Positions 1 through 41,723 of a stretch of DNA of 41,723 nucleotides are shown piece after piece. The position numbers and the translations under genes were made by a program. Below the pieces are notes generated by a model, which ran no database searches, was not told where the DNA came from, and saw only the letters and a program-made list of their open reading frames with translations. The stretch comes from Actinomycetes bacterium (GTDB taxonomy: Bacteria > Actinomycetota > Acidimicrobiia > Acidimicrobiales > JAKAVM01): positions 1 through 41,723 of the forward strand of contig JAKAVM010000037.1 of assembly GCA_021827485.1 (NCBI GenBank), in the 5' to 3' direction. Position 1 is the first letter of the stretch, and each line of letters opens with the position of its first letter.

Positions 1-99
1 GTGCCGACTTGTCGACGTGGGCAGTTGGAAGTTACACGGGGTTGGTTGGGTGTTTCTTTAGTGGTGGTGCCGACTTGTCGACGTGGGCAGTTGGAAGTT
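1..99. repeat. 33-bp direct repeat, two identical copies 33 bp apart
   Basis: Positions 1-33 and 67-99 are identical and are separated by an unrelated 33-bp segment. The repeat contains the short palindrome CGAC-TT-GTCG. The first copy starts exactly at the window edge, so more units may lie upstream. Equal repeat and spacer lengths resemble the tail of a CRISPR array, but two copies are too few and the 3' end lacks the usual GAAAC/GAAAG. Both copies also lie in one open frame (1-321). A longer tandem repeat cut by the window or contig edge is equally possible. Confidence 0.7.
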
Positions 100-160
100 G
101 CAGCACGAGACCGTGTTGATAATCTACATGTAGATACAGATCGCGCCGTCGCCCTATGCG

Positions 161-295
161 CAACAACTATCGGTGCAACAACTGTCTGTGGGACAACACT
201 CTGTGGGACAACTGTCTGTGGGACAACACTCTGTGGGACAACTCTGGGTGCAACAACACTCTGTGGGACAACACTCTGTGGGACAACACTCTGTG
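161..295. repeat. 15-bp tandem repeat, nine units
   Basis: Nine head-to-tail 15-bp units fill this stretch. The commonest is GGACAACACTCTGTG, and variants differ at one to five positions. Read in frame 1 they encode the pentapeptide [G/A]-T-T-[L/V/I]-[C/G], inside a frame open from 1 to 321 that ends TGA. The pentapeptide loosely resembles pentapeptide-repeat proteins, so this could be the 3' end of a gene cut by the window edge. No start, ribosome site or recognisable domain supports that. A non-coding minisatellite is the safer reading. Confidence 0.85.
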
Positions 296-321
296 CGATT
301 ACTGAACGTCTAACAGAATGA

Positions 322-827
322 GTCGGTGCCTTAGGAACTCGATTGACAGGTGTATGATTTTGGCTTTCTGATCTCATATCATGATCATGCGCCTGAAATG
401 TCCCAACTGGGAAGGCCTATCTTGCCCTATTGATCTAGTGAATTTTGCTTATCTATCCAGGTCAAAACTAGTGAATATTGACTAGTTAAATATGAGTGAT
501 TTTTAACTTCGCAAATTAGGCATTGAAGAGCACAATGATCGTATCCAGTTATTCACTATCGAAAAGAGGGAATCTAAGATGACACATTCAAATACTTCGT
601 CAAGACATCCACGATGCCAACACACAATCTACAGCAAACTTACGACTCAACCCACGGGCCCGTTTCAATCCACCTGTCAGGCGGGACCAAAGAGTTATGG
701 TTTTTGCACAAAGGCCAAGAGCAGCCAGAGCTAAATGTGAGCTCCAAGTTCAAATGGGAATGTTTCTATCCCGCCTTCTATCCCGCCTGATTACAGCGGT
801 CGGCGCTGGTCGGCAAGCACTGGGTCG
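322..827. other. gene-poor stretch with an inverted repeat
   Basis: No convincing gene lies here. At 466-487 there is an inverted repeat AACTAGT - 8 nt - ACTAGTT in an AT-rich context that could be an operator. A 51-codon frame at 579-734, preceded by GAGG, has no recognisable similarity. A short tandem duplication of TCTATCCCGCCT occurs near 766-789. The plus-strand frame at 697-912 overlaps the 3' end of the response regulator and looks like chance. Confidence 0.5.
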
Positions 828-1499
828 CTATCTTGGGATTATTCTCTCGCTATGCGCTATAGCTATTGCTTGTAGCTGGGAATGCGCCCCAAGTTTTGAA
901 AGGATGTTCTGAATATGATTTCGTACAGTATGTATGTTGATGAATAGCTGCTTAGATATATCTTGCGGCGAACTACCTTCTGAAAGATACTTGAGAATAT
1001 CAATTTCGCGCTTTGTAAGATCACTTCCTCTGCCCTGGTATCCTCTTTTCATTTTGGGTAGGATACTGGCAACCATATCTTGGGGGAGACACGTTCCCCC
1101 ATTTACCAAACACTTCACTCCATCTATGAGTTGTCTTGAAGCGCGCTCCTTGGACATAAATCCTCGAAAGCCAACTTCTATAGCTGCAGCAAACATCTCT
1201 TCACTTGGCACACCCGTCAACATTAGTAGTTTGGAGTCAGGACTCACCTCAAGTATCTTCTCCCCTGCAGTTACTCCGTCTCCATCCGGTAAATTAAAAT
1301 CGATGATTACTACATTCGGAACAGTAGCTTGTGCCATTGACACGGCAGTTGCTATATCATTAGCAATTCCTACAACTTGAAATGCATCTTCATCCTGAAG
1401 CAATCTGGCAAGACTTTCGCATACCATAACGTGATCATCAACCACTAGTACTGAATAAACTGCTTCGACGAGTTGGCAATCACTCTTTTCTAGATACAT
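828..1499 (-). CDS. NarL/FixJ-family response regulator (orphan)
   Basis: A 223-residue two-component response regulator. The receiver domain (about residues 15-130) has the acidic pair D21-D22, phospho-acceptor D67 in IIDFNLPDGDG, switch T95 and invariant K117. A LuxR-type helix-turn-helix follows (about 160-215, LTKREIDILKYLSEG...HTVRNHIQNIL). Length and order are normal for NarL proteins, which bind DNA as phosphorylated dimers. No histidine kinase is adjacent, so the partner and signal are unknown. The ATG at 1499 is the first start after an in-frame TAG and has no Shine-Dalgarno of its own. A strong one sits upstream at 1550-1555 in front of a short overlapping frame. Confidence 0.93.
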   Translation of the reverse strand: MYLEKSDCQLVEAVYSVLVVDDHVMVCESLARLLQDEDAFQVVGIANDIATAVSMAQATVPNVVIIDFNLPDGDGVTAGEKILEVSPDSKLLMLTGVPSEEMFAAAIEVGFRGFMSKERASRQLIDGVKCLVNGGTCLPQDMVASILPKMKRGYQGRGSDLTKREIDILKYLSEGSSPQDISKQLFINIHTVRNHIQNILSKLGAHSQLQAIAIAHSERIIPR

Positions 1500-1540
1500 T
1501 GAGCACTGCTGTTTCTAGCTTCTAAAGGAATTCTCCCCAC
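1490..1540 (-). CDS. possible 16-codon leader peptide overlapping the response regulator start
   Basis: A near-perfect AGGAGG (1550-1555, minus strand) is followed after 9 nt by GTG at 1540. That opens a 16-codon frame ending in TAG at 1490-1492, which overlaps the response-regulator ATG (1499) in another frame. The regulator lacks its own ribosome site, so translational coupling through this peptide is plausible. The peptide has no recognised function and may not be made as such. Confidence 0.3.
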   Translation of the reverse strand: MGRIPLEARNSSAQCI

Positions 1541-1664
1541 TGAACACCACCTCCTTATTGCGGTCAAAATAGCCCCTACTGACCGGTTCATCGGCAACAT
1601 CCTGTCGTTAGTATATTCGACTAAATTTATGAATTACTTAAGATTTTTTAAATTTTCCTCACCC

Positions 1665-1730
1665 GTCAGCATCCAGCACCGCGCCGGTCAGCGCGGGCAC
1701 GCCCTTACCAGGTAAAACAGGAATCTTCTG
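1665..1730 (+). repeat. dispersed hairpin repeat, copy A
   Basis: The most diverged of three related elements; the others start at 15991 and 33071. Shared blocks are CCAGC, GCGGGCAC, a TACC/GACC block with AGG, and GGAATCTTC. The first hairpin is preserved by different bases: CCGCGC - 6 nt - GCGCGG. The second hairpin of the other copies is lost here. The element lies just downstream of the nrdJ stop. No protein frame is evident. Confidence 0.65.
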
Positions 1731-1760
1731 GCTAGACCGTTCTTCTAAGAACCGCCGCTT

Positions 1761-4700
1761 TTAGGAACAGCCGCTAGTACTCCCACAAGCTGAGCACACA
1801 TAGCAAGAACCTGCACGTTGCATTACATTCCCGCATTGGTAGCAGTAAGGAGCATCGCTGGCTTGAGGCTTGGCGGCAGCTGATGTGCCATTTAGAGTAT
1901 CCGAGCTTGAAGTATTCGAGTTTGAAGTATTCGCGTTTGATCGGGAAGATGATTCACTGGGTATCAATGGGCTACTAGAAGCTCGCAAACCTTCTTCGGC
2001 ACGGTTACGATCGCCTAATCCCCCATCAAGCTTTCCGATATTGGGTGACGCGGCCTCTTCCACTCCAGGGAGGGTCTGTTGTGTCCGTTCTTCGTTAGTC
2101 AATATTCCAAGATCAGCTCGCTCATCTCTTTCGAGATAATCAACTGCTAGTCGCCTAAAGATATAATCAACCAAGCTTGTCGCTAGTCTGAGATCATTGT
2201 CATCAGTCATGCCATAGGGCTCGAACCTCATGTTAGTGTACTTTCGAACAAAAGTTGCCAAAGGTACACCGTGCTGGAGACCAAGACTTACCGCGATTGA
2301 GAAAGCGTCCATAATTCCAGCTAAAGTCGAACCCTGTTTTGAGACTTTCATAAACACTTCCCCAGGACGACCATCTGCATACTCACCAACTGTGACATAG
2401 CCTTCACAATCAGCAACCCTAAAGTGGAAAGTCGAAGAACGTCGTCGTCGTGGAAGCCTCTCTCGGATTGGACGCTTTACCGCAACTTCAGTAAGCAACT
2501 GCCTCTCCAGTTCCTCGATCCTGCTAGCCAACACTGGGTCTCGTCCCTCTCCAAGATTATTCGTCCCGATATCCAATAAATCGGTCGAGTCTTGATCCTT
2601 CTTTGTCGTTGAAAGTGGTTGTCCGACTTTACAGTTATCCCGATAAATAGCAACTGCCTTCAGACCAAGACTCCATGCCTCTACGTGAGCTTCTTCGACA
2701 TCTTCTACAGTTACGTCTTCAGGAAGATTTACCGTTTTAGAGATTGCACCAGAGATGAAGGGTTGAACAGCTCCCATCATCTTGATGTGACCCATATGAT
2801 GAATTACGTTATCGCCCATTGAACATGCAAACACCGCTAGGTCTTTATCCTTGAGGGCTGGTGCACCAACAATAGTTTTGTTCTTATCAATATATGAAAT
2901 GATTTGCTCAACTTCGCTTGGAGAATAACCCAAAACAGCTAGTGCCCGAGGGACAGTCTGGTTGACGATTGACATTGTGCCGCCACCGACTAATTTCTTG
3001 GTCTTGACCAGACCTAGATCAGGTTCAATTCCTGTCGTGTCACAATCCATAAGCAATCCAATAGTCCCGGTTGGCGCCAATACGGTGGCCTGAGAATTTC
3101 TAACGCCGTAGAGTTCGCTTGTGTCAACAGCGTTGTCCCAAGCTTCTTGTGCACATCCAAGTAAATAGGTAGGAACTTTCTCTTCATCAATCTTAGAAAC
3201 TTCTGCTCGATGCATTTTCAAGACATTCAATGTTGCTTCACTATTGTCATAGTATCCGCTGAACGGTCCCATGCGTGCTGCTGTTTTGGCTGAAACTGCA
3301 TATGCATGTCCGGTCATAAGAGCAGTAATCGAAGCTGCCCAAGCCCTACCTTCTTCAGAGTCATAAGGTAGGCCCTGTGCCATTAGGAGAGCGCCAAGAT
3401 TTGCATACCCGAGTCCGAGTTGGCGAAAACGCCTCGAATTCTCCCCAATCTTCTCAGTTGGATAATCAGCATTACCGACCAAGATTTCCTGGGCGGTAAA
3501 AACTACTTCAATAGCGGCCTTGAAACCTTGAGTATCAAAAATATTGTTGTCATCTAGAAACTTGAGAAGATTCAAACTTGCCAAATTGCAAGCTGAGTTA
3601 TCTATATGCATATATTCACTACAGTTGCGCACTACAATACCATCGACCACATAGGAGTGATTGCGCGGTTCTGAAAGGTTGTAGGTTAGCTCGACCCCTT
3701 CATCTACCCTATCCACAAGTCGAACTGTACAACGAACATCGTAGAAGTTCACCGGATTTTCGACAACGAGATCACGGAGCAGTGCTGCCTTGCGTGATAA
3801 GGAAAAACCAATATGGCGAGCAAAATCAACAATCGAAGAGGAGGTGACCCGTAGATCGTAAAAGGGCGACTGGCTGTAGCTTTTGGCTATGCCGTCTTTA
3901 CCCGTATAAGAGAAGGACCCTTGATCGGACCCATCGCGGACTTTGTAGACCTTACTGAAGATGCCGAACGTCGTCAGCAGCCTCTGCACTCCATGGAGCA
4001 GTTCGCGCGATGTGGAACCGAGTCCGACATAGGATCCCTTCACAGCATCGACTCGCACACACCCGTCTGCATCATAGAGCCCTTGTAAAAACGCAGCCAC
4101 TGCATTGAGTGGAGCTTGTTCGATCGACCATGGGATCTCCTTGCCTGGGCCCGTGGCCGACTTCACCCCAAGCGACTCCAAGAACATCTTGAAGGGACGG
4201 TGTGAGATCCTCAACTGCGCAGTACCGTTGGCCTGTTCGGAAACCTTCGGGGCCACGCCGCCGTTGATCCACGTCGCAAGTTCCAGATGGCGGGCAAGGA
4301 CCTCTGCGCGGTCCTCGGCACTACCATAGATCGTCGATGTCGTAGAGCCGGATGTCGAACCATCCCCGATCAGCCACCCCAGGTAGTGAGCAAAGTCCTC
4401 GGTCCACTCACTCGGGAAACGCAGCGGCTTGGTGCTATCTCCCTTCATCTTGTACCCATCAGGATTCGATGGCACAGGTAGGCATAGGTCGGCATTCTCA
4501 GCGGGTGCCAACTGATCTAGCACTTTTACCTCATCCTCACTGGTCAAGGCTTGGGCTTCTACGAATCCGCGATTGGCGGTAAAGATCCGATGCCCCGGGG
4601 TGCACCGAAGTTCCATCCCGTTATCAAAGCGCAGCCGCACAATTTCGTTGTAGCCTGTGATCATAAAGGCCTCTGGCGATGTAATCTCAACCCGTTCCGA

Positions 4701-6959
4701 AGGTGCATCGAGATTAGTAGCATCATGAGTGTAAATACCAAACTCTTCTCCGCTATTTACGCGCCCAATCAATTCCTCGAAGGCGATCAAACCTTTGTCG
4801 GTATGGACGCGAGCAGTACCGGGAAAGCAAGGATTACTTGCATTGATACGGCCAGAGTTGGGTGCTGTATGCCACTTATTAATAGTCGTGTCGAACTGCA
4901 TTCCAGGATCAGCGCACTCCCATGCTGCCTGTGAAATCTGGCGGAAAAGGTCACGGGCTCTAAGCGTCTTTACAGTACTTCCATCTTTGACTGCTTTGAG
5001 ATGCCAGTCTCTATCTTCTATAACGGCTTCCATAAACTCATCAGTAACCCTAATTGAGTTATTTGCATTCTGATATTGAAGCGAGAAGTTATCCTTGCCG
5101 TCTAAATCCATATCAAAACCAGCCTGGGCTAGCACCCGTGCCTTGCGCTCTTCAATTGCTTTACACCAAATAAAATCTTCAATGTCAGGATGATCGACAT
5201 TCAAAATTACCATCTTGGCGGCGCGTCTAGTCTTGCCACCCGATTTTATAGTTCCAGCCGACGCATCTGCTCCACGCATAAAACTTACTGGACCCGATGC
5301 AGTTCCTCCACCCTTGAGACCCTCGTGTGAAGACCTTATCGCTGAAAGATTTATTCCTGCTCCTGATCCTCCTTTGAAGATTATCCCCTCTTCCGTATAC
5401 CAATTTAGAATCGAGTGCATTGAATCGTCTACCGATAGGATAAAGCAGTTGTGCACCCTCAGGTTATCACAGATGTACTCACCGCTCTCTGTTTGAATGT
5501 CATAAACATCGATCTCACCACGCTCTTCTATCTTCTGAATCTCTAAGCGCTTAGTCGGACCAGCAAAATTGCCTTTCATCGCTAGGCTAGCCTCCAGCTT
5601 GGAAGCTTTCACTGGATCAATGAATCCGATCTCATCAGCAAACAGTTCGCGATCTCCGCGATTACTAATCTTGAGTGACCAACAACCATGGCGATCCGAA
5701 CGGCTGTCATTTTTGAATTTCACCCGAGAGAAGATCCCAAACCTCCCCAAAAGTGACTGAACGCCACGCACAATTCCCTCGGAAATCATATCCATCCCAA
5801 TGTGCGCTGCTGTCTCTCGAAGAGATACATAGCCTTCAGCTTGAAAAATACTGCGGAGGTAGGCAGCTACAACTGGAAGTGGAGCATCAAACAATTGTGA
5901 GGGCACTGTCATAGAAGCCCCGCGCGTACGCAATCCCCATGTATCAACGAATTCTGTCAAGTGGTTCCCGTAGAGGCGAATCCGCCTACAATCAAGTGAA
6001 GTATCTTGGGTCGGAACACTTCGTTCGTGTGAATGTGCATTTGGGAAAACCTTCTCAATAGCGTCAAGGACCCACTTCTTCTCTGCATCCGTAACCACTA
6101 TCGCTTCAATAGTGAGAGATCTATTAGTCCCTTCGTACTGGCCAACGAATCCATCCGACTGAAGCCAACCAGCCAAGCCAGCTTGTGCGATGTCCTGATT
6201 GCTAAACTGTCGAGACCCGTGAGAATAAACGCGATGCCACTGCAGCTTATCGCCCGGTCGAAGTTCTCCTGCACGGACAAAGCTTCCATAGGTTTGATCA
6301 GAGCAGCGCCACACCAGGTGATCAGAGGTCACGTCCAAGTAATGCCCAGAATGAGTATGTATACGTAAGACCGGCTTAATCCCGTTGTGCTTTACTGCTA
6401 CGATAGACGTCACACCATTGGCGTCAATAACCTTCGCTCCAACAGCGTTGTCTTCAACTAACTTTCCGATTGGAATTAATCCATCCGGAGTCGTTACTAG
6501 AGATTCGTAAGGTTGGCACGCTGATGCTTGCTGCGGGACTCCTTGAACACCAATGTTGAACCAGACTGGCGAATTGAATGCAGCTTTCTGGGTTACGATC
6601 AAGTGCTTTAGCTCATCGCAAAAAGCATTCGCTTCACTCTGATCAGTAAAGTAGCCATCCCTGATCCCCCAGTTGGTTATTGTGTCAACTATGCGATCAA
6701 CAACTTGCTTGAGAGAAGTTTCGCGTTCGTAGGTTCCAGGAGTTCCTCGAAAGTACTTCTGAGCCAAAATGTTCATGGCATTCAAGCTCCATGCCTTAGG
6801 GACCTCGACTCCAAGCTGTTCAAAAGCAACGCTGTTGTCCTTGTAGTTAGTTATTCGAGAGTCCCTTACCTCCCATTCAACCTGGTTATAAGGGTGTACC
6901 CCTTCGGTTGTAAAGTGACGGCGGATGCCGATGCCAAGTTGTTCTGGTGCAATTGCCAT
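1761..6959 (-). CDS. nrdJ: Adenosylcobalamin-dependent (class II) ribonucleotide reductase with two inteins
   Basis: Encodes a 1732-residue precursor of the B12-dependent ribonucleoside reductase that makes deoxyribonucleotides without oxygen or an iron radical subunit. Removing the two inteins (residues 148-504 and 711-1112) leaves about 973 residues, normal for NrdJ. After splicing the active-site motif N-P-C-S-E forms: N709, radical cysteine C1113 and E1115. The redox pair corresponds to C505 and C1124 (C133 and C333 of the Thermotoga enzyme). The C-terminus has the Cys-rich tail (C1706, C1709, C1719, C1722, C1725, C1731) typical of the actinobacterial family, after a low-complexity Ser/Asn linker (about 1660-1695). 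Two NrdR boxes and a strong promoter lie upstream. Activity should depend on both splicing events. Confidence 0.97.
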   Translation of the reverse strand: MAIAPEQLGIGIRRHFTTEGVHPYNQVEWEVRDSRITNYKDNSVAFEQLGVEVPKAWSLNAMNILAQKYFRGTPGTYERETSLKQVVDRIVDTITNWGIRDGYFTDQSEANAFCDELKHLIVTQKAAFNSPVWFNIGVQGVPQQASACQPYESLVTTPDGLIPIGKLVEDNAVGAKVIDANGVTSIVAVKHNGIKPVLRIHTHSGHYLDVTSDHLVWRCSDQTYGSFVRAGELRPGDKLQWHRVYSHGSRQFSNQDIAQAGLAGWLQSDGFVGQYEGTNRSLTIEAIVVTDAEKKWVLDAIEKVFPNAHSHERSVPTQDTSLDCRRIRLYGNHLTEFVDTWGLRTRGASMTVPSQLFDAPLPVVAAYLRSIFQAEGYVSLRETAAHIGMDMISEGIVRGVQSLLGRFGIFSRVKFKNDSRSDRHGCWSLKISNRGDRELFADEIGFIDPVKASKLEASLAMKGNFAGPTKRLEIQKIEERGEIDVYDIQTESGEYICDNLRVHNCFILSVDDSMHSILNWYTEEGIIFKGGSGAGINLSAIRSSHEGLKGGGTASGPVSFMRGADASAGTIKSGGKTRRAAKMVILNVDHPDIEDFIWCKAIEERKARVLAQAGFDMDLDGKDNFSLQYQNANNSIRVTDEFMEAVIEDRDWHLKAVKDGSTVKTLRARDLFRQISQAAWECADPGMQFDTTINKWHTAPNSGRINASNPCFPGTARVHTDKGLIAFEELIGRVNSGEEFGIYTHDATNLDAPSERVEITSPEAFMITGYNEIVRLRFDNGMELRCTPGHRIFTANRGFVEAQALTSEDEVKVLDQLAPAENADLCLPVPSNPDGYKMKGDSTKPLRFPSEWTEDFAHYLGWLIGDGSTSGSTTSTIYGSAEDRAEVLARHLELATWINGGVAPKVSEQANGTAQLRISHRPFKMFLESLGVKSATGPGKEIPWSIEQAPLNAVAAFLQGLYDADGCVRVDAVKGSYVGLGSTSRELLHGVQRLLTTFGIFSKVYKVRDGSDQGSFSYTGKDGIAKSYSQSPFYDLRVTSSSIVDFARHIGFSLSRKAALLRDLVVENPVNFYDVRCTVRLVDRVDEGVELTYNLSEPRNHSYVVDGIVVRNCSEYMHIDNSACNLASLNLLKFLDDNNIFDTQGFKAAIEVVFTAQEILVGNADYPTEKIGENSRRFRQLGLGYANLGALLMAQGLPYDSEEGRAWAASITALMTGHAYAVSAKTAARMGPFSGYYDNSEATLNVLKMHRAEVSKIDEEKVPTYLLGCAQEAWDNAVDTSELYGVRNSQATVLAPTGTIGLLMDCDTTGIEPDLGLVKTKKLVGGGTMSIVNQTVPRALAVLGYSPSEVEQIISYIDKNKTIVGAPALKDKDLAVFACSMGDNVIHHMGHIKMMGAVQPFISGAISKTVNLPEDVTVEDVEEAHVEAWSLGLKAVAIYRDNCKVGQPLSTTKKDQDSTDLLDIGTNNLGEGRDPVLASRIEELERQLLTEVAVKRPIRERLPRRRRSSTFHFRVADCEGYVTVGEYADGRPGEVFMKVSKQGSTLAGIMDAFSIAVSLGLQHGVPLATFVRKYTNMRFEPYGMTDDNDLRLATSLVDYIFRRLAVDYLERDERADLGILTNEERTQQTLPGVEEAASPNIGKLDGGLGDRNRAEEGLRASSSPLIPSESSSRSNANTSNSNTSSSDTLNGTSAAAKPQASDAPYCYQCGNVMQRAGSCYVCSACGSTSGCS
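3624..4829 (-). other. Intein 2 in NrdJ (LAGLIDADG type)
   Basis: Residues 711-1112 (402 aa). It starts with C711 (C-F-P-G-T-A-R-V), has block B T-P-G-H (787-790), LAGLIDADG motifs YLGWLIGDG (859-867) and LQGLYDADG (958-966), and ends V-V-R-N1112. The +1 residue C1113 is the thiyl-radical cysteine of the reductase. Several lines inside it reach 57-65% GC while neighbouring extein lines are 35-45%, which suggests recent arrival by homing. Confidence 0.95.
5448..6518 (-). other. Intein 1 in NrdJ (LAGLIDADG type)
   Basis: Residues 148-504 of the precursor (357 aa). It begins with C148 (block A, C-Q-P-Y-E-S-L-V) and has splicing block B T-S-D-H (211-214). Two homing-endonuclease signatures follow: LAGWLQSDG (262-270) and the weaker YLRSIFQAEG (367-376). 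It ends V-H-N504, and the next extein residue is C505. The +1 nucleophile is therefore the enzyme's own redox cysteine. GC is about 50%, mildly above the host gene. Confidence 0.95.
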
Positions 6960-6993
6960 TATGCGCCCCTAAAACCTTTCTTTCCTTATTAAA

Positions 6994-7041
6994 ACACAAG
7001 ATATTGTGGTCGCGGTCCCGCCACGCCACTAGATAGTGGGT
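6994..7041. promoter_or_regulatory. Pair of NrdR boxes upstream of nrdJ
   Basis: Two near-palindromes match the NrdR box consensus: ACACAAGATATTGTGG (6994-7009) and CCACTAGATAGTGGGT (7026-7041). Their centres are 31 bp apart, three helical turns, the usual spacing for cooperative binding of the nucleotide-sensing repressor NrdR. The distal box abuts the -10 element and would cover the start of transcription, so repression of nrdJ is the natural reading. The nrdR gene itself is not in the window. Confidence 0.85.
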
Positions 7042-7043
7042 CA

Positions 7044-7072
7044 ATTACACTACTGTAATTCATAAATGTCAA
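7044..7072 (-). promoter_or_regulatory. nrdJ promoter
   Basis: On the minus strand TTGACA (7067-7072) is followed after exactly 17 nt by TGTAAT (7044-7049). This gives a predicted start near 7037, inside the distal NrdR box, and a leader of about 75 nt before the ATG at 6959. Confidence 0.75.
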
Positions 7073-7295
7073 AGTGGGTTGGAGTCTGTACCCCACATAA
7101 CTCCTGGTAGATAGCCGTTCGCGAAGGTTTGCAAATTGATCTATAAAGTATACAAAGTTGACCTGGGATTTTGTGTTTGAAGCTTTTGCCGCCTCCAGCC
7201 AAAAATTTATTTTTGAATAAAACTTCGGTTTTGGTACCCCTATTTCTTCTGAACTATAAAAAGAGATGTGAGTTCCTTATATTCAAAACCCACAA

Positions 7296-8831
7296 TTGGC
7301 CGATACGCACTTGTCTAAACCAGCGAGTTCGATCATCGCTATTGATGCCGGAACAACCGGGATCAGAGCAATTGCATTTGAGGCAGAATCAAATAAGATA
7401 CTTTCCATTTCATATCGTGAGCTGACTCAATTTTTCCCTCGACCTGGTTGGGTTGAACACGATCCAAATGAAATATGGAACTGTGTCCAGAAAACATTAG
7501 AAGACGTTGCACATAAACTACATGAAACTTCCTCAAATGTTGTGGCAATTGGAATTACAAACCAGCGTGAAACGATACTTGCTTGGGATAGAACAACAGG
7601 TAAGCCGCTTTACAACGCAATTGTTTGGCAGGATCGTAGAACTACTGAGCAATGTAATGAATTGAAGAAGCGGGACCTTGGGGAATTGATTGGCCAGACA
7701 ACTGGTCTACTGATAGACCCCTACTTTTCTGCCTCTAAGATCAAGTGGCTCAAAGATTCTGATTACTTGTCGGCTAAGAATATTTTTGTTGGGACGGTCG
7801 ATAGCTGGATAGTTTGGAACCTGACAGGCGGAGTAGAGGAGGGTGTGCACCGGACTGATCCTTCAAACGCGTCGCGAACCATGCTATATGACATAAAACA
7901 ACGTTGTTGGTCGCAGGAGCTTATGGATCTTTTTGAAGTTGATAAGACTTGGCTTGCCGAGGTGTGTCCCTCTAGCGCAATCATTGGAAAATATAAGACG
8001 AGCACTAGGAGTTCTCTTCCCCAAGGCGTCCCGATCGCAGGTATTGCCGGAGACCAGGCTGCTGCTCTTTTTGGTCAAGCTTGCTTTACGCCAGCAAGTG
8101 CAAAGACAACTTATGGGACGGGAAGTTTCGTATTGATGAACGCCGGATCAACCCTTCCCCGACCGTCGAATCGCGTTCTCACGAGTATTGCCTGGGAACT
8201 CGATGCGTCTATCGTATCGCAATATCCTAAACTTTGCTATGCCCTGGAAGGTGCTGTTTTCTCAACTGGTTCTACAATCCAATGGCTAAGAGATGGACTC
8301 GGTATAATTACGCAAGCGAGTGGGCTCGAATCGCTAGCTCGACAAGTGTCTAGCACTGAAGGGGTCACCATTGTGCCTGCCTTTACCGGACTTGGTTGTC
8401 CGTGGTGGGATCCAAATGCCAAAGGATCAATATACGGAATCAGTAAAGGTATTGGAAGGTCTCACCTGGCGTTGGCGGTGATTGAATCTATTGCTTTTCA
8501 AGTGCGTGATGCTTTTGATGCCATGAGACAGGTCACAAGCTTTACGACAGACTTGGAGCTGAGAGTCGATGGCGGAGCTGCTGCTATGGAGCTTCTGCTA
8601 CAACTTCAATCAGATCAACTTCAAATCCCAGTCGCTCGTAGCTCAACCATTGAAACAAGTGCCCTTGGCTGCGCATGGTTAGCTGGCCTGGGGGTAAAGC
8701 TCTATGACTCGGTTGAAAGCCTTGAATCGAAGTGGTCGTATGATTTGAGAGTCGAACCAAAGGTCTCAAAGGCCGGTGCGGATGCGAGCCACGACGAGTG
8801 GCTTCGATTGGTTGAAAAAACTCTCACCTGA
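7296..8831 (+). CDS. glpK: Glycerol kinase
   Basis: A 511-residue FGGY-family kinase converting glycerol and ATP to sn-glycerol 3-phosphate in the cytosol. The N-terminal phosphate loop is IDAGTTGIRA. The glycerol contacts known from E. coli GlpK are all present: R91-E92 in NQRET, Y143 in DPYFS and the Asp of AGDQAAALFGQ. GTGSF and the C-terminal DGGAA motif complete the fold. Length is standard. The start is uncertain: no ATG is in frame, TTG at 7296 is used here and TTG at 7311 is possible, both without a clear ribosome site. The upstream 336-bp gap holds the nrdJ control region and a possible promoter (TTGGTA 7229, TATAAA 7253). The gene stands apart from glpD at 27.9 kb and converges with the sulfotransferase gene 14 bp away. 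Confidence 0.95.
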   Translation: MADTHLSKPASSIIAIDAGTTGIRAIAFEAESNKILSISYRELTQFFPRPGWVEHDPNEIWNCVQKTLEDVAHKLHETSSNVVAIGITNQRETILAWDRTTGKPLYNAIVWQDRRTTEQCNELKKRDLGELIGQTTGLLIDPYFSASKIKWLKDSDYLSAKNIFVGTVDSWIVWNLTGGVEEGVHRTDPSNASRTMLYDIKQRCWSQELMDLFEVDKTWLAEVCPSSAIIGKYKTSTRSSLPQGVPIAGIAGDQAAALFGQACFTPASAKTTYGTGSFVLMNAGSTLPRPSNRVLTSIAWELDASIVSQYPKLCYALEGAVFSTGSTIQWLRDGLGIITQASGLESLARQVSSTEGVTIVPAFTGLGCPWWDPNAKGSIYGISKGIGRSHLALAVIESIAFQVRDAFDAMRQVTSFTTDLELRVDGGAAAMELLLQLQSDQLQIPVARSSTIETSALGCAWLAGLGVKLYDSVESLESKWSYDLRVEPKVSKAGADASHDEWLRLVEKTLT

Positions 8832-8845
8832 TCCAACTGGTGACC

Positions 8846-9838
8846 TTAGACCTCATAACCTAGCTCTTGGGCAAGCTCAACTATCCCGTGCCTTTCATTT
8901 GCATTGAGCTCCCAGTGCCACGGAAGTCGAACGGGTTCTGGATGAGGAACCGAATGTATTGACGGACTTTGGAGGAAGCGATCATGCTCGCCACCTGGCG
9001 CATGGGCCGGTCCAGGTTTAGCAAAGGGGGACTCCTCCGGGTGCATCATTTTTGCAATTGACACATCACTGGTGTCGAGTCCTGCCCACTCACAAAATAA
9101 ACGAGCGCTATCAATAGGAAAGTTCAAAAGGTCTTCAGCTCGTAGTCGCAATACCCGCGAACTATCAATCCCTTCACAGAAACGGACAATTCGTTGATTG
9201 ACTGAAAACCAGATTCGACTAGAACGTCGGTAGAGTTCTGCTGAAGACCGACTGCCAACATTTGCAGCCGCAAACGCCTCTTTCATCTTCTGTTGCAACG
9301 ACTCAGTAGCTGTCACCGGATGTCTTACCAAGTGCACAAAGCGGGCTCTAGGATAACTTTCATTGCACAGCATGAGATGTGCTTCTGAGGCCGAAGTGTC
9401 TGGTGATTTCTCAATACCAATTCTAGGAGCAACCTTCTCAAGCAACCGATCAAAAAACTCGGCCGTCGACATTTCACGATGCTCTCTTACCCAACTCCAA
9501 GCTTTATCAACCATCTCTTCCGACTGACTCCCAAAAATAACTTCAGCTACCGATCTCACTGCCCCCGACATTCGCAGCCGCTCTGTCTCCCCAATGGGCA
9601 CGTCTTGAAGTTCGCCACCCGGATCAAGCGCCTCGCCATAAGTATCGCGTGGTCCCCCAAAGGTATCTAGTGCCTCCCCTAGGCTATGGGCGTTGAAAAG
9701 TCGCAACTCAGGAAACCAGTACATCTGGGGATGACTACCTAGAATTGCGATGGAGATTGAGGAGTAAGCGTGCGCATGCGAAAGTATGAAAATTGGAGCG
9801 TAGGTCTCTCGTTCTCGATAGCTTGGTGATTCGTGCAT
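8846..9838 (-). CDS. Sulfotransferase family protein (PAPS-dependent, predicted)
   Basis: A 330-residue protein of the P-loop sulfotransferase family, which moves a sulfuryl group from PAPS to an acceptor. A 5'-phosphosulfate loop-like segment lies at about 19-39 (LSHAHAYSSISIAILGSHP), and the 3'-phosphate motif RFVHLVRHPV at 166-175. The intervening IEKSP (142-146) and C-terminal RAEDLLNFP are family-typical. The loop has HAHAYSS where GSGSSL-like sequence is usual, so cofactor binding is not certain. It starts 5 bp after plsC and is probably co-transcribed, suggesting a lipid or cell-envelope substrate. That is inference. An APS kinase is encoded at 32.5 kb. Confidence 0.8.
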   Translation of the reverse strand: MHESPSYRERETYAPIFILSHAHAYSSISIAILGSHPQMYWFPELRLFNAHSLGEALDTFGGPRDTYGEALDPGGELQDVPIGETERLRMSGAVRSVAEVIFGSQSEEMVDKAWSWVREHREMSTAEFFDRLLEKVAPRIGIEKSPDTSASEAHLMLCNESYPRARFVHLVRHPVTATESLQQKMKEAFAAANVGSRSSAELYRRSSRIWFSVNQRIVRFCEGIDSSRVLRLRAEDLLNFPIDSARLFCEWAGLDTSDVSIAKMMHPEESPFAKPGPAHAPGGEHDRFLQSPSIHSVPHPEPVRLPWHWELNANERHGIVELAQELGYEV

Positions 9839-9843
9839 ACCTA

Positions 9844-10548
9844 TCAGCTCGCCTTGTCTGAGAAATCTATTTGAGGGGCGGGTCCGGCCAGAACAGCCTT
9901 GTCTCTGCTTGCGTAGCGATCAACGTATTGCTTGCCGGATAGCTGGACTATTGCAAACATTATCTCATCGGTAGCCTGTCGATATGACAGTGGGTCATCT
10001 TTACGCGAACCAAATCGTTCGGCAAGTTCTATGGGTTCTCCAAATCTAATTTCGACTTTCTTGAATGGTTTCATTAACCTAGCACCGATCGGTTGTACTG
10101 AACTGGTTCCTATTATTGCAACTGGAACCACCGGAACCCCCTCTTGTATCGCTAGACGAGCAACTCCAGTGTGACCTTTGTGAATTCGATCATCAGGTGA
10201 TCGAGTCCCTTCCGGATAAATAGCAAAAAGCTGACCTTTGCGAAGTACCTCTCGGGCAGACTCCAAGGCCCTCTCTGAAGCAGGCCCCCCACCACGTCGG
10301 ATTGGAATCTGGCCAGCAGCTCTAAAAAACCACGCAGTTTTGAAACTATCAAAATACTCTGCTTTTGCAACATAGGTTACCCTACGCACCATCACTAACG
10401 GTAGAAAGAAAGAATCGCAGAACGACTGATGATTTGCGGCAAGAATTGCCGGACCCCGGAAAGGCACATTTCTCACATTTGTTGTTCTAATCCGAAACAG
10501 CGCAAATAATATAGGACTTAGGAGAATCTTAAAGAGCCAATACAACAC
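9844..10548 (-). CDS. plsC: 1-acyl-sn-glycerol-3-phosphate acyltransferase (PlsC family)
   Basis: A 234-residue lysophospholipid acyltransferase making phosphatidic acid, or a related acyl transfer at the membrane. The catalytic NHxxxxD motif is N39-H40...D45 and the glycerol-phosphate motif PEGTRS is at 112-117, with a hydrophobic N-terminal segment (about 2-20) for membrane association. The start is GTG at 10548. It lies head to head with the TetR gene across a 59-bp gap carrying an operator palindrome and is followed closely by the sulfotransferase gene. Several PlsC-like enzymes act on other acceptors, so the exact substrate is open. Confidence 0.92.
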   Translation of the reverse strand: MLYWLFKILLSPILFALFRIRTTNVRNVPFRGPAILAANHQSFCDSFFLPLVMVRRVTYVAKAEYFDSFKTAWFFRAAGQIPIRRGGGPASERALESAREVLRKGQLFAIYPEGTRSPDDRIHKGHTGVARLAIQEGVPVVPVAIIGTSSVQPIGARLMKPFKKVEIRFGEPIELAERFGSRKDDPLSYRQATDEIMFAIVQLSGKQYVDRYASRDKAVLAGPAPQIDFSDKAS

Positions 10549-10570
10549 TTACCCAGGTTATCTTCTAAAA

Positions 10571-10590
10571 ACTTGACCAGTCAGTCAAGT
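10571..10590. promoter_or_regulatory. TetR-family operator
   Basis: A perfect inverted repeat ACTTGAC - CAGTCA - GTCAAGT sits in the 59-bp gap between the divergent plsC and tetR starts. The core TGAC...GTCA resembles operators of TetR-type lipid-metabolism regulators. It probably controls both directions, including autoregulation of the adjacent TetR. Confidence 0.75.
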
Positions 10591-10607
10591 TCTCCTATCA
10601 TTTTGAG

Positions 10608-11231
10608 ATGGTCCGCCGACTAACTTCGCGTGGTCTAAAGAGAAGAGACCAACTAATCAATTACGCGGCTAGCAGGTTTGCCGAAAATGGCTTCCACCCG
10701 ACCTCGGTGACTGAGATAGTAAACGGTCTAGGAGTCGGTAAAGGAGTATTTTACTGGTATTTCGACTCCAAAGAAGAGATATTCATAGAAATTCTACGTG
10801 GCGCCCAACGCGATCTTCGCCGCTATCAACAAAAAGCAATCGAGAACGAATCTGACCCAGTAGCTCGAATTGAGTTTGGGATACGAGCATCTATTATCTG
10901 GCTCGCAAACCATCCTGATTTTTTTACCCTTCTACAATTTGCAGCAACCGACGAGAAATTTTCCCGCTTGATCCGAGCCGGGGAGGAGATCGCCGTTCAA
11001 GATGTTGCTCAACATATTCGCGAAGGCATCAGCCAAGGTCGCATCGACGAAGGTGACCCACTCTTCCTGGGTCATGCGATACTAGGGGTTACCAACCAAC
11101 TAACCAGGGTGCTGCTTTTTGAAAAAAAGCGAGACCCAAGTGTAGTTGCAGATGCAGTTGTACGCTTTGCGCTCGGTGGGCTGAGGGGTTTTAGTGGTGT
11201 GATCGCCGCAGGCGCCATGGGTGGAAAGTAA
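10608..11231 (+). CDS. TetR/AcrR-family transcriptional regulator
   Basis: A 207-residue repressor with an N-terminal TetR helix-turn-helix (about 12-58, ending GVGKGVFYWYFDSKEEIF) and an all-helical ligand domain. It lies divergent to plsC with a palindromic operator between them, so control of the plsC/sulfotransferase pair is likely. The ligand could be an acyl compound, which is inference. No Shine-Dalgarno is evident before the ATG at 10608. The last 20 codons lie within a 63-bp sequence repeated at 13997-14059 with mostly silent differences, suggesting that an element integrated at this 3' end. Confidence 0.93.
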   Translation: MVRRLTSRGLKRRDQLINYAASRFAENGFHPTSVTEIVNGLGVGKGVFYWYFDSKEEIFIEILRGAQRDLRRYQQKAIENESDPVARIEFGIRASIIWLANHPDFFTLLQFAATDEKFSRLIRAGEEIAVQDVAQHIREGISQGRIDEGDPLFLGHAILGVTNQLTRVLLFEKKRDPSVVADAVVRFALGGLRGFSGVIAAGAMGGK

Positions 11232-11234
11232 ATT
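11172..11234 (+). repeat. Left copy of 63-bp direct repeat (tetR 3' end)
   Basis: Aligns without gaps to 13997-14059 with 8 mismatches (about 87% identity). Over the shared coding part most differences are silent in the tetR frame (GGT/GGC, AGT/AGC, ATC/ATT), so the right copy appears to descend from a functional tetR 3' end. It marks the left edge of the defence cassette. Confidence 0.85.
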
Positions 11235-11239
11235 CCTCT

Positions 11240-11389
11240 CTAAGCCACCAACTCTTGTCGCACGGAACCTTTTCGACTCCAGGCGATTGGTTCAATTCCG
11301 TAGCTTCGAAGCGCATCAATAACTTCCGCAGGTACTCCTCCTTCCACATCGCTGGGAAGAGCGTATGCCTTAGTACGAGATTTACCCAT
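11240..11389 (-). CDS. 49-residue hypothetical protein, last gene of the defence cassette
   Basis: A short basic protein, not recognised, starting MGKSRTKAYALPSDVEGG and ending SRKGSVRQELVA. Its ATG (11389) overlaps the end of the HEPN gene by 8 bp, continuing the overlap pattern of the whole cassette, which is the main reason to accept it. A longer frame reaching 11506 lies entirely inside the HEPN gene and is less likely. It could be a small accessory or antitoxin component, or a remnant of a larger gene. Confidence 0.45.
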   Translation of the reverse strand: MGKSRTKAYALPSDVEGGVPAEVIDALRSYGIEPIAWSRKGSVRQELVA

Positions 11390-11798
11390 AGGGATTGTCT
11401 TCTCTAATCGTTGTCGTTGTTGACGTGACGATATACTCAGCAGCTTCCAAAACCAATACTGTAGTCTCTGCAGAGGCATCAATATGTACATCGGGATAGC
11501 GGCCATCGAGTGACCAACGATTTAGACTCTCCAGGTCCACTTCTGCAAAGTCATACTGGTCATCGGAGGGTAGTAGTCGTACCAGTTCTACAAGATCATG
11601 AATGCGACGATATGGGAGTTCCCTGAATGTGAGCAAAGCTTTGATCGCTTTCTCCGCCGCAAGGTGGGCCAGGAAACATGCTATGCGACCTGGGTACTCG
11701 GACGAGCCTGCCAGGTGCCGAGCGGTCTGCAACTCGTCCATCGCCTGGCCGAGAACGCGCCGTGCCTCGTCGACATTGTTGTCAGGCAGCTCGCTCAT
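11382..11798 (-). CDS. HEPN-domain protein (HepT-like)
   Basis: A 138-residue all-helical HEPN protein of the DNA-binding/HepT type. AHLAAEKAIKALL (about 44-56), the H67-D-L-V-E-L helix and the terminal GRYPD (99-103) are family signatures. The canonical Rx4-6H ribonuclease motif is not obvious: R59 and R64/R65 precede H67 at other spacings, so nuclease activity is uncertain. Its start at 11798 overlaps the MNT gene by 17 bp. HEPN/MNT pairs are known toxin-antitoxin modules in which the MNT partner modifies or neutralises the HEPN toxin. Here the pair is joined to an ATPase gene. Confidence 0.85.
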   Translation of the reverse strand: MSELPDNNVDEARRVLGQAMDELQTARHLAGSSEYPGRIACFLAHLAAEKAIKALLTFRELPYRRIHDLVELVRLLPSDDQYDFAEVDLESLNRWSLDGRYPDVHIDASAETTVLVLEAAEYIVTSTTTTIREDNPYG

Positions 11799-12153
11799 AG
11801 ACCACCTTGCCTTCGCGCATCGGCCAATAGTGCATTGAACCGATAACGTCCTTCCTGCGTTCACACTCGGCGATATCGGTGACAACTATGTCGCACGGAA
11901 CAGGAGCCGTTACCGCCATGCGCACACTTCCCATGAGAGATGACCGCTCCTTATCGTCCAGATGGTCGAACACGACCAGTAGGTCCAGATCGCTGTCCGG
12001 GCCTTCGTCGCCGCGAGCCAGCGACCCAAAAACGATGACCTTAACGGGATCGAACTCCCGCACAATCTCATCGACGACGACAGGGAGCCACTCGCGGACA
12101 GTTTTGCCGTCCCATTTGCCGTTCTCATACACGACCTGAGAATGGGTGCTCAT
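11782..12153 (-). CDS. MNT-type minimal nucleotidyltransferase (antitoxin-like)
   Basis: A 123-residue protein of the DNA polymerase beta-like superfamily. The catalytic motif GSLARG (43-48) is followed by D55 and D57 in SDLDLLV, and a third carboxylate, D88, lies in CDIVV, so the active site looks intact. In MntA-HepT systems such proteins transfer AMP to the HEPN toxin. The ATG at 12153 overlaps the ATPase stop (ATGA), and a longer upstream frame would run inside the ATPase gene. The gene overlaps HEPN by 17 bp downstream, so the three genes are probably translationally coupled. Confidence 0.9.
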   Translation of the reverse strand: MSTHSQVVYENGKWDGKTVREWLPVVVDEIVREFDPVKVIVFGSLARGDEGPDSDLDLLVVFDHLDDKERSSLMGSVRMAVTAPVPCDIVVTDIAECERRKDVIGSMHYWPMREGKVVYERAA

Positions 12154-13778
12154 TGGCTTACCTTTGCGTGTGTGCCGAAGATGTCGTAGGAGAGGTCCGC
12201 ATGAGTCTGCGTACCTGGTGAAATGAGGGGGGCCAACTGCTCCACCATAAACGAGCGAGCATCGCTCCCTAATCCCCACTCGCCAAGCTCCTTCTTAACA
12301 AACACGTGTACCGCTCCTCCAGCAGACTTGAAATCATCCGGTGGTTTTCCCTGTCCAACAGCTTCCTTCAATGCGTCATCTCGTACAGCGATCATGTCGC
12401 CTGCCCGGTCGGGTTTACCCAACTGTTCGCAAAAGGAAGTGAGTATCTCGTCCGCCAGAAGATAGCCTTCGATGCTACGCTTCGATAACACCCGAGTGCC
12501 TTCTTCTCGTCGGCGATTCACCTCATCATCTGAGCGGTTGTCCCGGTCGATAACGCGGACCACCTCGGCCGCCGGCGTCACGATCGTTACCGCTCGACCG
12601 ACACCAAGATGATCGTGTCGCACGGCATCCGCATTGCCAACCGAAATGAACTCAGTGTCGGGATGGGATTCGCCGAAAATAGCCCGGTAGCAACGCGCAT
12701 CGAAGCCCTCGGCGTCCGCGCCACCCTGGGGATTACCTCCTTCGCAAAGCACAACTCGACGAGGGCCGACAAGTTCAGCCATATCGTCAAGTGCAGTTGC
12801 AAGGATCTCCAACCAGAACTTCCGGCTAGGGGTCGATGGCGTGATGTGAGTCTCTTCGTCCAGCTTAGTATTGCCGAGATCGAGAAAGGCCACATCCCCT
12901 GGTTGATCCTGTCCGATCTGCAAAGCAGTTCTCATCATCCCGATGGAATGGGTCGCAATCCAAAGCTGCGAGTTAGAAGAGATAAGACCAAGCAGGGCCT
13001 TCAGAAGGAGTCCCTGTGTGCGCGTCCCGAGGTGCAACTCCGGTTCGTCTATGCAGAAGACCGTATCGTCGAACGTGGACGCATGGAGCGCCAGATCAAG
13101 GACGAGGTCGAAGGCGGCTCTCTCACCCCCACTGAGATTCTTGAAGTGAAAGTGCTGTGACGTCCCTTTCCCGAAGTAAAATGCTCCATCGACCAGTGGA
13201 TTGCCAGGTGACTGTAGCGACAGCTCTCCCTCGAATACCATTGTCATGGCATCTGCGACCCGTCCGACAAGTTCGGTCCGGAGTGCTTCGACCATTCGAT
13301 TCTGATTTTCAGGCGCATATAGAGCCTCGACCGTAGCTCCAGCAAGGTACTCGTAGTTCTTCCTAACAGAGTGATCCGGTTCGATAAGTCTGGATAGCCC
13401 CTGATCATCAGTCGGAGAAGTGACCTTGTTCAGTGTTGTCGTGCGAAAGTCCGTCTCATGGCGATAAGCAGACCTGACCTTAATAGACTTGCGGGCTAGT
13501 TGTTGGTTTACCAAATCGCTTTCATGGAATCTTATCTCGAACGAACCAGAATCACGCGCGGCACCTTCCTGATCAACTTTGCTGAAATAGTCACTTTCCG
13601 TCCGAAATCCGAAACCACCATGTTGACGCCTCCAACTATTGAACGCCTCGAAGATTGCTGACTTCCCGTATCCATTCGGTCCCGTTAGTACCACCAACCT
13701 TGCGGTCGGGGGCAGCCCTTCAATAGTGAGGTCATGAAAGCGCTTGAATCCTTGAAGGTGGATGCTTTTCACATGCAC
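12150..13778 (-). CDS. OLD/AAA_15-family ATPase with C-terminal TOPRIM-like domain
   Basis: A 542-residue protein. The SMC/RecF-like ATPase has Walker A GPNGYGKS (33-40), signature LSGGER (215-220), Walker B FCIDEPELHL (241-250) and switch H277 in IATHS. The C-terminal part resembles a TOPRIM/DUF4435 nuclease: E346 in VLCEGG, the D411-x-D413 pair in VIDRDNRSDDE, then SKRSIEGYLL (432-441). This layout recalls OLD nucleases and the phage-defence ATPase/TOPRIM pair of PARIS in fused form. The start is GTG 13778 with GAGG upstream. It is first in a four-gene overlapping cassette (ATGA with MNT). High GC and flanking repeats indicate transfer. The trigger and target cannot be read from the sequence. 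Confidence 0.88.
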   Translation of the reverse strand: MHVKSIHLQGFKRFHDLTIEGLPPTARLVVLTGPNGYGKSAIFEAFNSWRRQHGGFGFRTESDYFSKVDQEGAARDSGSFEIRFHESDLVNQQLARKSIKVRSAYRHETDFRTTTLNKVTSPTDDQGLSRLIEPDHSVRKNYEYLAGATVEALYAPENQNRMVEALRTELVGRVADAMTMVFEGELSLQSPGNPLVDGAFYFGKGTSQHFHFKNLSGGERAAFDLVLDLALHASTFDDTVFCIDEPELHLGTRTQGLLLKALLGLISSNSQLWIATHSIGMMRTALQIGQDQPGDVAFLDLGNTKLDEETHITPSTPSRKFWLEILATALDDMAELVGPRRVVLCEGGNPQGGADAEGFDARCYRAIFGESHPDTEFISVGNADAVRHDHLGVGRAVTIVTPAAEVVRVIDRDNRSDDEVNRRREEGTRVLSKRSIEGYLLADEILTSFCEQLGKPDRAGDMIAVRDDALKEAVGQGKPPDDFKSAGGAVHVFVKKELGEWGLGSDARSFMVEQLAPLISPGTQTHADLSYDIFGTHAKVSQ

Positions 13779-13784
13779 GGTGAC

Positions 13785-13868
13785 TTACCTCGGCGCCACT
13801 CGATGGGCCAGCGCCTCATACGGGCCGTTCAGAATTGGGTTTTCAATTACTACTTGCGACTTCGGCAT
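13785..13868 (-). pseudogene. Relic: N-terminus of a type III-like restriction/helicase gene
   Basis: ATG at 13868, preceded by a good ribosome site (GGAGAG), opens a 27-codon frame ending TAA at 13785. It contains VIENPILNGPYEA, which from memory resembles the start of BPTD_3080-type restriction helicases (usually ...IENPILNSPFEEP...). The rest of that roughly 1000-residue protein is missing, and the ATPase gene begins 6 bp later. It may be a relic or a short leader peptide supplying translation to the ATPase gene. Confidence 0.45.
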
Positions 13869-13989
13869 GTTCTCTCCAGCTTACAACTAAGGTACGACTA
13901 GTTTGACATCCTCGCAGCGACAAGAGACCGTGAAGTTGTGACGGACTAGACACGAAAATTTTATCATATAGACGCCAAAACTTTAGGAC

Positions 13990-14910
13990 TCACAAACTCG
14001 GTGGGCTGAGGGGCTTTAGCGGTGTGATTGCCGCAGACGCCATGCGTGGAACATCAATTTTGGAACGAAACTCATTTAGGAATACTCGAACGGTAGCAAC
14101 AGCTTCCTGACGAAGGCGGGCATTCTCCTCGCCATTTCCCGGCTCCGCGAGAAACGCTGCATAAGCAATTGGACCGTCTTGAAACGTATCAGCAAAGCGG
14201 TCTTCGAGCAATCGCATGGCACCGAGGACACGTTCGTGGTTGACGATAGGACTTTGTGCGGCCTCGCGTCCGGCGGCATCCGGACCGGTCCCGAAGTTGA
14301 GCAAGCAGAAGATGAGGTCATATACATCTTTGCTTTCATGTCGATCCTGGAATGCTAGAATTTTCAGGACGGTATAAGGTAATAGATTAGCCATCCGCAC
14401 TTCGACGCGAGACCACCCTCCCCCGTCAAGTCGCTCTGCTTCAATGGTGCGCACTCGAAAGTCGCTCGCAACGAGTTGAGCGCCGGGGACATTGAAGGCA
14501 CCGAGTCCTGATCCCGTGGACTCGCATTTGGGTTTGAAGATTGCACCGGGTCTTACAGCGGTAGTTTCACAGAGAAATTCAATGGTGGCCGGAAATCCAT
14601 CAATGTCACGCTTCCATTGGAAACTGGCATTCCAACTGAAGCCAGCGGCTCTGATGTTGCTCTCCAACGTACGATATGTCTCCGAATACTCGTCATCGAG
14701 GGCAAGCCCGATGACCAGATCGACATCAGTGGTCCCGACATGGGCATGGCGACCCTCAGGAAGTTCCCCGACTAGGTACCGCGGAACTAATCCTCCTGCG
14801 AGATAAATACGATCGCGTCAAGGTCCAATATCCCCGATGAGGGTCACCAACACGCGCTCACATCGAAGTGTTGTTGCCTCATCATATTCAGAGAAGTGGG
14901 AAGCTTTCAA
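13990..14910 (-). pseudogene. AbiEii-like nucleotidyltransferase, interrupted by a nonsense codon
   Basis: The frame runs from TTG (14910, overlapping the upstream stop as TTGA) to 13990, about 306 codons, but codon 31 is TGA (14818-14820). Reading through gives ...GDIGP-[stop]-RDRIYLAGGLVPRYL, and TGG (Trp) is the likely ancestral codon. Beyond it the nucleotidyltransferase core is intact: AGGLVPRYLVG, then the acidic TTDVDLVIGL. Restart at an internal codon would lose the glycine-rich motif. The last roughly 20 codons lie in the tetR-derived repeat, so the natural C-terminus may also be replaced. As the presumed toxin of an AbiE-like pair, it is probably inactive unless the stop is suppressed or is a sequencing error. 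Confidence 0.8.
13997..14059 (+). repeat. Right copy of 63-bp direct repeat (tetR-like 3' end)
   Basis: Gapless partner of 11172-11234. In the tetR frame it still reads ...LGGLRGFSGVIAADAM, with mostly silent differences, so it is a fossil of a tetR 3' end, not random similarity. The opposite strand supplies the C-terminus of the interrupted AbiEii-like gene. Confidence 0.85.
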
Positions 14911-15971
14911 AATCCAATCACATACTCCCGGATTCGGTCAGCTTGCTCACGACCACGCCGCGGATCGCGTCGCAGATCGTAGTAGAGCCGAAAGGGGTTG
15001 ACTGTCCAAAACCCGTTAGTGTGTTTATTATATTTGAGAGGTAGATCGCCACGTGCCTGCGAAAAAATAAGGTTGTGTCCTGAGTCGACCTCATCTGCGC
15101 CCGCGGATGCCACGACTTGATCCAACGGGACGGCATTGGTTACCCATACCTCAGTAGTCGGAACGGCCGTTATGAACTGGGCAATGATAGATGCTGCCGC
15201 GGCTCCTGTGATCGCATGGAGTATCAGCGCTCTGTCCAAGAGAGAAGTAATGCTTCGAAGTAGTTCTTGAGGATCGCGTGCAAGATGATACGCTCGCACG
15301 CGCACAACATCGCGATCCACATTCTCTTCAGCCCACAGGTCAAGGAGGGCACTCGGATTGATTACCCGTCTTGTCCGCTTCGGTCCCACTCCATCGGATT
15401 CGACGATTGATTCTTGCTCCAGGCGAACAAGAACTCGATGAACCAACGCCCCAGAGATGAAAGCTCGTTCCGCAATCTCCTGGACGTGCCAAGGGCGCGT
15501 GCTGTTCTCAAGCAATACGAGCGCCACAATTCCAGCTTTTCCCATCAGCTGGACCGGTCGCTTTTGTTCGTCTTTATGGGACCGATCTGACCTTCGCCCT
15601 TCCATGTGAACGAGAAGGCCGGGAAGTTCGACATGAACGTTTCCGAAACCATCGATGACGGCAATCCGATGGCGTCGCAGGATTTCGCGAGCCTCTTGTG
15701 TTGTTCGGTTGGCAATGAGAAGTACTGGGTCACCTCGCCTGGCCTCAGATGATTTGATAGCCTGCCAAGCCGCGGACGAATTGACGTACCGCTTGACTTC
15801 AATCTGGACTGGATGGGAAGCACCCGCGTAGCGAATGAGAGCACACGGGTAGTGAAATTTGATGCCAGGACTCATAGCTTCAACGGTCACCCCTGGTATC
15901 CCACGAAGGGCGTGGAGCACATCAACTCCAAAGTTGCCCTCAAGTTTAACTGATTCCGCTATATTTACCAT
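14907..15971 (-). CDS. AbiEi-like antitoxin/transcriptional regulator with endonuclease-like N-terminal domain
   Basis: A 354-residue protein. The N-terminal part (about 1-125) has a restriction-endonuclease-like look: IEVKRY with E58 and K60, then GDPVLLIANR and IAVIDGFGNVHVE. A winged helix follows (about 157-197, RPWHVQEIAERAFISGALVHRVL), and the C-terminal region (about 230-354) resembles AbiEi-type antitoxin domains. The stop overlaps the TTG of the nucleotidyltransferase gene, the usual antitoxin-toxin order of AbiE (type IV) systems. A perfect 10-bp inverted repeat covers the start codon, consistent with autoregulation. Family assignment is by motif and context. Confidence 0.72.
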   Translation of the reverse strand: MVNIAESVKLEGNFGVDVLHALRGIPGVTVEAMSPGIKFHYPCALIRYAGASHPVQIEVKRYVNSSAAWQAIKSSEARRGDPVLLIANRTTQEAREILRRHRIAVIDGFGNVHVELPGLLVHMEGRRSDRSHKDEQKRPVQLMGKAGIVALVLLENSTRPWHVQEIAERAFISGALVHRVLVRLEQESIVESDGVGPKRTRRVINPSALLDLWAEENVDRDVVRVRAYHLARDPQELLRSITSLLDRALILHAITGAAAASIIAQFITAVPTTEVWVTNAVPLDQVVASAGADEVDSGHNLIFSQARGDLPLKYNKHTNGFWTVNPFRLYYDLRRDPRRGREQADRIREYVIGF

Positions 15972-15985
15972 CGTAGTAAATATAG
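15959..15985. promoter_or_regulatory. Operator-like inverted repeat over the AbiEi-like start codon
   Basis: CTATATTTAC - 7 nt - GTAAATATAG is a perfect inverted repeat with the ATG (15969-15971) in its centre. The upstream arm contains TATATT, a plausible -10 element 7 nt before the ATG, so the transcript may be leaderless. AbiEi proteins are known to bind inverted repeats in their own promoter, so this is the likely autoregulatory site. Confidence 0.65.
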
Positions 15986-15990
15986 CTCTT

Positions 15991-16057
15991 TAGCAACCCA
16001 GCATCTGCCGACCGGTGCGGGCACACCATGACCAGGGAAGATAGGGATCTTCGTGTT
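15991..16057 (+). repeat. dispersed hairpin repeat, copy B
   Basis: Begins TAGCAACCCAGC and ends ATCTTCGTGTT, as does copy C. GCGGGCAC and the hairpin GAAGAT-AGGG-ATCTTC are shared. Its right end overlaps the stop codon of the alaC-like gene and its left end abuts the AbiEi-like promoter, so it may mark the outer edge of the defence island. Confidence 0.8.
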
Positions 16058-17300
16058 AAGATAGACGGGTTAGGGCTTTCTTTATATTCCTAATCCCTTG
16101 ATGGATTCTTTGATCATTCTCAATGAGTGCAAATCGAACGTAACCATCTCCGCCGGGTCCAAAGCCGACTCCAGGAGATACTGCAACTTCAGCATTGGAG
16201 ACTAGGAACTTAGCAAAATCTAAAGAACCCATGTCATTATACTCTGGAGGAATGGGTGCCCAAACAAACATTGTCCCACGGGGTTTTTCAATTCGCCATC
16301 CAATGCGATTGAGCCCGTCACACAGTACATCTCTTCGCGACTGATAGATTTCATTGACCTCTTTAGGGTACTCACTGGCTTCATTCATAGCGACAATTGC
16401 AGCAATTTGAATTGGTTGAAATGTCCCATAATCTAAGTAGCTCTTGAGCTTCGTCAAAGCTCCGACGATCTCCTTGTTGCCTACCATAAAAGCAACGCGC
16501 CAACCAGCCATTGAAAACGACTTTGTCAAAGTATAAAGTTCAACAGCCACATCCTTCGCCCCGGGCACTTGTAAAATCGACGGTGGTCGATAGCCGTCAA
16601 ATGAAGTGTCTGAATAAGCAAAGTCATGTACGACAATTAACTCATGCTCTTTAGCGAATTCAACAACCCTGGTCATCCAAGCGAGATCAACACATGTCGT
16701 CGTAGGATTATGAGGGAAGGAGATAACCAATACTCTTGGTTTCGGCCAAACCGACTCCCAAGCTTCTACCAGGTGATCAAAGAAAAGATAGGCGGACGGA
16801 TCGCTACCGCTGCCGATACCTGATCCATTGCTTGGGCCCTCAGCGCTCTCCCCGCTATCGGCTATCCCCAATCGAACATGACGCACGTCAGCACCGGCAA
16901 AAAGGGGCGCATATATATGAATTGGATATGACGGAGACGGCACAAGCGCTGTATCTCCGGGAGCTAGGAGAACCCACATTAGATGGGAAAGCCCTTCTTT
17001 AGCGCCGATAGTAGTTACAACTTCTGTCTCAGGATCAATCTCTACTTGAAATTTTCGCAAATAAAGATTTGAAATTGCTTGGCGTAACTTTGGAATCCCT
17101 TTTGATGCCGAATAACGATGGTTCTTAGGATTGCGTGCAGCTTCAACAAGTTTCTCAACGGCGATCGACGGCGAGGGGATGTCAGGGTTTCCGAAGCCTA
17201 AGTCAACTACATCAACTCCAGCATGACGAGCGTCCATCTTTAGGCTATTGATCTCAGCAAAAACATAGGGCGGAAGCCCGTTGATTCTACGAAATTCCAT
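16056..17300 (-). CDS. AlaC-like class I/II aminotransferase
   Basis: A 414-residue PLP enzyme. The N-terminus [14 protein letters not shown] and [12 protein letters not shown] match E. coli AlaC (glutamate-pyruvate aminotransferase). The PLP lysine is K260 in [13 protein letters not shown], with FPHNPTTTC (195-203) and D226-F-A-Y also present. Expected role: alanine synthesis from pyruvate and glutamate in the cytosol; related diaminopimelate aminotransferases are an alternative. ATG 17300 is chosen because family similarity begins there; an upstream start at 17333 would add 11 residues. A Gly/Ser-rich insert (about 148-168, [15 protein letters not shown]) is unusual. Last gene of a long minus-strand run; its stop overlaps repeat B. 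Confidence 0.88.
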
Positions 17301-17403
17301 TAGAACACCCCGAGGCTTCACACAACTTCTCAAACGAACGATTCATCACACAACGTTAGCGCGTGTAATCAGGTTGGCGCATCTACCCAGTGGACGGGCA
17401 CTT

Positions 17404-18114
17404 CTATTGGGCCCGTAAATGAAAAAGAGTTCGTTCTACCAACTCAATTGAGTCAGGCCACGCCCAGACTGCCCAGCTAGCTCCCGCTTTCGATAAAGAG
17501 TTCAAAAAGCCCGAGCATTCACTATCATTGGCATTTGCTTTGGGAAGCGGACCGGCCCAAGTAACCTCTAGACCCGACTTAGTTCTGTCTTCGATCGTCT
17601 CTGTATCTGCCCGCCAAAGATTGACCGGAAGATTGAGCTGTCGAGCTAAATTTGAAATCGAATCTGACGTTCCACCCAGCCATACTTGATCGACAAATTT
17701 TGAGATTGAGCTTGCACAGTATTCAAGAGATCGAAGCCTTGATTCCAAAGAAAATACAGGGAGACCAAGCCTTTCACGCTCAAGTTTACTAGTCGAGTCA
17801 CCAACTCCGAGACCACAGATTGCCCGGCCGGGAACCATCTTAGCTAACGATTGAAATTCACCTATTAGAACGTCATCCGGTAAGAGCCCAATTCGAGACA
17901 CTAAAGTTCCAAGTTGGATTCTGTTCGTTTTTGACCCGATGAAACCCAGCAAGGCAAGAGACGAAAAGGTTGGTGCTCCGGGTTTGTCGGTCGGCCACAT
18001 ATGGTCAAAGCAAAATAACCCATCGACCCCAGCTTGCTCTGCCTGCAATACAAACTCAACTAACGATCCTATCTCTTGTGAAAACTGGGGTACGGTCAGA
18101 GCAATTTTCATCAA
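17404..18114 (-). CDS. LLM-class (luciferase-like) flavin-dependent oxidoreductase
   Basis: A 236-residue bacterial-luciferase-like protein. KIALTVPQFS at the start, GVDGLFCFDHMWP (about 29-41), LGTLVSR and ICGLGVGDS are the barrel segments binding flavin (FMN or F420). It is shorter than the usual 280-330 residues and lacks part of the middle or C-terminal region, so it may have a reduced barrel or lost activity. Substrate unknown. It begins 25 bp after the ROK kinase gene and is probably co-transcribed. Its stop lies in a small GC-rich hairpin (ACGGGC...GCCCGT, about 17393-17416) without a T-tract. Confidence 0.8.
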   Translation of the reverse strand: MMKIALTVPQFSQEIGSLVEFVLQAEQAGVDGLFCFDHMWPTDKPGAPTFSSLALLGFIGSKTNRIQLGTLVSRIGLLPDDVLIGEFQSLAKMVPGRAICGLGVGDSTSKLERERLGLPVFSLESRLRSLEYCASSISKFVDQVWLGGTSDSISNLARQLNLPVNLWRADTETIEDRTKSGLEVTWAGPLPKANANDSECSGFLNSLSKAGASWAVWAWPDSIELVERTLFHLRAQ

Positions 18115-18139
18115 AGCTGGGGTAGCCTAAGGGTAATTT

Positions 18140-19168
18140 TCACTGTTGCATCGCATTGTCGAGAGCAAGCCAAGCTGCTCCGATTGCACCTGAAAGTTGT
18201 TCAAATGCAGATAGGGCAATAGTTACTTTAGGCCGAGTTGAGTAGTACTGCATGAAACTTTCAAAATGTTGACGTACTGGGCCCAGTAACACATCGCCAG
18301 ACGATGCAGGACCTCCAGCTATAACACAAAGCTCTAGGTCAAGCGCGGTTGTAAGATTAGCAATACCTAGTGCAATCCACTTAGCATACTCATCCATTAT
18401 TGCTAAAGCTTGTGGATCTTGGGCTTGGCAAGCGTTAACCACATCTTCACCCTTTATGGAATTGTTGGTTAGCTGGTAAAGTTCATATAGTTTACCGCTT
18501 GATGTCAAGCTAGCGCGCTCGTTTGCAAGTCTAGCTAGAGAGTCGCCCGAGGCGTACATCTCCCAACAGCCTTCGCGCCCGCACGGACACTTTCGACCGT
18601 TTGGCTCTATAATCATGTGACCAATCTCACCTGCCATCCGATTTGCCCCGACTGCAAGTTTCCCGTCGATTATGAACCCTCCCCCGATTCCGGTTCCAAG
18701 TACAACAACGCACGTATAGCGCGAACCAATTGCACAACCTAGATAAAACTCTGCAATCGTTGCACAAGTTGAGTCATTTTCAATAGTAATACAAGCTGGT
18801 CGCTTATCTAATTCACCAAGAGCATCAATAATTGAACTCTTTACATTGTGACCGATTACCTCTGTGAGATTTGGTGCTCCTAGAACAACGCCATCTTCGT
18901 CTAAGAGAACAGGAAGGCCAATTCCTATTGGCAAACCCGAACCATCAAAACTAATTATAGCTTCAAGTATCCGATCTGTAATGGCTGAACTCTCATGGGG
19001 AGTCGGAAACGCTTCTTCTCTGAGTACCCTTCCCTCAACGTCAATTAGAACTGCTTTAGTATTAGTCCCACCAAAATCAATGCCTATAGCCGCAGGCGAT
19101 TTCTGGCGTTGCTCGGAAATACTCCCTGGCAAATAGGCGGGCTGAACTTGCGATGCAAAGTGTGACAC
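18140..19168 (-). CDS. ROK-family glucokinase
   Basis: A 342-residue sugar kinase. The ATP phosphate motif IGIDFGGTNTKA begins near residue 28 and GTGIGGGFI is present. The ROK signature is EIGHMII followed by the zinc-binding cluster KCPCGREGCWE. It most likely phosphorylates glucose to glucose 6-phosphate; ROK proteins without a DNA-binding domain are usually kinases, but the sugar cannot be fixed from sequence. Its place after the SRPBCC and GT4 genes is reminiscent of a conserved actinobacterial neighbourhood (glkA region of Streptomyces). The N-terminal 25 residues are variable and the exact start is less certain. Confidence 0.9.
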   Translation of the reverse strand: MSHFASQVQPAYLPGSISEQRQKSPAAIGIDFGGTNTKAVLIDVEGRVLREEAFPTPHESSAITDRILEAIISFDGSGLPIGIGLPVLLDEDGVVLGAPNLTEVIGHNVKSSIIDALGELDKRPACITIENDSTCATIAEFYLGCAIGSRYTCVVVLGTGIGGGFIIDGKLAVGANRMAGEIGHMIIEPNGRKCPCGREGCWEMYASGDSLARLANERASLTSSGKLYELYQLTNNSIKGEDVVNACQAQDPQALAIMDEYAKWIALGIANLTTALDLELCVIAGGPASSGDVLLGPVRQHFESFMQYYSTRPKVTIALSAFEQLSGAIGAAWLALDNAMQQ

Positions 19169-19182
19169 ATCAACATGCCGTA

Positions 19183-19641
19183 TTACGATGAATTTGCCCT
19201 GGCTTTCGATTCAACCCGTGCTCTGAGCGATCTCAGCGCAGTAGAAAGAATTTTTGACTCAGCCCTACGCTTGACGAATGCTGGAAGAGGAATCTTTAGC
19301 TCGACAATAAGCTTATAGACGACCTGGGTCTCACCTTCTCCGGCAGGTTCGAATACATATGCTCCATCTAGCCGTGATGTTAGGTCACCGTCGCTTTGAA
19401 CCCACGAAAGCTCACTAGGGGCCTTAGAATAATCGTAATCCAATGTATAATGATTTGATCGGCCAATACCTGCAGCACGAAATCGGACCCGGGTCGCCCT
19501 AGAGGCAGAGTCGCGCGCTAACACCGTGATCTCTTTGAGGTCAGGTGCCCATTCGTGGTAAGAATCAAAGTCGCTCACTACGTCATAGCAGATTGCAGGT
19601 GGCGCTTTTACTATCATTTTCTGGGAAACTTGGTCCGCCAT
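19183..19641 (-). CDS. SRPBCC (START/Bet v1-like) lipid- or polyketide-binding protein
   Basis: A 152-residue SRPBCC fold. The opening VSQKMIVKAPPAICYDVVSD and DFDSYHEWAPDLKEI are typical of the actinobacterial cyclase/dehydrase family, with the long C-terminal helix (about 120-150, KRRAESKILSTALRSLRAR) that lids the hydrophobic pocket. Ligand unknown. The same family sits near PimB in mycobacteria (Rv2185c near Rv2188c, from memory), suggesting a link to phosphatidylinositol mannoside or envelope lipid metabolism. It lies 16 bp after the GT4 gene and 14 bp before the kinase. Confidence 0.88.
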   Translation of the reverse strand: MADQVSQKMIVKAPPAICYDVVSDFDSYHEWAPDLKEITVLARDSASRATRVRFRAAGIGRSNHYTLDYDYSKAPSELSWVQSDGDLTSRLDGAYVFEPAGEGETQVVYKLIVELKIPLPAFVKRRAESKILSTALRSLRARVESKARANSS

Positions 19642-19657
19642 GGCTCTCCTTCACAGC

Positions 19658-20800
19658 TTACTTGGGAATTGAATTTTCGAACTCTTTGATCACTTCAAAT
19701 AATCCTTCTGATAGGTAATCGTAGCCGAATTCTTGCTCGGCCCGGTGCCTTGCAGCAGAACCCATCTGCGATCTTATCTCAGGATTGTCGAGAAAATAGC
19801 TGATTTTTGCTGCTAGTTCTGCGGGATCGCTGGAGTTTTCTAGCACTAAACCACTTATCCCATCGGCAACTGCCTCATGGGAGCCGCCACTTGATCCGGC
19901 AATCTGAGGGATTCCGCAGGCCGCAGCCTCCAAGAAAACCACCCCAAACCCCTCTTGCTCTAATCCAGCCCATCGGTCACGACAAGCCATGACGAAAAGA
20001 TCGCTTGCACCGTAAATCTCAGGTAGCTGTTCATGTTTGATCTCACCCAAGAACTGGACGGGTGCTCTGGTCTTGGCGACCATGGATTCCAAGCGTTTTT
20101 GGTCCCTGCCCGCTCCTCCGATCAAGACTTTGAGATGTGGATATTTTAGTTTGAGCGTCGAAGAAGCCAATATAAGAGTATCCATCCCCTTCCTTGGAAC
20201 CAATCGAGAGATAGATGTCACAAGTTGGATATGAGGCTCGATGTTTAGCCGAACTCTTGCTTGAATTTTCTGTTCGCTTGAAAGTGGCACAAAGCGACTT
20301 GTGTCAACTCCCGGCATCACAACCCTCACTGGAATTCTCTTCTTTCGATGTATTAGCCTTTGAACTTCAAGTGCCGGGTATCCTCCGGCTGCAATAATGC
20401 CAATAGAGCGTTGGACTTCACCCGCAAGCAAGTTCTTGAGGATTGGAAGTCTTGCGGGAACTGTTAGCTCAGCCCCATGAACAATTATCGAATACGGCAA
20501 TCCGATGTGTGAACCAAGTAAACCAACAGGGAAAGCTGGATCAAAGATTATGTGGCTTACGTTTAGTTCAGCTGCCTTGTTTCGTATTACTCGTGCTAGC
20601 TTACTGCTTGGAAGCATAACTTTATTCGGGATTCGCGAAATTTCAATCGGAGATTCCAAATCCCAACTGTTGGCTTCCGGGAAACTTGTAGTCAACACAA
20701 AGGCTTCGCTTCTAGGTAGCCTTTTCCATAGCTCCCACAAATAGGTTTGAATTCCACCAGTTTTGGGCGGGAAGTCATTAGTTACCAATAGGTGGCTCAC
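19658..20800 (-). CDS. GT4 glycosyltransferase, PimB'-like
   Basis: A 380-residue GT-B enzyme of family 4. The N-terminal loop LVTNDFPPKTGGIQTYL (about 5-21) binds nucleotide sugar and acceptor phosphate as in PimB'. VMPGVDTSRF, SRLVPRKGMDTL and the donor-site EX7E-like EQEGFGVVFLEA follow. It most resembles the GDP-mannose-dependent phosphatidylinositol monomannoside transferase of Corynebacteriales, acting at the inner face of the membrane. Neighbouring SRPBCC and ROK genes agree with an actinobacterial lipid-glycan locus. Other GT4 acceptors cannot be excluded. Confidence 0.85.
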   Translation of the reverse strand: MSHLLVTNDFPPKTGGIQTYLWELWKRLPRSEAFVLTTSFPEANSWDLESPIEISRIPNKVMLPSSKLARVIRNKAAELNVSHIIFDPAFPVGLLGSHIGLPYSIIVHGAELTVPARLPILKNLLAGEVQRSIGIIAAGGYPALEVQRLIHRKKRIPVRVVMPGVDTSRFVPLSSEQKIQARVRLNIEPHIQLVTSISRLVPRKGMDTLILASSTLKLKYPHLKVLIGGAGRDQKRLESMVAKTRAPVQFLGEIKHEQLPEIYGASDLFVMACRDRWAGLEQEGFGVVFLEAAACGIPQIAGSSGGSHEAVADGISGLVLENSSDPAELAAKISYFLDNPEIRSQMGSAARHRAEQEFGYDYLSEGLFEVIKEFENSIPK

Positions 20801-20826
20801 AACTGTCTCCGGGAATTCAAAATAAA

Positions 20827-21897
20827 CTAGCTATCCCAAGTCCTGGACAATTTATCAAAGGCCCAGCACGCATGTTCTCTTATCATCTCGTCGTTGTTAG
20901 CCATCTCATTCAATATAGCTTGACGCAGCCGTGGACTTGTGAGATCTCCAATATTGCCCAAAGCCACAAGAGCATTTCTCCTTAGGTATCTAGCTTGGCG
21001 CCCAGGAATATACCACCTTCCAAAACGGTCTAATAGTTCCTCATCTGAACTCTCTAAGATCTCGACTAAGTCCACCCAAGTGATGGTGTCTTGATCGTCA
21101 TCGCCCAAAGCATTGCTTAGAGCTTCGCTCTGACTAGTAGAGCGCTGCTCACGCATAGCGAAAGCTCTATTTGGTGGACATACCTCTTGACATTCGTCAC
21201 AACCATAAATCCGATTACCCAAAGCATCTCTGTAGGCCAATGGAAAGCTTCCCTTGGCTTGAAGCAGCCAGGCAAGACACCTATTCGCATCTACTACTCC
21301 AGGGCGGATGATTGCCCCAGTCGGGCAAGCATCAATACACCTTGTACATTTCCCACAACCATCTTTGACTTGTTGGCTGGCGGCAACCAACGGTGCATCG
21401 GTGATTACAGAACCGATTACGAACCACGAGCCACGTCTAGGAATAAGCAACATGGAGTTCTTGCCGTACCAACCAATGCCCGCTCTATAAGCTGCCTCTC
21501 GATCCACTAACGCATTGTCGTCGCAAACTATCTTTGCATTCCAGCCATTGGCAACGAGAACCTCAACAACAAGAGCTAGTTTTCCCCTCACCAGCCTATA
21601 ATTATCCTGTTGTGAGTATTTAGCCACCTTACCTACCCCAGCTTGTGAAGCTTTGCAATCTTCACCTTTGTAAGCTTGCGCTACCACGATTATTGACTTG
21701 GCATTAGGAACTATGCAACCAGCATCAGTGGAACGCTCGGGATTGCGATAAGTAAATTGCATTGTAGAGTTCAGACCTTGCGCTTTGCGCTCGATAAGAT
21801 CTTGGCGTGTTGAGTAGAAAGGCTCAGCTTTGGCAATGCCATAACCAACAAAGCAAAGTGATGCGATGAGCGCGGTAATCTCGGCGGTAAGTTCCAG
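20827..21897 (-). CDS. queG: Epoxyqueuosine reductase, apparently without a canonical start codon
   Basis: Cobalamin- and Fe-S-dependent enzyme for the last step of queuosine synthesis in tRNA. Counting from the internal ATG at 21762: catalytic-type D87 in VDREAAYRAGIGWYGKN, cluster Cys at C136, C139, C142 and C146 (CGKCTRCIDACP), the second set at C162, C188, C191 and C195, and a C-terminal HEAT-like region. Homologous sequence continues upstream (GYGIAKAEPF, DLIERKAQGLNS), yet no ATG, GTG or TTG is in frame before a TAA about 80 codons up. CTG at 21897 gives 356 residues, the normal family length, and the expected N-terminus (MELTAEIT if read as Met). Starting at 21762 would remove part of the cobalamin domain. 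A frameshift is the alternative. Confidence 0.88.
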   Translation of the reverse strand: MELTAEITALIASLCFVGYGIAKAEPFYSTRQDLIERKAQGLNSTMQFTYRNPERSTDAGCIVPNAKSIIVVAQAYKGEDCKASQAGVGKVAKYSQQDNYRLVRGKLALVVEVLVANGWNAKIVCDDNALVDREAAYRAGIGWYGKNSMLLIPRRGSWFVIGSVITDAPLVAASQQVKDGCGKCTRCIDACPTGAIIRPGVVDANRCLAWLLQAKGSFPLAYRDALGNRIYGCDECQEVCPPNRAFAMREQRSTSQSEALSNALGDDDQDTITWVDLVEILESSDEELLDRFGRWYIPGRQARYLRRNALVALGNIGDLTSPRLRQAILNEMANNDEMIREHACWAFDKLSRTWDS

Positions 21898-21976
21898 ATC
21901 CTCGTTGTGGGAGGTGGATGTGGCTCTAGCCTGGGAGTCGAATACAGATTTCCCTGATTTTGTCCCGAGGTAGGTG

Positions 21977-22201
21977 TCAGTCAGTTACTTCTATCTCCTC
22001 GACACCGTTCCCATGACCGCACCAGCGACAGGTCACCTCGTTGATGGTTTCTTCAATGACGACCTCTTCGGGGATCTCAAGTTCTCCACCTACACTATAG
22101 TGATGGTAAGAACGCGTCTTGCGAGTAGCAGTTACATCAAATCTAGTTAGATTTCCACACGCGTTACATCTATATCTCTTAGCTTTCATATCTGAACTCA
22201 T
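21977..22201 (-). CDS. Small zinc-ribbon-like protein
   Basis: A 74-residue protein with two CxxC pairs, YRCNACGNLTRFDV near the start and VTCRWCGHGN near the end, predicted to hold one zinc. An acidic middle (ELEIPEEVVIEE) separates them. Function unknown; similar small actinobacterial proteins are annotated only as hypothetical. ATG 22201 is chosen because AGGGG lies 5 nt upstream. A longer frame to 22249 would overlap trpD. It lies between trpD and queG in one operon-like run. Confidence 0.75.
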   Translation of the reverse strand: MSSDMKAKRYRCNACGNLTRFDVTATRKTRSYHHYSVGGELEIPEEVVIEETINEVTCRWCGHGNGVEEIEVTD

Positions 22202-22229
22202 CTTAGCCCCTATTGTTGTGCCATAGGGA

Positions 22230-23285
22230 TTACTCACTGGGCTGGCCACTGGCTAACTGTTGAGACAACGTGCACAAATCCTCCAATACCTTGGCAGCTT
22301 TCCCTGATAGAATAGACTCTCTAGCCATTTCAATCCCTTGGGCAATAGAACTTGCCCTGCCAGCCGCATATAGCGCAGCTCCTGCATTCAATATGACGAT
22401 GTCAAAGTGAGGTCCGACAACTCCAGCAAGAACTTGTCTGGTATGGGCAGCATTTACTTGAGCATCCCCTCCTCTGAGAGCTTCAATAGTGCTAAGTTCG
22501 ATTTCATAGTCACCTGGCGAAATATCGTATACCTTTGACTTTACTTCGTCCGCCGATACTTCGATCACAGTCGATGATGAAGTTGTTGAAAGCTCATCAA
22601 GACCATCGTGACCATAGACCACTAAAGCACGTTTGATTCCATTGTTCCGAAGGACCATTGCCATCTTAGGAGCCATTTTATGATCGCTAACCCCCACAAC
22701 CTGGTATGGAACTCTAGCGGGATTGGCGAGTGGACCCAGAAAGTTAAACACGGTCGGTATCCCTAGCGCTGACCTCACTGGTCCTGCATACTTCATTGCA
22801 GGATGAAAACGCGGCGCAAAACAAAAACCCATCCCGACACTCTCGATGCAGCGCTTGACGTCGTTGGGGTCCAAAGTGGTCACAACACCCAAAGCTTCCA
22901 AGACGTCAGCAGAACCAGAGGAAGAAGATGCTGCACGATTTCCGTGTTTTACTACCCGAAGTCCGGTCCCTGCCACCACGAAAGCTGACATGGTGGAAAC
23001 ATTGATCGTCCCGCTTCTATCCCCACCAGTCCCGCAGGTGTCAATACAATCTCCATCCAAAGTTATACTTTCGGCAAAACTAAGCATGGCCCTCGTAAGG
23101 CCAGTAATCTCGTCGGCAGTCTCACCTTTCTGGCGCAACCCTAGTAGAAAAGCGCCAATTTGGCTCTCTTGGGCATTACCGGAAAGTATTTCAACTAGTA
23201 CGCTAAAAGCCTCTTCTCCACTGAGATCAATTCTACTAGCAAGTTTAGAGAAAATTGCAGGCCATCCCTCACTTAGTCCCACCAC
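22230..23285 (-). CDS. trpD: Anthranilate phosphoribosyltransferase
   Basis: A 351-residue enzyme of tryptophan synthesis joining anthranilate to PRPP. PRPP/Mg site GTGGD (85-89), anthranilate and PRPP loop KHGNRAASSSSGSADVLEA (from 113) and the N-terminal helical domain are all present. Length is normal. Its start overlaps the acyl-CoA dehydrogenase gene by 13 bp, an odd functional neighbour. No other trp gene lies in the window, so the pathway is dispersed here. Confidence 0.95.
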   Translation of the reverse strand: MVGLSEGWPAIFSKLASRIDLSGEEAFSVLVEILSGNAQESQIGAFLLGLRQKGETADEITGLTRAMLSFAESITLDGDCIDTCGTGGDRSGTINVSTMSAFVVAGTGLRVVKHGNRAASSSSGSADVLEALGVVTTLDPNDVKRCIESVGMGFCFAPRFHPAMKYAGPVRSALGIPTVFNFLGPLANPARVPYQVVGVSDHKMAPKMAMVLRNNGIKRALVVYGHDGLDELSTTSSSTVIEVSADEVKSKVYDISPGDYEIELSTIEALRGGDAQVNAAHTRQVLAGVVGPHFDIVILNAGAALYAAGRASSIAQGIEMARESILSGKAAKVLEDLCTLSQQLASGQPSE

Positions 23286-24469
23286 AAATCACCATCCAGA
23301 ACCCCCTTTGCTATTAAACCAAGTTGGACTTGTGAGCTCCCTTCAACAATTGTAAGTTGTCTTGCATCACGATAGAATAATTCAGTAGGATGGTCCTTCA
23401 TATAACCCGCAGCTCCAAGTAACTGCACTGCCAGTCCTGAAGCTTTGACCGCCAACTCACTAGCATAATATTTTGCAATAGAGAGAAATGGTACCCATTC
23501 CTTGGTGAAATTACCTCTGTCGGCTAACCACGCTGCACGATAGGTAAGTAGGCGCGCTGCTTCAATTTCAGTGGCCATTTTGGCTATCTCCCACTGGATT
23601 CCTTGGAAGTCTGCGATTGTCTTGCCAAATGCAGGACGCTCTTTGACATACTCAGTTGCATACATGATGGCACCTTCAGCCAATCCAATGCCTCTAGCTG
23701 CCACAATTGGCCTCATTGAATTCAGTCCTAGCATTGCCAGACGAAATCCACCTAAGTCTCCAATCATGTTTTCCTCGGGTACAAAAACATCCTTCAAAAT
23801 TAGTTCGCCAGTGTCAACTCCTTTGACCCCCATTTTCTGATCCAAGCGACCTACGCTAACTCCATCGAACCCTCGCTCTACAATAAATGCACTAACGCTG
23901 TCGTGGCGCCTGGAAGTTGGATCACACCGAGCATTCGGGTCGTGAGGTGGAGGAGTTTTCGCAAAAATGCAGTACCAATCAGCTTGGTCGACTCCTGACA
24001 TCCAGCATTTAGTTCCATTGAGTTGCCAGCCTCCACCCTTGACTGGCTCTGCTTTAGTGACTATTCCCATAACATCACTACCGGCTTGAGGTTCTGAAAG
24101 ACCAAAGGCTGCCCTCATAGATCCATTAGCTATCGGAGGCAGATACTTATGTTTTTGCTGCTCTGAGCCAGCAATTAGAATCGGTCCGGTAGGCAAGCGA
24201 GTTAACAAGAGCATCAGAGATGCAACGTTTGAGTACTTGGCCACCTCTTCAATCGCAAGTGCGAGTCCAAATATCCCAGCCCCCGAACCGCCGTACTCTT
24301 GCGGAATACATAATCCCAAAAGACCAGCTTGTCGAAAAGCCTCAAAAATATCTTGTGGGTACTCGCCCGACTCATCAATCTCGCGAGCTCTAGGCCGAAT
24401 CTTGTCTCGGGAAAGCCTACGTACTGAGTCGACAAGGTCGCTCATTTCACTGGATAACTCAAAGTCCAC
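23273..24469 (-). CDS. Acyl-CoA dehydrogenase
   Basis: A 398-residue FAD enzyme introducing the alpha-beta double bond into acyl-CoA. FAD/substrate segment AAFGLSEPQAGSDV, WMSGVDQADWYCIF, and the catalytic base E376 in LTIVEGSSQVQ are visible. Length and residue placement match the short/medium-chain family. Chain-length preference cannot be told. First gene of the minus-strand run that continues into trpD (13-bp overlap). Confidence 0.93.
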   Translation of the reverse strand: MDFELSSEMSDLVDSVRRLSRDKIRPRAREIDESGEYPQDIFEAFRQAGLLGLCIPQEYGGSGAGIFGLALAIEEVAKYSNVASLMLLLTRLPTGPILIAGSEQQKHKYLPPIANGSMRAAFGLSEPQAGSDVMGIVTKAEPVKGGGWQLNGTKCWMSGVDQADWYCIFAKTPPPHDPNARCDPTSRRHDSVSAFIVERGFDGVSVGRLDQKMGVKGVDTGELILKDVFVPEENMIGDLGGFRLAMLGLNSMRPIVAARGIGLAEGAIMYATEYVKERPAFGKTIADFQGIQWEIAKMATEIEAARLLTYRAAWLADRGNFTKEWVPFLSIAKYYASELAVKASGLAVQLLGAAGYMKDHPTELFYRDARQLTIVEGSSQVQLGLIAKGVLDGDLWWD

Positions 24470-24530
24470 AGCTAGAGCCTAATAGCCTTATCTCACAAGA
24501 CTCCATTTCACTCTAGGTTTTACAAAGCAA

Positions 24531-24785
24531 CTAGGCCGACTTGCGGCGCAGCCGAATGATTCGGCGACGATCCTTTGCCGTGGTTGCCCCCCAGACCCCT
24601 TCGGTTTCCTTGGCTGAAATTGCATACTCCAAGCAGGATACGCGCACCGGGCAGGTCTTGCAGATACTAAGAGCTGGACCGGCCAATTCATCAGATACGG
24701 GATAGAAGATATCCGGAGTCAGACCTCGACAAGCTGCCAGGTCCATCCAAGGCTGATTAGTCTTAGAAACTGAAGACGCCTTCAT
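24531..24785 (-). CDS. WhiB-family Fe-S transcriptional regulator
   Basis: An 84-residue WhiB-like protein, a family restricted to Actinomycetota and their phages. The four cluster cysteines are C19, C42, C45 and C51 (CKTCPVRVSC), followed by the GVWGAT turn (63-68) and a basic C-terminus DRRRIIRLRRKSA for DNA binding. Such proteins carry an O2/NO-sensitive [4Fe-4S] cluster and act with the primary sigma factor. ATG 24785 is preferred over a TTG five codons upstream; neither has a Shine-Dalgarno. Which WhiB subclass it is remains unclear. Confidence 0.93.
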   Translation of the reverse strand: MKASSVSKTNQPWMDLAACRGLTPDIFYPVSDELAGPALSICKTCPVRVSCLEYAISAKETEGVWGATTAKDRRRIIRLRRKSA

Positions 24786-24834
24786 AAAATGTAATAACAA
24801 TTAGGCTCTAGTTTTATTCCAATACTGGAAAGCT

Positions 24835-25440
24835 CTAGCCACCGTTTTTCAAGTCACAAACAAGTTGCGCCTTGGTGTTCTCGTGAAGAGCTAATTCATA
24901 GGAATAGGAAGGGTGATCTATGGCCACAAAAGTCTCAAACTTTTCAAACATTTCTACCTGACCTGGGTCTAAATCAAAATTCACATAGTGAACCGCCGAG
25001 GTTACATCTTGTCGAGTTAGTTGAGCCTCGTGAGCCGATTCGACCGTACAGGCCACCATTCCAATAACTTTCTCCTTATCACGAAAGATAAACTTTGCGC
25101 TCTCTTCGATTCCAACAAGTTTAGGCAACCAGTACTTCATGTCGTCCTGCGTTGTTAGCTCGACAAAAAGAGTAGCCCGCAGTTGCCCTGGTTCAGGAAT
25201 TAGAGGATTGTAAATCTCCAGTTCTTTCTCGACTAGTTCATCGAGCAATATCTTCTCTGCTCGAATCATCTCTTGAACTTGGAAGCGGACAGTTTGTCTA
25301 TTTTCAAATATCATCGACACAACAGGACCAATCTCGACCCGCCGAACTTTCTTTAGGTCAATGATGAACTTCAAATATTGAGATCGAGACGCTTCATAAG
25401 CTCTAAAGTCCTCAATGTCAGATAATCGCAACTTACTCAT
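24835..25440 (-). CDS. DUF3501-family protein
   Basis: A 201-residue protein matching the DUF3501 pattern (KLRLSDIEDFRAYEASR at the start; VSMIFENRQTVRFQVQEMIRAE in the middle; VHYVNFDL near the end). Function unknown. The gene overlaps the end of the Fe-S protein gene by 8 bp and follows rubrerythrin and PerR genes. This rubrerythrin/GlpC-like/DUF3501 trio recurs in many aerobes, to my knowledge, and is presumed to serve peroxide or iron stress. Confidence 0.88.
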   Translation of the reverse strand: MSKLRLSDIEDFRAYEASRSQYLKFIIDLKKVRRVEIGPVVSMIFENRQTVRFQVQEMIRAEKILLDELVEKELEIYNPLIPEPGQLRATLFVELTTQDDMKYWLPKLVGIEESAKFIFRDKEKVIGMVACTVESAHEAQLTRQDVTSAVHYVNFDLDPGQVEMFEKFETFVAIDHPSYSYELALHENTKAQLVCDLKNGG

Positions 25441-26746
25441 CGTGAGTTAGACCATAGGCTCTCGCCAATACTTGGATAGGATGAAGCGGCATCACGTTGT
25501 TTGATTCAGCAATGGCACAGTTAGCTAAATGACAGTCACCCATAATTACATTCTCTCCAACTTCGTCAACTTTATCCAACTCCTCAGAAAGAGCATTGAA
25601 GAGCAACTTCCCAACTTTTATTGATTCCTCATAGTTGGCTGCTCTATAACCCCAAGTCCCGTCGATACCTGAACACTTAGGAACTATTGCAACTGAAACC
25701 CCAGCCAACTTCAGGAGATCCCTTGCTTTTATTCCTGTGTTCAGAGCTTGGTGATGGCAGGCCACATGATAAACGATCTTTGGCGGAACGGAACCTTCAA
25801 AATTAGTATTCAATTGGGTATCGGCTCCCTTGTGAATTTTGAAGAGGTACTCTGACGGCTCGAACACCTTCTCAGCAACCAGTGAAGCAAGTTCGGATTT
25901 CACATACATCGGGTAGTCTTTCTTAATTACATATGCACAAGTTGGTTGAGCAACTACAATATCCTTGCCCTGTCTGAGGTCATCTTCCAAGGCCTCAATA
26001 TTTTTCTCAGCTACTTTTACGAATTTATCAATCGCACCGCTGTGCAACCATGGAGCACCACAACATCTAGCGCCTTGGGGCATTGAACACTCAATGTTGT
26101 TGTGCTCAAATACCTTTACCAAATCTTCGCCAATCTCAGGTGCCATATACTCAATAAAACACGTTGGATACACGCTAACGCTCGCCTGAGGTGGGTTCGT
26201 ACTACGTCTCGTAGTCTCTTTGAACCACTTAGAGAAGCGTCGGCGCGCATAAGTCGGAAGTGCCCGCTTCGATGAAATACCGATGGTTTTCTCTATAACT
26301 TTGCGCAACGGAGTTCCGGTGCCTGTCATGATTGAATTCACAATTGGAGAGACTAGCGTGGAAAACTTTCCAGCTAAATCAGTATTCCCCAAAGCAGAAT
26401 CAGTAATTTTATCCTTTATCGATGTATTACGAGCTCTAATTGCATTGGCCCTCATTATCAGCCGCGGAAAATCTAGGTTCCATTCATGAGGAGGAACGTA
26501 AGGACATTTAACGTAACACAGTTTGCACTGATAACACTCATCAATAACCTGGTTCTGCTCCTGCCTACTCATCCTTTCCGCTAATCCATCGTGTTGATCT
26601 ACGAATTCAAAAAGCGTCGGAAAAGAAGGACAGAGGTTGAAACACAGTCGACAACCATGGCACAGATCAAAAACGCGTGTCAGTTCCCCACGAAGATCGC
26701 CTTCATCAAAGTAGCTTGGATGTTGAGGATCGTACGTTGTGGTCAT
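25433..26746 (-). CDS. GlpC/HdrD-like Fe-S oxidoreductase
   Basis: A 437-residue protein with two ferredoxin-type [4Fe-4S] motifs near the N-terminus (C29, C32, C35, C39 and C71, C74, C77, C81) and two C-terminal CCG-type modules. One is canonical (GARCCGAPW); in the second the Cys-Gly is separated (VPKCSGIDGTWGYRA). It resembles the electron-transfer subunit of anaerobic glycerol-3-phosphate dehydrogenase and heterodisulfide reductase. With rubrerythrin upstream and DUF3501 downstream, it probably carries electrons to the peroxide-reducing protein, which is inference. No glpAB genes are adjacent. Confidence 0.88.
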   Translation of the reverse strand: MTTTYDPQHPSYFDEGDLRGELTRVFDLCHGCRLCFNLCPSFPTLFEFVDQHDGLAERMSRQEQNQVIDECYQCKLCYVKCPYVPPHEWNLDFPRLIMRANAIRARNTSIKDKITDSALGNTDLAGKFSTLVSPIVNSIMTGTGTPLRKVIEKTIGISSKRALPTYARRRFSKWFKETTRRSTNPPQASVSVYPTCFIEYMAPEIGEDLVKVFEHNNIECSMPQGARCCGAPWLHSGAIDKFVKVAEKNIEALEDDLRQGKDIVVAQPTCAYVIKKDYPMYVKSELASLVAEKVFEPSEYLFKIHKGADTQLNTNFEGSVPPKIVYHVACHHQALNTGIKARDLLKLAGVSVAIVPKCSGIDGTWGYRAANYEESIKVGKLLFNALSEELDKVDEVGENVIMGDCHLANCAIAESNNVMPLHPIQVLARAYGLTHDE

Positions 26747-26798
26747 TGGCTCGCTCCGTTTCTAGGGCAGATATTTAGCTTAGGGGTCGAGCAATAAG

Positions 26799-27218
26799 TT
26801 ATGAGATAGCCTTCAGACCCTCAGTAAAGCGACCGGCGTGACTTCTCTCTGCTCGCGCTAGTGTTTCAAGCCATTGAGATATTTCGTCAAAACCCTCGTC
26901 GCGTGCAGTCTTAGCAAATCCGGGATACATCTCGGTGTATTCATAGGTTTCACCTTCGATAGCCGACTTGAGATTGTCTTCTGTCGGGCCAACCGGAACT
27001 CCAGTTACCGGATCTCCAACTTCTGCCAGGAAATCAAAGTGCCCAAAAGCATGTCCAGTCTCTCCTTCGGCCACTGATCTAAATAACGCTGCGGTATCTG
27101 GGTATCCTTCGACGTCGGCCTTCTGAGCAAAATATAGATAGCGTCGGTTAGCCTGGCTCTCGCCAGCAAACGCCTCCTTCAAATTCTTCTCTGTTTCAGT
27201 TCCTTTTAGTGATGGCAT
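26799..27218 (-). CDS. Rubrerythrin (without rubredoxin domain)
   Basis: A 139-residue four-helix di-iron protein reducing hydrogen peroxide. Metal ligands are visible at E20, E53 and H56 (EGETGH), E90/E93, and E124 and H127 (ERSH). The C-terminal rubredoxin domain of classical rubrerythrin is absent, so an external electron donor is needed; the adjacent Fe-S protein is a candidate. A good ribosome site (AAGGAGA) precedes the ATG. It lies 41 bp after perR, with no promoter-like sequence between, so they are probably one transcript. Confidence 0.93.
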   Translation of the reverse strand: MPSLKGTETEKNLKEAFAGESQANRRYLYFAQKADVEGYPDTAALFRSVAEGETGHAFGHFDFLAEVGDPVTGVPVGPTEDNLKSAIEGETYEYTEMYPGFAKTARDEGFDEISQWLETLARAERSHAGRFTEGLKAIS

Positions 27219-27259
27219 TTATTTCTCCTTCTTTCTTTTATTAGGTTATTTCGATTTGC

Positions 27260-27676
27260 TCAATTATCGCACCTAACACATATCCCACGGTAGGTGACTT
27301 CAGCTTTAGAGACACGGAATCCTTGAGCGAGTTCACTTGGCAATTCAGGGACCAAGTTAGCTAATTGCAAGTCGCGAATCTGCCCACACTTTGTGCAGAT
27401 CAGATGGTGATGGGCCGAGTTGTTGGGATCAAACCTAAACGCACCAGTCCCAAAATCTAAAGAAAGAATCTCTCCAATCTCAACCAGTTCGTTCAAGGTT
27501 TGATAAACCGTCTTAAGCGATATCGAGTCCATCTCCAATCGAGCTGCATCAAAAATAGCCTCTGCGCTCGGGTGAGTCTGATTATCCTGCAAAATGCGGA
27601 ATATGCACTGGCGTTGCGGGGTTATCTTCTTCCCACCTTCCCGAAATAGCTTGGTAAGCTCCGCTTCCGATCTCAC
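27260..27676 (-). CDS. perR: PerR-type Fur-family peroxide regulator
   Basis: A 138-residue Fur-family repressor. The five regulatory metal ligands of Bacillus PerR (H37, D85, H91, H93, D104) are matched at H35, D83, H89, H91 and D102, all offset by two. Asp at the last position favours PerR over Fur. The structural zinc site is C94, C97, C133 and C136. The winged helix includes SLKTVYQTLNELVE (about 53-66). It starts with GTG at 27676, seven nt after a perfect -10 box, so the mRNA is probably leaderless. It heads the operon with rubrerythrin, the Fe-S protein and DUF3501. Confidence 0.92.
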   Translation of the reverse strand: MRSEAELTKLFREGGKKITPQRQCIFRILQDNQTHPSAEAIFDAARLEMDSISLKTVYQTLNELVEIGEILSLDFGTGAFRFDPNNSAHHHLICTKCGQIRDLQLANLVPELPSELAQGFRVSKAEVTYRGICVRCDN

Positions 27677-27682
27677 AACTAT

Positions 27683-27717
27683 ATTATACTTAGTTATAGA
27701 TTGTTTGTCAACAATCT
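27683..27717 (-). promoter_or_regulatory. Consensus promoter and operator-like repeat of perR
   Basis: On the minus strand TTGACA (27706-27711), a 17-nt spacer and TATAAT (27683-27688) match the sigma70 consensus at every position. Transcription should start at or next to the GTG start (27676). A perfect 8-bp inverted repeat AGATTGTT - TGTC - AACAATCT (27698-27717) covers the -35 box and is the likely autoregulatory PerR site. Confidence 0.85.
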
Positions 27718-27867
27718 TTGTTATTTACTATTTATTTACTTTGAATCTATTGCAGCCGCTAGCCCCGTCTCCAAAGGCGGGGAGATTCACTATTTCGCAA
27801 AAAGGGGCACCTCTTCTTGTTGCCAATCGAATCGGCCCCAATTGCCTAGTTGTGCCAAGCTTGTCAG

Positions 27868-29535
27868 GTGAACCAATTATTTAACCGTCAAAACTCTCTG
27901 AAACGACTTGTCACCGAGGATTTCGATCTTGTGGTGATTGGGGGCGGAATTACCGGATGTGGCATTGCACTCGATGCCCAATCAAGAGGGTTGAAGACAG
28001 CTTTGATAGATAAGGGGGATTTTGCAAGCGGCACTTCATCAAAATCTTCAAAGCTGGTTCATGGTGGACTACGATATTTGGAACAACATGAGTTTCGGCT
28101 TGTGTATGAATCTCTACACGAGAGACAACGACTCCTGAAAAATGCTCCTCACTTAGTTGAACCACAGCCATTTCTCATCCCACTTTTCGGTAAGGGTGGA
28201 ATTGCGGATAGGACAATTGCTCGAACTTACGCAACTGCTCTGTGGATCTACGATCTAACTGGAGGACTGAGAATTGGAAAGCGTCACAAGAGGATAAGCA
28301 AAGCCGAGGCATCAGCTCATTTGCCTACGCTGCGAACGGAAAAACTTGCTGCAGGATTTATCTACTACGATGCCCGAGTCGATGACGCAAGACTAACACT
28401 TACCGTAGCCAAGACTGCAGCATTGAAGTACGGTGCTTGTGTTGCAAACTATGTCAAAGCTACAAATTTCATAAAAGATTCCAATGGGAAGATTACTAAT
28501 GTTGCAATTGCCGGTGACGCGATTGATGAGGGAAGTTCAATTTCTTGTCGCTGGGTTGTCAATGCCACAGGTGTTTGGGCAGATGAGCTACGTACCATCG
28601 ACGAAGGAGTCCCTGAACACTCGATCAGACCAGCTAAAGGGATTCACATAACAGTTCCTTTCGATAAGCTCCCCTGTGATATAGCTGCTGTTATTCCCGT
28701 CAGACAGGACCACAGATCCATATTCATAATTCCTTGGGCATGGGGAAATCAAACATACATTGGTACAACGGACACCGACTATTCGGGTCCACTCGACGAT
28801 CCTGAATGTACTAGCGAAGATGTTGAATACCTACTAAACGCTGTCAATAGTTTCGTTTCAGATCCAATATCTCCTTCAGATGTAATAGGAATCTGGGCCG
28901 GTTTACGACCCCTTGTCTCATCAGGACCTAAATCAAAGCGTTCGCGAACGGCTGACCTTTCCCGTCGACATCATATTTCAGTCTCGCCATCGAACCTCCT
29001 CACAATAACCGGGGGAAAGCTAACAACTTACCGTCAGATGGCTCAAGATTGTGTTGACGAGGTCCTAGTTAGTATAGATCGTCCTAAGATCAAATGTCAG
29101 ACAAAGCAGCTCAAGCTAATCGGCTCAGAATCCTATGACTTGGCTCAACTTGAAAAGCAAGCTAACCAGCTCAATTTGAGTTCTGAGATGATAGGAATTT
29201 TGAAACGTCGTTATGGTGCTCAGGCCATTGAAGTTATCAAACTTTGTGAAAGCGACCCTAGCTTGGCTAACCAACTAATCAGTGGAGCAAATTATCTCAA
29301 AGCGGAAGTTGTTTATGGTATTCGTTTTGAGATGGCCCAGACAATTGAGGATATCGTTGCCCGTAGAACGCGCGCGTTGCTTGTAGAACAACCTAATCTT
29401 TTGGAATCTATAGATGAGATATCTCAATTGATTGCCCAAGAGCTTGGTTGGGATGAGCCAACAAGGCAGATGGAACTCAAGAACTTTGTGGAAGGTGCCA
29501 GGAGACGCTCAGAACACGCTGGCCTGCTAATCTAA
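27868..29535 (+). CDS. glpD: Aerobic glycerol-3-phosphate dehydrogenase
   Basis: A membrane-associated flavoprotein of about 555 residues oxidising sn-glycerol 3-phosphate to dihydroxyacetone phosphate and passing electrons to quinone. FAD motif VVIGGGITGCGIALDA near residue 23, then SSKSSKLVHGGLRYLEQ, TYIGTTDTDY and the GLRPL region, all family-typical. GTG 27868 is chosen because homology starts there (MNQLFNRQ); TTG 27850 is possible, and neither has a clear ribosome site. First gene of the operon with the AGPS-like flavoprotein, FGGY kinase and cysC; 30 bp separate it from the next gene. Confidence 0.94.
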   Translation: MNQLFNRQNSLKRLVTEDFDLVVIGGGITGCGIALDAQSRGLKTALIDKGDFASGTSSKSSKLVHGGLRYLEQHEFRLVYESLHERQRLLKNAPHLVEPQPFLIPLFGKGGIADRTIARTYATALWIYDLTGGLRIGKRHKRISKAEASAHLPTLRTEKLAAGFIYYDARVDDARLTLTVAKTAALKYGACVANYVKATNFIKDSNGKITNVAIAGDAIDEGSSISCRWVVNATGVWADELRTIDEGVPEHSIRPAKGIHITVPFDKLPCDIAAVIPVRQDHRSIFIIPWAWGNQTYIGTTDTDYSGPLDDPECTSEDVEYLLNAVNSFVSDPISPSDVIGIWAGLRPLVSSGPKSKRSRTADLSRRHHISVSPSNLLTITGGKLTTYRQMAQDCVDEVLVSIDRPKIKCQTKQLKLIGSESYDLAQLEKQANQLNLSSEMIGILKRRYGAQAIEVIKLCESDPSLANQLISGANYLKAEVVYGIRFEMAQTIEDIVARRTRALLVEQPNLLESIDEISQLIAQELGWDEPTRQMELKNFVEGARRRSEHAGLLI

Positions 29536-29565
29536 TACCCGACAGGATAAGGAAGGATTAGGGAA

Positions 29566-31095
29566 ATGAAGATGCCCACCCCCCCGATTGAATTTGGCAC
29601 TGAATTGAATAAGGTACGCAGCCGCCTACAATCTAAAGCTCGATCAATTCCAGATAGTTTCGTGAAGCTATTAGAGCAAAAATGCGAGAAAGTCTCTAGT
29701 GATAGCGAGCAACTAGCTCAAGCTGGCCGGGACTGGTGGCCACTTGCACTCCACTGGTCTCTTGAAGGCGAGGTCCCGGCAATGCCCCAGATAGTTGCAT
29801 CTCCCAAAAACACCAAGCAGGTAGCCGATGTGCTCAAGGCCTGCACCGAAGCAGAAGTACCTGTGACAGCCTTCGGCGGTCGCTCTGGGGTATGTGGATC
29901 GTCGGTTCCGATCTTAGGCGGCGTTGCCTTAGACATGGGTCTCATGGAGGGACTGGTTGATCTCGATACAGATTCGATGATTGCTAAGTTTCTGCCTGGA
30001 ACTTATGGCCCCGATGTTGAGATTGCCCTACGTAAATCAGGATATACATTGGGACATTGGCCACAGTCGATTGCTATTTCAACTGTAGGTGGGTGGTTGG
30101 CGTGTCGAGGCGCAGGTCAGTATTCAACACGTTATGGCAAGATCGACGATATGGTCCTTGGCCTGGAAGTCGTGCTGGCAAATGGTCAGATTATCAAGAC
30201 AGGAAACGATGCGCCCAAGAACTCTGCTGGTCCGGACTTAACGCAGCTTTTTGTTGGTTCGGAAGGAACATTGGGAATCATCACTCAAGGGACATTTCGC
30301 ATACACCCGGTCCCTCAGGTCGAGAGGAGGGTTGCTTTTGGATTCCAAAGTTTTGCCGAGGGAATGGATGCTTGTAGACGCATACTTCGAAGGGGTGCAA
30401 CACCTTGTGTGCTTCGACTCTATGACGAAGTTGAAACCAAGCGTAACTTTGACGTAGACAATTCCAATCTACTCATTGTGCTTGACGAAGGTGATGAGAT
30501 CATTACCGATGCTTCAATGGCCGTCGTCGAGCAAGAGTGCTCGAGCGCTAAAGTTATGGATGTTGAATTAGTAGCTAAATGGTTAGAACATCGCAACGAC
30601 ACGTCGGCCCTTCAAACACTTACTAAATTAGGAATTGTTGTTGACACCATTGAGATTGCTGCCAAGTGGAGTGCCCTAGAGGATATTCGTAAACAAGTGA
30701 TAAGCAAATTGAACTCAATTGAAGGCAACCTCAACGCATCTGTCCATCAAAGTCATTCTTATACAAGCGGGGCATGCTTGTACTTTACATTTGCGGGAAA
30801 TGCACCCGATGGATGCGAGGATCGAGGACAATGGAATACAAACTTCTATAAACAGTCGTGGCAACGTGTAATGGAAGCAACTTTAGAGCTAGGTGGAACC
30901 ATTAGCCACCACCACGGTATTGGACTGCTACGATCCCCATTCATGAAGTCCGAGATGGGAGAGGGCGCACTCAAAGCATTTGCGGATATAAAGTCAGTAC
31001 TTGACCCAAATGGTATTTTGAATCCGGGAAAGCTTGGACTAACCAGTAATTTAGGAGTTTTTAGGGACATCTTCAGCGACGACTCTGATGGATAG
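29566..31095 (+). CDS. FAD-linked oxidase, alkylglycerone-phosphate synthase (AGPS)-like
   Basis: A 509-residue VAO/PCMH-type flavoprotein. FAD-binding segments AFGGRSGVCGSS and GHWPQSIAISTVGGWLACR, then STRYGKIDDMVLGLEVV, closely follow alkyldihydroxyacetonephosphate synthase (GHFPQS..STVGGW in that family). The catalytic SHHHGIG lies at 447-453. AGPS exchanges the acyl chain of acyl-DHAP for a fatty alcohol to start ether lipids; bacterial relatives may instead be glycolate or D-lactate type oxidases. Position between glpD, whose product is DHAP, and an FGGY kinase favours a triose-phosphate substrate. A clear ribosome site (AAGGA) precedes the ATG. It overlaps the next gene by 8 bp. Confidence 0.85.
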   Translation: MKMPTPPIEFGTELNKVRSRLQSKARSIPDSFVKLLEQKCEKVSSDSEQLAQAGRDWWPLALHWSLEGEVPAMPQIVASPKNTKQVADVLKACTEAEVPVTAFGGRSGVCGSSVPILGGVALDMGLMEGLVDLDTDSMIAKFLPGTYGPDVEIALRKSGYTLGHWPQSIAISTVGGWLACRGAGQYSTRYGKIDDMVLGLEVVLANGQIIKTGNDAPKNSAGPDLTQLFVGSEGTLGIITQGTFRIHPVPQVERRVAFGFQSFAEGMDACRRILRRGATPCVLRLYDEVETKRNFDVDNSNLLIVLDEGDEIITDASMAVVEQECSSAKVMDVELVAKWLEHRNDTSALQTLTKLGIVVDTIEIAAKWSALEDIRKQVISKLNSIEGNLNASVHQSHSYTSGACLYFTFAGNAPDGCEDRGQWNTNFYKQSWQRVMEATLELGGTISHHHGIGLLRSPFMKSEMGEGALKAFADIKSVLDPNGILNPGKLGLTSNLGVFRDIFSDDSDG

Positions 31096-32548
31096 TTCAA
31101 GTGTATTAGTAATAGATGTTGGCACTAGTGGTGTTCGTGCATCAACAATTGATCCTGACTCAAACATTTCAAATGTCTGTTATGAGGCCGTGCTCCCGAA
31201 CTCACCTATGCCAGGTTTTGTCGAGTTTGATCCATTACTTATGGCAAACGCCGCTCTTAGAGTTGCAAATGCCGCGCTTGCAAAATCAGGGCCAGTTTGC
31301 GCGGTGGGTATAGCAAATCAGAGAGCTTCAACAATTGTATGGGAACGAAGATCGGGAAATCCGGTAGGGCCGGGAATTGGATGGCAAGATCTAAGAACGG
31401 TTGGTACGTGCCTTAGCCTTCGTGAAGATGGCTTTAGAGTAGCTCCCAATATGTCTGCAACCAAGTTAGCTTTCTTACTTGGCTTGGCAGATCAAGATTC
31501 TTCTAAGGACCTTTGTTTCGGGACTGTTGATACATGGATTGCGTGGAATCTCTCTCAGGGATCTGTCCATGTAACCGACGCGACCAATGCCGGAGTGACG
31601 GGATTATGGAAGCTTGGAAGCGATAAGTGGGATGACGATATTTTAGAGAAACTGAATATTTCCGAGTCAATACTGCCTAGAATTGTAAACTCATCGGAAA
31701 TAGTTGGCCAAGCAACCAGCCTGCCGGGGGCTCCGCCTATCTGTGGTATAGCAGGTGATCAACAAGCCTCTTTGATTGGCCAGGGGTGCACGACACCCGG
31801 AATAGCAAAAATAACTTTTGGAACAGGAGGCATGCTTGACACCTGTACCGGATCTGCTAAACCGGAATTTGAGGTCAAAGGTCCCAATGGGACATTTCCT
31901 ATCGTTGCCTGGAAGCGAAATGACAGTTATACATGGGGTATTGAAGCTGTGATGCTCTCTGCTGGATCATGTATTGAATGGCTACGTGATGACTTGCAAA
32001 TAATATCTACCGCTAAAGAATCGGAAGCCGTAGCTTCACAGTGTCCAAGCACCGGCGAGGTCTTTTTCGTGCCTGCTCTTTTGGGACTCGGTACTCCCGA
32101 GTGGGACTTGGGCGCCAGGGGTACGTTGCTGGGAATCACACGCGGTACGCAACGCCCTCAAATTGTTAGAGCAGTTCTCGAAGGGATTGCTCAACGTGGC
32201 GCAGACTTAGTTGAAGCTGCTGAAGCAGACTGCAACCTCTCAATTTCTACCCTGCGGGTTGATGGCGGAATGAGTTCTAATGAGATATTTCTCAAGGCCT
32301 TAGCCGATGCCACTGGCCACGTTATTGAAGTGTCGCCTGTACTAGAAGCGACTACTCTGGGGGCTGCCTACCTTGCAGGGATGGCATGTAGCATCTGGGA
32401 AGATGAAGAAGACATTGCGGGGACTTGGGAACCAGGACGAGTGATTGAGCCAACCTTGGCAGATAGAAAAGCTTTGCGGGAGAGTTGGAGAGATTGCTTG
32501 GAACGATCCAAGGAGACCGTACCGGGTCTGTCTAGTTTAGAGTTCTAA
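31088..32548 (+). CDS. Divergent FGGY-family kinase (glycerol kinase-like)
   Basis: A 486-residue FGGY kinase with an intact ATP/phosphate fold (DVGTSGVRAS at 10-19, FGTGGMLDT, VDGGMSSNE). The catalytic Asp of GIAGDQQASLIGQ is kept. Of the other GlpK glycerol contacts, Arg is kept (R79) but Glu is Ala (A80 in NQRAST) and Tyr is Asn (N121 in APNMS). The canonical GlpK at 7.3 kb has all of them. The substrate is therefore probably not glycerol; dihydroxyacetone or another polyol is possible. It overlaps the AGPS-like gene by 8 bp and its stop overlaps the cysC start, so all belong to one operon. Confidence 0.88.
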   Translation: MDSSSVLVIDVGTSGVRASTIDPDSNISNVCYEAVLPNSPMPGFVEFDPLLMANAALRVANAALAKSGPVCAVGIANQRASTIVWERRSGNPVGPGIGWQDLRTVGTCLSLREDGFRVAPNMSATKLAFLLGLADQDSSKDLCFGTVDTWIAWNLSQGSVHVTDATNAGVTGLWKLGSDKWDDDILEKLNISESILPRIVNSSEIVGQATSLPGAPPICGIAGDQQASLIGQGCTTPGIAKITFGTGGMLDTCTGSAKPEFEVKGPNGTFPIVAWKRNDSYTWGIEAVMLSAGSCIEWLRDDLQIISTAKESEAVASQCPSTGEVFFVPALLGLGTPEWDLGARGTLLGITRGTQRPQIVRAVLEGIAQRGADLVEAAEADCNLSISTLRVDGGMSSNEIFLKALADATGHVIEVSPVLEATTLGAAYLAGMACSIWEDEEDIAGTWEPGRVIEPTLADRKALRESWRDCLERSKETVPGLSSLEF

Positions 32549-33111
32549 TGTCGCTCACTATTTGGTTGACCGGATTGCCTTCTGCTGGCAAATCGACGCT
32601 AGCCAGTGAAGTCGGTAAGTTGCTCGATAAACGTGGTCTTGACTTTGAGATCTTAGATGGCGATGTCATGAGGGAGTATCTGACCAAAGATCTTGGCTTT
32701 TCGAGATTGGATAGAGATAATAACGTACGGAGAATCGGATATGTTGCGCAATTATTAGCCTCTCACGATGTAATTGCTATATGTCCGGTGATATCGCCTT
32801 ATAGACAAGCCAGAGCTGAGGTAAGGCAGTTGCACCCACCTGGACGCTTCTTGGAGGTATATATTGCAACTGCCTTAGCTTTGTGTGAAGAGCGTGACGT
32901 TAAAGGGCTTTATGCCAAAGCTCGCAGTGGTGAAGTTGCTAACATGACTGGAATTGATGACCCATATGAAGTGCCTGAAGCGCCTGAACTAACCGTTGAT
33001 ACTGGACAGCGAACGATTGAAGAGTGTTGTGATCAAATATTTGCGCTCGCAATGGCACGTTTAGATTCACTAGCAACCCAGCGCCCGCCTTCGCAAGCGG
33101 GCACCCCGTGA
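32548..33111 (+). CDS. cysC: Adenylylsulfate (APS) kinase
   Basis: A 187-residue kinase making PAPS from APS and ATP. P-loop GLPSAGKST (9-17), DGDVMREYL, the APS lid YRQARAEVR and RDVKGLYAKAR...TGIDDPYE are all in place. It is not fused to ATP sulfurylase and no cysD/cysN gene is in the window. Its start overlaps the FGGY kinase stop. The last roughly 13 codons (from about LATQRPP) come from hairpin repeat C, so the C-terminus is extended by the repeat. PAPS made here could feed the sulfotransferase at 8.8 kb. Confidence 0.93.
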   Translation: MSLTIWLTGLPSAGKSTLASEVGKLLDKRGLDFEILDGDVMREYLTKDLGFSRLDRDNNVRRIGYVAQLLASHDVIAICPVISPYRQARAEVRQLHPPGRFLEVYIATALALCEERDVKGLYAKARSGEVANMTGIDDPYEVPEAPELTVDTGQRTIEECCDQIFALAMARLDSLATQRPPSQAGTP

Positions 33112-33138
33112 CCTAAAGAAGATAGGAATCTTCGTGTT
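33071..33138 (+). repeat. dispersed hairpin repeat, copy C
   Basis: Begins TAGCAACCCAGC and ends ATCTTCGTGTT, as does copy B. It contains two perfect hairpins: GCCCGC - 8 nt - GCGGGC (33083-33102) and GAAGAT-AGGA-ATCTTC (33118-33133). The first lies inside the last codons of cysC, the second after its stop. No T-tract follows, so it is not a classical terminator. Its right edge lies 9 bp before the malic enzyme start. Confidence 0.82.
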
Positions 33139-33147
33139 GGAATTACT

Positions 33148-34848
33148 ATGAATTTCATTCGACCGCTACCCGATGGTTCAATCGAAACCGAGCTTAGAGG
33201 AAGACAGATTCTCTCAGCACCTCTAATCAATAAAGGGGTTGCATTTACTCAAGATGAGAGGGAGTCGCTTGGTCTTATCGGCCTCTTACCGACTTCGATA
33301 CTAACCCTTGGTGAACAGTCCGACAGAGCTTATGAGCAGTACCACTCTCAGCCTAGTGACCTTGCAAAAAATGTCTTTTTGACGGCCCTGCATGATCGCA
33401 ATGAAGTTCTATTTTATAGGCTTCTCATGGACCACCTTGAAGAAATGCTTCCAATCGTATATAGCCCAACTGTTGGCGAGGCAATCCAGAGGTATAGCCA
33501 TGAGTATCGTACTCCGAGAGGAGTATATCTCTCTATTGACCACCCCGAACATATTGAAAAGTCTTTTACTGATCTAGGTGTTGGCCCTGAGGATATTGAT
33601 CTAATAGTAGCAACTGATGCGGAAGCAATCCTGGGCATAGGTGACTGGGGTGTGGGCGGTATCAATATCAGCGTTGGTAAACTCATTGTTTATACTGCCG
33701 CTGCCGGAATTGATCCTGGCCGAGTTATTCCAGTTATGCTGGACGTCGGAAGTGACCGTGACTCGCTACTCAACGACGAAGTTTACATTGGCAATCGACA
33801 CCCACGAGTGCGCGGTGAGAAGTACTTTGAGTTTATAGACCTCTATGTGCAAACGGTACAAAGGCTGTTTCCTCATGCACTACTTCACTGGGAAGATTTT
33901 AGTGCTGATAATGCACGGGAAATACTCAATAGATATAGGGACCAATTTGCAACGTTCAATGATGATATGCAAGGGACAGGTGCGATTGCTTTGGCGACAG
34001 CTCTGTCGGGCTGCAAGCTAAGTGATTGTGTGCTTGAGGACCAGAAGATAGTCATTTTTGGCTCTGGAACTGCTGGGATTGGAATTGCCGATCAGCTAAG
34101 AGATGCTATGGTGCGCCATGGCCTTAGTAAAGATGAGGCTACGCGGCACTTTTGGTGCGTTGATCGTGATGGACTCCTAACTGACAACATGGGCGACTCC
34201 CTGCATGAATTCCAGCGTCCTTATGCACGACCAATCAGTGAAGTATCTGGTTGGGATAGAGTGCGTGCAGGAATTGTTGACCTAGCTGAGCTAATCAAGC
34301 AGGTTAGACCAACAATGTTGATAGGAACTTCTGCGGTTCCTGGGGCTTTTGGCGAGGCGTTGGTCAAAGAAATGGCTGCTCATGTCGAGCGACCTATAAT
34401 TCTTCCTTTATCAAATCCCACGTCGCGTGTAGAAGCTACACCTAAAGACTTGATCACCTGGACAGACGGACGGGCAATTGTCGCAACGGGTAGCCCTTTT
34501 GATGCGGTAGCGTACGATGGAACTTTCTATGAAATCGGCCAAGCAAACAATGCACTTCTTTATCCAGGTCTTGGCCTTGGAACTATTGTATGTCGAGCTT
34601 CAAAGATTACAGATACGATGTTTTACGAAGCCGCCCTTGCGGTTGCCAACATGACTGACCTAAATAGGAAGGGAGCGCCAGTGCTGCCTCCAATGCGCGA
34701 TGTACGTTCAGTATCAGCCAATGTTGCTATAGCTACAATCCGTGCAGCGATTCGAGATGGAGTCGCACAGCGGGTCCCAAGTGATATAGAACTAGATGTA
34801 GCCTCTTCAATGTGGTGGCCAATCTATAGGATAATTCGTGCAATTTGA
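33148..34848 (+). CDS. NAD(P)-dependent malic enzyme
   Basis: A 566-residue oxidative decarboxylase turning malate into pyruvate and CO2. Signature segments: YSPTVGEAIQRYS, the SIDHPEHI region, GIGDWGVGGINISVGK, metal-binding ED and NDDMQGTGAIALATA, and dinucleotide loop FGSGTAGIGIAD. Length matches the large bacterial/eukaryotic type (MaeA/SfcA-like), not the short MaeB type. Coenzyme preference (NAD or NADP) is not decided here. It begins 9 bp after repeat C; GGAA in the gap is the only candidate ribosome site. Confidence 0.94.
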   Translation: MNFIRPLPDGSIETELRGRQILSAPLINKGVAFTQDERESLGLIGLLPTSILTLGEQSDRAYEQYHSQPSDLAKNVFLTALHDRNEVLFYRLLMDHLEEMLPIVYSPTVGEAIQRYSHEYRTPRGVYLSIDHPEHIEKSFTDLGVGPEDIDLIVATDAEAILGIGDWGVGGINISVGKLIVYTAAAGIDPGRVIPVMLDVGSDRDSLLNDEVYIGNRHPRVRGEKYFEFIDLYVQTVQRLFPHALLHWEDFSADNAREILNRYRDQFATFNDDMQGTGAIALATALSGCKLSDCVLEDQKIVIFGSGTAGIGIADQLRDAMVRHGLSKDEATRHFWCVDRDGLLTDNMGDSLHEFQRPYARPISEVSGWDRVRAGIVDLAELIKQVRPTMLIGTSAVPGAFGEALVKEMAAHVERPIILPLSNPTSRVEATPKDLITWTDGRAIVATGSPFDAVAYDGTFYEIGQANNALLYPGLGLGTIVCRASKITDTMFYEAALAVANMTDLNRKGAPVLPPMRDVRSVSANVAIATIRAAIRDGVAQRVPSDIELDVASSMWWPIYRIIRAI

Positions 34849-34871
34849 GTTTTAGAAAGAGAGGAGTCTAA

Positions 34872-34913
34872 ATGCTAAAGGGCGTTGAATCAGTCGGGGC
34901 TACCCGATGCTAA
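34872..34913 (+). CDS. 13-codon leader frame duplicating the start of the VOC gene
   Basis: The strong ribosome site AGAGAGGAG serves the ATG at 34872, which reads MLKGVESVGATRC and stops at TAA 34911-34913. The stop overlaps the ATG of the VOC gene (34907), whose own N-terminus reads MLKGVRSVG. The 14-bp block ATGCTAAAGGGCGT is repeated 35 bp apart, so this is a tandem duplication of the start region. It may couple translation of the VOC gene. Confidence 0.5.
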   Translation: MLKGVESVGATRC

Positions 34914-35287
34914 AGGGCGTGCGATCGGTGGGGATCTACGTATCGGATCAGCGAAGAGCGTTGAGCTTTTATCAGGATGCACTTGGTTGTGAAGTAATTA
35001 CTAATCAACCTATGGGCACCGATGAAGACGGGCCGAGATGGATTGAAGTCAAAGTTCCCAATGACGAAACCGTTTTAGTTTTGTTCACTCCAGAGGGCCA
35101 AGAAAGTCGCATCGGAACTTATTCGAATGTTATGTTCGAATGTGAAGACATGCAAAAGACGTATGAAGAGCTAACCCTACGAGGCGTCTTATTCCCCGAC
35201 CCTCCTACTCTGGCTCCTTGGGGGAAATGGTGGGCAACTTTTACCGATCCGGACGGTAATCTTTACGGACTTACTACTACAGACTAG
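34907..35287 (+). CDS. VOC-superfamily (glyoxalase/dioxygenase-like) protein
   Basis: A 126-residue protein with two beta-alpha-beta-beta-beta modules: GIYVSDQRRALSFYQDALGCEV at the start, WIEVKVPNDETVLVLF, and the closing WATFTDPDGNLYGL. Residue pattern fits metal-binding VOC proteins (glyoxalase or resistance type), but the substrate is unknown. The ATG at 34907 has no good ribosome site of its own and overlaps the stop of a duplicated leader frame. It follows malic enzyme on the same strand and precedes rnpB. Confidence 0.85.
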   Translation: MLKGVRSVGIYVSDQRRALSFYQDALGCEVITNQPMGTDEDGPRWIEVKVPNDETVLVLFTPEGQESRIGTYSNVMFECEDMQKTYEELTLRGVLFPDPPTLAPWGKWWATFTDPDGNLYGLTTTD

Positions 35288-35400
35288 CGTCTTACTCTTT
35301 AGTGATGTTTAGCGTGGCATCTTACTCTTTGCGCTCTCCTCCAACAATCGCCCCTAACTCAGCCACCCTGCGACACTGTTTAGAGTGGCGTCTTCCCTCC
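35285..35400. repeat. Three degenerate short repeats upstream of rnpB
   Basis: TAGCGTCTTACTCTTT (35285-35300), TTTAGCGTGGCATCTTACTCTTT in two halves (35308-35330) and TTTAGAGTGGCGTCTTCCCTCC in two halves (35379-35400) share the pattern TTTAG-GTGGC-TCTT. They lie between the VOC stop and rnpB. A weak -10 (TAGACT, 35416) sits just before the RNA. They may be binding sites or decayed duplications. Confidence 0.4.
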
Positions 35401-35430
35401 GGTAGCATATCCGGATAGACTAGCTTTGAT

Positions 35431-35845
35431 GGTAAGTCGGCTGAGTAGCCGCGGCATCGAAATCTAATAATTAGGTTTCGTGTCGAGGAAGGTCGGGGCT
35501 CCACAGAGCAAGGTGCTGGTTAACGGCCAGGCGAGGTGACTCGACGGAAAGTGCAACAGAAAACAAACCGCCGATGGAGTTAGACCGATTATGGTTCTGA
35601 CTTACAGGTAAGGGTGAAATGGCGAGGTAAGAGCTCACCAGCAGCTAAGGTAACTTGGCTGGCTTTGTAAACCCCACCTGGAGCAAGGTCAAATGTGAGA
35701 TATGGGCTGCTCGTCCGCACAAGTTGTTTTTGAAAAAAGACACAGGTGCAATCTCTTGGTAGACCGCTTAGATGGATGGCTACTCAATCTGATTCGGATT
35801 TTTCCGAATTGGAGGGACAGAACCCCGCCTACAGGCCGACTTGCC
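35431..35845 (+). ncRNA. rnpB: RNase P RNA (bacterial type A)
   Basis: The catalytic RNA that trims 5' ends of pre-tRNAs. The 5' and 3' ends pair as helix P1 (35431-35441 with 35835-35845, 11 bp with one wobble). Conserved core blocks appear in order: GAGGAAGGTCGGGGCTC (CR-I), GACGGAAAGTGCAACAGA (CR-II), GGTAAGGGTGAAA (CR-III), GTAAACCCCACC with GGAGCAAGGTCAAAT (CR-IV), and CAGAACCCCGCC (CR-V). Helix P4 shows compensatory change from the usual CCGGG/CCCGG to CGGGG/CCCCG, supporting function. Length (about 415 nt) is normal for Actinomycetota. A chance protein frame inside it should be ignored. Confidence 0.95.
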
Positions 35846-35858
35846 ATCCTCCGACCGC

Positions 35859-35887
35859 TTGACTACACCGATATACGTGTGTACAAT
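35859..35887 (+). promoter_or_regulatory. Promoter of the HicA-like gene pair
   Basis: TTGACT (35859-35864), a 17-nt spacer and TACAAT (35882-35887) form a near-consensus promoter 14 bp after rnpB. TGTA - 7 nt - TACA overlaps the -10 box and could be an operator for the adjacent antitoxin. GGAGG at 35897-35901 precedes the GTG start by 3 nt. Confidence 0.7.
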
Positions 35888-35904
35888 GTCTACAACGGAG
35901 GTAT

Positions 35905-36117
35905 GTGAATCAAAAACTTCATGACGACAAGGAGATCAACAAGGCCCTCAAGAGCGCCGTGCAGTATGGATTTGAAGTCCTGCCAGTCCGTAAAGGACAT
36001 ACGGCTTGTACCGTTGTTGCGCCCAACGGCCAGCGGCTCTCAGTGTGGAGTACGCCACGCGATCCAGGGACAATGGCCAAGCGTATCCGCGAGTTTATAC
36101 GGAGACACCGCATGTAG
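35905..36117 (+). CDS. HicA-like small toxin candidate
   Basis: A 70-residue basic protein with a double-stranded-RNA-binding-like HicA pattern: KALKSAVQYGFEVLP, then KGHTACTVVAPNG with the expected catalytic His (H32), then STPRDPGTMAKRIREFIRR. HicA toxins cleave mRNA. The start is GTG 35905; the ATG at 35903 is followed at once by TGA. GC is well above neighbouring native genes (one line reaches 65%). It precedes an HTH gene by 20 bp, the usual toxin-antitoxin order for HicAB. Family assignment is by pattern and context. Confidence 0.7.
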   Translation: MNQKLHDDKEINKALKSAVQYGFEVLPVRKGHTACTVVAPNGQRLSVWSTPRDPGTMAKRIREFIRRHRM

Positions 36118-36137
36118 TTTACTCAGGGGGCTGAGTC

Positions 36138-36677
36138 GTGCCAACGTTTAGTTTTCGCGTTGTAGTAGTTGAGGAAATTGATGACGAAGGGGCCGAGCGC
36201 CTATACGACGCTGGTTGTGACGATGGAGTGCCTGAATCGGGTCCGGAAGGGCACTCCATTGGATTCGACCGTGAATCAGCAACTCTTCAAAAGGCAGTCT
36301 TGTCAGCAATTGATAATGTCGAAAAAGCCGGATTCGAAACGCTTCGTATTGAACCTGATGAGCTAGTGTCCGCGTCCGATATCGCTGAGCGGACTAACCG
36401 TAGTCGCCAATCTATATCGTTCCTAATCACCGGGGATCGCGGACCTGGGAATTGGCCCAGACCGATTGCCGGAAATGTTCGGAGTCCGCTTTGGAGATGG
36501 AGTGACGTAGCGGGTTGGTTCGCAGAATTCGATGGCAGCCAAAGTATCAACGAGACGGAGGCCCGTTTCTTGGCTGCAGTAAACGAAATTTTGGCTGCAC
36601 GTCGAGCCCTAAGACCGATCGACAAAAAAACTCGCACTCAGTTACTTCGCCGACTTGCCTCAACCTCGGCAGCATGA
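36138..36677 (+). CDS. Putative antitoxin: HicB-like N-terminus with helix-turn-helix
   Basis: A 179-residue acidic protein. The N-terminal part (about 1-75) begins with the beta-strand FSFRVVVVEEID and continues with a helical stretch (SATLQKAVLSAIDNVEKAG), compatible with a HicB-like partner domain. The middle carries a helix-turn-helix (about 78-130, SASDIAERTNRSRQSISFLI ... LWRWSDVAGWF) as in regulators that bind their own operator. The start is GTG 36138 with GGGGG upstream. Likely antitoxin to the HicA-like protein, which is inference from order, spacing and domain type. Confidence 0.65.
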   Translation: MPTFSFRVVVVEEIDDEGAERLYDAGCDDGVPESGPEGHSIGFDRESATLQKAVLSAIDNVEKAGFETLRIEPDELVSASDIAERTNRSRQSISFLITGDRGPGNWPRPIAGNVRSPLWRWSDVAGWFAEFDGSQSINETEARFLAAVNEILAARRALRPIDKKTRTQLLRRLASTSAA

Positions 36678-36755
36678 ACAAAAAGTCTCAGCCTCTTTGG
36701 AAGTCGAACTAGAAGTTAAGTCAGTTGAATTCGACAGTCTCGGCGGAGCGTTCTG

Positions 36756-39700
36756 ATGGACATAAGCGACACTCACCTTATCGTTAGTCCAAGTGACCTT
36801 GTCAACTACCTTTACTGTCCACATCTCACCAAGCTATCTCTGGACTACGTTCGTGGTGAAATCGACAAACCGAATCCTGAAAAAACTGAACGTCCATCTG
36901 TTGCGCAAAGAAGAGGCGTTGAGCACGAAACTAATTACCTTGAAACGATCCGTTCGAGCCAAAGTAGCCTCATCTGTATTGACAGCTCAATTCCTAGAAA
37001 CGAGAGAGTTAGTCAAACCATCAATGCACTCAATGCAGGAGTTGATGTTATCTATCAGGCGGCCTTCTACTCTTGTGACTCGCCAAGACCAGCATGGGTT
37101 GGCTACGCAGACTTTCTCAGACGAGTAGAGATTCCAAGTGGTCTAGGCCCGTACTCCTATGAACCTGAAGATACTAAACTTGCCCGGCACGTTCGGCCAT
37201 CTGCTGTTCTGCAGCTCTGTGAATACTCTGAAGCACTTAGTCGTATTCAGGGAAAAGATCCAGAATATATTCACGTAATTCTTGGAGGCCAGGAACGAGT
37301 ATCTCTGCGCTTAGCTGAGTTCGCCGCTTATTTTCGGATAACCAAGGCCCGATTTGAAAAGGCGCTAGCTTCTAAAATTAGTGCCTATCCAAATCCGGTA
37401 GAGCACTGTGGTGTGTGTACGTGGCGCTTAAGTTGCGATGAGAAACGAAAAAAAGATGATCACTTATCACTCGTGCCAGGACTCTCTAGCGAACAAGCGC
37501 GTAAGTTACGCGATCAGTGTGGGATTGATACAGTCGAGCAGCTTGCAAACGTCCCGAGTGGAGCACAAACGCCAATTTCAACCAAGACATTTGAAAAGTT
37601 ACGCCGTCAAGCAAAGCTTCTTGTTGCCGCCCGTAAGTCTCCAGGTGGGCTTCCTTATGAGCTTCTTAAAATTGATGACCCCAGCTTGGGATTAGGGTCC
37701 CTACCTGAACCCGATCCGGGTGACCTCTTTTTTGACATCGAAGGAGACCCCTATGTAGGAGATGGTGGACTTGAATATCTGCTTGGAGTGGGTTGGGTTG
37801 GAGCTGATGGAAACTTCGACTATAAAGCATTTTGGTGTCACGATTCAGTTGGCGAAAAGTTGTCCTTTGAAGCATTTATTGACTTTGTAGTTGAGCGTCG
37901 TAAGAAGAATCCAAATCTTCACATATACCACTACGCCCCTTATGAACCTTCGGCTCTAGGTCGTCTAATGGGCCGCCATGGTACCAGAGAACAAGAGGTG
38001 GATGATCTGTTGCGAGATGGTGTTCTTGTAGACCTGTATCGAATCGTACGCCAGGCATTATGTATCGGAGTAACATCATATTCCCTCAAAAAGCTTGAAG
38101 CCTTTTATATGACAGCCCGTAGTGATGCCATTACTGATGCTGGCTCGTCAATTGACGAATACGAGAGATGGATTCAAGAGTCCGACGAATCCATACTTGA
38201 AGAATTGGAGAAATATAATCGTGTGGACTGCGAATCGACTCTCGGGTTGCGCAACTGGTTAGAAGATCGGCGCTCTGACTATGAGATGATGTTTGGGATT
38301 GAGCTATCGCGACCAATGCGAATGACCCAGAATGTGAACGCCACGGAGCCTTTAGTAATTCCAGAGGCACAAGAACTAAGAGATAGCCTTTTTGAACTCA
38401 ATACGCACGAGGACAGTTCATCCAAAGTTGGCGCACATCTTCTTGGCGATCTACTCGAATGGCATCGTCGCGAGGACAAGCCCAAATGGTGGAAGTACTT
38501 TGAAAGAGTTCTCTATTTTGAAAGCGACGATTTCTTTCAAGACCCGGAAGCGATCGCTGGCCTCACCTATCAAGGAGTGATAAGACAAGAAAAGGAGTCA
38601 CTCGTCCACCGATATATGTTTGGTCCAGAACAAGAACACAAACTTGCACTGGGAAGTAGACCGCTGGACCCAGCTAGCACTCGTCAAAAGTTGGAAACTA
38701 ATTCCGGACCTCCTAACCCTGGAAGTATTGAGTATCTCGATTCCATAAAGGGAATTATTGACTTGAAGCGAGGGAAAAACTCTCTGGCCCCTCACCCAGA
38801 ACATCTAATACCCGAGGAGCCCATTGGGACTTCCCATCAAAGACAAGCTCTTGTGCGAGTTGCCAAATCTGTTCTCGAATCTCGAATGGTTGGAGAAGGT
38901 AAATATCAAGCTATCCGTGACCTCTTGCTTTGTCGTCCACCTCGTCTCAAGAAAGGTCGCTCTGGAGCTAGCCTTGTAAAGGCTGGTGAAGATGTAAGCG
39001 AAGCGGCCATACGTATTGCTCGTGAACTCAATGGTGGCTGCTTGGCAATTCAAGGCCCTCCTGGATCGGGCAAGACTCGTACGGCAGCTCAAATTATAGT
39101 TTCCCTAGTTGACAAAGGGCACAGTGTTGGAATTACTGCAAATAGCCATGCTGTCATTACAAACTTACTCGAGAAAGTGATGGAACAAGCCTTAGAGAAA
39201 AGTGTTGACGTGAAAGTTTCTCAGAAGATAAGTGATAGGACAAACTTCGACAAACTTCTCTCTAATGTTACATTACGCAAAACTCCAAAAGAGATGGCAG
39301 ATGATCTATCGCAAGGTACCAAGGTCTTAGCTGGAACCTCTTGGCTTTTTTCGAGGCCGGAATTTGATCAAAGTCTTGACTATCTAATCGTCGATGAAGC
39401 GGGCCAGCTCTCGTTGGCAAATGTTTGTGCACTAGGAACCGCAGCAAAGAACCTTGTCTTAGTTGGAGACCCGCGACAACTCTCCCAACCTTCGCAAGGT
39501 ACGCATCCATCAGGAGCGGGGGCCTCAGCTCTAGAACATCTCCTCAATGGCTCACCAACTATTGCGCCGGATAAAGGAATCTTTCTCGACTGTACTCATC
39601 GTCTACATCCTGAAATCTGTAAATTTATATCCGAAATTGTTTACGAGGGTCGCCTGCAATCATATCCAGGATGCGAAAAACAGGTCATTGATGGTTCGGG

Positions 39701-40187
39701 ACTACTCCATGGCTCCGGACTTCGTTGGGTACCAGTCGAACACAAAGATAATCGCTCCTCTTCGATCGAGGAAGCCGACCAGATAAAACTTCTAGTAGAT
39801 GATTTACTTGGTTACTCGTGGAGCGATAATAATGGCGATAAGCGAGCACTAGAACTATCGGATATCTTAATTGTGGCCCCTTACAACGCCCAAGTCTCAC
39901 TCTTGGCTAGCAAGCTTGGCGATGGGGCTCGCGTGGGAACAGTTGACCGATTCCAGGGCCAGCAGGCCCCAGTTGTAATTGTCTCGATGACTAGCTCTAG
40001 CAGCGAGCAAGTTCCACGCTCAATGGAGTTCCTCTACAGCCAGGAACGGCTCAACGTAGCCGTATCAAGGGCTCAAGCAATGAGCATCATAGTTGGCTCT
40101 CCTGGTCTGCTAAGTGTTGAGTGTCGCACAGTGGGTCAGATGCGTCTGGCCAATGGGTTGTGCAGGTTTGTGGAGATTGCTAGTTAA
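36756..40187 (+). CDS. RecB-like nuclease / RNase H-fold / SF1 helicase fusion (TM0106 family type)
   Basis: An 1143-residue multidomain DNA-processing protein. (1) Cas4/RecB-like nuclease (about 10-230) with Fe-S cysteines C21, C218, C221 and C227, a conserved Asp in VGYADF and the DTK motif (139-141). (2) A helical-hairpin linker (about 236-290). (3) DEDD/RNase H-like exonuclease (about 322-515): DIEGDP (327-332), HIYHYAPYE, Y-N-R-V-D-C-E. (4) SF1 helicase (about 690-1140): Walker A GPPGSGKT (767-774), DYLIVDEAGQ, VGDPRQLSQP, TVDRFQGQQ, NVAVSRAQ. The layout matches TM0106-type proteins joined to a Dna2/UPF1-like helicase. It probably acts in DNA repair or defence; the role is not established. 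Ribosome site GGCGGAG precedes the ATG. Confidence 0.9.
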   Translation: MDISDTHLIVSPSDLVNYLYCPHLTKLSLDYVRGEIDKPNPEKTERPSVAQRRGVEHETNYLETIRSSQSSLICIDSSIPRNERVSQTINALNAGVDVIYQAAFYSCDSPRPAWVGYADFLRRVEIPSGLGPYSYEPEDTKLARHVRPSAVLQLCEYSEALSRIQGKDPEYIHVILGGQERVSLRLAEFAAYFRITKARFEKALASKISAYPNPVEHCGVCTWRLSCDEKRKKDDHLSLVPGLSSEQARKLRDQCGIDTVEQLANVPSGAQTPISTKTFEKLRRQAKLLVAARKSPGGLPYELLKIDDPSLGLGSLPEPDPGDLFFDIEGDPYVGDGGLEYLLGVGWVGADGNFDYKAFWCHDSVGEKLSFEAFIDFVVERRKKNPNLHIYHYAPYEPSALGRLMGRHGTREQEVDDLLRDGVLVDLYRIVRQALCIGVTSYSLKKLEAFYMTARSDAITDAGSSIDEYERWIQESDESILEELEKYNRVDCESTLGLRNWLEDRRSDYEMMFGIELSRPMRMTQNVNATEPLVIPEAQELRDSLFELNTHEDSSSKVGAHLLGDLLEWHRREDKPKWWKYFERVLYFESDDFFQDPEAIAGLTYQGVIRQEKESLVHRYMFGPEQEHKLALGSRPLDPASTRQKLETNSGPPNPGSIEYLDSIKGIIDLKRGKNSLAPHPEHLIPEEPIGTSHQRQALVRVAKSVLESRMVGEGKYQAIRDLLLCRPPRLKKGRSGASLVKAGEDVSEAAIRIARELNGGCLAIQGPPGSGKTRTAAQIIVSLVDKGHSVGITANSHAVITNLLEKVMEQALEKSVDVKVSQKISDRTNFDKLLSNVTLRKTPKEMADDLSQGTKVLAGTSWLFSRPEFDQSLDYLIVDEAGQLSLANVCALGTAAKNLVLVGDPRQLSQPSQGTHPSGAGASALEHLLNGSPTIAPDKGIFLDCTHRLHPEICKFISEIVYEGRLQSYPGCEKQVIDGSGLLHGSGLRWVPVEHKDNRSSSIEEADQIKLLVDDLLGYSWSDNNGDKRALELSDILIVAPYNAQVSLLASKLGDGARVGTVDRFQGQQAPVVIVSMTSSSSEQVPRSMEFLYSQERLNVAVSRAQAMSIIVGSPGLLSVECRTVGQMRLANGLCRFVEIAS

Positions 40188-40273
40188 TGCTACGAAAACT
40201 GGTTGGTGCTAGCAATGTCTCACCCTTAGCCTACCCTGGATTAGTTATAAGAAAATAGAAAGTTAGGAGTTCA

Positions 40274-41485
40274 ATGATGACACTTTCCCCCAGCACCACG
40301 ACCGATAGTCAACACAATCGACCAGGACATTTGAAGGAAGCTAACCAGCCAGCACGCCTCCATAAAGCAATAACCCAAGTTCCACCTGACCCGATAGCAC
40401 TTCCTGAGTACTTGAGCCTTCTCGACAAGGGCATAAGTATTCCGCTTATGGATTCGGTGGACTGGGCTTCAGCTTCACTTGTTTTTTCCGGTCGCGAGCC
40501 TCATGTATTTCGGGCAATACTAGAACACTCGGTTGAACTCGATCAGTGTCTTCCTAAAGAGCTCCCCATTGTGCGGTCAATCAAAACTCCCGTTCTCCAG
40601 GACGTATTATGTGAAGGAGATGGTTACCATCTCCACATTACTTGCACATCTAGAAGGGTCAAAATTATGGTGTCGGCCCAAACCCTTGAGGTAGCAAATC
40701 AAGTCGGTCAGAGTATCTACGATTCCATTTATGCTCTAGGTACGATAGAGCTTCCAAGTTCCGTTCTGGTTGATTTCTTGAGAATATCTTCGGGTTCTTC
40801 ATCTAGTAGTTATTCCCGCAGAATCAATGTTCCATCGTGGCATGATATCAAGAGTAACTATCCACCTCAAGTGCGATCAAGAATCGCTTCTCTCCATGAC
40901 ATTACTCCGAAGCGTTTAGACGATCAAGGTGCACGCTTGATTGTCTGGCATGGACCTCCTGGTACGGGCAAGACCTATGCTATTCGATCTTTGGTGTCAA
41001 AGTGGCGTAAATGGTGTAATCCAGAGATTCTTCTCAATCCCGAACAACTTACTTTCAATCCTGATTCTCTTGAAGACATCGTATTGGATGATAACAAATC
41101 GGGTCCCAATGGGCGCCCGTGGAGGCTTCTAATAATTGAAGATGCCGACGCATTACTGAAATCAAGAACCTTCGATGGCTTCAAAACACCACTCGACCAC
41201 TTACTCAATCTCACCGACGGGATGCTCGGCCAAGGAACCAAGGTAATAATCCTCCTTACAACCAATGCCAAGGTTTCGAATCTTCCTCCAGCGCTCGTGC
41301 GCCCTGGAAGATGCTTGTCCTTGATTGAGTTTGCCCCTTTTACCGCAAGACAAGCGCGTGAATGGCTCGGCCAACCAGTTTGTGTAACAAATGGAGGTGC
41401 CACACTTGCAAGGCTCTTTGAGTTGCGCAGCGGCTTACCAGGAGTTAGCGAGTCAGCTAACAGTAAGGTGGGACAGTATGTTTGA
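40274..41485 (+). CDS. AAA-family ATPase with DUF5925-type N-terminal domain
   Basis: A 403-residue protein. The N-terminal 200 residues resemble the DUF5925 domain of actinobacterial ATPases. The AAA core has Walker A GPPGTGKT (227-234), Walker B LLIIEDAD (285-292), sensor-1 LLTTNAK and arginine-finger-like RPGRC. Such ATPases remodel proteins or complexes; target unknown. A clear ribosome site (TTAGGAG) precedes ATG 40274, and a second ATG follows directly. It lies 86 bp after the nuclease-helicase gene and may be functionally tied to it. The C-terminal tail after about residue 375 is short and divergent. Confidence 0.85.
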   Translation: MMTLSPSTTTDSQHNRPGHLKEANQPARLHKAITQVPPDPIALPEYLSLLDKGISIPLMDSVDWASASLVFSGREPHVFRAILEHSVELDQCLPKELPIVRSIKTPVLQDVLCEGDGYHLHITCTSRRVKIMVSAQTLEVANQVGQSIYDSIYALGTIELPSSVLVDFLRISSGSSSSSYSRRINVPSWHDIKSNYPPQVRSRIASLHDITPKRLDDQGARLIVWHGPPGTGKTYAIRSLVSKWRKWCNPEILLNPEQLTFNPDSLEDIVLDDNKSGPNGRPWRLLIIEDADALLKSRTFDGFKTPLDHLLNLTDGMLGQGTKVIILLTTNAKVSNLPPALVRPGRCLSLIEFAPFTARQAREWLGQPVCVTNGGATLARLFELRSGLPGVSESANSKVGQYV

Positions 41486-41628
41486 GACTTGCTTGACTGT
41501 AATCGAACTTTCGCGTCGAATGACTCAAAGTACTGGGCAAGGCTCGCCGAGAAATGTCTCGCGCTGAGACTACCGTTGAATCAGATAGAAAAGTATTCCT
41601 TGATTATTTTCAAAAGGAGTGATTGCAA

Positions 41629-41723
41629 ATGGATTGGGTTGACGAGCTTTTGAAAAGTGTGGCGTGCCGCCGGCCAAACAATATGTCAGCCCAGGAGATA
41701 CTGGTACAGTACAATGATCGGAA
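41629..41723 (+). CDS. Partial CDS cut by the window end
   Basis: ATG 41629 has an excellent ribosome site (AAAGGAG, 41613-41619) and opens a frame running off the window. The visible 31 residues begin MDWVDELLKSVACRRPNN and are not recognisable. It could belong with the AAA ATPase gene 143 bp upstream; the gap holds no obvious terminator. Confidence 0.6.
   Translation, partial: MDWVDELLKSVACRRPNNMSAQEILVQYNDR

Follow-up and report, generated by a model that had tools for sequence, protein, structure and literature searches.

A variant FGGY kinase beside glpD and an AGPS-like gene in Acidimicrobiia: a possible lipid-glycerol kinase

The question raised by this locus is which substrate is phosphorylated by a kinase of the FGGY family that has the fold of glycerol kinase (GlpK) and has replaced several of the residues on which glycerol specificity depends. 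The stretch analysed, here called the window, is the entire contig C12 (41,723 bases) of a draft genome (G000; 2.78 Mb, 92% complete), in which the kinase gene is the last of a triad formed with glpD and a gene for an AGPS-like FAD protein, the second and third genes overlapping by 8 bases (Table 1). An earlier note on this DNA had placed the kinase in an operon with these two genes, both of which indeed lie directly upstream of it, and had located at 7.3 kb a canonical GlpK, which is found there with all its contacts. The start codon of glpD is uncertain, with TTG listed. Beyond apsK, which follows the FGGY gene, come a malic enzyme and a glyoxalase-like gene; all three are rejected as parts of the module because they are conserved in near relatives only, and of the triads fetched, L033 and L050 alone have apsK next to the FGGY gene.

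Table 1. Features of the triad and its surroundings in the window
Feature	Position	Strand	Remarks
canonical GlpK glycerol kinase, comparison copy	7296..8831	+	E, Y, F and all contacts present
glpD, FAD-dependent glycerol-3-phosphate dehydrogenase	27850..29535	+	triad gene 1; DAO and DAO_C (Pfam)
AGPS-like FAD protein	29566..31095	+	triad gene 2; FAD_binding_4 and FAD-oxidase_C (Pfam)
variant FGGY kinase	31088..32548	+	triad gene 3; FGGY_N and FGGY_C (Pfam)
A80 codon	31325..31327	+	GlpK Glu84 position, by alignment
shortened loop preceding N121	31421..31447	+	about 10 residues below GlpK
N121 codon	31448..31450	+	GlpK Tyr135 position, by alignment
M249 codon	31832..31834	+	GlpK Phe270 position, by alignment
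apsK, adenylylsulfate kinase	32548..33111	+	lineage-specific passenger outside the conserved triad

The variant kinase and its distribution

The FGGY kinase belongs to the glycerol kinase branch of its family. Its closest solved relatives are glycerol kinases, the predicted model (mean pLDDT 87) has GlpK structures as its best fold matches, and Pfam detects the two FGGY domains only, with none of the Dak domains of the DhaK-type dihydroxyacetone kinase. Compared with GlpK (TIGR01311, NF000756; E. coli 1GLF/1BU6), it shares the fold, about 37-40% identity, Arg83, Trp103 and Asp245, but differs by carrying Ala, Gly or Ser for Glu84, Asn, Ser or Thr for Tyr135 and Met for Phe270, by a loop that is 8-10 residues shorter, and by scores under both curated cut-offs. 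Specifically, it reaches 402.7 against 590.35 on TIGR01311, a model whose cut-off the window's canonical copy misses as well (573), and 398.4 against 498 on NF000756, which the canonical copy passes (583.7). In the window protein, aligned to both E. coli GlpK and the canonical copy, the substituted residues are A80, N121 and M249, and Arg83 and the catalytic Asp245 are kept as R79 and D224. The replacement of Glu and Tyr and the retention of Arg and the catalytic Asp had been read correctly in the earlier note, which overlooked the change of Phe270 and the shorter segment before N121.

According to the accessible text of a survey of the FGGY family, GlpK has five specificity residues (Arg83, Glu84, Tyr135, Asp245, and Phe270), which are extremely well conserved over all GlpK clusters (PMC3245297). 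Among 127 distinct members of the variant clade, the Glu84 position is occupied by A in 115, G in 8 and S in 3 (1 is not covered), the Tyr135 position by N in 122, S in 4 and T in 1, and the Phe270 position by M in 125 and F in 2; the two members with Phe are L029 and L030, from G018 and G037, where the AGPS-like gene is absent. The clade was delimited by an identity of at least 44% to the window protein, the canonical GlpK set leaves out matches of <40% identity or <300 bits, and the residue counts exclude repeats and matches spanning <250 residues. In all 33 canonical GlpKs from the same order, E, Y and F are present, and the spacing between the WQDxRT and SATK motifs is 26-28 residues in 22 of 22 canonical proteins versus 18-19 in 95 of 95 variant matches. 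Being fixed across 127 distinct members, the changes are not a product of chance, and the reading of the protein as a chance or degenerate copy is rejected. The alignments support the assignment of the variant kinase to a subfamily of the GlpK branch that is conserved and non-canonical.

The clade protein occurs in 30 of the 41 genomes searched around the window, in 29 at an identity of at least 49% and in G039 as fragments. In a phylum sample of 396 genomes, 28 matches (E <= 5.3e-165) are separate from the rest, the next one being at 1.2e-133, and 27 of them come from the same order and 1 (G056) from the same class. The clade is thus nearly restricted to one actinobacterial order, and the named matches among the best 80 of 521 loci are mostly Acidimicrobiia, including Aciditerrimonas ferrireducens, Ilumatobacteraceae, Microthrixaceae and Acidimicrobium; a small number carry other names, one of them Myxococcaceae (L119). 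For 59 of these 80 loci, the available sequence extends 4 kb or more upstream of the kinase; within them, the AGPS-like gene is found upstream in 57 and together with glpD in 56, the exceptions being L100 and L121, which lack both genes, and L119, which lacks glpD. Certain named loci and genome loci share one contig (for example, L065/L037 from G010 and L068/L038 from G011), so that locus counts are not fully independent. A divergent triad is present in G036 (L063; identities of 35-36% for the kinase, 40-41% for the AGPS-like protein, and 34-37% for GlpD), and its kinase likewise combines a short loop with a small residue in place of Glu84.

All fetched loci taken together comprise 90 full triads, 11 partial ones and 15 in which the FGGY gene stands alone. 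At least 8 of these 15 have enough flanking sequence (L058, L059, L100, L121, L250, L251, L252, and L255), indicating that the three genes are not strictly interdependent. In several of these eight, the outer neighbours are unchanged, which would fit a loss of glpD and the AGPS-like gene.

The two flavoproteins and their genomic context

A profile built from 14 of the AGPS-like proteins gives 281 bits with Dictyostelium AGPS and 257 with the mammalian enzyme, compared with 184 for D-lactate dehydrogenase. The fold search also places AGPS on top, with D-lactate dehydrogenase nearly equal; this search is poor at telling the two apart. Known AGPS proteins (4bby, 2uuu; M. xanthus MXAN_1676) are the best sequence matches, the aligned identity in the fold match being about 22-25%, and the equivalents of R419, Y578 and the HHH stretch are retained. 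In the profile alignment, R284 corresponds to Arg419, Y406 to Tyr578, and H448-450 to His615-617 of AGPS; the sites mutated in the Tyr578Phe (4bca) and Arg419His (4bc7) chains coincide with Y406 and R284. Of 22 AGPS-like proteins from triads, all 22 have R284 and 21 have Y406 and His448-450, whereas the three positions read E, H and A-E-H in a GlcD-like protein from this genome. Moreover, the AGPS-like protein stays far below the curated GlcD cut-off (217.5 vs. 567.9 bits). The cut-off, the profile scores and the site residues lead to the rejection of an ordinary GlcD/D-lactate enzyme; the middle gene is supported, at the level of its sequence, as encoding a predicted active site of the AGPS type and not of the D-lactate/glycolate dehydrogenase type.

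The genome of the window also encodes a second AGPS homologue on contig C19 (226 and 200 bits against eukaryotic AGPS, 88 against D-lactate dehydrogenase), flanked by two acyl-CoA dehydrogenases, and relatives of this second protein lie near a fatty acyl-CoA reductase (FAR) in G010, G017, G014, G008 and G040. Since the second homologue scores closer to eukaryotic AGPS, the triad protein is not the first candidate for an ether-lipid synthase. The interpretation in the earlier note, with its ether-lipid branch, is supported in part: the AGPS active site in the neighbour of the kinase speaks for it, the better score of this second homologue against it. The gene context also differs from that of M. 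xanthus MXAN_1674-1676, described in the accessible part of PMC9131029, where AGPS is accompanied by FAR/GNPAT: the triad protein sits with glpD and a kinase.

The first gene of the triad encodes a GlpD with motifs that look canonical, 3da1 as the best PDB match and a score on NF008899 (342.2) slightly under the cut-off of 360. It is the sole GlpD in its genome at E<=1e-30. Of 27 genomes carrying a triad-type AGPS, 26 have no GlpD besides that of the triad, the exception being G007 with two; the fragmented copies in G003 and G011 were each taken as one. As the triad GlpD is usually the only one of the genome, it must serve ordinary glycerol 3-phosphate too.

The search for a fatty acyl-CoA reductase proposed in the earlier note is successful in that G000 encodes one (FAR, Sterile and HAD), although genomes lacking the triad have the enzyme just as often. 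Strong matches are present in 36 of 41 genomes, among them each of the 11 that lack the clade FGGY, and weak matches in all 14 control genomes, and FAR presence was dropped as a marker of the triad. FAR may serve wax ester formation, because neutral-lipid synthesis genes are reported for Acidimicrobiia in the available text of PMC10351704. Plasmalogen synthesis via CarF/PEDS1 is unsupported, as PF10520 is found in 1 of 41 genomes, namely G015, which lacks the triad.

Kinase exchange beside the AGPS-like gene

Elsewhere in the phylum, AGPS-like genes related to that of the triad have a different kinase as neighbour. The 40 loci fetched there were chosen non-randomly, the strongest first and then a spread; 35 carry an AGPS-like gene, 3 of these are FGGY triads, and 32 were compared. 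In a tblastn search for DAGK neighbours that started from four seeds confirmed by Pfam, a DAGK_cat/YegS lipid kinase lies within 3 kb of the AGPS-like gene in 19 of the 32 loci, and glpD lies within 4.5 kb in 19 as well, both together in 15, with a remote FGGY protein (23-24% identity) in 2. Among the FGGY triads, conversely, DAGK is found in 0 of 96 and FGGY within 3 kb in 95 of 96. In a FastTree phylogeny read without its support values, the AGPS-like proteins of the triads group as a single clade adjacent to those associated with DAGK. Genes for TetR and hydrolase proteins are present in several DAGK-form loci, and acyl-CoA dehydrogenase genes are near both the FGGY and the DAGK forms in part of the loci.

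The M. tuberculosis protein Rv2251 is presumably an AGPS-like flavoprotein of this kind. The available text of PMC4564863 gives Rv2249c as glpD1, Rv2250c as a regulator, Rv2251 as a flavoprotein and Rv2252 as a diacylglycerol kinase, with similar BCG ratios of 2.28, 2.11, 2.16, and 2.20, respectively. As far as that source goes, the plan shared with the triad consists of glpD, an AGPS-like flavoprotein and a kinase; the mycobacterial set differs by a TetR-type regulator and by a DAGK_cat kinase in place of the FGGY protein.

The DAGK_cat kinase beside related AGPS-like genes indicates that the variant FGGY fills the slot of a lipid kinase, which makes the substrate proposed in the earlier note, another polyol, less likely than a lipid-substituted glycerol. 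The exchange is local, since 32 of 41 genomes still have DAGK genes at other loci. Their absence is not significantly tied to FGGY (8/30 vs. 1/11 genomes, P=0.40) and was dropped as a genome-wide marker; the mean number of copies is 1.37 with FGGY and 2.45 without (P=0.036, uncorrected for kinship). Taken jointly with the reading of the kinase as acting on lipid glycerols, the triad may represent the version, seen in Acidimicrobiia, of a glycerolipid module more widespread among Actinobacteria, with the kinase exchanged, a proposition we hold tentatively and at slightly less than an even chance.

Proposed function and competing readings

The function that we consider possible, if still somewhat short of probable, is that the variant FGGY phosphorylates 1-O-alkylglycerol or monoacylglycerol and feeds the chemistry of GlpD and the AGPS-like protein. 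The kinase would phosphorylate a glycerol that bears the chain on its sn-1 oxygen, at the end left free: the loss of Glu84, the small residue at position 135 and the shortened loop would accommodate the chain, with Arg83, Trp103 and the catalytic Asp245 retained. The resulting alkyl- or acyl-glycerol 3-phosphate might enter phospholipids directly, which would explain the lone-kinase loci. Alternatively, it might be oxidised at C2 by GlpD, should GlpD accept it, or by a relative, giving 1-O-alkyl/acyl-dihydroxyacetone phosphate, to our knowledge the only substrate class of AGPS, whose chemistry could then swap or remove the chain. A chain-bearing glycerol is the simplest substrate that would combine the lost contact to the far hydroxyl, the gained room and the replacement of a lipid kinase beside an AGPS-type enzyme. 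As for the substrate, we infer the direction, which would be salvage or breakdown rather than synthesis: GlpD oxidises, acyl-CoA dehydrogenase genes are nearby in part of the loci, and the synthesis genes (FAR and the second AGPS) sit elsewhere. The proposed reaction would be that of alkylglycerol kinase (EC 2.7.1.93), a mammalian activity for which we know of no gene. Against this reading, the role of GlpD on ordinary glycerol 3-phosphate is certain and that on the alkyl form is not, FGGY genes occur alone, and DAGK genes are present elsewhere in the genomes; moreover, we know of no lipid-acting FGGY enzyme and of no AGPS that works backwards.

The same genes could instead supply ether-lipid synthesis, with GlpD providing DHAP, the AGPS-like protein forming alkyl-DHAP and FGGY adding glycerol 3-phosphate or dihydroxyacetone phosphate to the pool. 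The retained AGPS residues and the wide occurrence of strong FAR matches are in line with this, as is the observation, in the accessible part of a study on mouse cells, that the GlpD homologue GPD2 provides DHAP for ether lipids (PMC9830446). It is nonetheless unlikely, given that the triad has no conserved GNPAT-like, reductase or FAR gene beside it, that FAR is equally present without the clade FGGY, that the second AGPS of G000 is closer to the eukaryotic enzymes and has relatives near FAR in 5 genomes, and that the altered glycerol pocket is left unexplained. An action of FGGY on another small substrate, such as dihydroxyacetone or a short polyol, with the AGPS-like protein oxidising a related hydroxy compound and the operon feeding DHAP, appears similarly improbable. 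Substrate change is frequent among FGGY kinases, as stated in the accessible part of PMC3245297, the operon GlpD leads to DHAP, and the fold of the AGPS-like protein is also near that of D-lactate dehydrogenase; yet no conserved transporter, isomerase or aldolase is seen with FGGY, lone FGGY loci would strand an odd phosphate, a sugar phosphate would need further enzymes, the site residues are of the AGPS and not of the hydroxyacid-dehydrogenase type, and the exchange with DAGK is at odds with such a substrate.

The kinase might also still phosphorylate glycerol, its pocket having been remodelled for a lower or regulated affinity, and work with its GlpD in an ordinary glycerol operon. The closest relatives and folds are those of GlpK, the gene adjoins the sole GlpD of the genome, and G012 and G037 lack any other strong GlpK. 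Nevertheless, three specificity residues and the loop have changed jointly and are fixed, most carriers retain a canonical GlpK, and glycerol use has no need of an AGPS-like gene, all of which makes this reading quite improbable. A far-reaching form of the preferred, lipid-directed reading, which we regard as rather doubtful, would make the protein the first lipid FGGY kinase, a 1-O-alkylglycerol kinase opening a route of ether-lipid salvage or breakdown in which GlpD-type oxidation and AGPS-type cleavage give back the glycerol moiety as DHAP, with DAGK_cat performing the first step in mycobacteria and relatives.

No description of the triad was found in the literature searched, a body in which subscription papers are mostly absent; of the branch that the earlier note called undescribed for this group, actinobacterial AGPS homologues are already mentioned in the available text of a Black Sea survey (PMC11868695). 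Regarding the family, the accessible text of PMC3245297 describes the GlpK branch as unchanged in specificity, and the clade breaks this rule, with three of the five specificity residues altered. The exchange of FGGY and DAGK_cat kinases beside the same two flavoproteins leads to a testable function for the gene set, including M. tuberculosis Rv2249c-Rv2252. If the substrate is alkylglycerol, the clade would provide a sequence for alkylglycerol kinase and a bacterial ether-lipid route besides the monooxygenase.

AGPS homologues and fatty acyl-CoA reductases in the genome

In the window's own genome, the second AGPS homologue is flanked by two acyl-CoA dehydrogenase genes, and a fatty acyl-CoA reductase (FAR) is encoded near its relatives in G008, G010, G014, G017 and G040. 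The FAR-Sterile-HAD gene of the same genome stands in line with alcohol-dehydrogenase-like, Lar_N-domain and PlsC-like acyltransferase genes.

Features in the window and in its own genome, G000 (C, contig; L, fetched locus)
Feature	Location	Strand	Remark
Class II ribonucleotide reductase	window 1761-6959	-	split by intein and LAGLIDADG segments, reportedly two apiece
Sulfotransferase	window 8846-9838		adjoins canonical glpK
apsK	window 32548-33111		joined to FGGY kinase gene
1143-aa large ORF	window 36756-40187		putative nuclease-helicase, from sequence
Second AGPS homologue	C19, L208:4637-6265		scores nearer eukaryotic AGPS
Large protein	C112, L261:6430-9117		FAR, Sterile and C-terminal HAD domains

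AGPS-like genes beside FGGY kinases elsewhere

At two loci of another class (L230, L244), remote FGGY kinases (23-24% identity) are encoded at most about 2 kb from an AGPS-like gene, with a cysteine-rich/Fer4 protein encoded between the two at L230. Locus L119, in a record named Myxococcaceae, holds FGGY and AGPS-like genes adjoined by a sulfatase and lacks glpD; its occurrence under that name may reflect contamination or transfer.

Sulfur-related neighbours

The junction of apsK with the kinase gene is limited to the window's genus and family. Given the placement of apsK and the sulfotransferase, a sulfated lipid is conceivable.
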